Source: Ahrensia sp. R2A130
GTDB lineage: Bacteria > Pseudomonadota > Alphaproteobacteria > Rhizobiales > Rhizobiaceae
Assembly (NCBI RefSeq): GCF_000179775.1
Contig: NZ_AEEB01000003.1
Location: forward strand, 434,001 to 498,000
Length of the DNA: 64,000 nucleotides
Direction of reading: 5' to 3'
Every line of letters begins with the position of its first letter. Position 1 is the first letter of the stretch. The notes under the pieces were generated by a model, which saw only the letters and a list, made by a program, of their open reading frames with translations, did not search any database and had not been told where the DNA came from. This document shows positions 1 to 64,000 of the stretch, one piece after another. The position numbers and the translations under genes are program-made.

Positions 1-715
1 CCATAAGTTCGGCAAGTTCGATATCCGGCTTGTCGATCATAGCGAGACAACCGTCGATTACCTCACCCAGATTATGTGGCGGAATGTTTGTCGCCATACC
101 GACAGCAATACCGCCAGCGCCGTTGACCAACAGGTTGGGATAACGTGCAGGCAGAACCATCGGCTCGCGCTGGGAACCGTCATAATTCGCCTGAAAGTCA
201 ACCGTTTCCTTGTCGATATCGTCCAGCAGCACGTCCGAAATACGCGCCAAACGGCACTCGGTGTAACGCATTGCAGCGGGTTTATCGCCATCGATGGAGC
301 CGAAATTCCCCTGCCCATCTATAAGCATCTGGCGCATGGCAAAATCCTGCGCCATGCGAACGAGAGCATCATAAATCGAAGAGTCGCCATGTGGGTGATA
401 TTTGCCCATCACCTCGCCAATGACGGCGGCGGACTTACGGTAAGATTTCGTGTGGTCGAGGCCCATTTCGTGCATCGCATACAGAATGCGGCGGTGAACA
501 GGCTTCAGGCCGTCACGCACATCGGGAAGCGCACGGCTGACGATCACGCTCATGGCGTAGTCGAGATAAGACCGGCGCATCTCATCGACGATAGAGATAT
601 TTTCGTGTGCGGACGGGACTATAGCGCCATCATTCGACGCGCCGTCTCCACCGTCATTTCCGGCAGATTCTACGTTGTCGTCGCGATCGGTTTCGTTATC
701 GTTTTCGTCGGCCAA
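1..715 (-). CDS. gyrA: DNA gyrase subunit A, N-terminal part (cut by window edge)
   Basis: This is the first ~238 residues of GyrA, the breakage-reunion subunit of DNA gyrase, which introduces negative supercoils. Visible landmarks are [16 protein letters not shown], the quinolone-pocket segment [10 protein letters not shown] and the catalytic tyrosine in [10 protein letters not shown]. The pocket carries Ser and Asp at the positions matching E. coli 83 and 87, so no common quinolone-resistance substitution is present. The best start is TTG at 715, because a GGAG Shine-Dalgarno lies 7 bases upstream and no in-frame ATG precedes the conserved core. A ~30-residue acidic leader ([13 protein letters not shown]...) comes before the conserved part. 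The rest of the gene lies beyond position 1. Confidence 0.96.
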
Positions 716-979
716 ATTGCTTCTCCATCTGTCGGCAGAATCAATGCCGAAACAGTGAAACGATCTTACACCATCGGCGAGATGACCTCCAATTGCAGGG
801 CATTCGGATGGGGATGAAATACCGCAACTTATCAATACGTTGGGCGGATTTTCGACCAAACATGAATAAAGCTTGCAGAAAGCGGTTGGCAAAACCCGTC
901 TGTTGCCAATCTGGCCATGACGAAACCGCTCGCGCGGAGTAGTGATGGATGGTGAGAGACCGGTTTAAGAGGCACCGCC

Positions 980-1603
980 ATGACCACAGATCAGATGCTA
1001 AACGCCTTCGCGACGTTTTTCGTTACCATCGACCCTCCCGGTCAGATCGCTATTTTTCTGGCGCTAACGGTGGGCTTGTCAGGCGAGGCGCGGCGCAAGA
1101 TTGCGCTGTTCGGCACGTTGCTGGGTATCGGCATCATATTGCTGTTTATGATTATCGGCGCACCACTGCTGGAACTGCTGGGTATCAGCCTGCCCGCTTT
1201 CCGTGTCGCAGGTGGCCTGCTGCTCTTCTATACGGCCTTTGAGATGGTCTTTGAAAAACGGCAAGAACGCCGCGAGGATCAGGCCCAGCGTGCATTGAGC
1301 ACGCAGGAAATGCGCTCCATCGCAGTATTTCCACTCGCTATTCCACTTATAGCCGGGCCGGGCGCTATTTCAGCGGCGATCTTGCTGTCCAGCGATTTCA
1401 CGACAATTGCCGAATACGGTGCGCTGACGGGCATCGTGCTTTCAGTCGGCCTGATCCTGCTTGTGGCACTCTTGTTAGCAAACCGGCTGAACGACATATT
1501 GGGTGAAACCACCGGCATGGTGATAACGCGGCTGTTCGGCATTCTGCTGGCCGCATTGTCCGTACAATTCGTGGCGGACGGCATGAAGCAACTGCTGGGC
1601 TGA
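980..1603 (+). CDS. MarC family integral membrane protein
   Basis: A 207-residue protein of the MarC/YchE family, inner-membrane proteins of uncertain transport role; the old link to multiple antibiotic resistance was not upheld. Six hydrophobic segments are visible (roughly residues 7-30, 41-62, 66-88, 113-136, 143-166 and 180-200). The family-typical FVTIDPPGQIAIFLALT lies near the N-terminus and PLAIPLIAGPGAISA in the second half. A charged loop (about residues 91-112, EKRQERREDQAQR) separates the two halves. The length is normal. An AGAGG motif precedes the ATG. It lies divergently from gyrA, an arrangement common in Rhizobiales. The substrate is unknown. Confidence 0.9.
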   Translation: MTTDQMLNAFATFFVTIDPPGQIAIFLALTVGLSGEARRKIALFGTLLGIGIILLFMIIGAPLLELLGISLPAFRVAGGLLLFYTAFEMVFEKRQERREDQAQRALSTQEMRSIAVFPLAIPLIAGPGAISAAILLSSDFTTIAEYGALTGIVLSVGLILLVALLLANRLNDILGETTGMVITRLFGILLAALSVQFVADGMKQLLG

Positions 1604-1607
1604 CACC

Positions 1608-1976
1608 CTACGGCAAGTCGTAGCGAACAGCAGCACCCTCATATCCATGAACCTTGTCACGTCCGCGAACCATAACGTGATCGAGACCATCGGGAATTTG
1701 AACGCCTGATCTCGAGCGGGTGAACGGTTGCTCTTCAACATGGGGATGGGCCAGCTCTCGCCGCGCCAGCAACGTACCATCAGGCGCCAGAACCTCCCAG
1801 GCATCAGCGTAGTGATCCCAGCCTTCATCTGTATGGCTCAAAGTCACGTCAAACCGCCATGTTCCATCACTGCCTTGGCTGGCTTTCACCTTATCCACCA
1901 CGACATCACCGGCCAAAGCAGGAACAGTGAGACCGGCAAGAACGGTTAAGCTGAGAAGCAGGCGTTTGACTGGCAT
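1608..1976 (-). CDS. Small secreted protein of unknown function
   Basis: A 122-residue protein with a clear signal peptide (KR then a hydrophobic core LLLSLTVLAGLTV, probable cleavage after ALA near residue 22). The mature part is polar, without cysteines, and carries a C-terminal stretch with HPHVEEQPFTRS and a predicted all-beta look. An upstream ATG would add 14 residues before the signal peptide, so I start at the ATG at 1976, where the sequence begins MPVKRLLLSL. It converges with the MarC gene, separated by only four bases. I do not recognise the family; a periplasmic location is inferred from the signal peptide. Confidence 0.75.
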   Translation of the reverse strand: MPVKRLLLSLTVLAGLTVPALAGDVVVDKVKASQGSDGTWRFDVTLSHTDEGWDHYADAWEVLAPDGTLLARRELAHPHVEEQPFTRSRSGVQIPDGLDHVMVRGRDKVHGYEGAAVRYDLP

Positions 1977-2034
1977 GGGAAATTCTCGAAATTCTGGAGC
2001 GACACGAGAGCATATCACGCGAAAATCAGCGCGG

Positions 2035-2427
2035 CTATTTCGTGAATTCTACCAGATCCCAGAGATTTCCGTACAGATCTTCGAAAACGGCAACCGTTCC
2101 ATAGGCCTCGGTCTTGGGTTCCCGAATGAAGTTTACCCCGGCAGACACGTATCGTTGGAAATCGCGATCAAAATCGTCAGTTTCTAAAAAGAGAAAAACA
2201 CGCCCCGCACACTGGTCGCCGACGGCATGTTCCTGACCGACCCGGGCTTTGGCGAGAAGAATTGAACACCCATCGCCCCCTGGTGGCCGAACCAACACCC
2301 AACGTTTGTCCTCTTTTGGCTGCGCCTCATCTGCGATCAGGTCAAAGCCCAGCTTTTGGCAATAAAAAGAAATTGCTTCGTCGTAGTCGGCTACGACCAA
2401 TGCGATGTGGGTGAGACGTTGCTTCAA
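2035..2427 (-). CDS. VOC family (glyoxalase/bleomycin-resistance fold) protein
   Basis: A 130-residue single VOC domain. The beta-alpha-beta-beta-beta halves are visible, with the N-terminal metal-ligand position LTHIALVV (His7) and the C-terminal DLYGNLWDLVEF (Glu). Members include glyoxalase I, dioxygenases and drug-binding proteins; nothing here identifies the substrate. The start is TTG at 2427, eight bases after the TAG of the upstream tenA-like gene and preceded by AAGG, so it is probably the last gene of an ssb-tenA-VOC transcript. Typical small VOC proteins have this length. Confidence 0.85.
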   Translation of the reverse strand: MKQRLTHIALVVADYDEAISFYCQKLGFDLIADEAQPKEDKRWVLVRPPGGDGCSILLAKARVGQEHAVGDQCAGRVFLFLETDDFDRDFQRYVSAGVNFIREPKTEAYGTVAVFEDLYGNLWDLVEFTK

Positions 2428-2435
2428 CGCCTTAC

Positions 2436-3098
2436 CTATCTGTTATCCCAAGACATCTGCCAGAAATCAGCTTCCAACAATGAAGCCTTCGCAAACAATT
2501 TCCGCAGATGCGGATAGCGCGCCTCGGTCAAAAGCGTTTCAGCCAAGCGATCCAGATTGTCCCGCGCGGATTGGGCAACCTCCTGATATTCGGGCGACGC
2601 ATATTCGCGCACCCATTCACCGTACGTAGCGTCTTCAGTTGCGGCACCCTGCGCCGCCAATTGCTTACCGATTTCGCCATAACCGATCATGCAGGGCGCT
2701 AAGGCTGCGAATAGATCAAGCAGATCACCGGCTTGCCCGGCATCAAGAACAAAGCGCGTGTAAGCGATGGTGCCGTTCTTCTCGACTGTGTTTTCCAACT
2801 GCTCTGCGGTCACGCCCCATCGTGCGCTCAGGCGCACATGCAGGTCCATTTCCACATCAAGAATGGCCTTCAAACCTTCGAGGGCGCCACGCATCTCCGC
2901 AAGATCACGCCCTTTGTAAACGCCAAGCGCGTAGGCGCGGGCGAACTGGATGAGGAACAGATAGTCCTGCCTTAGATAATCCTGAAAGGAAGCCTGCGGA
3001 AGCGACCCATCGCCCAAACCCGCGACGAACGGATGGTCCACGTAAGCAGACCATTCGCTAGCGCAATCAGCTTTCAAACGCTCAAAGAGACCGGACAA
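2436..3098 (-). CDS. tenA: TenA family protein (thiaminase II / aminopyrimidine aminohydrolase-like)
   Basis: A 220-residue all-helical TenA-family protein. In thiamin salvage TenA hydrolyses 4-amino-5-aminomethyl-2-methylpyrimidine to the hydroxymethyl form. The catalytic cysteine is present in LAPCMIGYGEIG (Cys136), with the Asp of LRQDYLFL (Asp45) and the C-terminal Glu of LLEADFWQMSW (Glu209), so it looks active and not of the Cys-less TenA_E class. The start is TTG at 3098, preceded by AGGAG. The Shine-Dalgarno overlaps the ssb stop codon (9-base spacing), suggesting co-transcription with ssb. No other thiamin genes are in the window, so the substrate is inferred from the family. Confidence 0.85.
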   Translation of the reverse strand: MSGLFERLKADCASEWSAYVDHPFVAGLGDGSLPQASFQDYLRQDYLFLIQFARAYALGVYKGRDLAEMRGALEGLKAILDVEMDLHVRLSARWGVTAEQLENTVEKNGTIAYTRFVLDAGQAGDLLDLFAALAPCMIGYGEIGKQLAAQGAATEDATYGEWVREYASPEYQEVAQSARDNLDRLAETLLTEARYPHLRKLFAKASLLEADFWQMSWDNR

Positions 3099-3107
3099 GA
3101 TACACTC

Positions 3108-3623
3108 CTAGAACGGGATATCGTCATCCATGTCGCCGCCGCTTGGGAAGCCACCACCCTGGTTGCCGCCCCCACTACCGCCGCCACCGTAGTTTCCGCC
3201 GCCGGATCCACCGATCTGACCCCCGCCGCCACCACCGCCGAAGCTGTCTCCGCCGCCGTCGCCACCGCTGTTACGGCTGTCGAGCATGGTGAGAACGCCT
3301 GTGAAATTCTGCAACACGATTTCAGTCGTGTATTTTTCAACACCGGCATTGTCGGTCCATTTGCGCGTCTGAAGCTGGCCTTCGATGTAAACCTTCGAGC
3401 CCTTCTTCACATACTGTTCGATGACCTTGTTCAAGCCCTCGTTGAAGCAGGCGATGCGGTGCCATTCGGTCTTTTCACGACGTTCGCCGCTATTGCGGTC
3501 GCGCCATGTTTCAGAGGTCGCAATGGAGAAGTTGGCAATAGCCTTGCCATCCTGCGTGCGGCGAATTTCCGGATCACGCCCCAGATTACCCACCAAAATC
3601 ACTTTATTGACGCTACCAGCCAT
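3108..3623 (-). CDS. ssb: Single-stranded DNA-binding protein SSB
   Basis: A 171-residue SSB. The N-terminal ~110 residues form the OB fold ([41 protein letters not shown]), followed by a ~50-residue glycine-rich low-complexity linker and the acidic tip DMDDDIPF that recruits repair and replication proteins. It coats ssDNA during replication, recombination and repair. It is divergent from uvrA; the shared 309-base interval contains a perfect alphaproteobacterial LexA box at 3759-3773, 136 bases upstream of this start, so SOS induction is expected. tenA- and VOC-type genes follow closely. Confidence 0.97.
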
Positions 3624-3932
3624 GAAACTCTCCTACACTTTTCGGCGGCACGCTTATGGCTGCCGCTCTCGCTGTCTTATTCACCACATCGCGCCGCCAC
3701 GTTCGCGCTCGTTGGCACCCTTATCCACTGCTTTCAGCAGATTGCGTGACGCGATAATGTTCTGTATATGTTCTATTTCCGTGTGACAACAGCCCGCCAT
3801 CAGAACAAAGGTGCGGCAACGGGGTTGGGGGTGATGCGTTGAAGACGGACCTGTTCGGGTTGCGACGCAAGCAACCACGGGTGTAGCTCAAGCCAACGGT
3901 TGTAACAGACCGAATTACATGCAGGACGACCA
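3624..3932. promoter_or_regulatory. ssb-uvrA divergent intergenic region
   Basis: This 309-base stretch lies between the divergent ssb and uvrA starts. It has no convincing gene: the short ORFs that can be read have no recognisable content. Its one strong signal is the LexA box listed separately. It presumably holds both promoters, but I could not place -35/-10 hexamers with confidence. Confidence 0.6.
3759..3773. promoter_or_regulatory. LexA (SOS) box, GTTC-N7-GTTC
   Basis: The sequence GTTCTGTATATGTTC is a perfect match to the direct-repeat operator GTTC-N7-GTTC used by LexA in alphaproteobacteria, unlike the palindromic CTG-N10-CAG of gammaproteobacteria. It lies between ssb and uvrA, both SOS genes in many bacteria, so a single box may control the two divergent promoters. 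The match is seen directly; LexA binding is inferred from the known consensus. Confidence 0.8.
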
Positions 3933-6890
<2,958 letters not shown>

Positions 6891-6897
6891 ATTAATA

Positions 6898-6950
6898 AGG
6901 CATTACGTTTACGTAAGGGGCAATGCACTCATTGCATAGCTGCAATGCCT
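6898..6950 (+). repeat. Nested inverted repeats downstream of uvrA
   Basis: An outer 7-bp pair (AGGCATT 6898-6904 with AATGCCT 6944-6950) encloses a perfect 6-bp hairpin (GCAATG 6920-6925, loop CACT, CATTGC 6930-6935) and a short TTACG/CGTAA repeat. It begins 8 bases after the uvrA stop and could form a transcript-end structure, but there is no strong T-tract, so calling it a terminator would be speculative. Confidence 0.4.
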
Positions 6951-7067
6951 ATTTAGCCCTCGTCAAATTCGCCCAGAGTCCTAGATGTGGGTTACGCGAT
7001 GCACAGGCAACGCGCTTTGCAAATGGCGGGCCGCTGATTGGTTCGCACCACATCAAGGAACGAAACC

Positions 7068-7214
7068 ATGGACCTCTTCGACAACATCCGCACTTGGAAC
7101 CGCGTTCGTCAGACGCGCAACGAACTCAACGGCTTGTCTAATCGTGAACTGAACGACCTCGGCATTTCCCGCGGCGACATTCCGTTCATCGCTAAACGCG
7201 CTGTCCGCAGCTAA
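7068..7214 (+). CDS. DUF1127 small Arg-rich protein (CcaF1-like)
   Basis: A 48-residue protein not longer than many spurious ORFs but clearly real: MDLFDNIRTWNRVRQTR followed by the DUF1127 core LSNRELNDLGISRGDI and a basic tail. AAGGAA precedes the ATG. DUF1127 proteins are small, basic and probably nucleic-acid binding; CcaF1 of Rhodobacter sphaeroides is an RNA-binding member encoded directly upstream of CcsR sRNAs that carry anti-Shine-Dalgarno loops. The same arrangement is seen here: three hairpins with CTCCC-containing loops follow within 75 bases. A role in RNA processing or stress response is inferred from that parallel. Confidence 0.9.
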   Translation: MDLFDNIRTWNRVRQTRNELNGLSNRELNDLGISRGDIPFIAKRAVRS

Positions 7215-7279
7215 ATAATAATTTTCGACAAGTGTTTCGGGAACATATTCCCGCGCCACGAGTTTGAAAGATGAAAATA

Positions 7280-7398
7280 AAAATTTCGATCCATCAACCC
7301 TCCCATGATGGGTCGAATTCGCTCTGAAGGCACCTCCTCCCAAGCTTCTCAGAGCAAACTAGAAACGCTCGCTGCTCCTCCCGCAGCGAGCGTTTTTG
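7280..7398 (+). ncRNA. Putative cuckoo/CcsR/alpha-r14-type sRNA with three anti-SD loops
   Basis: Three consecutive hairpins follow the DUF1127 stop codon. Hairpin 1: stem 7286-7296 with 7306-7316 (11 bp, one G-U), loop ACCCTCCCA. Hairpin 2: stem 7321-7331 with 7344-7355 (11 bp with a one-base bulge), loop ACCTCCTCCCAA. Hairpin 3: perfect 13-bp stem 7363-7375 with 7383-7395, loop TCCTCCC, ending in a T-run. Each loop offers a C(C)TCCC sequence complementary to the Shine-Dalgarno GGAGG. Anti-SD hairpin RNAs of this design are known in alphaproteobacteria (cuckoo RNAs, CcsR, the alpha-r14/NfeR1 family), sometimes downstream of DUF1127 genes. Whether it is a separate transcript or a processed 3' UTR is unknown; the 5' end is uncertain. 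Confidence 0.75.
7363..7397 (+). terminator. Rho-independent terminator of the DUF1127-sRNA unit
   Basis: A perfect 13-bp stem (AAACGCTCGCTGC / GCAGCGAGCGTTT) with a 7-base loop, followed by a T-run. The loop itself carries the anti-SD motif TCCTCCC, so the structure doubles as the third sRNA hairpin. The next gene is convergent and ends at 7429. Confidence 0.9.
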
Positions 7399-7428
7399 TT
7401 TCTGCAACTAGCTTAGATGTTAGTCGCG

Positions 7429-8037
7429 TTATTCGTATTGAGAGGCACTGTTCCGCTCACGATACCATTGTTTCAGTGGCATCACTTCGGCAGCACCGCC
7501 TGTTGCGGTCTTCCATGGATCGACAGCCCAATCGGAACCGTCATCCGCTTTTATGCGCGCACTTTTGTGCGGATAGCGACCATCCAGCAGAACGCCACGA
7601 TTGGCGTAATGCCGGTTCACTTTGTGGAATTTCAACAACCCTTCGGCCTGCAAATATGTCAGGTAGCGGGTCGTGTTGAGAGACTCATCCTCACAATCCA
7701 TCTGCCCACGTTTTCCCCGATCAATTTGATAGGAAAATGGATTGTCCGCCCGTTGGCGCAGGTTTCGGCGGGTGGCGGCTTCCATAAGACCGATGGTTTT
7801 GCGTAGAGCAGCCCGCTCGGCATTTGCATCATCCGCAGTGTCCATAGCCAGTGCGAAGCTGTTTCTGTCAGATTCTGAAAAGACCATCTTGTCTTTGATC
7901 GCGCATCCGAAGCCCGAGCAAATCGTCATGGGCGTTCCCGCAGCGCCATAGGTGCTAATCGTACGGTCTATGGACGATGTGCAGCCAGCGGCGAACATAC
8001 CAAGCGAAATGCAGATGATGGAGAGAGCGGGTTTCAT
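7429..8037 (-). CDS. Lipoprotein with a possible Cys-His-Asp (transglutaminase-like) site
   Basis: A 202-residue protein beginning MKPALSIICISLGMFAAGC, a lipoprotein signal with the lipidated Cys at residue 19; I start at 8037 because the 26 residues upstream in the same frame do not look like a signal. The mature part contains MDCEDES (Cys115), RYPHKSARI (His157) and WAVDPW (Asp173). This spacing recalls bacterial transglutaminase-like cysteine proteinases, where Cys, His and Asp form the active site. The family link is my inference from motif layout and is not certain. It is divergent from trmFO, and the sRNA terminator lies beyond its 3' end. Confidence 0.7.
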   Translation of the reverse strand: MKPALSIICISLGMFAAGCTSSIDRTISTYGAAGTPMTICSGFGCAIKDKMVFSESDRNSFALAMDTADDANAERAALRKTIGLMEAATRRNLRQRADNPFSYQIDRGKRGQMDCEDESLNTTRYLTYLQAEGLLKFHKVNRHYANRGVLLDGRYPHKSARIKADDGSDWAVDPWKTATGGAAEVMPLKQWYRERNSASQYE

Positions 8038-8135
8038 AAGTTTGGTGTAGCCGAACAACCATGGTGCGACCAGCGGCCCGATACAGTCCAGCAATAGGCT
8101 GTTGTCACCATGCAACGGGCGTTCTAGACGAACGC

Positions 8136-9551
8136 ATGAGCGATAATCCAGTACACATCATCGGCGGCGGTTTGGCCGGTAGCGAAGCAGCTTGGCAGTT
8201 GGCTGAAGCCGGTCACCACGTCATCCTGCACGAAATGCGCGGCATACGCGGCACAGAAGCCCACCAGACAGACCGTTTGGCAGAATTGGTATGCTCCAAT
8301 TCCTTCAGGTCTGATGATGCCCGAGCCAACGCTGTTGGCCTGTTGCATCAGGAAATGCGGATGTCCGGCTCGCTGATCATGCGTTGTGCCGACGAAACGC
8401 AGGTGCCCGCAGGCTCCGCGCTTGCCGTCGATCGCGAGTTGTTTGCCGGTAAGGTCAACGACGCTATCGACGCGCACCCCAATATTACGCTCATCCGCGA
8501 AGAGGTGACGGGCCTGCCACCGAAAGACTGGGGAACGACGATCATCGCCACCGGTCCGCTGACAGCGCCGGACCTAGCCGCATCCATTGCTGCAGAAACC
8601 GGACAAGATGCCCTCGCATTCTTCGATGCAATCGCTCCCATCATCCATTTCGACAGTGTTGATATGGATAAGGCTTGGTTCCAGTCGCGCTACGACAAGG
8701 TCGGGCCCGGCGGCACAGGCAAAGACTACCTCAATTGCCCAATGGACCGCGACCAATACGAAGCCTTCATTGATGCATTGATCGCAGGCGATAAGGCCGA
8801 ATTCAAACAGTGGGAGAACGTACCATATTTCGATGGCTGCCTCCCCATCGAAATTATGGCGGAGCGCGGTCGTGAAACCCCGCGCCACGGCCCGATGAAA
8901 CCAATGGGTCTGACGAATGTTCACAACCCGACGGCCAAAGCCTACGCTGTTGTCCAGCTTCGGCAAGATAACGCTTTGGGAACGTTATATAATATGGTCG
9001 GCTTCCAGACGAAGCTGAAATACGGCGCTCAAACCGAAATTTTCCGGCTTATCCCCGGATTGGAGAATGCGGAATTTGCGAGACTAGGTGGCCTGCACCG
9101 AAACACTTATCTCGATTCCCCTCGCCTGCTGGATGACACGTTACGCTTGCGTTCCCGTCCAGAAGTTCGCTTCGCCGGCCAGATCACCGGCTGCGAAGGT
9201 TATGTGGAATCAGCTACAATCGGCTTGATGACAGGCCGTTTCATTGTGCAGGAACGTGCAGGACATAAGCCTCAGCTACCACCGGAAACAACGGCCATGG
9301 GTGCGCTTCTCAATCATATCACTCGCGGTCACATCGCTTATGACGAACCGCAGGGCAAAAAGAGCTTTCAGCCGATGAACGTCAATTTCGGCCTCTTCCC
9401 GCCAGTGCAGATCGTGAAGCCTGAAGATCACGAAGGTCGTTGGCGCGGGAAGGACAAAGCAATCGCGAAAAAGCGTGCGCTAACCGGCCGAGCGCTTGAT
9501 GATATGGCAAATTGGTTGGCAGAAGAACCTGAAGCCACCGCTGCTGAGTAG
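8136..9551 (+). CDS. trmFO: tRNA m5U54 methyltransferase TrmFO (folate/FAD-dependent)
   Basis: TrmFO (471 residues) makes 5-methyluridine at position 54 in the tRNA T-loop, using methylenetetrahydrofolate and FADH2. The N-terminus has the Rossmann motif [17 protein letters not shown] and the nucleophile-containing [10 protein letters not shown] (Cys53). Later landmarks are [31 protein letters not shown] and the C-terminal [10 protein letters not shown]. An in-frame upstream start at 8061 would add 25 non-conserved residues; the ATG at 8136 places the Rossmann strand at residues 6-16, as usual in the family. It is transcribed alone, convergent with the gene at 9570. Confidence 0.95.
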
Positions 9552-9557
9552 CAGCGG
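9538..9557 (+). repeat. 8-bp inverted repeat at the trmFO stop
   Basis: CCGCTGCT (9538-9545), loop GAGT, AGCAGCGG (9550-9557). The hairpin spans the TAG stop codon of trmFO. No T-tract follows, so it may aid termination between convergent genes or be incidental. Confidence 0.45.
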
Positions 9558-9569
9558 AGACGGTGCGTA

Positions 9570-9971
9570 TTAGCGCGCAGAGAACGGCTGCTTGTCGCCT
9601 AATACGTCGATAATGCCCTGCTCATACATGTAGTAGCGCGCAGTCTTCGTTCCGAATTTCTGATCGAATTCATCGCGTTCCGAATGTAGATCTCGGATTT
9701 CGTTCAGCAGTGGAGCGCGGGCGTCTGCCAACTGGTGTTCAAGCCGGTTTATGATTTCTATAGCGGTGCGACAAAGAGTTTTGCGCGTATCATCATCCAG
9801 ATCGATGCCCATATTACCGAGTTGCTTCATGCGCGCAGCAACCACAGCAAACCAACCTGGTTCGCGCGTCCAAGCGCCATCATCTTTGGATTTCTTCTTC
9901 CAGGCTTCGAGCAAGGTCGCCTCGTCCATACCGCGCAAACGCCTTTGCCATTCCAGTAGTGGCTTGTCCAT
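9570..9971 (-). CDS. Uncharacterised soluble protein
   Basis: A 133-residue hydrophilic protein with no signal peptide and no membrane segment. It has a Trp-rich N-terminal part (LLEWQRRLRGMDEATLLEAWKKKS), a helix-rich middle, and a charged stretch (EIRDLHSERDEFDQKFG) likely to be helical. I do not recognise a family or motif that gives a function. It lies between trmFO (convergent, 18 bases) and the NDUFAF6-like gene on the same strand, 107 bases downstream of it, so it may have its own promoter. Confidence 0.7.
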   Translation of the reverse strand: MDKPLLEWQRRLRGMDEATLLEAWKKKSKDDGAWTREPGWFAVVAARMKQLGNMGIDLDDDTRKTLCRTAIEIINRLEHQLADARAPLLNEIRDLHSERDEFDQKFGTKTARYYMYEQGIIDVLGDKQPFSAR

Positions 9972-10078
9972 GTCGCTCTCCTTCAGACTGTCTTAAGTGT
10001 ATCGAACGCCCATGACCCCAACACGTACAAAATCAGAAAACGGTTGGCAGAGAGTGAACAAAGAGTAGCGGATAAAAA

Positions 10079-10909
10079 TTAAATTCCGCGAAACAACTGC
10101 CATTGCATGCGCAACTGGCTAAGCCGCCAAGGCTTTTCAAATGCATCGGTGCCTGCCTTGGAGAGCATGTCGAGTGTCGAACGCAGTGGCGAAAGTGGGG
10201 AAAACAACGGGCGTATATCGCTTGGACAGGCAGCTAGAGCAGTTAAGGCCTTATCGAGATGCGAAAGTCCCAACAAAGCGGCAGCGCGGATCACATCCAC
10301 ATGAAGTCTATCAGGAGCGCTGAACCAATCGTTTTCCGGCAATTCGTGCTGCTGCAACAATTCTGTAGGTAAAAACCGTCGTCCTGCTGCGCGATGCAGG
10401 GGCAGCGAACTCAAAACATCGGCATAACCCAATGCTACACCTGCATGACCGCAGGCATCAGCATATGCGCCATCAACAGCTCTGTCCGTTGCCAAAAGCT
10501 GCTGGAACAGAACCGAACGTGTTTCACCGCACCAAACCTCAAACGCTGGAAAATCGGGCATAGGGTCATGGTATAGGTCAAAAATATGCGCTTCGATTTT
10601 TCGCGTCAGCATTTGCGGATCGAAAACACCTGATTGAACGCCCAGCAGCAATTGCGACGCGAGTGGATGAGACTTCGCCTCGTTATCACGCCCGCCCTCG
10701 ATGACCTCCTGCCACCACTGGAACCTGATCTGCCCCACCATTGGTTCGGTCGATTTCGCAGCAAGCGCATTCAGCTCACCGTGGAAGGCATGCAGCACTT
10801 GTGCCGTTCCCCGTAGTGGTTCCGGTAGAAGAAGGTCAGCGAAATAAAATAATGGTTCGCGCTGTTTCAGGGACCCAAGATATTCCCGACCAAGGCTAAG
10901 CGCGGTCAC
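10079..10909 (-). CDS. NDUFAF6-like protein (degenerate squalene/phytoene synthase fold)
   Basis: A 276-residue member of the squalene/phytoene synthase superfamily. The Asp-rich catalytic motifs are missing: the first DxxxD position reads AFHGELNAL and the second region reads GYADVLSSLP. The pattern (YFADLLLP, IRFQWWQEVIEG, ALGYADVLSSLPLH, RRFLPTELL) instead resembles NDUFAF6, a mitochondrial complex I assembly factor descended from this fold. It is therefore unlikely to be a carotenoid enzyme. The GTG start overlaps the stop of the upstream Mth938-domain gene (GTGA), indicating translational coupling. A role in respiratory complex I assembly is inferred, not shown. Confidence 0.8.
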   Translation of the reverse strand: MTALSLGREYLGSLKQREPLFYFADLLLPEPLRGTAQVLHAFHGELNALAAKSTEPMVGQIRFQWWQEVIEGGRDNEAKSHPLASQLLLGVQSGVFDPQMLTRKIEAHIFDLYHDPMPDFPAFEVWCGETRSVLFQQLLATDRAVDGAYADACGHAGVALGYADVLSSLPLHRAAGRRFLPTELLQQHELPENDWFSAPDRLHVDVIRAAALLGLSHLDKALTALAACPSDIRPLFSPLSPLRSTLDMLSKAGTDAFEKPWRLSQLRMQWQLFRGI

Positions 10910-11316
10910 TTAACAGCCAGCAAGGCGGCCCCGACAGCACGGCCTTCGCCCAAAAGTACGTTGAACGTTCGCGCAGCGGCACCTGTGCCCATGGGATCGC
11001 AAGCAATGCCTTTTGCCGATAGTGCGTCTCGCAATTTCTGCGAGACAGGCACCAGATCAGTGCCGGTTCCCACTAGAAGAACCTCAAGCCCGTCTTCCTG
11101 CAGAACCTGAGCAAAGTTCTCTACAGTCAGGTCGGTAGGCAGGTTGGCAGACCAACCGTAGATGCCTGACGGGAGGCAAAGGATTGAACCCCGGTGAGAC
11201 ATATCGGCAAAACGAAAACCGCCATTACCGTAGCTGTCCACCGGTGCGCGGCCGGGAAAATGCGCCTGTTGAAAGACCAATCCTGTCTGCCGGGTCTGGC
11301 CGGTCTCTTCACTCAA
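10906..11316 (-). CDS. Mth938-like domain protein (NDUFAF3-like)
   Basis: A 136-residue protein of the Mth938/DUF498 fold, the family of mitochondrial complex I assembly factor NDUFAF3. Visible features: PVDSYGNGGFRFADMSHRGS near the N-terminus, the LEVLLVGTGTDLVPVS loop, and GIACDPMGTGAAARTFNVLL at the C-terminal side. I choose the TTG at 11316 (MSEETGQTRQ...), one base after the secDF TGA and preceded by AAGAGG; a start further upstream would lie inside secDF in another frame. It is followed by the NDUFAF6-like gene with overlapping stop/start. This order, with secDF and yajC, resembles the arrangement known for bacterial NDUFAF3 homologues. Confidence 0.82.
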   Translation of the reverse strand: MSEETGQTRQTGLVFQQAHFPGRAPVDSYGNGGFRFADMSHRGSILCLPSGIYGWSANLPTDLTVENFAQVLQEDGLEVLLVGTGTDLVPVSQKLRDALSAKGIACDPMGTGAAARTFNVLLGEGRAVGAALLAVK

Positions 11317-11317
11317 A

Positions 11318-13924
11318 TCAGCGAACCTCTTGCGCTTCCTGTGCGCCGAACGGCGACACATCGTTGGCACCTTTGTCCAAAGCATCAGGCCGCAGCTTGA
11401 ACAGGATCAGAATTGGCGCAGCGATGAAGATGGACGAGTAAGTACCAACCAAGATGCCGAAGATCATCGCGAAGGTGAAGTTACGCAGCACCTCCCCACC
11501 CCAGATGTAGAGCGAAACGAGCGCCAGCAATGTGGTCAAAGACGTGATCACGGTACGCGACAGGGTGTCGTTGATCGACATATCCAGCAGCGTTCGGATG
11601 GGCTTCTTCTTGTATTTTCGCAAATTCTCTCGAATCCGGTCGTAGACAACCACCGTATCGTTGAGCGAGTAGCCCACAATCGTGAGAATGGCCGCGATAG
11701 ACGATAGCGAGAATTCTATTTGCAGAAGCGCAAACAATCCGATCGTCAAAATCACGTCGTGCATGGTTGCAGCAACGGCACCAAGCGCGAACTGCCACTC
11801 AAAGCGAAGCCAGATATAGACCATGATCGCCAGTAGCGAGACGAGAACTGCAAGAGTACCTGCCTGAGCGAGCTCGCCAGACACAGTTGGTCCCACAACT
11901 TCCTGCCTGCGGAACTCGTGATCATCCATCGCGCTTCGCACTTTTGCCAACGCTGATTGTTCGGCGTTGTCGCCACCATCCTGGCTTTCGATGCGGATCA
12001 ACAATTCTTCTGGTTGCCCAAAAGTCGAAACCTGAACATCGCCCAGATTGAGCTCGGAAAGGCGCGAGCGAACATCGGCGAGATCAGCAGGCGGAAGCGT
12101 TGTTGCATTCTCTGTCGCAGCCTTGGTGCGATATTCAATCAGCGTTCCGCCCTGAAAATCGATGCCGTAGTTCAGGTTCGAGATCACGAATGTTGCAAGC
12201 GAACCCACCAGCAAAACAGCCGACAGCGGGAAGCTGATCTTACGCCACTGCATGAAATTGACATGCGTACCGGCCTTCACGAGTGTTATCAGGCTGCCGG
12301 GCAAGTCGCGAGGACGTTTCCAGCGAAGCCAAAGCGTGACCATCAGGCGGGTAAGCGTGAACGCGGTAAAGACCGACGTCACGATGCCGATTGCCAGCGT
12401 AACCGCGAAGCCGCGAATGGGGCCGGAACCGAGGTAGAACAAAATGAAGGCCGCAATCAGCGTGGTGATGTTGGCATCAAGAATGGTGCCCATCGCCTGC
12501 CGGAAGCCGATATCCACGGCCTGCATGATAGAACGCCCTGCCCGTTTCTCTTCGCGAATACGCTCGTAAATAAGAACGTTTGCATCAACAGCCATACCCA
12601 TGGTCAGCACGATACCGGCGATGCCGGGCAGTGTGAGCGTGGCGCCGATCACAGACAACAACCCCATGATGATGAAGACGTTGGCCGCCAGAGCCAGATT
12701 GGCGATGATACCCAGAGTGCCATAGGCCATCAGCATGAAGACGATGACGAGGATAGCAGCGATCAGAGCAGCGAACTGACCAGCTGCGATGGAGTCTTCA
12801 CCGAGTGTGGAGCCGACGGTGCGCTCTTCAACAAAAGTAATGTCGGCGGGCAATGCACCAGCGCGCATAAGAACGGCGAGGTCATTTGCGGATTGCGCGT
12901 TGAAGCTACCGGAAATTTGGCCAGAGCCGCCGCAGATAGCATCGCGAATGACTGGAGCTGAGATGGAAGTGTCGTCCAAAACGATAGCAAAGCGGCTACC
13001 GATATTGCCGGAAGAGAAGCGGCAGAACGCTTGTGACGCTTTGTTATTGAAGCGGAATGTCACGATAGGTTCGTTGGTCCGTTGGTCGAAACCCTGCTGA
13101 GCATCCACCAGATCTTCGCCGGAAATATAAACGCGGCGCTGGATCAGAACGTTGGCTTCACCGCTTTCAGGGTCGCTGGTTGGAACAACCATTGTACCAA
13201 CAGGAGGACGGGGACCTGAGAGCGCATCAGCAGCGCTCATAGAGTTGTCGACGATGTGAAAGCCAAGTTTCGCGGTCGTACCGATGACCTCTTTCAAGCG
13301 TTCCGGATCATCAAAACCGGGGGCTTGTACGATGACGCGGTCAACGCCCTGGCGCTGAATCACCGGTTCTGTCGTACCCAGTTCATCCACACGTCGGCGG
13401 ATAACTTCGATGGACTGAGAGACAGCGGAGCGAAGACGCTCATCAATACCGTCATCGGTCAGGTCGTAGCGCAAGACACCATCAGATGGTGCAGATTGCT
13501 CGACCTCGACCACACCAAGACCACCCAGAAGCGACGAAGCGTTTGTCACGGGTTCGGTCAAAGTAGATAGGCGTTCAATGGCAGCTGGCGCATCAGCGGC
13601 GCTGAGAAGCCGAACGGTTACACCATTACCGCTGGCGCGAATGCCGTTGTAACCAAGTGGCCCCTGTGTCCGGTCCCGCATTTGCTGCCGAATATCGGAG
13701 ACAAGCGCTTCGAGACGCTCTGCCACGATGTCATCGCGCTCGATTTTGACCTGAAGGTGCACCCCGCCCTGAAGGTCGAGACCCAGACTGATCTGCTTTT
13801 TCGGCATCCAGTCTGGAAGCGCTTTCAACTGCTCCTGGCTGAACATGTTTGGCAGCGCCAACATGATACCGAGAAAAACGGCAGCGAGGATGGAGAACAT
13901 TTTCCATCGCGAGAAATGCAGCAT
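11318..13924 (-). CDS. secDF: Protein translocase SecDF (SecD-SecF fusion)
   Basis: An 868-residue fusion of the two accessory translocon subunits that use the proton gradient to complete export through SecYEG. The SecD half starts with a membrane segment and LGLDLQGGVHLQVKI (D1 motif), a large periplasmic P1 region, then membrane helices with GMAVDANVLIYERIREE. The SecF half begins around residue 540 (NLNYGIDFQGGTLIEY) and includes GYSLNDTVVVYDRIREN. About twelve membrane helices are readable. Fusion is common in Rhizobiales. yajC lies 56 bases upstream; a Mth938-domain gene starts one base after the stop. Confidence 0.96.
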   Translation of the reverse strand: MLHFSRWKMFSILAAVFLGIMLALPNMFSQEQLKALPDWMPKKQISLGLDLQGGVHLQVKIERDDIVAERLEALVSDIRQQMRDRTQGPLGYNGIRASGNGVTVRLLSAADAPAAIERLSTLTEPVTNASSLLGGLGVVEVEQSAPSDGVLRYDLTDDGIDERLRSAVSQSIEVIRRRVDELGTTEPVIQRQGVDRVIVQAPGFDDPERLKEVIGTTAKLGFHIVDNSMSAADALSGPRPPVGTMVVPTSDPESGEANVLIQRRVYISGEDLVDAQQGFDQRTNEPIVTFRFNNKASQAFCRFSSGNIGSRFAIVLDDTSISAPVIRDAICGGSGQISGSFNAQSANDLAVLMRAGALPADITFVEERTVGSTLGEDSIAAGQFAALIAAILVIVFMLMAYGTLGIIANLALAANVFIIMGLLSVIGATLTLPGIAGIVLTMGMAVDANVLIYERIREEKRAGRSIMQAVDIGFRQAMGTILDANITTLIAAFILFYLGSGPIRGFAVTLAIGIVTSVFTAFTLTRLMVTLWLRWKRPRDLPGSLITLVKAGTHVNFMQWRKISFPLSAVLLVGSLATFVISNLNYGIDFQGGTLIEYRTKAATENATTLPPADLADVRSRLSELNLGDVQVSTFGQPEELLIRIESQDGGDNAEQSALAKVRSAMDDHEFRRQEVVGPTVSGELAQAGTLAVLVSLLAIMVYIWLRFEWQFALGAVAATMHDVILTIGLFALLQIEFSLSSIAAILTIVGYSLNDTVVVYDRIRENLRKYKKKPIRTLLDMSINDTLSRTVITSLTTLLALVSLYIWGGEVLRNFTFAMIFGILVGTYSSIFIAAPILILFKLRPDALDKGANDVSPFGAQEAQEVR

Positions 13925-13980
13925 GGTTAGGTATCCCTATGCGGCAACGGCCGCCAAAGTTTTGCGGATGGACGGCGCTA

Positions 13981-14373
13981 TTAGACGCGCGTGCGGGAGC
14001 CTTTTTTCTTGGCAGGCTTTTCGCCGTCTTCCGGCGGTGTCGTGTCGTTGGCAGCCACCGGCTCACCCTTAACGCGAACGTCTGCGATCATCGAGCGCAT
14101 CAAGCGAACTTTGACGCCGGAAGCGATCTCAGCCTCAAGTTCAGCATCGTCGATAACCTTGGTCACCTTGCCGACAACGCCGCCGCCGGTGATGATCGTA
14201 TCGTTGCGCTTCACGGCAGCCAGCATGGCATCGCGTTTCTTCTGCGCCTGACGTTGTGGCCGGATAACAAGAAACCACATAATACCGCCCACCAGAATAA
14301 GTGGGAACAGCAGCTCGATTACGCCGCCTCCGGCACCTCCGGCAGTCTGTGCGTAAGCTGGGGTAATGAACAT
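13981..14373 (-). CDS. yajC: Preprotein translocase subunit YajC
   Basis: A 130-residue YajC, a small single-pass partner of SecDF. One membrane helix (IELLFPLILVGGIMWFLVIR) is followed by the family motif RPQRQAQKKRDAMLAAVKRND and a cytoplasmic beta domain. The C-terminus is a basic, lysine-rich tail (KPAKKKGSRTRV) longer than in E. coli YajC. It heads the yajC-secDF-Mth938-NDUFAF6-like operon. The gap to secDF is 56 bases. It is divergent from the DUF815 ATPase; a strong inverted repeat lies between the two starts. Confidence 0.94.
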   Translation of the reverse strand: MFITPAYAQTAGGAGGGVIELLFPLILVGGIMWFLVIRPQRQAQKKRDAMLAAVKRNDTIITGGGVVGKVTKVIDDAELEAEIASGVKVRLMRSMIADVRVKGEPVAANDTTPPEDGEKPAKKKGSRTRV

Positions 14374-14443
14374 ATCGGCGCCTGCTATTCTCGTGAATCG
14401 GGTGTGTGAATCGTCGCGCAGAGATACCTCTGCCTCGTGGGCC

Positions 14444-14471
14444 GCAATATAGGGTCCGACCCTATCATTGC
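14444..14471. repeat. Inverted repeat between yajC and the DUF815 gene
   Basis: GCAAT-ATAGGGT (14444-14455), loop CCG, ACCCTAT-C-ATTGC (14459-14471): 12 paired bases with one bulge. No T-tract follows on either strand. It sits in the divergent intergenic region, about 70-100 bases from each start, and could be an operator or a leader-RNA hairpin. A smaller GCAGAG/CTCTGC hairpin lies just before it. Confidence 0.5.
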
Positions 14472-14572
14472 AACCGAACCCGCGCCGCTTGAGGCGGTAT
14501 TCTTGATGGCTTTCGCCAGCTTTGTGCGACTGCTAGGCATTCGATGAAATCAAACGAAGCACTGGGTACCCG

Positions 14573-15445
14573 ATGTCCGAAACCATCAGCCTTGAAAGTC
14601 TGGGTGAAAAACTCGACCGGATCGCGTCATTAATCGAGCGCGCAGTGCCGCCGGCCCACCCCGATAATGATATCAAAGCCGCCGATGCCTTCGTTTGGAG
14701 CGCAGCGCTTGGGTGGTTGCAACCGGTGCCGAAGGTCAACCGCGTCGAGATGGTGTTGCTGCACGGCATAGACACGGTTCGCGATATTCTTATCGACAAC
14801 ACGGCTCGTTTTGCAGACGGTCTGCCCGCCAACAATGCCTTGCTGTGGGGTGCGCGCGGCATGGGCAAGTCGTCACTTGTTAAGGCAGCCCACGCAACCA
14901 TCAATCAAGAACGCGCCGATAACCCGCTGAAATTGATTGAAATTCATCGCGAAGACATCGATTCAATGCCGGAACTTCTAGCGCTGCTTCGCAATGAGCC
15001 GCACCGTTTCATCCTGTTTTGTGATGATTTGTCGTTCGATCATGACGATACCAGCTACAAGGCACTGAAAGCAGCGCTCGATGGCGGCGTGGAAGGTCGG
15101 CCCGAAAACGTGGTCTTCTACGCCACCTCCAACCGTCGCCACCTCATGCCGCGCGACATGATTGAAAACGAGCGCTCCACCTCGATCAGCCCTAGTGAGG
15201 CTGTTGAAGAGAAAGTGTCACTTTCAGACCGTTTTGGACTGTGGCTCGGTTTCCACAAATGCTCGCAGGATGAGTATCTCGCCATGGTGAATGGCTACGT
15301 GGCGCATTTCGGCATCAGCACAGATGACGAAGAGTTGAGACGCGATGCACTGGAATGGGCCACCACGCGCGGCAGCCGGTCAGGCCGCGTCGCGTGGCAG
15401 TTCGTTCAAGAATTGGCGGGGCGGCTCGGTCATCGCCTCAGCTAG
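14573..15445 (+). CDS. DUF815 family ATP-binding protein (AAA+-like)
   Basis: A 290-residue cytoplasmic P-loop ATPase of the DUF815 family. Walker A is GARGMGKS (residues 93-100), Walker B FILFCDDLSF, with sensor-like YATSNRRHLMP and a C-terminal helical part. The family is widespread but its substrate is unknown. No membrane segment or DNA-binding domain is apparent. The ATG at 14573 lacks a strong Shine-Dalgarno. It is convergent with the LysM/M23 gene, 6 bases apart, and divergent from yajC. Length and motifs fit the family; the function remains open. Confidence 0.88.
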   Translation: MSETISLESLGEKLDRIASLIERAVPPAHPDNDIKAADAFVWSAALGWLQPVPKVNRVEMVLLHGIDTVRDILIDNTARFADGLPANNALLWGARGMGKSSLVKAAHATINQERADNPLKLIEIHREDIDSMPELLALLRNEPHRFILFCDDLSFDHDDTSYKALKAALDGGVEGRPENVVFYATSNRRHLMPRDMIENERSTSISPSEAVEEKVSLSDRFGLWLGFHKCSQDEYLAMVNGYVAHFGISTDDEELRRDALEWATTRGSRSGRVAWQFVQELAGRLGHRLS

Positions 15446-15451
15446 GGTCGG

Positions 15452-17023
15452 TTAGCGTGGGAGGTGCGACATCGGGTTTTGCGGATTGGAATTCTTCCGC
15501 AGTTCAAAATGTAGCTTTGGAACCGTCGTGTTGCCGGTCTTGCCCGATTTTGCGATCACCTGCCCGCGCGAAACCTTGTCTCCGCGGCTGACCAATGTCT
15601 GGCTGGCGTGGGCATAGGCCGACACCCAGCCATCGTTGTGGCTAACGAGAATGAGCTTGCCGAAATCTTCCAGTTCAGAACCTGAATAGATGACCGTGCC
15701 GCTACGGGCAGCCTTTACGGGCGTACCAACCGGTAGCGAAATATCTATGCCATCATTGGAACCCTGCGGACCACGTTCGCCAAAGCGCGACAAAATCTTA
15801 CCTTGGGCTGGCCAGAGGAAACCTGCCGCCGCAGAGGCGCTTGCCGTTTGAACCGGCTTCTTCGCAGCTGGCTTCTTGGTTACAACCGGACCGACCTGCT
15901 GCGACTGCGCCTTGGGAATACTGGCTGTTGCTGAACGGTCAACACGTCCGGGGATCACAAGGCGCTGGCCGAGACGTACGTTAGTCGTCGTCATGTTGTT
16001 TGCGGTCTGAATGTCAGCCACAGATTTTCCGTGCTTCAGCGCAATCGCGTAAAGCGTGTCGCCTGAAACAACGGTATAAGACGTGCCGACACTTGCAACA
16101 TTCTGGTTACGGGGCGCGACCGGCAAAACTTCCGGTCTTTCAGCAAGCTCACGCTCAGCACGGGTTTTTGGCGTCGTCACCTTACCAACTGCCTGCCCCT
16201 GAAAGCCACGCGAGGCCCGCGACGCTTTAACAATGGGGTTCTGGTCAGGCGCAGAAACGGGTGCGGACGTGTCGTAGGAATAAGACGGGATATTTATCCG
16301 CGTGCCAGCCTGAACGTCATCAGCATTTTTAATGTTGTTGGCCGTCATCAATGCGCTAACCGGAACACCAAAGCGGCGCGACAGATTATAAAGCGTCTCA
16401 CCGCGCTTCAGCTCAACAGATGCAGCAGTCGCACCTTGCCAACCACGGGTTGCGGGTGCGCCAGTTGTCGCTTGCGAAACGTTGGAAGCAATCGACGATG
16501 TTTGTACCGGGTCAGTGCCACCGGTCGTCAGAACATTGGGGTTCTGAACTGGCGGAGCCAGAACGAAGGCGCCCTTAGGAGCTGGCGGAGCAGATGGAAC
16601 CGATGCGCGAACCTGAGCAGCACTAGGCGGCAATGCCTGACGCTGGCTCAGTGAAGCAACAGCATCAGCACCTGATGCTACGATGGGACGGCCGGCTGTT
16701 GGTGGATAGCGGCGAACCTGCGAGACAGCTGGAAGCGATGTGGTGCTAACAGCAGGTGCAAGTTGCGTTGCTGTGGCAGATGGCAGGTTGGTCGCTCGAT
16801 TGGCGACATAAATTCCATTGCGTGCAGTCGTCGCTGTCGATTGCGCGTTGTTCGCGCCGCCAATGATCTGCGACTGATTTGAACTCGACGGAATAGAAGC
16901 GGTTAGCACTTGATCAAACCGGCTCGCGCCGCTGCTGCAAGCGCTGGTAACGGCTGCCAAACAAAGCAAGCCGGAAGCTCTTGAAAGCGTGCGCAAACGG
17001 GGTGCGATGATGCTGGAACGCAT
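15452..17023 (-). CDS. nlpD: LysM-M23 lipoprotein, degenerate peptidase (NlpD/DipM type)
   Basis: A 523-residue envelope lipoprotein. The signal ends in the lipobox-like VTSACSSG. Two LysM peptidoglycan-binding domains follow (LKRGETLYNLSRRFG near 205; VVSGDTLYAIALKHG near 320), then a C-terminal M23 domain (about 405-520). The zinc-ligand positions are changed: the usual H-x-G-x-D reads NDGIDI and the usual H-L-H reads KLHFEL. This is like EnvC/NlpD, which activate amidases and do not cut peptidoglycan themselves. An AMIN-amidase gene occurs at 43608-44831. A perfect CtrA-type box lies 54-68 bases upstream, and pcm precedes it after a 96-base gap. Confidence 0.88.
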   Translation of the reverse strand: MRSSIIAPRLRTLSRASGLLCLAAVTSACSSGASRFDQVLTASIPSSSNQSQIIGGANNAQSTATTARNGIYVANRATNLPSATATQLAPAVSTTSLPAVSQVRRYPPTAGRPIVASGADAVASLSQRQALPPSAAQVRASVPSAPPAPKGAFVLAPPVQNPNVLTTGGTDPVQTSSIASNVSQATTGAPATRGWQGATAASVELKRGETLYNLSRRFGVPVSALMTANNIKNADDVQAGTRINIPSYSYDTSAPVSAPDQNPIVKASRASRGFQGQAVGKVTTPKTRAERELAERPEVLPVAPRNQNVASVGTSYTVVSGDTLYAIALKHGKSVADIQTANNMTTTNVRLGQRLVIPGRVDRSATASIPKAQSQQVGPVVTKKPAAKKPVQTASASAAAGFLWPAQGKILSRFGERGPQGSNDGIDISLPVGTPVKAARSGTVIYSGSELEDFGKLILVSHNDGWVSAYAHASQTLVSRGDKVSRGQVIAKSGKTGNTTVPKLHFELRKNSNPQNPMSHLPR

Positions 17024-17076
17024 AACTTATCCATCGGAATACTCGGTACAACGCCTCCGATAGAACAGGAACAGGC

Positions 17077-17091
17077 TTAATCGCCGGTTAA
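17077..17091 (-). promoter_or_regulatory. CtrA-type box TTAA-N7-TTAA upstream of nlpD
   Basis: TTAATCGCCGGTTAA matches the CtrA full-site consensus TTAA-N7-TTAA exactly. It lies in the 96-base gap between pcm and the nlpD-like gene, 54-68 bases before the nlpD start, a distance suited to promoter control. A separate 7-bp repeat (AAGAATT/AATTCTT, 17101-17120) abuts the pcm stop. CtrA regulation is inferred from the consensus. Confidence 0.6.
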
Positions 17092-17119
17092 ATCACGGCC
17101 AAGAATTGCCACAAATTCT

Positions 17120-17782
17120 TTAAAGTGCCTTTGCCAACCCAGGCTCCAGAGGCGCAAACCGGACAGGAAACAGGTCTTCGCGTTCAAAACGGCTGCCGAT
17201 TTTCATCAAGCGCACAACCATCTGCTCACCCTGATCAGGTCCAATAGCCGTTATGATAATACCGCCAGAGGCAAGGCTATCCAGCAGAAAGCGCGGCATC
17301 GAGTCGAAACTCATGTCGCAGATAATGCGGTCATAGAGCGCACCGTTTTCGCCCAACTTCAAACCATCCGCTTGATCAAATGTGACATTGGTGAGTTGCA
17401 ACCGCGCCAGCTTGTCCTTGGCACGCGTTATCAACATTCGGTAGCGATCAATAGAATGAACTTTCTTGGTCATCCGGGCGAGCAAAGCCGTTTGATAACC
17501 ACCGCCTGTACCAATCTCCAAAACCGTATTTTTGGCATGCAGCCTCGCGGCATCCAGCATGCGAATGGTCGTATCTGGCGAATGGGCCAACTGCCCGCAT
17601 GGTAGCGGCAGCGGGAACGGCTGCGATGCAAAGCGCGCATGTTCAGGCGCTACAAAATGTTCGTGTGGTGTCTTCTCCACATGGGTGAGAAAAGTCTCAT
17701 CCATAATACCAAGAGCGCGCAGCCGCAGCAGGAGACCTATCGTGCCCTCGACGCCATCCCAATTTTCTGGCGCAACACTCAA
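17120..17782 (-). CDS. pcm: Protein-L-isoaspartate O-methyltransferase
   Basis: A 220-residue PCMT-family methyltransferase, which repairs isoaspartyl residues in aged proteins using S-adenosylmethionine. The SAM-binding motif VLEIGTGGGYQTALLA is clear, preceded by the substrate-loop region PLPCGQLAHSP (Cys replaces the more usual Ile/Tyr-containing variant) and followed by the motif YDRIICDMSFDSMPRFLLD. The length is normal. Its start overlaps the surE stop by four bases (ATGA). The serS-surE-pcm order with a following LysM/M23 gene is widely conserved in Rhizobiales. Confidence 0.93.
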   Translation of the reverse strand: MSVAPENWDGVEGTIGLLLRLRALGIMDETFLTHVEKTPHEHFVAPEHARFASQPFPLPLPCGQLAHSPDTTIRMLDAARLHAKNTVLEIGTGGGYQTALLARMTKKVHSIDRYRMLITRAKDKLARLQLTNVTFDQADGLKLGENGALYDRIICDMSFDSMPRFLLDSLASGGIIITAIGPDQGEQMVVRLMKIGSRFEREDLFPVRFAPLEPGLAKAL

Positions 17783-18546
17783 AGGCTTACGTCTTTCAAA
17801 GTATCCCGCATCATATCCATCGTTCCATGGTCGGTCATGTCCATGCGGATGGGCGACACAGCAATCCGGTTTTCAGCCAATGCTGCAATGTCTGTTCCGG
17901 GCTGGTTCACCGGCGGCTCACCAATGAATTCAAGCCAGTAATATGGCAGGCCACGACCATCAGCCCGTTCACCGATACCAAGCCCATGCTCGAATTTCCC
18001 TTGGGTAGAAACCGCAATTCCAGCAACGTCATCAGGCCCACAATTCGGGAAATTGATGTTGATCAGCGTGTCCTTGGGTAGCTCGAGATCAAGACAGGAC
18101 CGAATGACGGCCTCCCCGTGCGCTTCCACAGTTTCCCAAGGCACCTTGCGGTGTGAGTCGAAGCTAAATGCCTGGCTGAGAGCTATCGAGCGAATGCCCA
18201 ACAGGACACCCTCCATAGCTCCTGCCACGGTGCCGGAATAGGTAACGTAGTCACCAACATTTTGCCCCGCATTCACGCCGGAGAGCACCAGATCAACGGG
18301 ACCATCGACAACCTGACGAACACCCATGATCACGCAATCCGTAGGAGTGCCGTTTACCGCAAATGTTTTCGGCGCGACTTCCCGCAGGCGAAGCGGATGG
18401 TTGAGCGTTAGCGAATGCGCGAGGCCGGACTGGTCCGTCTCAGGCGCAACGGTCCACACATCATCGGAAAATTTAGCGGCAATTGCCTGCATAACAGCAA
18501 GACCCGGTGCATTGATGCCGTCGTCATTCGTAATCAAAATGCGCAT
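17779..18546 (-). CDS. surE: 5'/3'-nucleotidase SurE
   Basis: A 255-residue SurE, a metal-dependent survival protein that dephosphorylates nucleoside monophosphates. The N-terminal metal site [16 protein letters not shown] (Asp8-Asp9), the Ser site SGLAHSLTL and the SGVNAGQNVGDYVTYSGTV stretch are all present. Its start codon overlaps the serS stop by one base (TAATG pattern) and its stop overlaps the pcm start, giving a tightly coupled serS-surE-pcm operon. Family length is normal. Confidence 0.96.
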   Translation of the reverse strand: MRILITNDDGINAPGLAVMQAIAAKFSDDVWTVAPETDQSGLAHSLTLNHPLRLREVAPKTFAVNGTPTDCVIMGVRQVVDGPVDLVLSGVNAGQNVGDYVTYSGTVAGAMEGVLLGIRSIALSQAFSFDSHRKVPWETVEAHGEAVIRSCLDLELPKDTLININFPNCGPDDVAGIAVSTQGKFEHGLGIGERADGRGLPYYWLEFIGEPPVNQPGTDIAALAENRIAVSPIRMDMTDHGTMDMMRDTLKDVSL

Positions 18547-19826
18547 TAAGTTGCCTCAATGACGGTCGTTCCGCCCATGTAAGATTGCAGAACGTCCGGC
18601 ACCCGTATGCTGCCGTCTTCGTTCTGATAGTTCTCCATAACCGCGATCAAAGCACGCCCGACAGCAATGCCCGACCCGTTGAGCGTATGAACGTGAACGG
18701 GCTGCTTCTCACCCTCCGGCCTGTAGCGCGCATCCATGCGGCGAGCCTGAAAATCGCCGCAGGTGGAACAAGAGGAAATCTCGCGGAACGTATCCTGCCC
18801 CGGCAACCAAACCTCAATATCGAGGGTGCGGCGCGCAGAAAATCCAAGATCTCCCGTGCATAGTTTCACCACCCGGTAATGCAGACCAAGGCGCTTCAGC
18901 ACCTCTTCTGCACAGCCGACCATGCGCTGTTGTTCCGCATCAGAATTATCTGGCGTCGTTATCGAAACCATTTCGCATTTCGCGAACTGATGCTGACGCA
19001 ACATGCCGCGCGTATCGCGACCGGCAGAACCAGCTTCCGCACGGAAGCAATTGGTCAGCGCCGTGTAGCGACGCGGCAGTGTCTTCTCGTCCAGAATCGA
19101 TTCACGCACCAGATTGGTCAGCGGCGCTTCAGATGTCGGGATGAGATAACGGTCATCTGAAGTCTTGAAGAGATCATCCTCGAACTTGGGCAGGTTACCG
19201 ACGCCAAAAAGCACCTCGCTACGCACCAGAACTGGTGGAGCAACTTCGTGATAGGCGTGCTCATCCACGTGCAGATCAACCATAAACTGGCCCAAGGCCC
19301 GTTCTAACCGTGCTAGTCCGCGATTGAGAACGACAAACCGGCTACCTGAAAGCTTTGCAGCAGCATCAAAGTCCATCTGGCCAAGCGCTTCGCCCAACTC
19401 CCAATGTTCCTTGGGTTTGAATGCGAATGCGGGCTGCTCACCGTGACGATGGGTTTCAACATTGTCTGCCTCATCGGCACCATCGGGAACGTCATCGGCC
19501 GGCACATTATCAAGGGTCGACAGCGCCTCAGATAAAGCTGCACTTAGTGTGCGTTCCTCATCTGCGCCGGTCTGTAGAAAGCTCTTGAGCTTCGCAACTT
19601 CACTGATCGCTGCCTGCGCACCGGCTTCATCGCCCTGCGCTTTTGCAGCACCGATTTTCTTGGAAGCAGCATTGCGTGCTTCCTGGGCTTCCTGAACTTT
19701 GGAGATGTGGTCGCGCCGCGCTTCATCTAGCGCGAGCAAACGATCAGACTGCGGGCCAAGGCCGCGTCGCGCCATCCCTTGATCGAATGCTTCAGGGTTG
19801 TCGCGTATCCATTTAATATCAAACAT
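18546..19826 (-). CDS. serS: Seryl-tRNA synthetase
   Basis: A 426-residue class II synthetase that charges tRNA-Ser (and tRNA-Sec where present). The N-terminal ~110 residues are the antiparallel coiled-coil arm that contacts the tRNA long variable arm. Catalytic motifs are present: motif 2 [20 protein letters not shown] and motif 3 [18 protein letters not shown]. The TSEAPLT serine-binding stretch is also seen. It follows tatC by 42 bases and overlaps surE, so it likely belongs to the tat-serS-surE-pcm transcript. Confidence 0.97.
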
Positions 19827-19868
19827 GAATTAGACCGTCAGCTGGGGCGGAAGCCAGCGAACAGGATG

Positions 19869-20651
19869 TTACGCTTCTGCTTCTTCCTTATCGGCGCGTT
19901 TGCGCTCGATGAGTCGTGTTGCATAGATCGACAATTCGTAGAGAAGCAGCGTTGGCACGGCAAGACCGATCTGGCTTACAGGGTCCGGCGGCGTCAGAAC
20001 GGCAGCAGCGATAAATGTCAGCACAACCGCCCATTTGCGCTTGTCCTTAAGCCCCTGCTCGGTCACCAGCCCTGCCCGCGCCAACAGCGAAATAACCACC
20101 GGCATCTGGAAGACCAGCCCAAAGGCAAAGATCAACGTCATGATCAGCCCAAGATATTCCGATACTTTCGGCAGCAGTTGCACGGCCGCAGCACCATCGC
20201 TTCCCGTCATCTGCATTGACAGGAAGAAGGCCATCGCCAGCGGCATGACCACGAAATATACGAGGCTACCACCTAGGAAAAACAGGATCGGCGTTGCAAT
20301 CAGAAACGGTAAAAAAGCGCCACGTTCGTTTTTGTAGAGCCCCGGCGCAACGAACTTGTAGATCTGAGACGCGATCACCGGAAACGCAACGAAGAGTGCG
20401 GTGAACAACGCAATACGAAGCTGCGCGAAGAAAAATTCCTGCGGAGCAGTGAAAATAAGCGTCAGTTCCTGATTTTCACCAGCCGCCCGCTCGTAAGGAA
20501 CAACGAGAATCTGGAAAATCTTGTCTGCAAAAATGAACGCAATCAGAAAGACGATCGCAACAGCTATAAGCGCCTTGATAAGGCGCTGCCGCAGTTCTGT
20601 TAGGTGCTCGACCAGTGGCGCTGCGGTGTCGTCGATATCGGTCTCGCTCAC
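19869..20651 (-). CDS. tatC: Sec-independent translocase TatC
   Basis: A 260-residue TatC, the twin-arginine signal receptor of the Tat pathway. Six membrane helices are readable, beginning after the conserved cytoplasmic HLTELRQRLIKAL; the FLFFGGSL-like FFLGGSLVYFVVMPLAMAF and the FGLVFQMPVVISLLA region are typical, as is TPPDPVSQIGLAVP. The C-terminus is a short charged tail rich in Glu/Lys. Start overlaps the tatB stop by four bases. It forms the tatABC operon with the two genes upstream. Confidence 0.96.
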   Translation of the reverse strand: MSETDIDDTAAPLVEHLTELRQRLIKALIAVAIVFLIAFIFADKIFQILVVPYERAAGENQELTLIFTAPQEFFFAQLRIALFTALFVAFPVIASQIYKFVAPGLYKNERGAFLPFLIATPILFFLGGSLVYFVVMPLAMAFFLSMQMTGSDGAAAVQLLPKVSEYLGLIMTLIFAFGLVFQMPVVISLLARAGLVTEQGLKDKRKWAVVLTFIAAAVLTPPDPVSQIGLAVPTLLLYELSIYATRLIERKRADKEEAEA

Positions 20652-21283
20652 GCTTTGGCCGCCGTTTTCTTAGCTGCAGACTTCGCAGCAGGTCGTTTGG
20701 TCGTTGCAGCAGGCTTTTTTGCCGCAGCTGGCTTGGCAGAATCCGTCTTTTTGGAGGCAGTCGTTTTACGCGCTGCAGGCTTCTTGGTAGCAGTTACTTT
20801 TGCCGGTTTGGCCGTTGCTGACTTGGCGGTGGGCTTGCGCTTGGTTTTCGGCTTTGCAGCTTCGGGAGGTGGGACCTCCGCAAATCCAGGAACAGCGTTC
20901 TTGCCTACGCTGGGATTGGGCTTTGCTGCAGGCTCACCAACATCATCGCCGTAATTCGCAGAAAAGCTTTTCGGATCGAAGTCGGCAGCCTCTTCAATCA
21001 TGGATTTGGCATCTTCCAACTCACCCTTGAGCGGGTTCAGCTTGTCCTTGATAGCTTTGGTTGGATCGAGTTTGCGAGCGTCGTTTATCGTATCGCGTAC
21101 CGAGTCCAGCTCAGCGTCTTCAATCGCTTCATCGAACTGCTGGCGAAGATCGCCCGCCATGCCACGCAATTTCTTCGTGGTTCGGCCAAACGTTCTGAGC
21201 ATGCCCGGCAGCTCTTTCGGGCCGACGAACAGGATGGCGATAATAGCCACCACGAGCATTTCTGTCGCGCCGATGTCGAACAC
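20648..21283 (-). CDS. tatB: Sec-independent translocase TatB with basic histone-like tail
   Basis: A 211-residue TatB. The N-terminal helix MFDIGATEMLVVAIIAILFV, hinge GPKELPGMLRTFGR and amphipathic helix are typical and mediate passage of Tat substrates to TatC. The last ~70 residues are unusual: a Lys/Ala/Pro-rich low-complexity tail (TTKRPAAKSAAKKTAAKA) like histone H1 tails. Such tails appear in several alphaproteobacterial TatB proteins; their role is not known to me. It is translationally coupled to tatC and lies 56 bases after tatA. Confidence 0.94.
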   Translation of the reverse strand: MFDIGATEMLVVAIIAILFVGPKELPGMLRTFGRTTKKLRGMAGDLRQQFDEAIEDAELDSVRDTINDARKLDPTKAIKDKLNPLKGELEDAKSMIEEAADFDPKSFSANYGDDVGEPAAKPNPSVGKNAVPGFAEVPPPEAAKPKTKRKPTAKSATAKPAKVTATKKPAARKTTASKKTDSAKPAAAKKPAATTKRPAAKSAAKKTAAKA

Positions 21284-21339
21284 GTCGAGGCTCCTGGCCT
21301 AGTAGATGAGGTTTATGCGAGCAGGCTTAGCAGCGAAGA

Positions 21340-21558
21340 TTAGCTGCTTTTCGTGCGTTCTGCGTGAGCGTCGATCACTTTTTCCTTGCCCTCTTCGAGA
21401 GCATCAGCAGTGGTCGTATCCTCATCCTTCAAGCCTTTCTTGAAGGAATTGATGCCTTTGGCGACATCACCCATGACGGCGGAAATCTTGCCGCGACCGA
21501 ACAAAAGAACGACCACAACTGCAACGATAGCGATCTGCCAAATACCGATCTGACCCAT
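21340..21558 (-). CDS. tatA: Sec-independent translocase TatA
   Basis: A 72-residue TatA, which forms the Tat pore. It starts [20 protein letters not shown], followed by the FGRGKI hinge and an amphipathic helix ([15 protein letters not shown]) and a charged tail. An in-frame ATG-type start at 21588 would add ten residues before the conserved N-terminus; I use 21558, preceded by GGGAGAG. It is the first gene of tatABC; a probable terminator behind scpB separates it from the scp genes. Confidence 0.95.
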
Positions 21559-21691
21559 AAATACTCTCCCTTGAGAACAGCGCGTCATGCGCTTCTCGTA
21601 CTGTTGAGCGGCAAACTAGAGACTCAGCGCCGGTGCCGCAACACGCCTTTCGTCGCCGAAGCTATCTTCTTGAGTTAAGGTTGCTTTGGGG

Positions 21692-21741
21692 AAAAAACTA
21701 GGCCGCAAGCCAGCTTTTTTGGCTTTTGCGCAGCGCCCTAG
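21692..21741 (-). terminator. Probable terminator after scpB
   Basis: On the minus strand the sequence CTAGGGC...GCGGCCTAG forms a stem (CTAGG/CCTAG with further G-C pairs), with an inner GCC/GGC pair, followed directly by TTTTTT. The scpB stop codon lies in the first arm. It probably ends the nagZ-scpA-scpB transcript before tatA. Confidence 0.6.
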
Positions 21742-22508
21742 TCACCACCAGTTGGCGGCAGCAGGCCTAATTCCTCAATATCATCCGCACCCAACGGGTC
21801 TTCATCATCATCTAGCGTATCGGGATCACCAAGGATCGGCATCGCAGAAAAGCCACTTGGAATATCAGATTGAAGCAGCCCTGCGCCCTTCAATTCGTCC
21901 ATACCGGGTAAATCTTGTACGCGCTCCAGCCCGAAGTGATCGAGAAAATCAGGTGTCGTGCCATAAGTTACCGGTCGTCCCGGTGTTTTCCGCCGGCCAC
22001 GCATCCGCACCCAACCGGTTTCCATCAACACGTCCAGCGTGCCTTTAGACGTTGCAACGCCACGAATATCTTCAATTTCTGCGCGCGTGACAGACTGGTG
22101 GTAGGCGATGATCGCCAGAACTTCGAGGGCAGCTCTCGATAGTTTGCGTTGGTCCACGGCCTGCTTCTGTAACAGGAATGACAGGTCTTCTGCCGTGCGG
22201 AATGCCCATGCATCACCGAGTTTCACCAGATTGACGCCACGCCCCTCATAGGCAGCCTGAACATCGCGAAGCAGCGCCGCCGTATCGGTACCTTCTGGCA
22301 TTTGTTCTGCAAGCAGTTTTTCAGGAACCGGCTCGTGCGAAGCAAAAAGAATGGCTTCGATCATCCGTGCCTGACGCGGAATATCAGAAGCTTCCGGTGA
22401 CGTTTCGTCATCGCTTTCGATGCTGCTTGGGAACCGCAAAACATTGCTGCTGACTGCCCCATCGTCGTCAGCATCTTCAGCGTGCACGGCTGTATTGTCT
22501 GCAGTCAT
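21738..22508 (-). CDS. scpB: Segregation and condensation protein B
   Basis: ScpB (256 residues) binds ScpA and, with SMC, forms the bacterial condensin that compacts and segregates the chromosome. The paired winged-helix core is visible: ARMIEAILFASHEPVPEKLLAEQMP, LSRAALEVLAIIAYHQSVTRAEIEDIRGV and GRPVTYGTTPDFLDHFGL. The N-terminal ~45 residues and the C-terminal ~40 are acidic and low complexity. It follows scpA by 10 bases. Length is typical of alphaproteobacterial members, which carry the acidic extensions. Confidence 0.95.
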   Translation of the reverse strand: MTADNTAVHAEDADDDGAVSSNVLRFPSSIESDDETSPEASDIPRQARMIEAILFASHEPVPEKLLAEQMPEGTDTAALLRDVQAAYEGRGVNLVKLGDAWAFRTAEDLSFLLQKQAVDQRKLSRAALEVLAIIAYHQSVTRAEIEDIRGVATSKGTLDVLMETGWVRMRGRRKTPGRPVTYGTTPDFLDHFGLERVQDLPGMDELKGAGLLQSDIPSGFSAMPILGDPDTLDDDEDPLGADDIEELGLLPPTGGD

Positions 22509-22518
22509 CGCTTGTTCC

Positions 22519-23355
22519 TCACGTTGTCTGCGCCAATGAGTCGGTCAATTTGGTGGTTGGTCGCCGCATATAGAGCGGTTCGAAATTTCCTGCCTGCTGG
22601 ACTTCGATTTTACCTTCACGCACCATTTCAAGTGATGCAGCAAAAGTGCTGGCCAGCACACCACGCCGATCAGACCCCTCATCGAGATAGCGCGACAAGA
22701 AGACATCAAGCGGAGTCCAATCGGCCAAGCCACCAATTAGCCGCGCCAGAATTTCCCGGGCTTCTGACAACGACCAAACCTGCCGCTGCGAAATGGTAAC
22801 TGTGGTCACGCTTTGACGCTGTTTCTGTGCTGCGTAGGCCGACAACAAGTCATACATCGTCGCGTTATAGCGTTGTTCACGGTGCACGATCACCGGCTCA
22901 GGGTCACCGCGGCCAAACACATCGCGGCCAAGCCGGTTCCGGTTCATCAGCCGCGTTGACACATCACGCATAGCTTCCAGCCGCCGCAGGCGGAACGCCA
23001 GTTGATTGGCGAGATCCTCGCCGCTCGGCCCCTCTTCTTCTTCAGGTTCCGGCAACAACAGCTTTGATTTCAGGAAGGCCAACCAAGCCGCCATCACGAG
23101 ATAATCAGCAGCCAGTTCCAGTCGAAGCTTGCGGGCCTTCTCGACGAATTCGAGGTATTGAACGGCCAGTTGCAGGATCGAAATCTTCGCCAGATCGACT
23201 TTCTGGGTGCGGGCAAGCGCCAACAACAGATCGAGCGGACCTTCATAGCCATCAATATCCACTGTAAATCCGGGGTCACTGACCGCACGATCTACCGGCG
23301 TGGCACTTTCCCAAAGATCGGGATTGTTATCCGGTTTCGCGGCTGGCTCGCTCAT
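22519..23355 (-). CDS. scpA: Segregation and condensation protein A (kleisin)
   Basis: ScpA (278 residues) is the kleisin that bridges the SMC heads. Conserved stretches: VDIDGYEGPLDLLLALARTQKVDL near the N-terminus, ADYLVMAAWLAFLKSKLLLPE, and the C-terminal winged-helix region with TFAASLEMVREGKIEVQQ. The ATG overlaps the end of nagZ by four bases and scpB follows after 10 bases, giving a coupled nagZ-scpA-scpB unit, the usual Rhizobiales order. Confidence 0.95.
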   Translation of the reverse strand: MSEPAAKPDNNPDLWESATPVDRAVSDPGFTVDIDGYEGPLDLLLALARTQKVDLAKISILQLAVQYLEFVEKARKLRLELAADYLVMAAWLAFLKSKLLLPEPEEEEGPSGEDLANQLAFRLRRLEAMRDVSTRLMNRNRLGRDVFGRGDPEPVIVHREQRYNATMYDLLSAYAAQKQRQSVTTVTISQRQVWSLSEAREILARLIGGLADWTPLDVFLSRYLDEGSDRRGVLASTFAASLEMVREGKIEVQQAGNFEPLYMRRPTTKLTDSLAQTT

Positions 23356-24437
23356 GCTGTGCGTCCGTAGTCGGTCGGGTCAGCCGCGGCCACCAAAGGC
23401 CCCTCGCCCATCAACTCGGCGAACTCGCGACGCGTTTCCGCAACGTCGGCATCATCGAACGACGATAAGCCTACGACGGCTCGTTCCGCGCGTCGCAAGG
23501 CATCATTCTTCAAAATCGGGGTGTTCTCGGCCACTTCCACCATCTCATCCATATGCCCTGTGCAGTGGAGAATAATATCGCAGCCCGCAGCCGATATGGC
23601 ACGAGCTCGATCAGATAACCCACCGGAAAGTGCACCCATGGTGATGTCGTCACACATGACCAAGCCATCATAGCCCATCTCGCCACGCACGATCTCGTCC
23701 ATCACCTTTTTAGACGTCGTGGCGGGCAGTTTCGGGTCGATGGCCGAGTAAATAACGTGGGCCGTCATCGCCATGGGAATGTGTTGTAGCGTTGTGAATG
23801 GCTTGAAGTCCGACCGGCGTAGCGTCTCAAGATCCGCACTCACGACGGGTAGCGCATGGTGGCTGTCAGCGGTTGCACGCCCGTGGCCCGGAATGTGCTT
23901 TATCACCGGTTGAACGCCTCCAGCCATCAGCCCCTCGCATGCCGCCTGCCCCAAGTCAGTCACAGTCTCCACATCATAGCCATAGGCGCGATCGCCGATA
24001 ACGTCGTGACCATCAGGCGTAGGCACATCGAGTACCGGCAGGCAATCAACGTTCACCCCAACTGCGTGCAGATCAAAGGCATGTAGACGGGACATGAGGT
24101 ATGCGGCGCGGCATCCGGCAGACTTATCGCGGCGATAAACATCGCCCAACGCCTTGCCGGTTGGATATGCAGGCCAATGTGGTGGCTTCAACCGCTGAAC
24201 ACGACCGCCCTCCTGATCGACCAATATGGGAACCGCATCGTGGTCGGACAGGCTGCGCATCTCATCCGTCAACGCCAGAAGCTGATCGGGATTGTCCACG
24301 TTGCGGGCAAATATGATGAAACCCCACGGTTGAAAACGCTTGATAAAGGCGCGCTCTTCATCGGTGAGTTCAAGACCACGAACACCGCAAAGCAGAGCGG
24401 TGGTTCGGTCGGTCGCTGTAGTGATTCCTTTTTCCAT
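23352..24437 (-). CDS. nagZ: Beta-N-acetylhexosaminidase NagZ (GH3)
   Basis: A 361-residue cytoplasmic family 3 glycosidase that removes GlcNAc from anhydro-muropeptides in cell-wall recycling. The catalytic histidine loop KHIPGHGRATADSHHALPVV and the nucleophile Asp in VMCDDITMGAL are present, along with VDQEGGRVQRL. I start at 24437 (MEKGITTATDR); a longer ORF from 24497 would begin inside the terminator of the preceding gene. Downstream scpA overlaps by four bases. Recycling fits with the amidase, PBP1A and LysM/M23 genes elsewhere in the window. Confidence 0.93.
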   Translation of the reverse strand: MEKGITTATDRTTALLCGVRGLELTDEERAFIKRFQPWGFIIFARNVDNPDQLLALTDEMRSLSDHDAVPILVDQEGGRVQRLKPPHWPAYPTGKALGDVYRRDKSAGCRAAYLMSRLHAFDLHAVGVNVDCLPVLDVPTPDGHDVIGDRAYGYDVETVTDLGQAACEGLMAGGVQPVIKHIPGHGRATADSHHALPVVSADLETLRRSDFKPFTTLQHIPMAMTAHVIYSAIDPKLPATTSKKVMDEIVRGEMGYDGLVMCDDITMGALSGGLSDRARAISAAGCDIILHCTGHMDEMVEVAENTPILKNDALRRAERAVVGLSSFDDADVAETRREFAELMGEGPLVAAADPTDYGRTA

Positions 24438-24467
24438 GCCGAAAGATAGCGGCTTTGCGCTGCGCCC

Positions 24468-24507
24468 AAAAGACGAACGCCCGCCGTGCTTGTGCACGAC
24501 GGGCGTT
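24468..24507 (-). terminator. Rho-independent terminator after the SPOR gene
   Basis: On the minus strand AACGCCCGTCGTGC and GCACGGCGGGCGTT form a 14-bp stem (one G-U) with a 4-base loop, followed by CGTCTTTT. It lies 24 bases after the SPOR gene stop and upstream of the nagZ start. Confidence 0.85.
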
Positions 24508-24530
24508 GATTCGGCAGTTTGTGCAACCGT

Positions 24531-26399
24531 TTAGCGGGTGACGAAGCAATCTCCGCCAGCAGATTTAAGGCTGGAACACATGGCGTTGGCTTCACTACGA
24601 GACTGCGCAGGAATGCGGACGCGGTAATAGTCGCGCCCTTTAACAACAGCCTTACGAATATCCACGCCCTTGCCGCCAACAATACTGGCGTAACGTCGGG
24701 AGATGTCTGCGTAGGATTGTTGTGCTGCAGCCTGCGAACGTTGGGAAGAAATCTGCACCGCAAATGGTGCGGTAGAAGCGGTCGTCACAGGCTCCGGTGC
24801 TGGCGCTGGCTTAGATTCGGGTGCTGGTGCAGCAGCAACTGGCGCAGGCTCTTCAACCTTTGGAGCCGGTACCGGTTCCGGCGTAACAGGCACTGCGGTA
24901 ACTTTTACCGGAGCGATTTTCACCGGTGTTGGTGCAAGCTTAGCAACCGGCGCGGCTGGTGCCGCAGGTGTTGCCGGATCAGCAGTTGGTGCCGTGTAAG
25001 CGCCGGTTGGCTGGGTGGGCGCCACGATTGGAGCAGTCAGCGGAGCAGAGGCTGTCTCCTGCGGACCATCCGTAACGATAGAGCCATCAGGCCGCACAAC
25101 GGTCGTGCGCACGCGCTTCGGCGTTAAAATGCGATCAGCAGCCTTGGGCGCACCGTCGTTTTGTTCGATGACACGTGTGGTCTGGACAGCAATTGGGGTC
25201 TCGGTGGTGTCGCGCAGTTCGGCCTGTTTCGGCGCTTCGACAGCTTTACCTTCGACGCTTTCATAGACCGCCTGATCTTGATTCGGCACAACACTGCCGC
25301 CGGCATCTTCAGGCTTTACCTTTACAGGATCTTTTTCGGCCATAAGAACAGGCACTTCGCCTTGGTTGCTGCCGCCGCCACTGAACAGCGAAACGCCAAG
25401 CGCCGCTGTCGCGCCTAGCATCGCAACGCCCAACAGAACGAGCGCAGCTTTACGCCCGCCGCGGTTGGCGGGTTTCGGCTCGAACGGCACCTGTGGAACG
25501 CGCAGTTCTTCTTCGTGGTAGATGGGAGCCTGAGCATCCGCGACCATGGTATCGAATTCAGCAACCGGGTCAGATGTATCGGCCACTAGATCAGAATAAG
25601 CATCATTGAAATCGGGCTCAGGTGCCATCCTAGGCATCGGAGCCTTGGCTGGTGCTTCTGCTCTGGGTGCTACCGGAGCAGCGGAAAAGCCGCCCCCCGC
25701 TTCAAGAACCGGATCGGTCATTAAAGATGGCGCAGCTGCTGCCGCAGTTTCTGCGCCCAAACCTTCAGATGCGATTTCTTCCTGCAGTGCGCGATCCAAT
25801 TCTTCCGCGATAAGATCACTAAAGTCGGCTTCTGGCTCAGTGGATTTTGGAGCTTCATGTTTAACCGCGACAACGGAAACGACTTTCGGTTTCGCTGTGG
25901 TGGCTGGAGTGACTTGTGCTGGATCTGCGACGGCTCTCGCCACTGAAGGAGCAGCTGCAGCAGCGATAGATGCAAATGGCAGCGTCGCAGGTTTTTCTGC
26001 AGGTGCTGGTGCGGCGGCAGGGTCGCCATTGAAGGCACGCTGCAATTCCATCTCCAAATCGAACTGCAACGGTGGCGCATGATCGACCATTTCAATCTGC
26101 GGCGTCACAGCCTCAACGGGCGCTGGAGGAGATGCCGGGCGGGCCGGAGCTACTGGGCGGTCCAATATTGCCAGATCATCATGGAAAGATTGCGAAGCAC
26201 CTGCGCTGCCAAGCGTGGTGCCGGAGCCCACGAGCCGTGACAGCTCGGCAAGCTGGTCCTCAGCCGCATTGGACGCGGAGCACAAATGGGTCTCGCCGTC
26301 ACAAAAGGACGGAAGCAAAACGGGGCAAAGATCGTCTGGGGTATATGGGAACACAGCTGACACCTGTCTCTCGTGCCGGGCACCCCCCGCACGCGGCAC
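24531..26399 (-). CDS. SPOR domain membrane protein
   Basis: A protein of up to 622 residues. A long Ala/Pro/Glu-rich cytoplasmic part carries DQLAELSRLVG near residue 49; a single membrane helix (about 316-340, KAALVLLGVAMLGATAALG) leads to a Pro/Ala/Val-rich periplasmic linker and a C-terminal SPOR domain (about 545-622, FAVQISSQRSQAAAQQSYAD...DCFVTR), which binds glycan strands lacking stem peptides at the septum. A division role is inferred. The GTG start at 26399 is the first available after a stop codon, but a later start is possible because the first ~40 residues look atypical. argS precedes it, a common Rhizobiales neighbour. Confidence 0.85.
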   Translation of the reverse strand: MPRAGGARHERQVSAVFPYTPDDLCPVLLPSFCDGETHLCSASNAAEDQLAELSRLVGSGTTLGSAGASQSFHDDLAILDRPVAPARPASPPAPVEAVTPQIEMVDHAPPLQFDLEMELQRAFNGDPAAAPAPAEKPATLPFASIAAAAAPSVARAVADPAQVTPATTAKPKVVSVVAVKHEAPKSTEPEADFSDLIAEELDRALQEEIASEGLGAETAAAAAPSLMTDPVLEAGGGFSAAPVAPRAEAPAKAPMPRMAPEPDFNDAYSDLVADTSDPVAEFDTMVADAQAPIYHEEELRVPQVPFEPKPANRGGRKAALVLLGVAMLGATAALGVSLFSGGGSNQGEVPVLMAEKDPVKVKPEDAGGSVVPNQDQAVYESVEGKAVEAPKQAELRDTTETPIAVQTTRVIEQNDGAPKAADRILTPKRVRTTVVRPDGSIVTDGPQETASAPLTAPIVAPTQPTGAYTAPTADPATPAAPAAPVAKLAPTPVKIAPVKVTAVPVTPEPVPAPKVEEPAPVAAAPAPESKPAPAPEPVTTASTAPFAVQISSQRSQAAAQQSYADISRRYASIVGGKGVDIRKAVVKGRDYYRVRIPAQSRSEANAMCSSLKSAGGDCFVTR

Positions 26400-26472
26400 A
26401 GACGAAACGCGTCGTGCCTAACTCAAAACTCGCCAATACTGGTGGTGCAGAAAGATTACGGCCAAATTCCAG

Positions 26473-28236
26473 CTACCGCATTTCCTGCGGAGCATCCGCC
26501 CCTATAATCGCAAGCCCGGAAGCTATGATTTCAGAGACAGCCGTAACCAAACCCAGTCTGGCCAAGGTCAATTCTGGGTTTTCTTGGTGAATAAACCGTA
26601 AAGTCACATCATCACGGCCCTTATTCCACTGTCCGTGCAGAAGCGCGGCCAGGTCGTAAAGGTAAAATGACAGGCGGTGCGGCTCCTGCGAACGGGCTGC
26701 TGCATCGATCACGCGCGGGTATTCCGCAAGCTTCCGCATGAGGCCATCTTCGCCATCATCAAGCAGTAGTTCCGTCTTCGCAGCGCGCAAAGCATCAGCC
26801 GAAATATCAAGGTTCGGCATGTCGCGAGCGGCCTGCCGCAACACGGAATGGCACCGTGCATGGGCGTATTGAACGTAGAAGATCGGGTTGTCGCGAGACT
26901 GCTCCTTCACCTTGGCGAAATCGAAATCCAAGGGCGCATCGTTCTTCCGATAGAGCATCATGAAGCGCACAGCATCGCGCCCAACCTCGTCCACCACTTC
27001 ACGCAGCGTTATGAAATTGCCGGAACGTTTCGACATAGTCACCGGCTCGCCATCACGGAACAGTTTGACCAACTGGCACAAACGGATTGTGACTTTCGCC
27101 GTGTCTTCGGAAATTGCTTTCCCAAGCGCCTCCATGCGCTTCACGTAGCCGCCATGGTCTGCGCCGAGCACGAAAACCATCTCTTCAAAGCCACGGTCGA
27201 ACTTGTCCTGAAAATAACCGACGTCAGCAGCAAAATAAGTGTAGTCGCCGCTGGATTTCTGCAACGCACGATCCATATCGTCGCCCACATCGGTGGAGCG
27301 GAACAAAAGCTGCTCACGGTCTTCCCAATCTTCCGGCGCAGTGCCTTTGGGGGGGGGTAGCGTGCCGGTATAGACAAGCCCCATATCGGTTAGGCGGTTC
27401 ACGGCTTTCGAAATCGCGCTGCCCTGTTCGCCGCCCGCATGAAGGCTACGCTCTGAGAAAAACACATCGTGATGAACACCAAGAGCAGCGAGATCAGCGC
27501 GGATGAGGTCCATCATCGCATCAATTGCCGCAGGGCGAACGATAGCGAGCATGTCGCTTTCATCCATCGTCAGAAGCGCATCGCCATGAGCATCGACCAG
27601 CGATTGCCCCAGTGGTTTCAGATATTCACCGGGATAAAGGCCTTCAGGAATTTTCCCGATATCCTGACCCAACGCCTCCCGATAACGCAGGAACGCAGAG
27701 CGGGCGAGAACATCGATCTGTCCACCAGCGTCGTTGGTGTAATACTCGCGCACAACGTCATAACCCGCGAATTCCAGCAGGTTCGCCATAGCATCACCAA
27801 CAACCGCACCGCGGCAATGGCCGACATGCATCGGGCCTGTTGGGTTGGCGGAAACATATTCCACATTCACCTTTTTGCCGTTGCCGGTAGCATCGGCGCC
27901 ATAGCGCCTACCCTCGGTCAAAACGCGCGTTAGTTCGCGAGACCAGAAGCCATCGACAAGACGCAAGTTGATGAAACCGGGACCGGCAATCTCGACGGAT
28001 GCGACATCGGCATCCTTTTCCAATTCCGCAGCAATAGTCGCCGCCAGCGCGCGCGGGTTGGTTTTCATCGGTTTGGCAAGGATCATCGCAGCATTGGTAG
28101 CGAGGTCGCCATGGCTCAAATCACGCGGTGGCTCGACCGTTAGGCGCGATACATCAGCGCCACTTTCTACAACATCTGGAAGGGCTTGCAGAACATTCGT
28201 AATGCGTTGCTCGAAGTCTTGGAAGACGTTGGTCAT
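26473..28236 (-). CDS. argS: Arginyl-tRNA synthetase
   Basis: A 587-residue class I synthetase. The HIGH-type motif is in [15 protein letters not shown], the KMSKS-like loop reads [12 protein letters not shown], and the N-terminal ~100 residues form the additional tRNA-contacting domain. The DALR anticodon-binding region closes the protein. A run of nine identical bases (C in the sense strand, 27350-27358) encodes LPPPK, a conserved Pro stretch. The dgt gene lies 55 bases upstream and the SPOR gene 73 bases downstream on the same strand. Confidence 0.97.
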
Positions 28237-28291
28237 GCGATAAACTGCTCAAAATACGGGATAAGTGCCGCTTTGCTGCGGTGGGCAGCGG

Positions 28292-29509
28292 TTATCCCAG
28301 TTGCGGTGTGTGGTCAAACAGCCGCGCATGTTCCTGCATGGCATAGCGATCGGTCATTCCTGCAATATAGTCAGCAATGCGTCCGGCCTTTGTGTGACCA
28401 TCCAAATTCTCCAACCGCCATTCAGGATCAGCAGGCATAGCGTTAGGATCATCGAAGTACCGATGAAACAGCTCCTCAACCACCTGCTCCGCCGCTCCCA
28501 CTGCGCCCATAACCTTGGGGTGCCGGTACATGCGGCGATACATGAAGCGCTTATGCTCCTTCTCCAGCACATCCATTACAGGCGAAAACGCTACGATTGC
28601 GTAGTCCAGCTTCCGCACTTCATCGGCACTGACGGGCGCAGCTTCGCTTAAACGGCCGGAGGCTTCAGCGATCACATCCTCCACCATGCGCGTGATCTGC
28701 CGACGCACGAGTTCATGGATCATCCGAGAGCGTTCCAGATTAGGGTGATCACGACTGATTTCATGCAAAATCTCAGCGCAGAGCGGCACGTCACCTAGAT
28801 CATTGATGTCAAAAAGCCCGGACCGGAGACCATCATCGAGATCGTGATTGTCGTAGGCAATATCGTCAGCAATCGCCGCACATTGCGCTTCAACGGAAGG
28901 CCAGCTCCAAAGCTGCAAGTCGTGCTTTTCGCTGTAGGCGAAAATGGCGGTTGGCACCGGCTCATCCAGCGGGTCACCGTCACGATCGGTCAGCGGACCG
29001 TTGTGCTTCACCAGGCCCTCGAGCACTTCCCATGTCAGGTTCAACCCATCGAAACCGGCGTAGCGGTGCTCAAGCGCTGTCACCACACGAAGCGATTGGG
29101 CGTTGTGCTCGAACCCACCCCAAGGCTCCAAACACCGCGACAGGGCGCGTTCTCCCGCATGACCGAACGGCGTGTGGCCGAAATCGTGAACCAACGCCAA
29201 AGCTTCAGCGAGGTCCTCATCGACATTGAGAGACCGCGCCAAAGATCGCGCAATTTGGCCCACTTCAAGCGTATGCGTTAGCCGAGTGCGAAAATGGTCG
29301 TTTTGGTTGTGAACGAAGACCTGCGTTTTGTGCATAAGCCTACGAAAGGCGTCGCTGTGAATGATGCGGTCGCGGTCGCGCTGAAAATCCGAGCGCGTCG
29401 GGCTGGAAGGCTCTGCCAACAACCGTCCCCGGGAATGGCGCCAATCACAAGCGTAGGGGGCGAGACCAAATCGCTCCGCAGGCTCTAGCGTCGAAATATC
29501 CGTCGTCAC
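28292..29509 (-). CDS. dgt: Deoxyguanosinetriphosphate triphosphohydrolase-like protein
   Basis: A 405-residue HD-domain dNTPase. The metal site is intact: RTRLTHTLEVGQIARS (His), then LVHDFGHTPFGHAGE (His-Asp) and a downstream Asp in IADDIAYDNHDLDDGL. The enzymes hydrolyse dNTPs to nucleosides and tripolyphosphate and affect pool balance. The length matches the type 2 subfamily common in alphaproteobacteria. It is divergent from erpA over a 110-base interval and precedes argS. Confidence 0.94.
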   Translation of the reverse strand: MTTDISTLEPAERFGLAPYACDWRHSRGRLLAEPSSPTRSDFQRDRDRIIHSDAFRRLMHKTQVFVHNQNDHFRTRLTHTLEVGQIARSLARSLNVDEDLAEALALVHDFGHTPFGHAGERALSRCLEPWGGFEHNAQSLRVVTALEHRYAGFDGLNLTWEVLEGLVKHNGPLTDRDGDPLDEPVPTAIFAYSEKHDLQLWSWPSVEAQCAAIADDIAYDNHDLDDGLRSGLFDINDLGDVPLCAEILHEISRDHPNLERSRMIHELVRRQITRMVEDVIAEASGRLSEAAPVSADEVRKLDYAIVAFSPVMDVLEKEHKRFMYRRMYRHPKVMGAVGAAEQVVEELFHRYFDDPNAMPADPEWRLENLDGHTKAGRIADYIAGMTDRYAMQEHARLFDHTPQLG

Positions 29510-29557
29510 GCTCTCGCCTCACCGCATATAGCTATAGATGGTGGTAGAATCGTATAA

Positions 29558-29586
29558 TTGACGCTCACCGTGCCCGTTCCTACATA
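29558..29586 (+). promoter_or_regulatory. Candidate sigma70 promoter for erpA
   Basis: TTGACG (29558-29563), a 17-base spacer and TACATA (29581-29586), 34 bases before the erpA ATG. A perfect TATAAT also occurs at 29553-29558 but without an obvious -35. The call rests on hexamer resemblance alone. Confidence 0.4.
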
Positions 29587-29619
29587 GTTGGGTGAGCGGA
29601 GCATGAGAAGGCTAGTCCA

Positions 29620-29991
29620 ATGACAGGGTCCAAAGAGATGAATTCCCAAAGCAGCGAAGCCGAAGTGAACGGCGTTGTGGTGTCCGAAGCGGCGGCCAAA
29701 CGGGTAGCGCGTATTCTCAGCACCGAGCCGGACATGAATGCCCTGCGCGTGTCAGTAGAAGGCGGCGGCTGCTCCGGCTTTTCCTATAAATTCGATCTCA
29801 CCGACGCGAAGTCCGACGATGACATCGTGCTGGCCAGCGAAGGCGCTACCGTGCTGATCGACCCGATCTCGCTGCAATATATGGATGGATCGATCATCGA
29901 TTTTGTCGACGATCTAATGGGGCAGAGCTTCCAGATTCGTAATCCCAACGCTACCGCGTCTTGCGGTTGCGGTACCTCATTTTCGATGTGA
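29620..29991 (+). CDS. erpA: Iron-sulfur cluster insertion protein ErpA
   Basis: A 123-residue A-type Fe-S carrier that delivers clusters to target apoproteins. The three cluster cysteines are present: GGGCSGFSYKF and the C-terminal SCGCG. The core begins at VSEAAAKRVARIL. Met7 (29638) is an alternative start that would give a more usual length; the first ATG is kept because nothing decides between them. xth starts seven bases after the stop, so both probably share a transcript. Confidence 0.93.
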   Translation: MTGSKEMNSQSSEAEVNGVVVSEAAAKRVARILSTEPDMNALRVSVEGGGCSGFSYKFDLTDAKSDDDIVLASEGATVLIDPISLQYMDGSIIDFVDDLMGQSFQIRNPNATASCGCGTSFSM

Positions 29992-29998
29992 GCCAGAG

Positions 29999-30796
29999 GT
30001 GAAAATCGCAAGCTGGAACATCAACGGCATCAAAGCCCGACACGATGTACTGATCGAATGGTTGAAACAGGCCGAGCCGGACATTGTTGGTTTGCAGGAA
30101 ATCAAATCTGTCGACGAGAATTTTCCAGCCTCTGAGATAGAAGCGTTAGGCTATAACGTTCAAACCCACGGCCAGAAGGGTTTCAATGGCGTCGCCCTTC
30201 TCTCCCGCCTGCCATTCGACGAGGTCAATCGAGGCTTGCCCCTTCTTCGAGAAAGCGAAGATGAAGACGAACAAGCACGCTTTATCGAGGGCGTATTCTC
30301 GATAGAAGGCAAATCACTGCGGGTGGTTTCGCTCTATCTGCCCAACGGCAATCCAGTCGATGACCCACGTAAATTCGACTACAAATTACGCTGGATGGAC
30401 CGCCTCCACGCTTGGGCCGCCGACAGGTTGGCGCTTGAAGAGCCGCTCATTTTGGCTGGCGACTACAACGTCATTCCACAGCCAAACGACTGTTGGAATC
30501 CGAAAGTTTGGGAAGGCGATGCGTTGTTCCGCGACGAAACCCGCTCCCGCTTCGAGGCATTGAAAAACCTCGGATTTACAGAAGCTCTACGTTCATCAGC
30601 CAACGCAGATGGCATCTATACATTCTGGGACTACCAAGCCGGCGCATGGCCCAAGAACCACGGTATACGTATCGACCACCTGCTCATGTCAGCAGAAGCG
30701 GCAGATATGTTCAACGGTTGCGGAATCGACTCGTTTGTTCGCGACTGGGAAAAACCATCCGACCACGTGCCGATCTGGTTGGAAGCGGCGGCTTAG
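29999..30796 (+). CDS. xthA: Exodeoxyribonuclease III
   Basis: A 265-residue AP endonuclease/3'-5' exonuclease for base excision repair. Landmarks of the exonuclease-endonuclease-phosphatase fold are all visible: SWNINGIKAR, VGLQEIKS, LAGDYNVIPQPND, and the C-terminal RIDHLLMS and SDHVPIWLE. The start is GTG at 29999, preceded by AGAG, seven bases after the erpA stop. It ends 23 bases before the convergent lipoprotein gene. Confidence 0.95.
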   Translation: MKIASWNINGIKARHDVLIEWLKQAEPDIVGLQEIKSVDENFPASEIEALGYNVQTHGQKGFNGVALLSRLPFDEVNRGLPLLRESEDEDEQARFIEGVFSIEGKSLRVVSLYLPNGNPVDDPRKFDYKLRWMDRLHAWAADRLALEEPLILAGDYNVIPQPNDCWNPKVWEGDALFRDETRSRFEALKNLGFTEALRSSANADGIYTFWDYQAGAWPKNHGIRIDHLLMSAEAADMFNGCGIDSFVRDWEKPSDHVPIWLEAAA

Positions 30797-30818
30797 AACG
30801 GAAACTTAGACGTAACCG

Positions 30819-31406
30819 TTAGACCTGACGAAATGTCCACGCGATGACGTCTTCGGCAAATGAGCTGAATGCGCGATCAAACGCAGCCACATAGTTTTCC
30901 GGCTGGTTTCCTCCGGTAGCAGCACTTGTCGTGAAGATACGCGACGCAACTACCCTGCCCGATTTGTCTGAAAGCAGTTTGATCGAAACCTCGATTACAG
31001 CCTCACCACCAATGATCTCGAAACGGCGAATATCTGGAATCAACTGGAAGTCGATGACCAATCCATCACCTGGTTTCGCCGTAGCGCCAGCTGAACCAGT
31101 GTTCTCGAAAGCCTCAACCAGCTTCGCTTGCACGAGGCGCGGCACCGAGTCGGACCACTGAGCGCCGGCCACATAAGTTATGATCTTGGGTGTCGGGCGC
31201 AAAATCATGCGCTCACTATCTATTGCTTTTAGTGACGTTGGCAGTTTGACCAGCAACTGCGCGTTGGTGCCACCTGCAACGCCGCCATCAAATGAGGGCG
31301 CAGAAAATTCATAGGTTTCACGTGGCTTTTCCGGCGCTTTCAGCAACTGGCAGCCAGACAGCACGAAAGCTGCCAGAAGCGTTGTTGTGATTGCCTTGAA
31401 GATCAT
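30819..31406 (-). CDS. ABC-type transport auxiliary lipoprotein (PqiC/MlaD-associated)
   Basis: A 195-residue lipoprotein: signal peptide ITTTLLAAFVLSGC with the lipidated Cys near residue 19, then a beta-rich domain of the ABC_trans_aux type (starting YEFSAPSF, with a conserved ITYVAGAQWSDSVPRLVQAKLVEAFENTG). PqiC-like lipoproteins partner with MCE transporters at the outer membrane. It is the last gene of the mlaE-mlaF-mlaD-auxiliary operon, 44 bases after mlaD. Confidence 0.88.
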   Translation of the reverse strand: MIFKAITTTLLAAFVLSGCQLLKAPEKPRETYEFSAPSFDGGVAGGTNAQLLVKLPTSLKAIDSERMILRPTPKIITYVAGAQWSDSVPRLVQAKLVEAFENTGSAGATAKPGDGLVIDFQLIPDIRRFEIIGGEAVIEVSIKLLSDKSGRVVASRIFTTSAATGGNQPENYVAAFDRAFSSFAEDVIAWTFRQV

Positions 31407-31450
31407 ACCGCTTTGTTACCCGAAACTTTGCCTGCCGCCCGTTGCCCGAT

Positions 31451-33106
31451 TTATCGTCGGGGTCGACCGTTCGTTGTTTCCCGAACACGCGAACCGCCGG
31501 AGCCGGAGATCAACGAGGACGGATTGTCTTGAATGTTGCGGATAACACGGTCGAGGCGACTGAGCGACTGCGTGGCGGCGCGAATGAGAGCCGGTGTGTC
31601 CCCTAGGCCACGATCTGCCAGCTTCGTAACTGACCCAGTAATCTGGGCCATATTGCCGCTGAAATTACGCGCCGTACGGCGGAACTCTGCCAATGTGGAA
31701 CGTGCATCTGCGGCCAATCCACCATCGCCCTCGGTGCCCAGCAAGTCACCGGCTTGTTCGAGCAACGCATCGACTTTCTTCGACGATTCGTTCAGGCGCG
31801 CTGCCAGCTCGGTCGTATCGGTGAGGATTTTTTCTACGTCGCCAGCCCGTTCACCCAACGGTTGTGTAACCTTACGAACATCAGTGACGATGCCCCGTGC
31901 ATCAGTCGCCGCTTCCGAAGCCGCCCTTGCAGCTTTGGACACATCATCAACTGCGGCATTCACGCGCTCCGCATCGACCGCTGCCAGCAATGTCGAAACA
32001 TTTTGCGTCGCAACCCGCATATCCGCCACCAACGCTTTCACAGTTTCTGCGTCGATTGCAGAGATAATATCGTTGGCGCGTCCAGTGGCGGTCACGATGG
32101 AGGATGAGGCGCGCTCAACATTGCTTATGGTACGCTGCACGGATTCTTCGTCCACAACTTCCAACACGGCCCTGGCCCGCGCAGTTGCTTGATCCAGATT
32201 AGCTATTGCGGTGCGAACACGGGCCGGTTCAACGGCTTGCACCGTTTCTTCAATGCGTCCGATGATCGGTCCGACGCGAGCCGTAGCACCTCGCACATCG
32301 GCAACCGCTTGCCCTGCAGCCTGAATAAGCGTTTCGATTTCCGCGCGTTGGTCGGCCAACCCTTTTGTAAAGCTCTCAACATTTTCAAGCGTGCCAGATA
32401 CGGTTTGCGGATCGACGGCTGCAAGAATGGCTTCAACGCGGGTCACAGTGCCGTCGATTTTGCCGGACAGCGCTTCCAGCGACACGCCAACGCTCTGTGC
32501 GCTGGCGAGAAATTGCTCCACGCCTTCGCTGTTATCAGCCAACGCCTTTGAGAATTTTCGGGTGTTGATAAGCGTATCGGAAATCACCTGATCATTGCGC
32601 TCCACGAAGCCTTCCAACACGCCGACCACTTTCTCGGCCCGTACAGCAATCGATCCAACCTGATCTATAATATCGGTGAATGCAGACGGATTACCCTTAA
32701 GCTCCACCACGCCATCGCGCGGTGTGTTCGGCTGCACCAATCGCAAGGCATCAGGCGTGCCGCCTTCCAACTGGATAAAGGAACCGCCTGAAAGGCCACG
32801 GGCACCAACGCTGACGCGGGTGTCCTCGCGCAGCGGAACGTCAGGCTCGACAAGCGTGTTCACCGTCACGAAACGCGGATCATCTTTATCATAAGCAAGG
32901 CCGGTAACGCGACCGACCGTAATGCCGTTGAACTGAACGATGCTGCCCTCGACCAACCCTGAGACCGCGCCCTGAATGCGCACATCAAGGCGCTGCATGC
33001 GGTCTTTGTCGCCCACGGCCCCGAACCAATAGACAAGCGCAAACGACGCGACGAGCGCCGACAGCATAAACAGTCCGACAACAATGGTATTAGCGCGTGT
33101 TTCCAT
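31451..33106 (-). CDS. mlaD: MlaD family MCE protein with a long helical tail
   Basis: A 551-residue MCE protein, the periplasmic substrate-binding component of a lipid-transport ABC system. One N-terminal helix (about 6-28, TIVVGLFMLSALVASFALVYW) anchors it; a single MCE domain occupies ~40-120. The remaining ~430 residues are helical and carry about five degenerate repeats starting AVDPQTVSGTL, AVEPARVRTAI, VVDEESVQRTI, AIDAETVKALV and AVDAERVNAAV. This is far longer than E. coli MlaD (~180 residues) and suggests a periplasm-spanning needle, as in other long MCE proteins. mlaF lies 74 bases upstream. Confidence 0.92.
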   Translation of the reverse strand: METRANTIVVGLFMLSALVASFALVYWFGAVGDKDRMQRLDVRIQGAVSGLVEGSIVQFNGITVGRVTGLAYDKDDPRFVTVNTLVEPDVPLREDTRVSVGARGLSGGSFIQLEGGTPDALRLVQPNTPRDGVVELKGNPSAFTDIIDQVGSIAVRAEKVVGVLEGFVERNDQVISDTLINTRKFSKALADNSEGVEQFLASAQSVGVSLEALSGKIDGTVTRVEAILAAVDPQTVSGTLENVESFTKGLADQRAEIETLIQAAGQAVADVRGATARVGPIIGRIEETVQAVEPARVRTAIANLDQATARARAVLEVVDEESVQRTISNVERASSSIVTATGRANDIISAIDAETVKALVADMRVATQNVSTLLAAVDAERVNAAVDDVSKAARAASEAATDARGIVTDVRKVTQPLGERAGDVEKILTDTTELAARLNESSKKVDALLEQAGDLLGTEGDGGLAADARSTLAEFRRTARNFSGNMAQITGSVTKLADRGLGDTPALIRAATQSLSRLDRVIRNIQDNPSSLISGSGGSRVRETTNGRPRR

Positions 33107-33180
33107 ATGCCGCTTTTAGCGCCCCCCTAGGCCACACCACAACCATAGATCGCGGTTCTGCATACAGATGACAGCATCCC

Positions 33181-33939
33181 TCATGAGCGGGCGCGCTTGC
33201 CGCGGAAATATGACTGTATCCACTCATCCTCAACCGATGAAACTTCATCGACCGAGCCTGCCACCAACACCTTACCGTCCCGAAGCACCGCCACACGGTC
33301 GCAGACGGCGTGAATACTATCGAGGTCGTGGGTCACCATGAAAACGGTGAGGCCAAGCGTATCGCGTAAGGACGAGATCAGTTCGTCGAAATCAGCGGCG
33401 CCTATAGGGTCGAGGCCGGAGGTCGGTTCATCTAAAAAGACCAGATCAGGATCGAGCGCCAGAGCGCGCGCCAATGCTGCGCGTTTCACCATTCCGCCGG
33501 AAAGCTGGGACGGGTAACGGTCAGCTGCATGTGCCGCCAAACCCACCAAATCCATCTTCAAAGCCGCAAGTTCGTCCATCAGTTTCTGCGAAAGTGAGTG
33601 ATATTCACGCATCGGAACCTGAATATTTTCTCTTACAGTAAGCGAAGAAAACAGTGCACCGTGTTGAAACAAAACACCTAGCCGTTGATCCATCGTGTTG
33701 CGCGTCGTTTCATCAGCAGAATCGTAGTCCTGCCCCAACAGTTTGATCGAGCCTTGCTGCTTTTGCGCCAATCCGAGAACAGCCCGCATCAAAACCGACT
33801 TACCGGTGCCTGAACCACCAACGAAACCCAGAATTTCTCCAGCACGAACATCGAGATCCAGCCCGCGCAGAATGTGAGCCGTACCAAAGGATACGTGAAT
33901 GTCTCGAACACCCAATATGATCTCGCCGCGCGGAAACAT
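33181..33939 (-). CDS. mlaF: MlaF-type ABC transporter ATPase
   Basis: A 252-residue ATPase of the lipid-transport (Mla) system, working with MlaE and MlaD on glycerophospholipid traffic between inner and outer membranes. Walker A is FVGGSGTGKSVLMRAVLGL, signature QLSGGMVKRAALARALALDPD, Walker B VFLDEPTSGLDP, with the H-loop MVTHDLDS. The Met in SGGMVKR is typical of MlaF. It starts three bases after the mlaE stop. Confidence 0.95.
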   Translation of the reverse strand: MFPRGEIILGVRDIHVSFGTAHILRGLDLDVRAGEILGFVGGSGTGKSVLMRAVLGLAQKQQGSIKLLGQDYDSADETTRNTMDQRLGVLFQHGALFSSLTVRENIQVPMREYHSLSQKLMDELAALKMDLVGLAAHAADRYPSQLSGGMVKRAALARALALDPDLVFLDEPTSGLDPIGAADFDELISSLRDTLGLTVFMVTHDLDSIHAVCDRVAVLRDGKVLVAGSVDEVSSVEDEWIQSYFRGKRARS

Positions 33940-33942
33940 GGG

Positions 33943-35100
33943 CTAGAAGTTCATCGCTGAGAAGAAAATCGTGAACAGGCCATCCACCACGATCACAAGG
34001 AAGATAGATTTCACGACTGCCGCAGTAGTGCGCTGTCCGAGGGACTCCGAACTACCACCAACTTTCAAACCCTCCACAGCAGCAACAAGTCCGATGATGA
34101 GTGCCATGACCGGTGCCTTCGCCAACCCAACAGCAAGGTGACGCGGCGAGATGTCTTCGGTCAACGTAGTGATGAATTGCGACGGCGTGATTCCAACATA
34201 AATGTCCATCACCACCATCGCCCCCATAATGCCCGCGATATTGCTCAACAGCGTCAAAATCGGCAGGCAAATCATGATGGCGAGCAGGCGCGGAAACAGC
34301 AACACGCCAACCGGATTGAGGCCCATCACTTGTAGCGCGTCGATTTCTTCACGCATTTTCATGGTACCGATTTCCGCCGTAATGGCACTACCGGAGCGGC
34401 CCGCCACCATAATCGACGTCAGCAATACGCCAACCTCGCGGAAGTGAAGAATACCCACGAGGCTGATCGCCAGCAGCTCCTCACCATAGGCCTGCATCTG
34501 ATACGCGCCCTGTTGCGCGATAATTGCGCCGATCAGAAACGACATGACAAAAACGACCGGAACTGCGCGCCAGCCCATCTGATCAATCTGGTTCAGGATC
34601 GACATGACACGCAGGCCGCGACCAGAACCGCCGTTGGACGAAGGCCCGCGAACCGACGAGCCCAAAATATAAAGTGCAGTCATCAAATCGCGGCCAAACT
34701 CAATACCGATTTCGCCCAGCCGTACGATGGGGCCGCGCCAGCTTTTCGTCTGTGTTGGTGCATCGGTCTCGGGCCGCTCGCGCCGGTGGATCACATCCAC
34801 CAGTTGCTGCCTGCGAGGTTCGTCGTCTTCGTGAGAAAATGCGATGCCCGCTTCTTCAACACGTTGCCGAAGGCGCTCGATCAGCCAAGCACCGGATGTG
34901 TCTAATTGCGTTGCAGCCGTCGTGTTTAAAACAAGTTTCGCAGAACCTTCGATGGAAAAAGCACGAATATCATCGTCGACCTCTTCAATGAACGCGATTG
35001 TCCAAGGGCCTGACGCAGTCACCAAAACGCCATCAGTATTGCGCTGAAAATCGACCTTTGCAGGCCCAACTAATTTGGCGAGATGATCGACAGTGTCCAT
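33943..35100 (-). CDS. mlaE: MlaE-type permease with N-terminal STAS domain
   Basis: A 385-residue fusion. Residues ~10-110 form a STAS-like domain ([22 protein letters not shown]), the counterpart of the separate MlaB in E. coli; the remaining ~260 residues are the MlaE permease with about six membrane helices and the conserved [27 protein letters not shown]. It starts two bases after the threonine dehydratase-like gene. The fusion makes a separate mlaB unnecessary. mlaF, mlaD and an auxiliary lipoprotein follow on the same strand. Confidence 0.93.
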
Positions 35101-35102
35101 TT

Positions 35103-36080
35103 CTAGAGGTCCAAAGCCTGCTTGAAGACATCATCGTCCACATTACCGCCTGACAAAGTCGCAACCACGCAGCGACCTTTGGTTTCCAGCTTGCCGGAAA
35201 GGATGGCGGCCAGCGCAGCAGCGCCACCCGGCTCCAGCACGATCCGCATTTCGCGATAGGCGAAGGCTACTGCCGCAAGCGCCTCTTCGTCGGAAATAGT
35301 CAGTCCTGCGCCCAGTTTCCCGCTGCATATCGCAAATGATTTCTCACCTGGCATAGGAGTAACGATGGCATCGCAGAGGCTGGTTGTTTGTACATTGCCG
35401 CCCTGCCGAACGCCTGAAGCGTGGGAACGGGCTTGATCGTCGTGGCCAACGGGCTCTGCAGGATAGACCGTTGCATTGGGAAAATGCTGTTCCATGGTCA
35501 GCAGAATTCCCGCCATCAAGCCGCCACCCCCAGCACAAACGACGACGTCGTCAGGTGTTTGGCCAAGAGCGGCCATCTGGTGACAGATTTCCAAACCTGC
35601 AGTACCCTGCCCTGCGATGACGTCGAAGTGCTCGTACGGGTGAATGAATGTAGCACCCGTTTCGCTGGCAATTTTCCCGGCAATCGCATCGCGATCTTCC
35701 GTAAAGCGGTCATATTCCACAACCGTTGCGCCCAACCGGCGGGTGCGATCCCTCTTCGTTTGCGGTGCATCCGACGGCATCACTATGGTAGCGGGATAGC
35801 CGAACATGGCCGCAGCGGCAGCAACACCTTGAGCATGGTTGCCCGACGAACAGGCCACCACACCGCCTTTGCTAACTGTATCAGGCAATTGCGAGACAGA
35901 GTTATAGCCGCCACGAAACTTGAAAGATCCGGTGCGCTGCAGATTTTCCGCCTTTAGGAAAATTCGCCCGCCAGCGAGCTCGTCCAATACATCGTTGCGT
36001 AACAACGGCGTCAGCACGGCATGACCGGCCAACCGCTCGGCGGCGCTGACGATATCGCTATATTGCGGCAACGGTTTCAT
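35103..36080 (-). CDS. Threonine/serine ammonia-lyase (PLP, fold II)
   Basis: A 325-residue PLP enzyme of the threonine dehydratase/serine racemase group. The PLP lysine lies in SFKFRGGYN, the phosphate-loop region in [13 protein letters not shown], and the Gly-rich loop [10 protein letters not shown] follows. There is no C-terminal ACT domain, so it is not the isoleucine-inhibited biosynthetic form; a catabolic threonine/serine or hydroxyaspartate ammonia-lyase is likely. I use the ATG at 36080 ([10 protein letters not shown]); a longer ORF from 36290 has 70 unlikely N-terminal residues. It is divergent from the SDR gene and two bases upstream of mlaE. Confidence 0.87.
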
Positions 36081-36189
36081 GGGGCGAACGGTGCGGTTGA
36101 ATAATGGCCTCCAACTTGCACGAGTCTTTTTCCCTTTTCGAGGCCGGTTTTCGGAAACCCCCTTGTTCGTTTCCCAAACTCTGCAATGA

Positions 36190-36218
36190 TTTTCCAAAAT
36201 AATGGAGAGTTTTCCAAA
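36190..36218 (+). promoter_or_regulatory. Direct repeats TTTTCCAAA, 20 bp apart, before the SDR gene
   Basis: TTTTCCAAA occurs at 36190-36198 and again at 36210-36218, exactly 20 bp (two helical turns) apart, the second ending on the first base of the SDR start codon. A GGAGAG Shine-Dalgarno lies between them. Placement suggests an operator, but the regulator is unknown. Confidence 0.35.
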
Positions 36219-36997
36219 TGGATCTCGGAATTTCAGGCCGTAAGGCCATCGTATGCGCATCCAGCGAAGGTCTGGGCAAAGGCTGCGCAATAGCGCTTGC
36301 TGAAGCCGGCTGCGAAGTCATCGTCAACGCCCGCACCGCCGAAACAGTTGAAGCAACGGTGGCAGAAATTCATGCAGCAACAGGTGCAAAGGTGACCGGA
36401 GTGGCAGGCGATGTCAGCACCCATGACGCGCAGCTGGCGTTGTTGGAAGCCTGTCCGAACCCCGACATTCTGGTGAACAACAACGGCGGGCCGCCGCGCA
36501 AGAACTGGGATGAATTGGACCGCCAAGCGATTCTCGATGGCGTTGTGCAGAACATGGTTACGCCCATCGAACTCATTCAGGCGGTTGCGCCGGGCATGGC
36601 TGAACGGGGCTTTGGGCGTATCGTCAACATCACTTCGCTATCGGTTCTTATGCCGATCGAAGGGCTGGACCTTTCGTCGGGCGCACGCGCTGGTCTCACT
36701 GCGTTCCTCGCTGGTGTTCGGCCACTCTACGCGGGCAAGAACGTAACGATGAACAACATCCTCCCCGGCAAAATGGACACCAAACGCTTGCGAGGTGGAA
36801 TCACCGCCGGTGCAAAAGCTGCCGGCATCGAATTTGATGAAGCGGCGCAGCGCCAAATGAGTGAAATTCCAGCCGGGCGTTTTGGCACTGCGGAAGAGTT
36901 CGGCAACACCTGCGCGTTTCTTTGCTCGGCACATGGCGGCTACATCACGGGCCAGAACATTCTGATCGACGGCGGGTTGTTCCCCCACGCTTTCTAA
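36218..36997 (+). CDS. SDR-family protein lacking the YxxxK catalytic motif
   Basis: A 259-residue Rossmann protein resembling FabG-like dehydrogenases. The Gly-rich loop reads ASSEGLGKG, and NNNG and the catalytic-type Ser in IVNITS (Ser140) are present, but the YxxxK position reads SxxxR (LSSGARAGL, residues 152-160). Normal SDR oxidoreductase chemistry would need another Lys/Tyr arrangement, so it may act differently or be catalytically silent. The C-terminal GQNILIDGGLFPH is typical of the fold. It is divergent from the ammonia-lyase gene. Closest family label: SDR oxidoreductase, function unknown. Confidence 0.85.
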   Translation: MDLGISGRKAIVCASSEGLGKGCAIALAEAGCEVIVNARTAETVEATVAEIHAATGAKVTGVAGDVSTHDAQLALLEACPNPDILVNNNGGPPRKNWDELDRQAILDGVVQNMVTPIELIQAVAPGMAERGFGRIVNITSLSVLMPIEGLDLSSGARAGLTAFLAGVRPLYAGKNVTMNNILPGKMDTKRLRGGITAGAKAAGIEFDEAAQRQMSEIPAGRFGTAEEFGNTCAFLCSAHGGYITGQNILIDGGLFPHAF

Positions 36998-37062
36998 ACT
37001 GCCGCCCAATCGCTTAACCCGACAGCAACCGCATTTGCGCATAATCATGAAGTGAAACCCGT

Positions 37063-38235
37063 ATGACACGGGTCGTGATAGCGGAACTTGTGCATTTGGC
37101 CTTGCAGCTTAACTCAAAACGGTTCTGTTTGCGCTCTGCAGGCGCGGCTGTTTTGGCTGCGGTGACGTTCTCAATTACCCCCGGATTCATCGCCAGTGCA
37201 GAAGCAAAATCCCACATTTGCGTGAAGATCGAAAGCGAACTTGCAGCCTACTCATCAGGCCGCGTGGCATCGGCTGAACAACGCAAAAACGTGGGACTGT
37301 CCAAACGCATGAAGCTTTTGGGCTGCACGGCGCAACCAAGCTTCTTTGGCCCCCGGCAACACAAAGCTTGCCCAACACTGCGCGGGCAAAAGCGCGCCTC
37401 GGACCGCCGATTGACGCGCGCGGAATCCGATAAGGGAAAAAAGCAGTTGGAGCGACTTCACCAGCGCAACAACTGCGGCACAACCACAGCCAAGAAGAAA
37501 CCAGTTTCGATTTTGGAGCGTCTGTTCGGAAGCACACGGTCCGCCCCGTTGGCCGAGCGCAAAGTCGTGGTCCTGGGCCGCGAGCCTGTGCAATCGCGCA
37601 AGAGAGTTCGCATCAAACGAACAGTCCGCAAGACATTCAGCGATAAACCGGTCGAAGAAAAACAACTGCAGACGACATCTATCAGCAGCTACGGCAAGGC
37701 CAAAGTCCGCTCACTGTGCGTGCGAACTTGCGATGGATACGCCTTCCCTGTGAGCTTTTCCACGCGGACCAAAAATCTTGAAAAAGACGCAGAAGCCTGT
37801 GCCGATTTATGCCCGGGCCGTGAGATGCAACTGTATTTTCACAGGGCCAGCAACGAGAGCATGGCGCAGTCTATTTCTTACGCTGATGGCACCGACTACG
37901 CTGCCATGCCCCGCGCTTTCGCGTTCAAACAGAAATTCGATCCGAACTGTTCGTGCAACCACCGGCTGGTGAAACGCGAAGCGCCGCAGATAGCCACACC
38001 GCTGTTCAACAAAAAAGCTTTGAAGAAAAAGAAGAAACTCGCAGTCGAACAGGTCAGCACGCGGGCAAGACCATCCTGGCGACCAGCAGCTGTTCAGACA
38101 ATCTCAGGTGACGAAAAGCCCATTCAGGTTGCAGCAGAAGAAACGCTGGCGAATATCGACAACCATTCTGATGTCAAACCTGCCGAAATTCGTCCGATCA
38201 GGGTAGTCGGCGAAGAGTTTCTTCCCGACCGATAA
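37063..38235 (+). CDS. DUF2865 secreted Cys-rich protein
   Basis: A 390-residue protein with an N-terminal signal-like segment ([23 protein letters not shown]). The DUF2865 core is clear: [19 protein letters not shown] (about residues 220-235), a Cys pair in EACADLCPG, and [12 protein letters not shown]. Regions before and after are basic and low complexity. Such proteins are common in Rhizobiales and presumed periplasmic; function is unknown. The cysteines could form disulfides after export. The 3' end overlaps the convergent gltX by 38 bases. The start could also be later than 37063. Confidence 0.85.
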
Positions 38236-39574
38236 GCGATAACAACGGGGCAAGTTCCGGACCGTGTTCAAGTCCGGTCAGTACCTTGCGCAGCGGCATG
38301 AAAAGTCCGCGACCCTTGCGGCCTGTCTCTTGCTTCAACGCAGTGGTCCACTCTTTCCACACATCATCACCCCAAGGCGCAGCAGGAAGAGCCTTGGCGG
38401 CAGTGATCAGGAAATCGCGATCATCATCGTCGATAATCGCACCGTCAAACCCTTCACGAATGATAGGTACCCAGTCGCTTACATCGTTAAGCACGGTCAT
38501 ATTGGCACGCACGGTTTCCCAAAAGACATGTCCTTCATCGCAGCCAAGTGCCTGCAAACGGGGCTGGGCATCTGCGTAAGGCATCTGGTGCAGGATCTGT
38601 TCGTTCAGTGCTGAAATCTCTCGTGGTTCGAAACGCGAGTTGGACTTCGATACGGTCGATGGATCGAACACATCTGCCAAAGCAGTTAAAGAAGACAGCG
38701 CTTCAACATCAGCTGACGTACCGGTCAAAGCAGCAACACTGGCAACTGCCATCGGCTCCAACCCGCTTTCCCGCAGGCTCGCGATAGACAAAGCGCCTTT
38801 ACGCTTCGACAGACCTTCGCCGGATGCATCCTGCAACAAATTGTGGTGGCCGAAGGTTGGCGCATTGCCACCCAAAGCCTCCATCACCGCAATCTGGACG
38901 CCTGTATTGGCAATATGGTCCGCACCACGAATAACGTGGGTCACGCCCATGTCGAGGTCGTCCACCACGGAAGGCAACGTGTAGAGATAAGTGCCATCGC
39001 CTCGCACAAGAACAGGGTCCGACATTGAGGCGAGATCAACGGTCTGGTCACCTCGCATAAGGTCGGGAAAATGCACCTCGGTGCGCTTGGTCTCGAACGG
39101 ATCACCGCTATGGTTAGGAAGCAGGAAGCGCCAATGGGCGGTTCGGCCCTCTGCTTCGAAGGCCGCGCGTTCTTCATCCGTCAGTTTTAGCGCAGCACGG
39201 TCGTAAACTGGCGGCAGACCACGAGCCATCTGACGTTTGCGGCGACGGTCCAACTCATCGGCAGTTTCATAGCAGGCGTATAGAAGACCAGCTTCCCGCA
39301 GCTTGGAAGCCGCTGCATCGTAGAGTTCGGTGCGGTCCGACTGCCGCTCCATTCGATCCCACGTGACCCCAAGCCAAAGCAGGTCTTCTTCGATGCCTTT
39401 GGCAAATTCAGACGTGCTGCGCTCGGTATCGGTATCGTCCATGCGCAACACGAAGTTGCCGCCATGTTTGAGAGCGAAGAGCTTGTTGAACAAAGCGGTG
39501 CGGATATTGCCCACATGCAGGCGCCCGGTGGGCGATGGTGCAAAGCGGACGATGGGTGTGGAAATATCGGTCAT
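38198..39574 (-). CDS. gltX: Glutamyl-tRNA synthetase
   Basis: A 458-residue class I synthetase. The HIGH-type motif lies in [20 protein letters not shown] and the KMSKS-type loop in [16 protein letters not shown]. The length is near the usual 470. Discrimination between tRNA-Glu and tRNA-Gln cannot be read from the sequence; Rhizobiales often have two copies, one possibly with altered specificity. Its 3' end overlaps the convergent DUF2865 gene by 38 bases. An MFS gene lies 21 bases upstream. Confidence 0.95.
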
Positions 39575-39595
39575 GTAGCGGCTGTAGCCAAGCGA

Positions 39596-40819
39596 TCAGG
39601 CAGGCGCAACCGGTCTGCGCCTTGCAAGGAATCCTTGCGATGCAAACCACATGGCAATGATAGAAACCGAACAGAACATTCCCATAAATATCAGCTGTGT
39701 CGTGAACGGGATTCCATAATCGATTAACGCACCCGTAGCACCTGGGCCTGCGGCCGACATGAACACCATCAAAGACACGGTGACCGACCGCAACGAACCG
39801 AGATTGCGGGTGCCATAGACCTCCGGCCAGATGGAGCCGAACAAGGTTGAGGTCATGCCGTAGGATAAGCCCAACAGGACCATGAAAATAAACAATGTTG
39901 CTGGGTTGGTGAAAGAACCCAACACGAAACAAGCCGCCGCCAGCGGAGCCATAAAAATTGGTAACAACCGCGCCGCGCTGAAACGATCAACCGCATAACC
40001 GGTGAGGAGCGACATGCTGACAGTAATGATGGCCATGACCGCGAAGGATAGGTCGTAGCTGGTACGTGACCAGCCGTTCAGGTCGATCAGATAATCCTGA
40101 TGAAAGAAGATCGACGTACCGATAAACGCTGGTGAGAAAATGCCCAACCCGGCAAGCCAGAAGAGCGGATCGCGCAGCATTTCCGCTCGTGTCCATTGTC
40201 GACCCGTCTCAACCGCATAGCCGTCCACATCTGTTGCAGACTGCGGCACACGCTCTACACGCATTAAAAGCACGATGACTGGGAGCGCCACGAACAGCAG
40301 CACAGCAGATGCGGCCAACCAACTGCCGCGCCAACCCAACCACCCAGCGATCCATACAAAGGTGAGTGGTGCCAGTCCCTCGGCAAACTGATGACCGATG
40401 GAGGCGACCGATACGGCCTTGCCGCGATTGGCCGAATACCAGCGCCCCATGGCGGTGATCGCCGTATGAGTCATCATACCTTGTCCGAACAGGCGCAAAA
40501 GGTAGATGGTCACGATAAGTAGCCAAACTGACTGCACGACAGCCATGGAGGCAGCCGCAATCGCCAGCGAAACGATCACGATGGAGGCAGTCACCGCAAC
40601 GCTGGTGACATCCACCAAACGCCCAACGAACGGCATGGTCAGCGCGCTGGCCAGAGTTCCAACCAGATAGACCAGCCCGAACCCGCCATGGCTCAGGTCA
40701 AAAGCCTCACGGATTTCAGCGCCCCAGATGGAAATGTAGAACGTTTGGCCGAAGCCGGAAAACATCGCCAGCAGAAAGCCACCCACGAGCCAGCGGGCAT
40801 TTTGCGCGTAAAAATTCAT
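39596..40819 (-). CDS. MFS transporter
   Basis: A 407-residue major facilitator with twelve predicted membrane helices. Helix 1 is LVGGFLLAMFSGFGQTFYIS; between helices 2 and 3 the motif-A-like PFVGRLVDVTS is seen. A charged central loop (RVERVPQSATDVDGYAVETGRQ) divides the two halves. The overall pattern resembles the monocarboxylate or oxalate/formate antiporter groups, but the substrate cannot be assigned. gltX lies 21 bases downstream, PBP1A upstream by 105 bases, with no sign of a shared function. Confidence 0.9.
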   Translation of the reverse strand: MNFYAQNARWLVGGFLLAMFSGFGQTFYISIWGAEIREAFDLSHGGFGLVYLVGTLASALTMPFVGRLVDVTSVAVTASIVIVSLAIAAASMAVVQSVWLLIVTIYLLRLFGQGMMTHTAITAMGRWYSANRGKAVSVASIGHQFAEGLAPLTFVWIAGWLGWRGSWLAASAVLLFVALPVIVLLMRVERVPQSATDVDGYAVETGRQWTRAEMLRDPLFWLAGLGIFSPAFIGTSIFFHQDYLIDLNGWSRTSYDLSFAVMAIITVSMSLLTGYAVDRFSAARLLPIFMAPLAAACFVLGSFTNPATLFIFMVLLGLSYGMTSTLFGSIWPEVYGTRNLGSLRSVTVSLMVFMSAAGPGATGALIDYGIPFTTQLIFMGMFCSVSIIAMWFASQGFLARRRPVAPA

Positions 40820-40924
40820 GCGAGGGTTTCTTCGCTATGAAAGCAAGTCTGTATGCGCGTGCGGATTTGAAAGAGGCTCATACCTCTCCCCTATGCCCGC
40901 TTTTGGCGCTACGCTAGTGGCTTG

Positions 40925-43405
40925 TTAAAACAGGCCACCCGTTCCTTGTTGAACAGCTTCCTGCGCTTCCTTGTTAACGCGAAGCTGGCCACGCAACATC
41001 TCGCTTTTGAAGCCGATAACGGTCTGCTTGCTCGGCGGCTTGGTGCCAGGCTTAAACGCCTCCATGATAACGCCGGGCTGCCCGGGGCGGGCCAAAAGAC
41101 CTGTCTTTGCGTTGATTGGAAACAGCTTGATGCCGTTGGGGACGCGGAAATCGATAGCAGCAGTTGGGCTCATGGAAGCCTGCATGAACTCGGTGAAGAT
41201 GGGCGCAGCCAAACCGCCCCCCGTGTTGCCTTTACCCATTGGTTCAGGCCGGTCGTAGCCGACGAAGACACCCACCACCATGTCCGGCGAATAGCCAACG
41301 AACCAAGCATCTTTTTCGTCATTTGTGGTACCGGTTTTGCCGGCAATAGGCACTCCGAGCGCAGCAACGGACGTGGCTGTACCACGCTGGACGACTCCTT
41401 CCATCATGGAGGTGATTTGATACGCAGTCATCGGGTCGAGAACCTGATCGCGATTGTCGATCAGTGCAGGTTCGGCTTGCCCGTCCCACTTTTCCGCTTG
41501 GCAAGCTTCGCAGGTGCGTTCTTCGTGGCGGTAGATGGTTTTCCCGTAACGGTCCTGAATGCGGTCAATCAGCGAAGGTTTGATGCTTTTGCCGCCATTG
41601 GCCAACACCGAATAGGCTGTGACCATCTTAAGAACAGTTGTTTCGCGCGAACCAAGCGATGATGCGAGACCGCGAATATCTTTGTCATAGATGCCGAAGC
41701 GCTTGGCATATTCTGAGATAAGCGGCATGCCCATGTCATTGGCCAGGCGCACAGTCATCAGGTTGCGAGATTTCTCGATACCGCGACGAAGCGTTGATGG
41801 GCCGGCATATTTGCCGCCGTAGTTCTTGGGTTCCCAAACACCCAGCGTACCACCTTGGTCCTTCTTGAACGGACCGTCCAGCACTACCGATGAAGGAGTG
41901 TAACCATTGTCCAAAGCCGCCGCATAAACGAAGGGCTTAAACGAGGAACCCGGCTGGCGGTTTGCCTGCGTCGCTCGATTGAACTGTGAATCGTAAAAAG
42001 AAAAGCCACCAGCCAGTGCCAACACGCGGCCAGTGTGGGGGTCCATCGCGACCAATGCGCCACCGACTTCTGGCACCTGTTCCAGCACCCAACGGCCATC
42101 TTTGTTGCTGACGTGAATGACGTCGCCAGGCTTCAGAACGTCTGCAAAAGTTTCCGCCTTACCGGACGTTCTCTTGCCGCCTTCGCGGTTCGTCAGTTTG
42201 CGTGCCCATTGAGCGTCTTCAAAAATGATTGAGCCTTCCGCGCGTTCGTCGGAAATACCCTGATTGATCAATCGCTCAGGGCGGATGCCGATGCGGGCGG
42301 TGCTTTCGTTCACGTCCAAAACAACGGCTTGCGTCCATTCAGGGCGGTCCCGCAGAGCCTTCTTCTCAATCAGCGCCTTGCCCCAGTCATCCGCTATTTC
42401 TTCCGGCGTCAGCGTATCGAATGCACCGTGATAGCCGCGTTTGCGGTCATAGGTCAGCAAACCTCTGGAAAGAGCAGCTTTCGCTTTTGCCTGCATGTCC
42501 GGCTCAAGCGTGGTTCTGATCGAAAGACCACCTTCATACAGCGCATCGTTGCCGTAACGGTCGATGATCTCACGACGCACTTCTTCTGAGAAATATTCGC
42601 CGCTGGCAACGAAAGTGTTCTTCCGCTCTGTACGAACGCCGAGTGTCTTGGCCTGCGCCTCGCTGGCCTGTGCGTCCGTGATGTAACCGTTGATCGCCAT
42701 ACGACCGATCACCCAGTTGCGGCGCTCGATGGCACGGTCCGTGTGGCGGAACGGGTGATAGTTGTTCGGCGCTTTGGGAAGCGAAGCCAGATAGGCGACT
42801 TCGTGAACGTCGAGATCACCAACGGACTTGTCGAAATAGGCCAGCGATGCCCCTGCTACACCGTAGGAGCCAAGACCGAAGAAGATCTCGTTCAGGTAGA
42901 GTTCAAGGATCTTCTCTTTCGAATATGCTTCCTCAATGCGGAAGGCTAGCATTGCCTCTTTGATCTTACGGTCAGCGGTGCGGTCGCTCGTAAGCAGGAA
43001 GTTCTTCGCAACCTGCTGCGTGATTGTCGAAGCGCCACGAGCGCGGGCATCACGACCTGAAAGCTTTGCCTCGCCATACGCAAAAGCAGCGTTGCCAAGA
43101 GCGAGAAAGTCGACGCCACCATGGCGGTAGAAGTTCTTGTCTTCCGCAGAAATGAACGCCTGTTTCAATAGGTCCGGGATCGCTTGAATGGGAAGATACA
43201 GCCGACGCTCGCGGGCGTACTCAGCCATCAGACCACCGTCAGCAGCGTGAATGCGCGTGGTCACCGGCGGCTCGTAGCGGCTCAAAACTTCATAGTCGGG
43301 AAGCTCGGCTTCGAGATCTTTCGCGTAGAGAAACACCATAGCTGCGCCCACAAGCAGCAAAACGGTGCCAATGCCGAACAAATATCCGAACAGCCGTAAA
43401 ATCAT
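40925..43405 (-). CDS. mrcA: Penicillin-binding protein 1A (bifunctional)
   Basis: An 826-residue class A PBP that polymerises glycan strands and cross-links peptides. Membrane anchor ~3-27; the GT51 domain has EDKNFYRHGGVDF (catalytic Glu88) and GASTITQQVAKNF. A ~110-residue OB-like insert lies before the transpeptidase, which has SSFK (487-490), SRN (546-548) and KTGT (690-693). Cys632 and Cys635 (TCEACQAEKW) form an unusual close pair. Position between the amidase gene (202 bases upstream) and an MFS gene fits an envelope-synthesis cluster. Confidence 0.96.
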   Translation of the reverse strand: MILRLFGYLFGIGTVLLLVGAAMVFLYAKDLEAELPDYEVLSRYEPPVTTRIHAADGGLMAEYARERRLYLPIQAIPDLLKQAFISAEDKNFYRHGGVDFLALGNAAFAYGEAKLSGRDARARGASTITQQVAKNFLLTSDRTADRKIKEAMLAFRIEEAYSKEKILELYLNEIFFGLGSYGVAGASLAYFDKSVGDLDVHEVAYLASLPKAPNNYHPFRHTDRAIERRNWVIGRMAINGYITDAQASEAQAKTLGVRTERKNTFVASGEYFSEEVRREIIDRYGNDALYEGGLSIRTTLEPDMQAKAKAALSRGLLTYDRKRGYHGAFDTLTPEEIADDWGKALIEKKALRDRPEWTQAVVLDVNESTARIGIRPERLINQGISDERAEGSIIFEDAQWARKLTNREGGKRTSGKAETFADVLKPGDVIHVSNKDGRWVLEQVPEVGGALVAMDPHTGRVLALAGGFSFYDSQFNRATQANRQPGSSFKPFVYAAALDNGYTPSSVVLDGPFKKDQGGTLGVWEPKNYGGKYAGPSTLRRGIEKSRNLMTVRLANDMGMPLISEYAKRFGIYDKDIRGLASSLGSRETTVLKMVTAYSVLANGGKSIKPSLIDRIQDRYGKTIYRHEERTCEACQAEKWDGQAEPALIDNRDQVLDPMTAYQITSMMEGVVQRGTATSVAALGVPIAGKTGTTNDEKDAWFVGYSPDMVVGVFVGYDRPEPMGKGNTGGGLAAPIFTEFMQASMSPTAAIDFRVPNGIKLFPINAKTGLLARPGQPGVIMEAFKPGTKPPSKQTVIGFKSEMLRGQLRVNKEAQEAVQQGTGGLF

Positions 43406-43533
43406 GTCATTCTCTTTTCGCGGTTCCAGCGCAGCACTGCTGCACCAAACAAATCGTCAGGCATACGCCCTGCCCTGAACCGGCTTTCGCCGCACCAGCT
43501 CGACCCTGCTTTAGCGATAGAAATCGGAGCGTA

Positions 43534-43554
43534 GTGTGGCAAATCTTGCCACAC
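43534..43554. repeat. 9-bp perfect inverted repeat between the amidase and PBP1A genes
   Basis: GTGTGGCAA (43534-43542), loop ATC, TTGCCACAC (43546-43554). It lies 54 bases after the amidase stop and 129 bases before the PBP1A start on the minus strand. No T-tract follows, so it could be an operator or a Rho-dependent-site hairpin. The 202-base gap has no other clear feature. Confidence 0.5.
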
Positions 43555-43607
43555 GCCAAATGCGTATGTGTTGTTGTAATTTTGCACCGTGCAGTTCATC
43601 GCCCCGG

Positions 43608-44831
43608 TCATCGCATTGCAAACCGTGGGGCAAAGAATTTGTCGACCGCTTTTTTAAGCGCAATCACGGCTTTCGCCTGCCACTTGGGTGACGCCATCAA
43701 CCGCTCGTCTTCAGCGTTAGACAGATACCCCATCTCCAGCAAAATCGACGGCACTTCCGGTGCGCGCAGCACAGCAAAATCGGCGTGACGGTGCGGGTTA
43801 CGGATCAGTTTGATCTCATCCTGCATGCTGTCCACCATTTTGCGCGCCAGCCGTACGGAATAGACTTCCGTTTCACGCCGCGTAAGATCTATCAGAATGT
43901 CGGCCACGCCGGGCTTCACCTTCGGCAGTTCCATACCAGCCATGAGGTCAGCGCGATTTTGCTTGCGGGCTAAGATTCGCGACAACGTATCCGATCCCTC
44001 TTCTGACAAGGTGTAGATGGTTGCGCCACGAATGGACCGCTGGCGCAACGAATCTGCATGCAGTGAAATGAACAGGTCCGCATGATGACGACGCGCAAAT
44101 GCCACGCGATCATCGAGAGAAACGAAACTGTCATCATCGCGGGTCAGCATAATTTGATAGCGGTCGTCTTTTTTGAACGCCTCACGCATCAGCATGGCGA
44201 ATTGAAGCGTGATCTCTTTTTCGTTGGTGCCGCCACGGCCGGTAGCACCACCGTCAACACCGCCATGGCCGGGATCGACCACAACGACGAACTTCCGCTG
44301 TTCTTCAGGTGGCTTCACCGCGACAACAGGTTTTTCCTCTTCCGGCTTGCGAACGGAAGCGGCAAAACTCTTCGGGTCACTTTTCACCAGTTCGACGATA
44401 AGCCTGCTGCGGTCTTCACCAACGACCAGACGCAATTGAGCGTTTCGAACGCTTGCGGGGCCGGAAAGCGCAAGCACAACCTGACTGCGGTTTGCATCTG
44501 CCGCACCAAAGGAAATACCGGACACAAGGGAGTCGGGGAGTTTGCGCCCTTCCGTTTCAATGGAAAACAACGTCGGCGGCAACGTGATCACAAGGCGCGC
44601 AGGTTCTGCCAGAAACCACGTCTCGAATTCGACGTCACGATTAAAATCGACAATCAGACGCGTCCGCGTTTTGTCACCCACAACACGCGCGGCAAAAGCG
44701 ATGGCCGGTTCAGGCGCGGTTTCTTGCGCTGCAAGCGCAGCAATACGCCCGCCCCCGCCAAAAAGCAGGCACAGCGTCAGGATCAACGCGAATGCAGAAC
44801 GGAACAACATAATGCACGGTGCATGAAACAT
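43608..44831 (-). CDS. amiC: N-acetylmuramoyl-L-alanine amidase (AMIN + Amidase_3)
   Basis: A 407-residue periplasmic amidase that cleaves the bond between MurNAc and the peptide, for daughter-cell separation. Signal peptide (LILTLCLLFGGGG...ALAA); an AMIN localisation domain (~45-150); Amidase_3 (~183-400) with zinc-site motifs VDPGHGGVDGG, TNEKEITLQFA, SLHADS and LLEMGYLSN. The start may be 44831 (MFHAPC) or Met8 at 44810; neither has a good Shine-Dalgarno. It precedes PBP1A on the same strand. The degenerate LysM/M23 protein at 15452-17023 is a candidate activator, by analogy with NlpD/EnvC systems. Confidence 0.93.
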   Translation of the reverse strand: MFHAPCIMLFRSAFALILTLCLLFGGGGRIAALAAQETAPEPAIAFAARVVGDKTRTRLIVDFNRDVEFETWFLAEPARLVITLPPTLFSIETEGRKLPDSLVSGISFGAADANRSQVVLALSGPASVRNAQLRLVVGEDRSRLIVELVKSDPKSFAASVRKPEEEKPVVAVKPPEEQRKFVVVVDPGHGGVDGGATGRGGTNEKEITLQFAMLMREAFKKDDRYQIMLTRDDDSFVSLDDRVAFARRHHADLFISLHADSLRQRSIRGATIYTLSEEGSDTLSRILARKQNRADLMAGMELPKVKPGVADILIDLTRRETEVYSVRLARKMVDSMQDEIKLIRNPHRHADFAVLRAPEVPSILLEMGYLSNAEDERLMASPKWQAKAVIALKKAVDKFFAPRFAMR

Positions 44832-45575
44832 GGTTAATGGTGCGTCAACGAATTGCAGCGCAACATTAAACGCTGATCACGCTCTCGTTGTACTGTTACA
44901 ACACGACTTGTGTTTTCATAGATGCGTGCCTAAGTCTTAAACACGGCCAACGGACCAGTTATATGGATCCTGCGGGAACGGAACTGCGGGCATTGGGGCC
45001 GCAAGCTACGTTCGATGCGCATACGGGTTGCGGACTGCACCCCACATCGAAACGCTTGACCGAATGAACGCTTTGCCGAGTGTTTGGCGGCATTATTGCA
45101 GCTGACTGTCCTGTTGATTCTTGAACAAAAACTTCTGGCCGGAAGATTCGAATTTGCGCGGCTGCCGCGTTCCAGCACCCCTGGAGAGCAGATCGCGCGA
45201 AGCAACAGCCCTCGCCATCATATTTGGCCAAGGGGCAAACGCGTGGTCACCCGCGCAATCACCGATCCTGCCGGGCATGTGCCTTGCAGATCTCAACATG
45301 GCGGAAACCGCTCCACATCATGGAAACGACCGGCACATCGACGCACATAACGCCCGGCAGGATAAATCTTGCCACGCTAGGCGCTGCTGCATTCTCGATG
45401 CCTTGCCCGACGTCGACCTCCAGTGGGCAACCGTTGGTCTTGCCAAGTGCAGCCGACCCAAGCGGTTTCGAACATAGCAGATCACCCCATACCATCAGCG
45501 ACCTCCCGCGAACTTTACTGATCGACGGATTAAGGTCTTTGGCGCGACGGTGGAGACCTGCGGAAAGACATTCCA
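44832..45575 (+). promoter_or_regulatory. Long structured leader/promoter region upstream of rne
   Basis: This 744-base stretch between divergent amiC and rne holds no convincing gene; short ORFs on both strands look spurious. Several repeats can be folded in the rne-sense RNA. The strongest is a perfect 12-bp stem, 45265-45276 (ATCCTGCCGGGC) with 45352-45363, stacked on a 7-bp inner stem (45277-45283 with 45332-45338) and enclosing a GCGG-AAA-CCGC hairpin at 45301-45311. A TTGCCC/GGGCAA pair follows (45403-45408 with 45425-45430). RNase E in E. coli controls its own mRNA through a structured 5' UTR; a similar role here is inferred. Confidence 0.55.
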
Positions 45576-48500
45576 ATGGCAAACAACAAGATGCTCATAG
45601 ATGCGGGCCACCCGGAAGAAACCCGGGTCGCGATCGTCAAGGGTAACCAGGTTGCCGAATTCGACTTCGAGTCGGAGCACAAGACGCAAATTCGCGGTAA
45701 CATCTATCTCGCCAAAGTCACGCGTGTAGAGCCATCGCTTCAGGCAGCTTTCGTCGATTATGGCGGCAACCGCCATGGTTTCCTCGCTTTCAGCGAAGTG
45801 CACCCAGACTACTATCAAATTCCCGTAGCTGACCGTCAGGCATTGATTGATGCCGAGGCAGAAGACGCGCGCAACCACGCCGCCCGTGAAGCCGAAGCTG
45901 ATGCCGCTATCGACCAGCAGGACGACCAGTCCGACGACGATAATGATAGCGATTCTGACGATAACGAAGTCGAAGCTGCGCCCAAGACACGCAAACGCCG
46001 CTCACGTCGCCGTTCACCACGCAACGAAGAGACGAGCGAAGAATCAGATGACTCCGACGCCGAGCTGAACGCCGACAACGAAGGCGAAGATGTCGTATCG
46101 GAAGAAGCTGCGCCTGCAGAAAAGCCAAAGCGCAAACGCGCTGCGCCAAAGAAAAAAGCTGCAGCCGAAGAAGCTGAAGCGCCGACCGCTGACGAAGCTG
46201 AAAAGCCAAAGCGCCGTCGCACAACTCGCAAAGCCCCTGTTGCCACCGAAGAAACAACGGAGACAACAGAAGCTTCAGAAGCTGAAACTGAAGAGAAGCC
46301 GAAGCGACGTCGTGCGCCGCGTAAAAAAGTGGTGGCTGAAGACACAGCCGCCGACGTGCAGGCAGAAGCAGCTCCTGAAGCAGATGCTGCCGAAGAAAAA
46401 CCAAAGCGCCGCCGCACATCGCGTAAAAAAGCAGAACCTGAAGTCAGCGAAGAAACTGCTGATGTAGCAGCGGAACCCGCAGCAGACGCTGAGGCCGAAG
46501 ATAAGCCCAAGCGTCGCCGCACATCGCGAACCAAGAAAGCAACACCAGACGAGGCAGTTGCAGAAGAGGCAACGACCGAAACTGGCGACGATGAAACAGC
46601 GCAGGAAACCAAACCACGGCGCCGCCGCAGCCGGAAATCTGCTGCAGCAGAAGCGTCCAACGACGAAGCCACAACAGATGACGAAGCTGTAGCTGAAGCT
46701 TCCGATGGTGATGATTCTGATGCGGAAGAAAAGCCTCGCTCCCGCCGTGGTCGTGGTCGCGGCCGTGGTGGCCGCTCACGTGGTCGCCGCGGAGAAAACA
46801 ACGGATCGGAAGACGAAACATCGTCGGACGCACCTGTAGAAGAGGTCGGTTCGCCGGAAGACGCTTTGGAAGAAGTTCCAGCCCGTCGCGCACCGCGCCG
46901 TCACTACAAAATCCAAGAAGTGATCAAGCGCCGCCAGATTCTCCTGGTGCAGGTTGTCAAAGAAGAGCGCGGCAACAAGGGCGCAGCGCTCACCACATAT
47001 CTTTCGCTCGCCGGCCGTTATTCTGTGCTGATGCCAAACACCGCACGCGGTGGCGGTATCTCGCGCAAGATCACAAACTCTGCCGACCGCAAGCGTCTGA
47101 AGTCCATCGCAACCAGCCTTGAAGTGCCGCAGGGCATGGGCGTGATCCTGCGCACAGCAGGCGCAAGCCGCGAACGTACCGACGTCGAGCGCGATTTCGA
47201 GTACCTGATGCGCCTGTGGGAAAACGTTCGCACGCTCACGCTTGAATCGACCGCACCATGCCTCGTTTACGAGGAAGGCAGCCTTATTAAACGCTCGATC
47301 CGCGATCTGTACGACCATGACACGGGTGAAATTCTGGTCGCTGGTGAGGCCGGTTACAAAGAAGCACGCGACTTCATGTCGATGCTGATGCCGAGCCATG
47401 CCCAGCGTGTGAAACTCTACAGTGACCGCATCCCGCTCTTCGCCCGCATGGGTGTCGAAGCGCAGCTGGACGCGATGTTGCAACCACAGGTGACGCTGAA
47501 ATCCGGCGGCTACATCATCATTGACCAGACAGAAGCTCTCGTTGCTATCGACGTGAACTCTGGCCGTTCAACCCGCCAGCACTCCGTTGAAGAAACGGCA
47601 GTCAACACGAACCTCGAAGCCGCAGATGAAGTTGCCCGACAGCTTCGCTTGCGTGACCTTGCGGGCCTCATCGTCATCGACTTCATCGATATGGATGACC
47701 GCCGCAATGTTCGTGCTGTTGAAAAACGTCTGAAAGACGCACTGAAACAAGACCGTGCCCGTATTCAGGTTGGCCGTATTTCACATTTCGGTCTTATGGA
47801 AATGTCACGCCAACGCATTCGCGCTTCGGTGTTGGAAAGCACGACTCAGATTTGCACAATGTGCGAAGGCCTTGGTCATGTACGCTCGTCGTCGTCAGTC
47901 GTGTTGTCCGTGCTTCGCGCAGTCGAAGAGCATCTTAACCGCTCGTCCGCCAACGATCTCACCGTAAAGGTCAGCAGCGCAACCGCGCTCTACATGCTGA
48001 ACGGTAAGCGCGATAACCTTTCGGATCTCGAAGCCCGGTTTGGTGTGGCCATCACTGTCGCCACCGATGAAAGCCTCGGCAACACGCCGTGCGCTATCGA
48101 AAAGGGCGAATTGTCCAACCGCACACCAGTCGCCGATACCGCTGTCCATCCGGACACAATCGAAGTGCAGGCTGATGACGACACCGGAAACGCTGTTGCT
48201 GAAACGCCCTCGGACGAACAACCTGCGACAGAACGCAACGAAGATGGCGAAGGAACAGGCAAAAAACGCCGTCGCCGCCGCCGTCGTGGTGGCCGTGGTC
48301 GCGATGACAATCGTGATGAAAATGGTGAAGCGAAAGCCTCCGAAGAAGGTGCTAACGCCCAAAGCGGTGACGCGGAAGCGCAGTCCGAACCGACATCAGA
48401 TGATGAAGGTGAGGCGCCTCAGCGCCCTGCCCGCACCAAACGCTCACGCCGGAAACCAAAGGCCGAAGCTGAGACAGCATCTGAAGGTCAAGCGGTCACC

Positions 48501-48818
48501 GAGAACACAGCAGCAGAGGATGCGTCAACGGAAGAGGACGTCCCAAAGCCAACTGGCCGTCGCACGAGAAAAGCACCTGTAGCCGAAGTGGCAACGGAGG
48601 CAGTAAGCGAAGAGGCTGTTGCAGAGGCACCACCTGCTGAAGCCGAACCTGCCAAGCCTGCGCGCAGAACGTCTCGCCTCAAAGCTCCTATTGATACTGC
48701 TGAGGAAGCCGCATTGGCAACCGAAACCGCATCAGTAGAACCTCCTGCGGCCACAGCTGAGGCACCTGAAGACGATACGCCCAAAAAGAGTGGTTGGTGG
48801 CAGCGTAAGTTCTTTTAG
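45576..48818 (+). CDS. rne: Ribonuclease E with large charged insert in the S1 domain
   Basis: A 1080-residue RNase E/G, the main endonuclease of mRNA decay and rRNA/tRNA processing. The S1 domain starts at ~36 (TQIRGNIYLAKVTRV) and is interrupted after ~90 by a ~350-residue low-complexity insert, resuming at ~440 (RRHYKIQEVIKRRQILLVQV). Catalytic Asp residues are in VAIDVNSG (Asp659) and IVIDFIDMD (Asp702), and the zinc-link CTMCEG at 760-763. The insert alternates acidic stretches with seven K/RPKRRR-type modules and contains RGRGRGRGG. Residues ~860-1080 are the disordered scaffold. The start ATG follows a GGAAAG motif. Confidence 0.96.
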   Translation: MANNKMLIDAGHPEETRVAIVKGNQVAEFDFESEHKTQIRGNIYLAKVTRVEPSLQAAFVDYGGNRHGFLAFSEVHPDYYQIPVADRQALIDAEAEDARNHAAREAEADAAIDQQDDQSDDDNDSDSDDNEVEAAPKTRKRRSRRRSPRNEETSEESDDSDAELNADNEGEDVVSEEAAPAEKPKRKRAAPKKKAAAEEAEAPTADEAEKPKRRRTTRKAPVATEETTETTEASEAETEEKPKRRRAPRKKVVAEDTAADVQAEAAPEADAAEEKPKRRRTSRKKAEPEVSEETADVAAEPAADAEAEDKPKRRRTSRTKKATPDEAVAEEATTETGDDETAQETKPRRRRSRKSAAAEASNDEATTDDEAVAEASDGDDSDAEEKPRSRRGRGRGRGGRSRGRRGENNGSEDETSSDAPVEEVGSPEDALEEVPARRAPRRHYKIQEVIKRRQILLVQVVKEERGNKGAALTTYLSLAGRYSVLMPNTARGGGISRKITNSADRKRLKSIATSLEVPQGMGVILRTAGASRERTDVERDFEYLMRLWENVRTLTLESTAPCLVYEEGSLIKRSIRDLYDHDTGEILVAGEAGYKEARDFMSMLMPSHAQRVKLYSDRIPLFARMGVEAQLDAMLQPQVTLKSGGYIIIDQTEALVAIDVNSGRSTRQHSVEETAVNTNLEAADEVARQLRLRDLAGLIVIDFIDMDDRRNVRAVEKRLKDALKQDRARIQVGRISHFGLMEMSRQRIRASVLESTTQICTMCEGLGHVRSSSSVVLSVLRAVEEHLNRSSANDLTVKVSSATALYMLNGKRDNLSDLEARFGVAITVATDESLGNTPCAIEKGELSNRTPVADTAVHPDTIEVQADDDTGNAVAETPSDEQPATERNEDGEGTGKKRRRRRRRGGRGRDDNRDENGEAKASEEGANAQSGDAEAQSEPTSDDEGEAPQRPARTKRSRRKPKAEAETASEGQAVTENTAAEDASTEEDVPKPTGRRTRKAPVAEVATEAVSEEAVAEAPPAEAEPAKPARRTSRLKAPIDTAEEAALATETASVEPPAATAEAPEDDTPKKSGWWQRKFF

Positions 48819-48838
48819 AGGAACGCCACATTGAAACG

Positions 48839-48877
48839 AAAGAGGCGCCGGATCGAACAATCCGGCGCCTCTTTTTT
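48839..48877 (+). terminator. Rho-independent terminator after rne
   Basis: Perfect 13-bp stem AGAGGCGCCGGAT / ATCCGGCGCCTCT (48841-48853 and 48860-48872), 6-base loop, then a run of T, 20 bases after the rne stop. On the other strand the structure is followed by only a short T-rich stretch and might also serve convergent cckA. Confidence 0.95.
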
Positions 48878-48942
48878 GTCTGCTATCAAAAGACCAGCCC
48901 TTATAATCTCTATCAACCCACCGGAATTCAGCCGGAAGTCGA

Positions 48943-51663
48943 TTAATCCATGAGATCACCACGAGGACCAACTTCACCATCCAATTGCTCCTTCACAGCG
49001 GTCGCCAACTGTTTCAGCGAGTATGGCTTGGGAATGAAACCGAACTTGCCGTGTTCGCTCTCTGGCAGATTCTTCTCGAACGCATCTTCCGCATAGCCAG
49101 ACGCAAAGATGAATGGCACCGAATTGCCGAGCTTTCGGACTTCCGAGAGGAGTGTCGGACCATCCATTTCCGGCATCACAACGTCGGACACCACGAGGGT
49201 GACCTCGTCGCCATACTCTTCCAACAACTCCAAGGCTTCGACGCCATTTTCAGCTTCGTGTACGGTATAGCCCCGGGCCTGCAACGTCCGGCAACCGACG
49301 GCCCGCACAGAATCCTCGTCTTCAACGAAGACGATCGTCGCCCTACCGGCAAGATCGCGTTTGCCTTCGTCTTTTTTGGATTTGGCCTCTTCAATAGCTT
49401 CCTGCGCTTCTGCGGCAGTCGTCTCGTGACGAGGAAGGTAGATTGCAAAGGTGGTGCCCTGCCCGACTTCGGATTCAGGGAAAATATAGCCGCCGGACTG
49501 TTTAATGATGCCGTAAACCGTAGAAAGGCCAAGGCCGGTGCCCTTGCCCACATCCTTTGTGGAGAAGAACGGATCAAAGATCTTTTGCATCACTTCGGGC
49601 GACATGCCGGTGCCCGTATCTGACACTTCGATGACCACGTAGTCCGCAGCCGGAAGCTCCTTGTGAAAAACTCCCGGCTTCACTTCCTCGGCCAACATGT
49701 TGCGGGTGGATACGGTGACTGCCCCTCCACCACCGGCATGACCTTGTGGCGTATCGTTGATCGCATCGCGCGCGTTCACGCACAGGTTCACGACAACCTG
49801 CTCGAACTGGCCGATATCGGCCTTCAGATTCCAAAGATCGCGGCCATGTTTCATGTCCAGTTTGATCTTGTCACCGACCAAGCGCTCAAGCAGCAAGCGC
49901 AAGTCCGATAGCACATCAGGGACAGAAAGCGTCTGCGGTCGCAATGTCTGACGACGGCTGAATGCCAACAGTTGCCGAACCAACACCGCTGCGCGGTTAG
50001 CATTCTGCTTTATCTGCATGATGTCGGGAAACGACGGGTCTGAAGGTCTATGATTCGCCAACAGCAGATCGGAGAAGCCGATGATCGCGGTCAGCACGTT
50101 GTTGAAATCGTGCGCAATACCACCAGCAAGCTGACCGACAGCAGTCATCTTCTGCGTTTGCGCCATCTGGCGCTCGAGCTCTTTTTGCTCGGTCATATCG
50201 ATCGCGTAGAGGATAGCCCGCTCACTCTTGGTGCCAGTTGCATCGTCTGAAGCTTCGCCATCTGCAACCGCAGACAACAGGTAGCGAACAGAGGCCTCCT
50301 CCCCCGTCAGGTTCGAGACGACGGATGGTAATGTTGAATCAACATGGGCGATTTCGCCTTTGCCATCGTTTGCCGCCTGCATGGCCAGCAGGAGGGCATC
50401 ACGCTCGTTTTCTCCACACAGCTGATCAATGGTGATGCCATCCTTGCGGTGGCGCTTTGCGGCAGCGAGAACAGGCGCAAACAACCTTTGGAATGGAGCG
50501 TTGGACTGCACCATTGATCCGTCTTCTGCAAAGGACGCAATCGCGATGGGCGTATTGTTGAAGAAGCGCGTGAAGCGCACCTCCGCTGCGCGCAACTCTT
50601 CTGAAATTCCCTCACCGGCACTGCGGTTGAGAACAAGCGTCCGGGTCGCGCCCGGCGCGCCGTCCTGAGAGTAAGGCACTTTATGATAGAGGCGCACTGG
50701 CAAGCTTTGGCCGTTGGAACGTGCCAGATCGAGATCAACAACAGAGGTGCCACTTTCGCCAGGTTCGACTTCAAGCGACCCAAGCAGTGCCGCGCCATCA
50801 CCCAGAATCAACTCGGAGACTGAAATGCTCCCCGGCTTGAACTGTGCAAGATCAATTCCCAGCCAGTCAGCCAACGTCGCATTAAGGTAGACGATGCCGC
50901 CATCAGCACCGGCAGAGAAGAAACCTGCTGGCGCATGATCGAGATAATCAATTGCATGTTGGAGTTCTTGAAAGACACTCTCCTGTCGCGCACGTTCCTG
51001 CGTGACATCGCTGATTTCCCAAACAAGCAATGGTCGCTTGTGGTCTTCATGGTCCTGCGGCCGGACGGTCAGTCGATACCAGCGCGGAGCGAACGCTTCG
51101 CCACTGGCATCACGATCACGAATATCGCGGATCATTCGGAATTCTTCTGTCACTGTTTCGCCGGCACGCACCTTCTGGTTCATGCGGTAAACGATCTCGG
51201 AAGCTTCATCCGAATGAGCAAACACCCGTTCCACAGTCGCCACGTCACTGGCTTTGGTGGCCCCCGTCATATCGCCATATGAATGGTTGGCGTAAACAAT
51301 CCGCCCATTCCAATCGATCACCACAGCGCCGTGGCTCAAGCCATCCAGAAACGATTTGGCGAATGTGTCGCCACGCGTACGTGACGAAAGATGCACCCAG
51401 CCAATCGCAAGCGAGAACACAAAGAACACGCCCACCATAGCGAGCAGACCCAAAATAATGAGCGTTGCGCGGCGCGCCATCTCGTCAGGCAGAATAGTGA
51501 AAAGCCCCATGAAGCCCAGCAGCACGAGCCCCACCACTAAAAGGCGCGTAACGCTGTTGACCCGTTCAGCGCGATCAATCAGCGGAGCTTGCGGGTCGGG
51601 TTTTTCGTCACCGACAACGCCTTTATCGGTTAGCTGTAGGTCCGTCTGGGACGTTTGATTCAT
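48943..51663 (-). CDS. cckA: Hybrid histidine kinase CckA
   Basis: A 906-residue membrane hybrid kinase that, through ChpT, controls CtrA in the alphaproteobacterial cell cycle. Two membrane helices (about 39-59 and 66-88), PAS-like domains (about 100-220, 230-345, 360-495), HisKA with the phospho-His in GGIAHDFNN (His518), an HATPase ([26 protein letters not shown]) and a receiver domain with the phospho-Asp in [12 protein letters not shown] (Asp827). The start at 51663 follows GGGGAA; upstream starts would add 24 or more residues lacking conservation. It converges with rne, 124 bases apart. Confidence 0.94.
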
Positions 51664-51847
51664 CTGGCCAGTTCCCCGCGCGCGTTTGCGCGTTTGAATC
51701 ACATCGTGCCGCCGAACAAAAGCCTTGGTGTTCATGAGTATAGGTATCTGTAAAACTTGACGGAACAACGCGGCATGGACACTGTGCCGCGCAACATTGG
51801 GCCGGTTGTTGTTTCCAGCCTCAACGAACGAATATGGACCTGTCGCG

Positions 51848-52408
51848 ATGATCGAATTTTTTGACGCCCCTGTTGCGGGCATTGACCCGGCAACCGCCAA
51901 TTGGATTGCACTTTTGGGCGTGGTTCTCGTTGCGCTGCTCATCCTTTGGCTTGTGATGAAGCTTGTGCGGACACCGCGTTTGGCAGGTGGTCGCCGCAGC
52001 AAACAGGCACGTTTGGCGATTACAGATGCAGCGCAGGTCGATGACCGTCGCCGCATCGTTTTGGTGCGTCGTGATGATGTGGAACATTTGATTATGATTG
52101 GCGGCGGAAACGACCTCGTCATCGAATCAGATATTCGTCAGCGCCCGCAGGCTCAATCCGGCAAAACAGCTTCCAAGCCCGCAGCGCCTGATCCAGCACC
52201 AGCAAAACCTGCGCCTGTGAAAGCAGTGGAAGAACCAAAACCTGTGGCAGCGCCAAAACCAACACCGCCTGCAGCAAGTCCGGCCCCAATCGCGGCACCT
52301 CAACGTCCAGCACCAAGTGCACAGCCTGTTCGGACCGAGCCAACGGTTACAATGGACAGCGCAACAGAGAAGCCAGCTTCAGGCGATGTAACAGCGACAC
52401 GCTCATAA
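51848..52408 (+). CDS. FliO-like membrane protein with Pro/Ala-rich tail
   Basis: A 186-residue protein. A membrane helix (ANWIALLGVVLVALLILWLVMKLV) is followed by a FliO-type domain (LAITDAAQVDDRRRIVLVRRDDVEHLIMIGG) and then ~80 residues rich in Pro and Ala. FliO helps assemble the flagellar export gate, but no other flagellar gene is in the window, so a non-flagellar role is possible. I start at Met 51848 (MIEFFDAP); the longer ORF from 51797 has 17 extra residues. It is divergent from cckA and convergent with dksA, an order common in Rhizobiales. Confidence 0.8.
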   Translation: MIEFFDAPVAGIDPATANWIALLGVVLVALLILWLVMKLVRTPRLAGGRRSKQARLAITDAAQVDDRRRIVLVRRDDVEHLIMIGGGNDLVIESDIRQRPQAQSGKTASKPAAPDPAPAKPAPVKAVEEPKPVAAPKPTPPAASPAPIAAPQRPAPSAQPVRTEPTVTMDSATEKPASGDVTATRS

Positions 52409-52419
52409 TCGCAGACGGC

Positions 52420-52450
52420 AAAAAAAGAGGCGACCCGAAGGGCCGCCTCT
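52420..52450 (-). terminator. Terminator after dksA
   Basis: On the minus strand AGAGGCGGCCC-TTC-GGGTCGCCTCT (one mismatch) is followed by seven T, 30 bases after the dksA stop. It may work in both directions and also end the FliO-like gene. Confidence 0.8.
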
Positions 52451-52479
52451 GAATTTATCTAGACATCTAAAGATCAAGC

Positions 52480-52893
52480 TTAATCGTCGCGGTAGACTTT
52501 CTCGCGGCGTTCGTGGCGTTCCTGAGCTTCAAGCGACATCGTGGCGATAGGCCGGGCTTCCAAACGTTGTAAGCTGATTGGCTCACCTGAAATTTGGCAG
52601 AAACCGTACTCACCATCTTCGATACGCTTAAGCGCTTGATCGATTTTGGTGATGAGCTTGCGCTGACGGTCACGGGCTCGCAGTTCGATAGAACGGTCAG
52701 ATTCCGACGACGCACGATCGTTGAGATCAGGCGCATTCAGATTATGCTCCTGAAGCGTTTCAACCGTAGTAGCCGCCTCGCTCTGCAAATCTATTTTCCA
52801 CGCCAAAAGTTTGTCGCGAAAATAAGCTTGCTGCTGCGCATTCATGAATTTCTCAGATTCAGTAGGCGTATAGTCCTTGAGAAGTGCTGACAT
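52480..52893 (-). CDS. dksA: RNA polymerase-binding protein DksA with reduced zinc finger
   Basis: A 137-residue DksA, which with ppGpp alters RNA polymerase activity at many promoters. The coiled-coil arm (FRDKLLAWKIDLQSEA...RARDRQRKLITKIDQAL) is clear. The globular part reads YGFCQISGEPISLQRLEARPIATMSLEAQERHE: of the four usual zinc cysteines only the first is kept; the others are Ser, Ser and Ala. Cys-poor DksA proteins are known in alphaproteobacteria and in Pseudomonas DksA2, so this is probably functional without stable zinc. GGAGGGAG precedes the ATG. Confidence 0.92.
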   Translation of the reverse strand: MSALLKDYTPTESEKFMNAQQQAYFRDKLLAWKIDLQSEAATTVETLQEHNLNAPDLNDRASSESDRSIELRARDRQRKLITKIDQALKRIEDGEYGFCQISGEPISLQRLEARPIATMSLEAQERHERREKVYRDD

Positions 52894-53108
52894 TCTTGGT
52901 CTCCCTCCAAAGCACTACCCCGGTTGTTCGGCTTGATAAGCCCCTGCCCCGCGGAGTGTTGAAGCTCGTATACGCACCACTTCATTCCACATCAAGGCCA
53001 CTGGTTCGCCATACAACGAGGCCGCTTCCCGCATTCACCATTGTAGAAAACCCAACACAGAGCACCGTTCCGCTTGGCAGTTGGCTAACTTCGCCTTAGG
53101 TCTTGACG

Positions 53109-53618
53109 ATGAAGACACTTTTTATCCTTAGGCACGCGAAATCATCCTGGGCACAGCCCGGAGTTGCGGATATCGAACGCCCGCTTAACGGGCGTGGACG
53201 CAAGCAGTGCGAGATGCTGCAATCTTGGATGCAACAGCAAGGCATCGCCCCGGCGCGGGTCGTAGCATCGATATCTGCCAGAACCAGAGAGACAGTAGCG
53301 CGAATCGCCCCCGCACTCGGCGAAGCATCGATCGACTACGTCGAAGCGATCTATGCGGGGAGCGTCGATACATATCTGTCAGAAATCTGGGCGACAAAAG
53401 TTGAGAGCCTGCTTCTCGTTGGCCACAATCCCACTTGCGATGAACTGGTGCGTTATCTTGCAACACCCGGTTCGTTGGAGGCCACAACACTTGCGGTCCA
53501 AGGCTACCCAACATCAGCGCTTTCGATTTTGAAATTCGATGGGGCTTGGTCGGCACTTGGCAGATCATCTGCTGAGCTGACCAATTTCGTGACGGCCAAA
53601 TCTCTGGAAACGACGTAA
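53109..53618 (+). CDS. SixA-like histidine phosphatase
   Basis: A 169-residue cytoplasmic phosphatase of the histidine-phosphatase (RHG) family. The phospho-accepting His is in LFILRHAKSSW and the second catalytic His in LLVGHNPTCDEL. E. coli SixA acts on phospho-His of PTS or phosphorelay proteins; the partner here is not known, although a CckA phosphorelay kinase is encoded nearby. ATG at 53109 has an AGG eight bases upstream; a TTG at 53103 is possible. It is divergent from dksA and 17 bases before the ycjX-like gene. Confidence 0.88.
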   Translation: MKTLFILRHAKSSWAQPGVADIERPLNGRGRKQCEMLQSWMQQQGIAPARVVASISARTRETVARIAPALGEASIDYVEAIYAGSVDTYLSEIWATKVESLLLVGHNPTCDELVRYLATPGSLEATTLAVQGYPTSALSILKFDGAWSALGRSSAELTNFVTAKSLETT

Positions 53619-53635
53619 GCCGGAGGTCGCAGAAC

Positions 53636-55090
53636 GTGGCGAAGATAACCCGGCTGTCCGATGATGCCTTGATCGTGTTCGATAATCTTTCGGACGCAGC
53701 TTCTCATATGTTCGAGCCTACCTTGCGCTTCGGCGTCACAGGCCTTTCGCGCGCTGGCAAGACGGTCTTCATAACTTCGCTCATTCATAATCTGCTCAAC
53801 GGTGGTCGCCTGCCGCTGTTTTCCGCACAAGCAGATGGGCGCATTGAAGAAGCGCGATTGAGCCCACAGCCCGATGATGCCGTGCCGAGGTTTAAATACG
53901 AGCAACATCTGGAAGCTCTGTTGAACGAGCGTATCTGGCCGAATTCTACCAGTGCAATCTCGCAAATACGTCTACGCATCGCCTATCAGTCCGCCTCCAC
54001 TTGGAATCGCACATTCGGTGCCGGTGAACTAACGCTGGATATCATCGACTATCCGGGAGAATGGCTGCTCGATCTGCCGCTTCTGGGCAAAAGCTTCGAA
54101 CAATGGTCTGCTGAAGCGCTGGAACTGTCGCGCCTTCCCGTACGCAATCATCTGGCAAAAAAATGGCACGAAGCACTTCGCGAAACCCAACCCAGTATGC
54201 CTGAAAGCGATGTTGCTGCAGAAAAACTGGCGGCGACTTTCACCGGCTATCTGCGCTCATGCCGTGAGGATGAGCAGGCTCTTTCAACACTCCCACCGGG
54301 ACGTTTTTTGATGCCCGGCGACCTAGAAGGTTCGCCCGCTCTCACCTTTTCACCGTTGGATTTACCCGCTGGTGAAAGCGCAGAAGACGGCACGTTTCAC
54401 GCGATGATGGCAAGACGCTTCGAAGCCTATAAAACTCTGGTCGTGCGTCCGTTTTTCCGAGAGCATTTCGCACGGCTAGACCGTCAAATCGTGCTGGTGG
54501 ACGCCTTGCAAGCTTTGAACGCTGGGCCATCTGCAGTGGAAGATTTGCAGAATGCGGTCTCAGATATTCTACAGTGCTTTAATCCTGGCAAACGTTCGTG
54601 GCTCACATCTTTGTTCAGCACGAGGACGGATCGTATTCTTTTTGCTGCAACAAAAGCAGATCACCTTCACCACGAAAACCATGACCGCCTGGAAGCGATC
54701 CTTCAGCAGCTGGTTGGCAAAGCGATGCAACAGGCCGAGTTTGATGGTGCTGAGACAGACGTAGTGGCCATGGCGGCGGTACGGGCCACCACAGAGGCCG
54801 AAATGAAGGAAGATGGTGACACGCTGCCCGTTATCGTCGGAACACCTAAAAAAGGCGAACGGCTCGGAAAAAAGACATTCGATGGAGACACGAAAACAGC
54901 GCTCTTCCCCGGCGACCTACCGGAAAACCCCGATGAGGCGCTTCAATATGATGGCGTAGAAGGTGATCTTCGTTTCCTTCGCTTCCGCCCTCCCCAACTT
55001 CAAAAAACGGCTGAAGGCGTGAACCTTTCCCTTCCCCACATCCGCCTTGACCGGGCCTTGGAATTCCTCATCGGAGACAAACTGCGATGA
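53636..55090 (+). CDS. ycjX: YcjX family P-loop ATPase/GTPase
   Basis: A 484-residue DUF463/YcjX protein. Walker A is GLSRAGKTVF near residue 37, DYPGEWLLDLPLL gives a switch-like region, and IDRIILVDAL-type ALxxNAGP and DRILFAATKADHLH (TKAD) resemble G-protein motifs. The family is stress-linked in enterobacteria (with YcjF), but its role is not settled. The start is GTG at 53636, preceded by GGAGG. The downstream ycjF-like gene overlaps by four bases, so the two are co-expressed and probably work together. Confidence 0.9.
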   Translation: MAKITRLSDDALIVFDNLSDAASHMFEPTLRFGVTGLSRAGKTVFITSLIHNLLNGGRLPLFSAQADGRIEEARLSPQPDDAVPRFKYEQHLEALLNERIWPNSTSAISQIRLRIAYQSASTWNRTFGAGELTLDIIDYPGEWLLDLPLLGKSFEQWSAEALELSRLPVRNHLAKKWHEALRETQPSMPESDVAAEKLAATFTGYLRSCREDEQALSTLPPGRFLMPGDLEGSPALTFSPLDLPAGESAEDGTFHAMMARRFEAYKTLVVRPFFREHFARLDRQIVLVDALQALNAGPSAVEDLQNAVSDILQCFNPGKRSWLTSLFSTRTDRILFAATKADHLHHENHDRLEAILQQLVGKAMQQAEFDGAETDVVAMAAVRATTEAEMKEDGDTLPVIVGTPKKGERLGKKTFDGDTKTALFPGDLPENPDEALQYDGVEGDLRFLRFRPPQLQKTAEGVNLSLPHIRLDRALEFLIGDKLR

Positions 55091-56205
55091 CCAAACGCCG
55101 CAAACCCAGAGCTTTCGATCTACCTGACGACACGACTATTGCCCCGTCAGCAGAGGCGCCAAAACAAGAGCCGACCGTGAAGAAGCGCAAACCCCGCACA
55201 GCGACGCCTGAAGCGGTGCTGGTGGCGACGCCCGATGAAGCGGCTCAACGATTGCCACCTCAAATTGCCCAAGACATGAAGCTGGCCGAGGAACTCACGC
55301 CGCCAGTGGCAATTCCCAAACACCGCCGTTTTGGCTGGGGCAAACTGTTTCTCACCGCACTCGGTGCGCTCATCTCTCTCGCCATCGGCCTATGGGTCGA
55401 CCAACTCATTCGTGATCTTTTTGCACGCCAAGACTGGCTTGGCTGGCTGGCGGTCGCCCTGACAGGCCTACTATTTTTTGCGGCTTTGGCCGTTACCATT
55501 AGAGAACTGTGGGGTCTGCGACGCATGGCGCGTATCGATGACCTGCGAGGCGAAGCGCTCGTTGCCATTGAAACTGACGACGCTAAAGCCGCCAAAACAA
55601 TCGGGCAAAAGCTGTTGAAACTTTACAACGACCGCGCCGATATGAAATCCGGACGCGACAAGCTTTCTGCGCATCTCAACGAGATCATCGATGGTGCTGA
55701 TCTCGTACAGCTTGCAGAGCGCGACCTGATGACAGGCCTCGATGCCAAAGCAACAAAGCTGGTCATGGCATCCGCCAAACGAGTGTCATTCGTCACAGCA
55801 GTATCGCCTCGCGCGTTGATCGACGTGGGCTACGTGTTGGTGGAGAACACACGCCTTATACGCGCTCTGGCCGATCTGTATGGCGGTCGCCCGGGCACGT
55901 TGAGCTTCTGGCGCTTGGCCAGAAACGTCGTCGGGCATCTGGCCGTGACCGGCTCTATAGCCATTGGCGATGGCCTTGTTCAGCAACTCGTGGGGCACGG
56001 AATTGCAGCGAAACTATCGTCCCGTTTGGGCGAAGGCGTGGTGAACGGCTTGCTGACCGCCCGTATCGGCATCTCGGCAATCGACATCTGCCGGCCTCTT
56101 CCATTCTCAGCGAAATACCGCCCTACCGTTGGCGATTTCATGGGCGAACTGACACGCTTTACGCAACAAGATGAACCTTCGGGCCGGACGGAAGCGAAGC
56201 GTTAA
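55087..56205 (+). CDS. ycjF: YcjF/TIGR01620 family membrane protein
   Basis: A 372-residue protein. The N-terminal ~75 residues are basic and disordered-like; two close membrane helices (about 90-110 and 118-138, LFLTALGALISLAIGLWV and LGWLAVALTGLLFFAALAV) follow, then a cytoplasmic DUF697 domain with LRGEALVAIETDDAKAAKT and ISAIDICRPLPF near the end. It overlaps the ycjX-like gene by four bases, the usual pairing. Function is unknown; membrane location is predicted. Confidence 0.9.
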   Translation: MTKRRKPRAFDLPDDTTIAPSAEAPKQEPTVKKRKPRTATPEAVLVATPDEAAQRLPPQIAQDMKLAEELTPPVAIPKHRRFGWGKLFLTALGALISLAIGLWVDQLIRDLFARQDWLGWLAVALTGLLFFAALAVTIRELWGLRRMARIDDLRGEALVAIETDDAKAAKTIGQKLLKLYNDRADMKSGRDKLSAHLNEIIDGADLVQLAERDLMTGLDAKATKLVMASAKRVSFVTAVSPRALIDVGYVLVENTRLIRALADLYGGRPGTLSFWRLARNVVGHLAVTGSIAIGDGLVQQLVGHGIAAKLSSRLGEGVVNGLLTARIGISAIDICRPLPFSAKYRPTVGDFMGELTRFTQQDEPSGRTEAKR

Positions 56206-56252
56206 CCAATCCGGCAGATAGTCGCAGCAGTACCAGAGTCCGGAATTGAGTT

Positions 56253-56789
56253 ATGCGTTTCCCGTTTCGTTTTGCCACCCGTTTTGCTTTTGCCGCCGTC
56301 TCGCTCGCTGTCGCGAGCACCGCTGCACATGCTTCCGACACGAAGTATTTTAACACCGTGTCCGGTACCTGGGCAGGCGCAGGCACAATTGTAAATGGGC
56401 CCTACAAGAACACCCGCTTCACCTGTCGTCTGGCAGGAACGAATGAGGCAGCGACCTCGATGAAGCTTTCGGGCAAATGCCGTGTCGGCCTGTTTTCCCA
56501 GCCCATCGAAGCAACTGTTTCCAAACGTGGCAAAGGCTTCCAAGGTGCATTTCTCGATGGCGCCGAGGGCAAGGGTCTGGACATCACATCCGGCAAGCGT
56601 CGTGGCGGAAAAATGCTTTTGCGCATCAAGCGCAAAGCGCTAACCGGCACCATGGTTGCAAACCTGAAGAACGCTAACCTGCTCAACATCACCATTTTGG
56701 TGGATGTGAAAGGCAAACAGGTACCCTTCATTGGCCTGACGATGAACCGCGAAGGCGCACCTAAACGCGCATCTTTCGACCTCAACTAG
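56253..56789 (+). CDS. Exported protein of unknown function
   Basis: A 178-residue protein with a signal peptide (FRFATRFAFAAVSLAVASTAAHA, cleavage near residue 28). The mature part is basic and likely beta-rich, with GTWAGAGTIVNGPYKNTRFTC and a Cys pair (TCRLAG, GKCRVG) that could form a disulfide after export. I do not recognise a named family; it looks like the widespread conserved periplasmic proteins of Rhizobiales. Its 3' end overlaps convergent folK by eight bases. Confidence 0.8.
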   Translation: MRFPFRFATRFAFAAVSLAVASTAAHASDTKYFNTVSGTWAGAGTIVNGPYKNTRFTCRLAGTNEAATSMKLSGKCRVGLFSQPIEATVSKRGKGFQGAFLDGAEGKGLDITSGKRRGGKMLLRIKRKALTGTMVANLKNANLLNITILVDVKGKQVPFIGLTMNREGAPKRASFDLN

Positions 56790-57285
56790 CGCGCCACCAA
56801 TCCGGGACGCTCAGCACCGGCTCGATCCCATTTGTATCAAGGTCGGCTAGAATTTCTGCCACCGAGCGCCCTGCAATTTGCAAGTCCGGTGAAATATCCG
56901 ACAATGGAAGCATGACAAACGCCCGGTCTTGCATGCGGGGGTGCGGCAAGGTCAGCTTATCGCTGTCCTGCTCGACACCTTCGAAGACCAACATATCGAT
57001 ATCGATAGTTCGCGGGCCCCAACGCTCCAGCCGTTCCCGTTTTCCCGTTAGCTCAATGTTCTGACAAAGGTCGAGCAAGGCTTCGGGTTCTAACGTAGTC
57101 CGGATTTGCGCGCAGCAATTCAAAAATGGCGGCTGGTTCAACAGGCCCCATGGCGGCGTTTTGTACAGCGGTGAGACGGCATCAACAGCGCAGTCCCTAT
57201 GATCGTCCAACGCGGTTAGCGACACACGCAGCGCCGCCTCGACGTCGCCGATATTGCCACCAAAACCGAGCCAGGCGCGGCGCAT
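56782..57285 (-). CDS. folK: 6-hydroxymethyl-7,8-dihydropterin pyrophosphokinase
   Basis: A 167-residue HPPK, which pyrophosphorylates the pterin for folate synthesis. The motifs LGFGGNIGDVEAALR, SPLYKTPPWG and the catalytic WGPRTIDIDMLVF are present. I use the ATG at 57285, whose A is shared with the folB TGA stop (TGATG); an ORF start at 57300 would add five residues. It is the last gene of a folP-folB-folK unit and converges with the exported-protein gene. Confidence 0.95.
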   Translation of the reverse strand: MRRAWLGFGGNIGDVEAALRVSLTALDDHRDCAVDAVSPLYKTPPWGLLNQPPFLNCCAQIRTTLEPEALLDLCQNIELTGKRERLERWGPRTIDIDMLVFEGVEQDSDKLTLPHPRMQDRAFVMLPLSDISPDLQIAGRSVAEILADLDTNGIEPVLSVPDWWRAS

Positions 57286-57659
57286 CACTGCGGGTCGCAC
57301 ACCGTCACCTCGACGTAATCCAGAATTCCTTCGATGGGCGCAGATGGTTTTCGCACAGTGATGCTCGCATGACTGATCGCTGGAAATTCCGCGCGCAAAC
57401 CTTTTGCGATGTCCGAAGCCAGCGCCTCGATAAGCTTGCGGGTCTGCTTTGTCACAAGGCGCTCGATAACCGCGAATGCCTCGCCGTAGTGAACTGTACC
57501 TTCGATCTGGTCCTCGGCGATGTCTGCTTCGGTCTCAACCTGAAGAACTGCATCCACAAAGAAACGCTGCCCCATGCGCGTTTCTTCAGACAACACACCG
57601 TGGTGAGCATAGAACGCACAATTTTGCAGTTTGATTTGATATTTTGAACCCGTTGCCAT
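57285..57659 (-). CDS. folB: Dihydroneopterin aldolase
   Basis: A 124-residue FolB. Dihydroneopterin aldolase converts dihydroneopterin to hydroxymethyl-dihydropterin, the FolK substrate. Family features: KLQNCAFYAHHGVLSEETRMGQRF at the start (glutamate and substrate-binding positions), a tyrosine in VHYGEAFAV, and the C-terminal basic KPSAPIEGILDYVEVTV. Its start shares bases with the folP stop and its stop shares bases with folK. Confidence 0.94.
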   Translation of the reverse strand: MATGSKYQIKLQNCAFYAHHGVLSEETRMGQRFFVDAVLQVETEADIAEDQIEGTVHYGEAFAVIERLVTKQTRKLIEALASDIAKGLRAEFPAISHASITVRKPSAPIEGILDYVEVTVCDPQ

Positions 57660-58504
57660 CAGGCCAATTCCCTTTCACGCCAGGCATCCGCCACGGCAAG
57701 AGCATCCACGTTGGACGCCACATCATGAACGCGGAACACAGCCGCACCGCTTTTGCGGGCCAACACGCTTGTTGCCGCAGTTGCAGCATCACGCTGATCA
57801 GCATCGTGCCCCGATAATTCGCCAAGGAAGCGTTTGCGAGAAGTTCCGATCAACAGGTGATGAGACATAGCCATCAGTTCTTCCAACCGTGCCAAAATTT
57901 CCCAATTCGCATCTGCGTCCTTGCCGAACCCGATGCCCGGATCGAGCAAAATGGACGCTGGACCGACATCGGCTGCAGCCGCAATATCGAGCGAACGGCG
58001 CAGAAAAGTGACCTGATCGGCCATCACATCTCCCGTCACATCACGCTCACGACTTGTGTGCATGATGACGAGGCCAGCACCTGTTCTGGCTGCGACCTCT
58101 GCAATCGCAGGTTCACGCTGGCACCCCCAAACATCGTTCACGATATGAGCACCTGCCGCGACAGCAGCCTTGGCTGTATCAGCACGATAGGTATCGATCG
58201 AGATCGCAACGTCGAGCTTATCAGCAATCGTCTCGATCACGGGCAGCACTCTCGCCCGTTCCGTCTTACCATCCACCACATCAGCACCGGGACGGGTGGA
58301 TTCTCCACCCACATCGATTATCGAAGCGCCCTGCTCCACCATCGCGCGAGCTTGATCTAGCGCCGTATCGATATCAACGAAGCGACCACCGTCTGAAAAC
58401 GAATCCGGTGTGACGTTGAGGATGCCCATCACCTGCGCCTTCGGCCCAAGCGTTAGCGTGCGGCCGTGAGCCAGCTGCCAATTGGTCGGCGCAAACGGGT
58501 TCAC
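57659..58504 (-). CDS. folP: Dihydropteroate synthase
   Basis: A 281-residue TIM-barrel enzyme that joins p-aminobenzoate to the pterin; the target of sulfonamides. The pterin and PABA motifs are intact: MGILNVTPDSFSDGGRF, DVGGESTRPGA, ISIDTYRADT and GTSRKRFLGEL. The sulfonamide-site loops look ordinary. Its start overlaps the nadE stop by four bases, and folB follows with a one-base overlap, so nadE-folP-folB-folK is translationally coupled. Confidence 0.96.
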   Translation of the reverse strand: MNPFAPTNWQLAHGRTLTLGPKAQVMGILNVTPDSFSDGGRFVDIDTALDQARAMVEQGASIIDVGGESTRPGADVVDGKTERARVLPVIETIADKLDVAISIDTYRADTAKAAVAAGAHIVNDVWGCQREPAIAEVAARTGAGLVIMHTSRERDVTGDVMADQVTFLRRSLDIAAAADVGPASILLDPGIGFGKDADANWEILARLEELMAMSHHLLIGTSRKRFLGELSGHDADQRDAATAATSVLARKSGAAVFRVHDVASNVDALAVADAWRERELA

Positions 58505-60171
58505 CGGTCACGGAACCTGTTGGTGATCGGGTAGCGGCGCTCACGACCAAATGCGCGTCGCGTGATCTTCACACCCGGTGCAGCCTGTCGGCGCTTGTAT
58601 TCCGCGATGTAGAGCAGATGCTCCATCCGCTCGACGGTGGCGCGCTCGAAGCCAAATTTCTCGACGATGTCGTCCACCGACATTTCGTTTTCCACGAGGC
58701 TTTCCAGAATAGCATCCAGCACCGGATATTCCGGCAACGAATCCTGATCGGTCTGGTTTTCACGCAGTTCGGCAGTCGGCGCTTTGTCGATGATATTTTG
58801 CGGGATCACCTCGCCCGATGGGCCGAGACAGTCCGGCGGCATGTGTTTATTGCGCCAATCCGACAGGCCATAGACCTGCATTTTATAAAGGTCTTTGATC
58901 GGGTTGAAACCGCCATTCATGTCGCCATAAAGCGTAGCGTAACCAACTGACATCTCCGATTTATTTCCAGTGGTGACCACCATTGAGCCGAACTTATTGG
59001 AGATCGCCATGAGAATGACACCACGTGCGCGCGACTGCAGGTTTTCCTCGGTCACACCTTCGGCAGTGTCTTCAAAAACATCGGACAGCGTGTCGAGAAA
59101 GCCTTGAACCGGCGGTTCAATCGGGATGGTTTCATATCGAACGCCCAGCGCATTTGCACAGTCCTGCGCATCCTTGAGGCTCTCATCGGACGTGTAGCGG
59201 TAAGGCAGCATCACGCAGCGCACGCGCTCTTCACCCAAAGCATCAACGCTCATCGCGGCAACAATTGCAGAATCGATCCCGCCCGACAGGCCGAGCACCA
59301 CATTCTTGAAGCCGTTTTTCTCAACATAGTCGCGCAGCCCCAGAACACAGGCGCGCCAATCGCATTCCTGCACGTCTGGAAGACGAGTTTGCACTCCGCG
59401 ATCGCAGGCCCAACCGTCCGAGCCGCGGCGCCATGTCGTAAGTGCGACGCTGCTCTCAAATTGGTTCATCTGAACAGGGATGCTCTTGTCGGCGTTCATG
59501 ACGAACGAACCACCGTCGAACACCAATTCGTCCTGCCCGCCCAGCTGATTTGCGAAGAGCATAGGCAGCTCCGTCACGATGACCTGGCGCATCACCACCT
59601 GATAGCGCACATCCACCTTCTGCCGGTAATAGGGGGAGCCGTTGGGCACGATCAGAATTTCCGAACCGCTTTCTGCAAGCGTTTCGCAGACATCCAAATC
59701 GCCCCAAATATCTTCGCAAATCGGCACGCCAAGGCGAACACCGCGGAAATTCAAAGGTCCCGGCATCGGTCCTTGGGCAAACACGCGTTTCTCGTCGAAG
59801 ACGCCATAGTTCGGAAGATCGACCTTGTGGCGCAGTTTGATAGCGCCACCATCGAGCAGCGCCACAGAATTGTGCAAACCAGTTTCAGCCTGCCACGGCA
59901 CCCCGACCAGAACGGCAGGACCACCATCTTTCGTCTCTTCTGCCAAGGCTTCGACTGCTTCGCGGCATCGCTTGATGAAAGCAGGCTTCAACACCAAATC
60001 CTCGGGCGAGTAGCCTGAGATGAAAAGTTCGGTGAACACCACAAGATCGGCACCTTGCCGCGCCGCGTCTGACCGCGCTTCGCGCACGAGATCCGTGTTG
60101 CCGCTGACATCGCCAACGGTCGGGTTCATCTGCGCGATTGCGATGCGAAGTGTGTCAGTAGCTTGGGTCAT
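58501..60171 (-). CDS. nadE: Glutamine-dependent NAD+ synthetase
   Basis: A 556-residue two-domain enzyme for the last step of NAD synthesis. The N-terminal nitrilase-like glutaminase (about 1-260) has the Glu of FTELFISGYSP, Lys in RHKVDLPNYG and Cys in VPICEDIWGD. The synthetase domain has the ATP pyrophosphatase loop LSGGIDSAIVAAMSVDAL and TGNKSEMSVGYATLYGD. Length fits the ~550-residue class. It overlaps folP by four bases; a GFA-family gene lies 59 bases upstream. Confidence 0.96.
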   Translation of the reverse strand: MTQATDTLRIAIAQMNPTVGDVSGNTDLVREARSDAARQGADLVVFTELFISGYSPEDLVLKPAFIKRCREAVEALAEETKDGGPAVLVGVPWQAETGLHNSVALLDGGAIKLRHKVDLPNYGVFDEKRVFAQGPMPGPLNFRGVRLGVPICEDIWGDLDVCETLAESGSEILIVPNGSPYYRQKVDVRYQVVMRQVIVTELPMLFANQLGGQDELVFDGGSFVMNADKSIPVQMNQFESSVALTTWRRGSDGWACDRGVQTRLPDVQECDWRACVLGLRDYVEKNGFKNVVLGLSGGIDSAIVAAMSVDALGEERVRCVMLPYRYTSDESLKDAQDCANALGVRYETIPIEPPVQGFLDTLSDVFEDTAEGVTEENLQSRARGVILMAISNKFGSMVVTTGNKSEMSVGYATLYGDMNGGFNPIKDLYKMQVYGLSDWRNKHMPPDCLGPSGEVIPQNIIDKAPTAELRENQTDQDSLPEYPVLDAILESLVENEMSVDDIVEKFGFERATVERMEHLLYIAEYKRRQAAPGVKITRRAFGRERRYPITNRFRDR

Positions 60172-60230
60172 GTGCAGCGCTTAATGTGATGGCCTGAGAA
60201 GCACAGTAAGGCGTTTTGATGCGAGATGCA

Positions 60231-60650
60231 TCAACCGCGTCGCGGCCTTGGATCGTGCAAATCGTCGCCATCGAAGCGTTTGGCGTCTGTCGGAATATCG
60301 TAGTAGTCGCCCTTATCGGCAACAAAGATATGGCGGTCGAGCGTCAAGCCGGTTTCGCCATCAAACGATCCGAGCAGAATCGAAGTCGTATCGCTGTCAT
60401 TGACCTTCCAGAACATCGCAGAACCGCAAGTGCCGCAGAACCCGCGCTTGGCTATGTCAGACGCTGCATACCAGTTCAGTTTTTCAGACGGGTCGCTGAT
60501 CGCAAGGTCGGAATCCGCGCTGTCAGTGGCCACGTAGAAGTGGCCACTCTGCTTGCGGCATTGCGAGCAATGGCACGCCGCCAATTCTCGTAGAGACCCG
60601 GTCGTGCGGAACGTAATCGCTCCGCACGAGCATGAGCCGTTGCGGGTCAC
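60231..60650 (-). CDS. GFA family (glutathione-dependent formaldehyde-activating-like) protein
   Basis: A 139-residue zinc protein of the GFA fold (beta-tent). Zinc-ligand cysteines are visible in [22 protein letters not shown] and [12 protein letters not shown]. The family includes Gfa, which speeds the formation of S-hydroxymethylglutathione; most members have untested roles. Its start overlaps the DAHP synthase stop by four bases and nadE follows after 59 bases. Function beyond the fold is not assignable. Confidence 0.88.
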
Positions 60651-62026
60651 GCTGCTTTCTCTTCAGCAGGTGCTGAACGGCCAGCCTGCTTCAAGCGATC
60701 AGCCACAAGGAACGCCAGTTCAATCGACTGATCAGCGTTCAAGCGTGGATCGCAATGGGTGTGGTAACGGTCGCCAAGTTCGCTGTCGGAGACGACACGT
60801 GCACCGCCAGTACATTCCGTTACGTCTTTACCCGTCATTTCAACGTGCACACCGCCTGCAATCGTACCTTCAGCGTCATGGACGTCGAAGAAGGAATTCA
60901 CTTCACCCATCACGCGCTCGAAAGGACGGGTTTTATAGCCGCTGTCCGAAGAAATGGTGTTCCCATGCATCGGATCACAGGACCAAACGACCTTTTTGCC
61001 TTCGCGCTCAACGGCTTTAATGAGTGCTGGCAAATGCTCGCCAACCTTATCATGGCCGAAACGTGCGATGAGCGTCAGGCGACCGGCTTCATTGTCGGGT
61101 GACAGAATGTCGATCAGTTCCAGCAAACCATCGGGTGTTGTGGACGGGCCGCATTTCAAGCCAATCGGGTTTTTCACACCACGGCAATATTCCACGTGGG
61201 CATGGTCAGGTTGACGGGTACGGTCGCCAATCCACAGCATGTGGCCGGACGTGGCGTATGGTTCGCCAGTGATTGAATCATCGCGCGTGAGAGCTTCTTC
61301 GTATCCAAGTAGAAGCGACTCGTGGCTGGTGAAGAAATCAGTTTCACGTAGATTGGAATTGTTCTCCGGGTCCATACCGATGGCGCGCATGAAGTCGAGT
61401 GACTCCGTGATGCGCGACGCAAGCTCTTGATACTGTTGCGATTGCGGTGAGTTCTTGACGAAATCAAGCGTCCACTGGTGTACGTGGTTCAGGTTGGCAT
61501 AGCCACCCTGAGCGAAAGCACGAAGCAGGTTCAGCGTCGCGGCAGACTGGCGGTAGGCCATGATCTGGCGCTCGGGATCGGGAATACGAGACTCCTCATC
61601 AAATTCGATCCCGTTGACCACATCGCCCTTATAGGACGGCAGTTCGACACCATCCTTGGTTTCCATCGCAGACGAACGCGGCTTGGCGAACTGGCCAGCA
61701 ATACGGCCAACTTTCACGACGGGCTTGGCGGCACCGTAGGTGAGCACCACAGCCATCTGCAGAAACACACGGAAGAAGTCGCGAATGTTGTCAGCACCGT
61801 GCTCGGCAAAGCTCTCGGCACAATCGCCGCCCTGAAGCAAAAACGCCTCGCCGCGTGACACGGCAGCGAGATGATCCTTTAGCGCACGCGCCTCACCTGC
61901 AAATACCAGCGGAGGAAACGAAGCCAACCGAGCTTCGGTCTTTGCAAGGGCATCAGCATCGGGATATTCCGGCAGTTGCAACGCCGGTTTTGAACGCCAC
62001 GAATTGGGGGACCACGCTTGGGTCAT
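60647..62026 (-). CDS. aroF: Class II 3-deoxy-7-phosphoheptulonate synthase
   Basis: A 459-residue plant-type (class II) DAHP synthase that opens the shikimate pathway with PEP and erythrose-4-phosphate. Key motifs: [14 protein letters not shown] (metal Cys), [24 protein letters not shown] and [19 protein letters not shown] start at 62026 ([13 protein letters not shown]), preceded by GGAG; a 62101 start adds 25 unlikely residues. It heads the aroF-GFA-nadE-folP-folB-folK run, and is divergent from the hydrolase gene. Confidence 0.94.
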
Positions 62027-62133
62027 ATCACTACTCCTCAGCCCGTCATGGGCCGCCTCTTTGTTTGCAGGCGTTTTGACGCCAAGCTTGGGCTTTTGCA
62101 AGGCATCTCGACCGTTCGATTGGGCGGCACGGC

Positions 62134-63000
62134 ATGACGGAGCGTATTCGCGACCTCACACTGGTAAGTGCAGGTGGCTGGCCGCTGGGGGCAACACTTT
62201 TTCAGGCACCCTCACCTAACAGCGAAAAACCGGCCGTTCTCATATCTTCTGCCGCCGGTGCGCCGCGTGGCTACTACACGAAATTTGCTCAAGCCCTGAT
62301 CTATGGCGGCGCACCCGCAGTGTTGACCTATGACTATCGCGGCATGCACGGCTCCAAAGGTGATAGGAGCCGTTGGCCGGAACTGCGGATGTTCCAATGG
62401 GGCGAACATGATTTCACCGCAGTTGCCGAATTTCTGAAAGATCACGTGCAAGGCGGTCCAATCGTCGGGCTTGGACACTCCTATGGGGGCCAAGCACCGG
62501 GTCTATCGGCTGCGTGGTCACTGTTTGAGCGTTACGGGACCGTTGCAACGCTGAACGGATATTGGCGCGGAACAGACCAGCCGATCCGCGTTTGGCTACA
62601 AACTCAAATCGCAGGCAGAGCCTTAGCGAAATTCTGGGGTCATGTGCCCGATAGTTTTCCCGGTGCGGGTGGCATGCCCGGCACGATTATGAAGGATTGG
62701 GCGGACTGGATTGCTCGACCGGATTACTTCTTCGATCTGGAAGACGTGCCCGCCACGCGACATTTCCCGAACGTCAAACTGCCGTTAGCGAGCTTCAGAC
62801 CAGCCGACGATCCATGGGCCACAAAGCGGGCCGTTGAAACGTTCATGGCGCGCTATACGGCGGCTGATCTGACGCATCATGTCATTGAACCAGGACCATC
62901 CGGACCCATAGGACATCTCGGTTTCTTCCGCTCGGTCCATCGGGAAAGCCACTGGCCGACGGTGATCCGATATCTGTTGGAGAACAAACGCCCCGACTAG
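62134..63000 (+). CDS. Alpha/beta hydrolase
   Basis: A 288-residue alpha/beta-hydrolase. The nucleophile elbow is [12 protein letters not shown] (Ser within GHSYGG), the acid is probably Asp in the [10 protein letters not shown] region, and the catalytic His sits in [10 protein letters not shown]. An N-terminal oxyanion strand [16 protein letters not shown] follows. No signal peptide is seen. The substrate is unknown; the family includes esterases and peptidases of the serine aminopeptidase S33 group. It is divergent from the DAHP synthase gene. Confidence 0.88.
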
Positions 63001-63014
63001 GCAGGTGGCGGCCC

Positions 63015-63200
63015 AACAGCCAACCACCAGCTTGCGGGCAACAGGCGCGATCAACAGCACGCAGGAAAAAGCGATGGCCTAAGACGTGCCCAAGACGGCA
63101 GCCACGTCATCAGAAAACCGTCCGAAACGCCTAAAACACGTGCGGTAGCAATGCCGGACACGATGAACGACATCACTCCCGAAAGCAGGAGCGCGTGGCT
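63015..63200 (-). pseudogene. Frameshifted DUF2798 membrane-protein relic
   Basis: The gap between gor and the hydrolase translates, on the minus strand, to a DUF2798-like start (LLLSGVMSFIVSGIATARV, from the CTC codon at 63191) running to LMTWLPSWARL, and, after a frame change near 63076-63083, AIAFSCVLLIAPVARKLV in a second frame. A one-base loss in the GGCCT stretch would join them. In the second frame no stop occurs at the expected end. DUF2798 proteins are small two-helix membrane proteins of unknown role. A sequencing error is the alternative. Confidence 0.6.
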
Positions 63201-63210
63201 CCCGCGAGCA

Positions 63211-64000
63211 TCAGGCGTTACCGGCAGGTTCCATTATGTTAACAGGGGCAACAGGCGTACCATCCGAGCGGATGCCAGCCTTCACCGTGTAGCTTGGCTC
63301 GTACATCGTCACCAATTCTTCGGCAGCAGATGGATGTAGCGCCATAGTGGCATCCACATCAGCTTTCGTGCAGCCCATTTTCATAGGGATGGCAAGGAGC
63401 TGCGCCATTTCGCCAGCGTCTGGCCCAACTATATGTGCGCCAACCAGCTTGTCGGTTTTCGCGTCGACAATCAGCTTCATCAGCATCCTGGTATCGCGAT
63501 CAGGCAGCACGTATTTCATGGCGCGGAAGTTAGCCTTGAAGACGTTCAACTCGTCATAGGCTTCGCAAGCCTCGAGCTCAGTCATTCCCACGGTGCCGAT
63601 TTCAGGATGCGAAAAGACAGCAGTGGCGATCATTTCATGGTCCGGGCGCTGTGGCGTGTCGCGGTATTCTGTCGACACGAAACACATGGATTCGTGGATC
63701 GCCACCGGCGTCAGCTGAACGCGACCTGTTACATCGCCAACAGCCCAGACGCTCTCACAACTGGTGCGGGAATAATCATCGACCTCAATGTAACCCTTGG
63801 CGTCAGTCGCGATACCGGCATATTCCAGGCCGAGACTGGCCGTTAGCGGCGAGCGACCGAGCGCAAGCATGACGCAGTCGACATCCACCACATCGCCGCT
63901 CTTCAGGTGACAGCGGCGGCGTCCGCCTTCCAACTCTTCGATCTTTGCAAAAACATCATGGGTGCGAATACGAATACCGCGCTTCTCATATTCAGAATGC
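63211..64000 (-). CDS. gor: Glutathione-disulfide reductase, C-terminal part (cut by window edge)
   Basis: The last ~262 residues of a flavoprotein disulfide reductase; the start lies beyond position 64000. Visible are the NADP-domain end (VMLALGRSPLT), the FAD-binding VWAVGDVTGRVQLTPVAI, and the dimerisation domain with FSHPEIGTVGMTE and the active-site His-Glu region ALHPSAAEELVTM. The HPSAAEE signature and ending EPAGNA suit glutathione reductase better than lipoamide dehydrogenase, though the redox Cys pair is outside the window. Confidence 0.88.
   Translation of the reverse strand, partial: HSEYEKRGIRIRTHDVFAKIEELEGGRRRCHLKSGDVVDVDCVMLALGRSPLTASLGLEYAGIATDAKGYIEVDDYSRTSCESVWAVGDVTGRVQLTPVAIHESMCFVSTEYRDTPQRPDHEMIATAVFSHPEIGTVGMTELEACEAYDELNVFKANFRAMKYVLPDRDTRMLMKLIVDAKTDKLVGAHIVGPDAGEMAQLLAIPMKMGCTKADVDATMALHPSAAEELVTMYEPSYTVKAGIRSDGTPVAPVNIMEPAGNA

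Follow-up and report, generated by a model that had tools for sequence, protein, structure and literature searches.

The DUF1127 locus at positions 7068-7398 of the window (the whole 64,000-nucleotide stretch of Ahrensia sp. R2A130 DNA analysed here) is, in our judgement, probably an operon of the cuckoo/CIN1 kind, in which one LsrB-activated transcript gives rise both to a DUF1127 protein and to an αr14 small RNA (sRNA) that is released by RNase E and blocks ribosome-binding sites (RBSs). In the proposed mechanism LsrB (VtlR), a LysR-type regulator encoded elsewhere in the genome, would bind at 6924-6946 and activate the promoter at 6959-6986. A single transcript of about 400 nt (from about 6993 to 7398) would then be translated into the DUF1127 protein of 48 aa, and an RNase E cut in the A/U-rich stretch near 7280 would give an αr14 sRNA of about 119 nt, with its own terminator as its 3' end. 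The C-rich loops of this sRNA would pair with GGAGG-type RBSs of other mRNAs, and their translation would be blocked. This anti-Shine-Dalgarno (aSD) action is proposed for the RNA of the window because it is known for a member of the αr14 family, NfeR1 of Sinorhizobium meliloti, whose aSD seeds were reported, by mutation, to repress ntrB (PMC10746234). The features of the locus are listed in Table 1.

Table 1. Observed and predicted features of the DUF1127-αr14 locus, in window coordinates.
Feature	Position	Strand	Details
Predicted LsrB/VtlR operator TGCACTCATTGCATAGCTGCAAT	6924-6946	+	Fits both published boxes exactly
Predicted core promoter	6959-6986	+	-35 CTCGTC (6959-6964), -10 CTAGAT (6981-6986)
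Likely Shine-Dalgarno of the DUF1127 gene, AAGGAA	7055-7060	+	Read from the sequence
Short DUF1127 protein gene, 48 aa	7068-7214	+	ATG, 48 codons, TAA; PF06568
Spacer, 65 nt	7215-7279	+	Between the DUF1127 stop codon and αr14
Candidate RNase E site	7277-7286	+	Inferred; A/U-rich sequence where the sRNA begins
αr14 sRNA, three aSD hairpins	7280-7398	+	Rfam RF02344 (ar14), 69.6 bits
aSD hairpin 1	7285-7317	+	12 bp; loop ACCCUCCCA, a shortened motif
aSD hairpin 2	7321-7355	+	11 bp, one bulge; loop with CCUCCUCCC at 7333-7341
aSD hairpin 3, terminator-like	7360-7398	+	16 bp in the minimum-energy fold; loop UCCUCCC

An Rfam scan of the 64 kb returned one match over threshold, ar14 at 7280-7398. It covers the full length of the covariance model (model positions 1-123 of 123), its score is to be compared with a cut-off of 58.8 bits, and it is the single copy over that cut-off in the genome of the window. 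The Rfam search that the original prediction had asked for was thus run, and it did find an aSD sRNA. RNAfold gave -72.3 kcal/mol for the stretch 7212-7402 (z = -8.4, with none of 200 shuffles as stable). The hairpin coordinates and stem lengths in Table 1 were obtained from the fold of 7280-7398 alone, in which the three hairpins carry unpaired aSD motifs in their loops; the full CCUCCUCCC is replaced by CCCUCCC in loop 1 and by UCCUCCC in loop 3. Three hairpins with C-rich aSD loops had been predicted, and both the fold and the ar14 match bear them out, with some changes in detail. The description of hairpin 2 stands; hairpin 1 has 12 bp and not 11; and the 13 bp given for stem 3 agree with a perfect 13-nt inverted repeat (7363-7375/7383-7395), while the minimum-energy fold extends the stem. 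The locus itself was located correctly, except that its end had been set at 7397 whereas the Rfam match ends at 7398. Hairpin 3 probably doubles as the terminator of αr14. It had been called a perfect terminator; against this, a simple terminator scan found 0 sites, probably because much of the U-run pairs within the stem.

The 48-residue DUF1127 gene of the original prediction was confirmed by a PF06568 score of 54.9 bits (cut-off 23.3). It is the only PF06568 match over the family cut-off in the whole genome, one more match scoring 17.6 bits and lying below it. Among the matches listed, the closest named relatives of the protein come from uncultured Rhizobiaceae-group genomes, with 91% identity over 47 residues. 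NCBIfam gave no family for the 48-aa protein at E up to 0.01, and the opposite-strand open reading frame (ORF) downstream of the locus hit no NCBIfam family (E up to 0.01) and no Pfam family (E up to 0.001). Any action of the DUF1127 protein is presumed from its family, for which published evidence also exists for protein, not RNA, binding (PhoR, Agrobacterium; PMC12501420), and this makes a CcaF1-like role in sRNA maturation uncertain. The RBS of the gene itself was considered as a cis target and rejected, since AAGGAA lacks GGAG and would be a poor target of the accompanying sRNA.

The gene and the RNA were followed in relatives through two samples. ar14 was searched for in the genome of the window and in 100 relatives; of these 101 genomes, 74 had matches at E up to 0.01 and 56 had matches over the family cut-off. 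From the at least 150 matches listed, 111 matches from 52 genomes, those lying within retrieved loci, were examined. A DUF1127 frame ends less than 110 nt upstream in 46 of these 111 (39 genomes, window included); we call these linked, and they form set A1. A1 excludes 45 lone matches, which have no DUF1127 frame in the stretch examined, and 20 matches, mostly tandem copies, whose DUF1127 frame lies 128-389 nt upstream. The second sample was selected through the DUF1127 protein and consists of the best 80 of 149 loci. At least two aSD motifs lie within 320 nt past the stop codon in 72 of these 80, compared with 2.7% of random stretches of the same loci. Set A2 comprises the 55 of the 80 that have three aSD motifs in the expected range, plus the window. 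Since A1 was selected by the RNA model, its structure scores are biased upwards; A2 was selected by protein and then by aSD motifs. Also, related loci are not independent, and several contigs, judging by equal lengths, are common to both sets under different ids.

CIN1/cuckoo loci are characterized by a short DUF1127 gene with an aSD-hairpin RNA behind it on the same strand, and this arrangement was found at 7068-7398. In the window this locus is flanked by ORFs at 3933-6890 and 8061-9551, which we take from their sequences to be UvrA and TrmFO, respectively; the window's UvrA or TrmFO was matched in the fetched flank of 67 of the best 80 of 149 loci, and both in 11. Some relatives depart from the single arrangement. 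Loci L086, L101, L102, L030 and L081 have three or four tandem αr14 copies behind one DUF1127 gene, recalling CcsR1-4. One genome of the same genus (G014, 0.9 Mb) carries a single DUF1127 gene but gave no ar14 match with E up to 0.01; one of the same family (G020, 1.1 Mb) has ar14 over the cut-off with no DUF1127 frame within 1.2 kb upstream.

All 46 sequences of A1, among the matches listed, contain exactly three hairpins with CTCC in the loop or at most 2 nt from it. In the same set (the window and 45 homologues), two-sided changes were found in 28 of 28 consensus pairs, 91.4% of cells are paired compared with 32-44% in slid controls, and none of 500 shuffles reached any of five structure measures. 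The corresponding count in A2, drawn from the best 80 of 149 loci, is 23 of 27 pairs; one row of this alignment (L182) shows an apparent misalignment in hairpin 3. The covariation check proposed with the original prediction therefore came out positive in both sets, and the claim of an aSD sRNA of cuckoo/αr14 design 3' of a DUF1127 gene is now backed by strong covariation and wide conservation.

Upstream of the gene, the predicted operator comprises TGCA-N6-GCAT at 6924-6937 and GCAT-N3-TG-N3-T at 6934-6946. The first is the LsrB box, which at the promoter of NfeR1 is supported by a gel shift and by point mutations (PMC10746234), and the second is reported as the VtlR box (PMC7486931); both lie upstream of the -10 element, as in the LsrB/VtlR regulon. 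On its own, GCAT-N3-TG-N3-T does not exceed chance in the window, with 7 matches and a shuffle mean of 12.1. The composite box has 1 match and a shuffle mean of 0.07, at least one match being obtained in 7 of 100 shuffles. There are five further composite sites in the genome (L112-L116; the reversed-pattern control gave 1), which are possibly regulon members or chance matches. The comparison with relatives supports the box much more strongly than these window statistics. An alignment of genus members shows conserved sequence upstream of the DUF1127 gene. TGCA-N6-GCA was found upstream of the gene in 34 of the 46 ar14-linked loci among the matches listed (shuffle mean 2.2) and in 54 of the protein-selected loci, the best 80 of 149 (shuffle mean 4.0), with none in the scanned stretch of the remaining 12 and 26, respectively. 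Our first pattern, three TGCA repeats, proved overly strict, occurring at 12 of the 46 linked and 5 of the 45 lone matches among those listed, and gave way to this published box.

The spacing between box and promoter is also conserved. From the start of the box to the -10 element, CTANNT, there are 57 nt in the window, and a distance of 57 or 58 nt recurs in the best 80 of 149 loci for 39 of their 75 boxes and in the linked set (among the matches listed) for 22 of 39. A second peak at 35-36 nt (20 of the 75 boxes, again in the best 80 of 149 loci) suggests that some relatives have tandem boxes offset by 22 bp. From the -10 element we infer a transcription start at about 6993. An E. coli-type promoter scan, whose consensus is that of E. 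coli only, gave 0 sites. Control by NtrC was considered and rejected: its site TGC-N11-GCA, which is reportedly limited to plant symbionts (PMC10746234), has 0 matches in the 3119 bases around the RNA (L001), that is, within 1.5 kb of it.

A regulator fitting this box is encoded in the genome. The 298-aa LysR protein of another locus (L003) matches LsrB of A. tumefaciens (PDB 9HH1) over its whole length with 388.8 bits, the next score being 109.7. Its gene adjoins one for a TrxB-like pyridine nucleotide-disulphide oxidoreductase (Pyr_redox_2), which is cut by the end of the locus, and lsrB/vtlR beside trxB is the reported gene order (PMC11975290, PMC7486931). The lsrB orthologue of the window's genome thus stands beside a trxB-like gene. 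The pattern TGC-N7-GCATAGCTGC has two sites in the genome, one in the DUF1127 promoter and one just downstream of the lsrB-like gene; a looser form of the pattern matched at 5 sites, and its reversed control at 2. The second site lies between the LysR gene and a downstream stretch with aSD motifs (L003, G000:C59, 1501-1616, minus strand), in the position where AbcR sRNAs lie in relatives. No AbcR-type Rfam family was found there at E up to 0.1, and an AbcR identity of this stretch rests on position only.

The 5' end of the RNA bears on whether it is cut from the DUF1127 transcript or made separately. Among the matches listed, αr14 starts at most 14 nt from the stop codon in 37 of the 46 linked loci (window counted among the 46). 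RNWUU occurs at -4 to +9 of the ar14 start in 36 of the 46, including the window, against 10.9% of equal windows in the DUF1127 coding sequences of the same loci. Judged from sequence, processing of the sRNA from the DUF1127 transcript is plausible, and a cut by RNase E would fit the A/U-rich start of αr14 and the Rhodobacter case. The alternative is that αr14 has its own promoter inside the DUF1127 gene or the spacer, so that the linkage is mere neighbourhood. It would account for the 45 of 111 examined matches (of at least 150 listed) that stand without a DUF1127 frame upstream; among the matches listed, 16 of the 44 lone ones with at least 300 nt upstream have TGCA-N6-GCA (shuffle mean 1.7; one lone match, G008, with only 22 nt of upstream sequence, was excluded from this count), and NfeR1 is described with a promoter of its own. 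However, an own promoter would have to sit in coding sequence where the RNA begins so close to the stop codon, and the promoter scan mentioned above found none for it, so that we regard this explanation as unlikely. The locus of the window, where the spacer has 65 nt and a further hairpin, belongs to the nine exceptions in the set of 46 linked loci (among the matches listed), and the spacer measures 0-6 nt in ten linked same-genus loci from nine genomes, also among the matches listed. The spacer hairpin (7223-7269), which the original prediction does not mention, has no aSD loop; its energy is -14.7 kcal/mol (z = -1.97), and 11 of 200 shuffles reach the same stability. The spacer could hold another signal; it was rejected as a repeated element, since it occurs only once in the genome (the next-best match has 24 bases, E 0.19).

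Two other explanations concern what the RNA and the protein do. If the hairpins merely ended or protected the DUF1127 mRNA, their C-rich loops having no targets in trans, a terminator-like third hairpin and three stable stems shielding the 3' end would be expected, and these are present. The reported repression of ntrB by the aSD seeds of NfeR1 speaks against this reading, as does the pattern of conservation in A1 (46 sequences, among the matches listed): the invariant columns are the loops, C20-C24 and T56-C62, whereas the stem sequences vary freely. We therefore think it very improbable. A strict counterpart of ccaF1-CcsR would instead have RpoH-type sigma factors and an RNA-binding DUF1127 protein that matures its own sRNA. 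Gene order and aSD design are alike in the two loci, and CcaF1 and RNase E are reported to take part together in the maturation of CcsR (PMC10253847, PMC8625941). Nevertheless, the CcsR1 model (RF02791) scored 20.4 bits on the RNA at 7280-7398, below its cut-off of 65.3, and the conserved promoter element appears to be the predicted LsrB/VtlR box at a fixed spacing to the -10 element. LsrB is said to be unique to Rhizobiales (PMC11975290), so that the control of DUF1127-aSD loci should differ between orders. A strict counterpart is accordingly improbable, and the LsrB-activated operon with an αr14 sRNA remains the preferred reading.

As for the targets of this sRNA, 52 non-overlapping long ORFs of the window, with starts assigned mechanically, were scanned ahead of each possible start for uninterrupted matches to the aSD partner. 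A 6-nt match was found in 1 of the 52 and a 5-nt match in 6, none of them outstanding, so the neighbouring genes, among which tenA, gyrA, dksA and aroF had been put forward as possible targets, make a weak case as a group. Genome-wide, CCTCCTCCC is not enriched, with 11 matches compared with 12 for the reversed pattern. Two further aSD stretches of the genome were rejected as αr14 copies because both fall under the cut-off: the one downstream of the lsrB-like gene (L003, 29.8 bits) and one with 35.9 bits (L002, G000:C34, 1501-1587, minus strand). At a loose ar14 threshold, such matches below the cut-off also occur in 3 of 14 control genomes. The L002 stretch forms two hairpins, one with a CCTCCC loop and a second, terminator-like one with a CCTCCTCCC loop, and lies 3' of a gene that presumably encodes a phasin, judging from its C-terminal sequence. 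A DNA search of 15 genomes of the genus (its own included) found its own copy and one 27-nt match; perhaps it is a young aSD RNA in another 3' UTR.

A wider proposal, which we put forward only tentatively and would rather doubt than expect, is that in many Rhizobiaceae and their kin the redox-activated LsrB/VtlR transcript is bifunctional, the small protein and the 3'-UTR αr14 making up one response. With αr14 starting at most 14 nt from the stop codon, a ribosome at the end of the DUF1127 frame would sit over the RNase E site and hairpin 1, and translation and sRNA release would therefore compete. If this coupling is true, the genome of the window (one DUF1127 gene and one αr14 over the cut-offs, with a 65-nt spacer) would be a minimal, uncoupled natural variant. 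If the joint transcript is real, an sRNA on the same transcript may account for part of the phenotypes that are ascribed, in Rhizobiales, to LsrB/VtlR or to short DUF1127 genes, and mutants with the whole locus deleted would need reinterpretation. The DUF1127-αr14 locus offers a direct test of whether protein and RNA work jointly.

When compared with known systems, the RNA of the window, which scores over the ar14 cut-off, is close in design to NfeR1 (Smr14C2) of S. meliloti, which likewise has three hairpins with hypervariable stems and aSD loops; the NfeR1 promoter is reported to carry TGCA-N6-GCAT at nearly the same distance (LsrB site -72 to -60; PMC10746234). According to published descriptions, NfeR1 is a trans-sRNA transcribed from a σ70 promoter of its own, with six locus copies in that genome and an NtrC site TGC-N11-GCA (PMC7143759, PMC10746234), whereas the αr14 of the window is the only copy over the cut-off, stands behind a DUF1127 gene and is without the NtrC pattern within 1.5 kb. 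In the passages covered by the search, which did not extend to the primary descriptions of cuckoo and CcaF1, no published link of NfeR1 with DUF1127 and no published LsrB-driven transcript carrying both DUF1127 and αr14 was found.

The association of DUF1127 with a CcsR-like RNA has been published as 'CIN1' (PMC10253847). The ccaF1-CcsR1-4 locus of Rhodobacter sphaeroides, as citing papers describe it, shares with the window a DUF1127 gene, an sRNA with aSD loops and a terminator at the end. It differs in having four RNAs compared with one triple-hairpin RNA that falls short of the CcsR model, an RpoHI/RpoHII promoter (PMC10253847) compared with an LsrB-type box, and a protein of 71 aa compared with 48 aa. 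The original prediction of homology to this locus is thus borne out at the level of locus type (CIN1). Its RNA, however, belongs to αr14 and not to CcsR, and the promoter appears to be of the LsrB/VtlR type. The VtlR-activated DUF1127 genes (atu1667 and three Brucella genes) are also alike, with a short protein and a GCAT-N3-TG-N3-T promoter, as are the short DUF1127 proteins of Agrobacterium. VtlR control of DUF1127 genes has been reported (PMC12595884). The papers on these genes deal with the protein or do not decide whether atu1667 acts as RNA (PMC7486931), and in the passages covered they mention no αr14 in the 3' UTR. VtlR-controlled DUF1127 genes, an LsrB-controlled αr14 RNA (PMC10746234) and DUF1127-CcsR operons have each been published, but separately. 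The locus reveals no new system and unites these known stories: here the box, the small gene and the αr14 RNA are combined in one unit, and the genome has no further DUF1127 gene or αr14 over the cut-offs.
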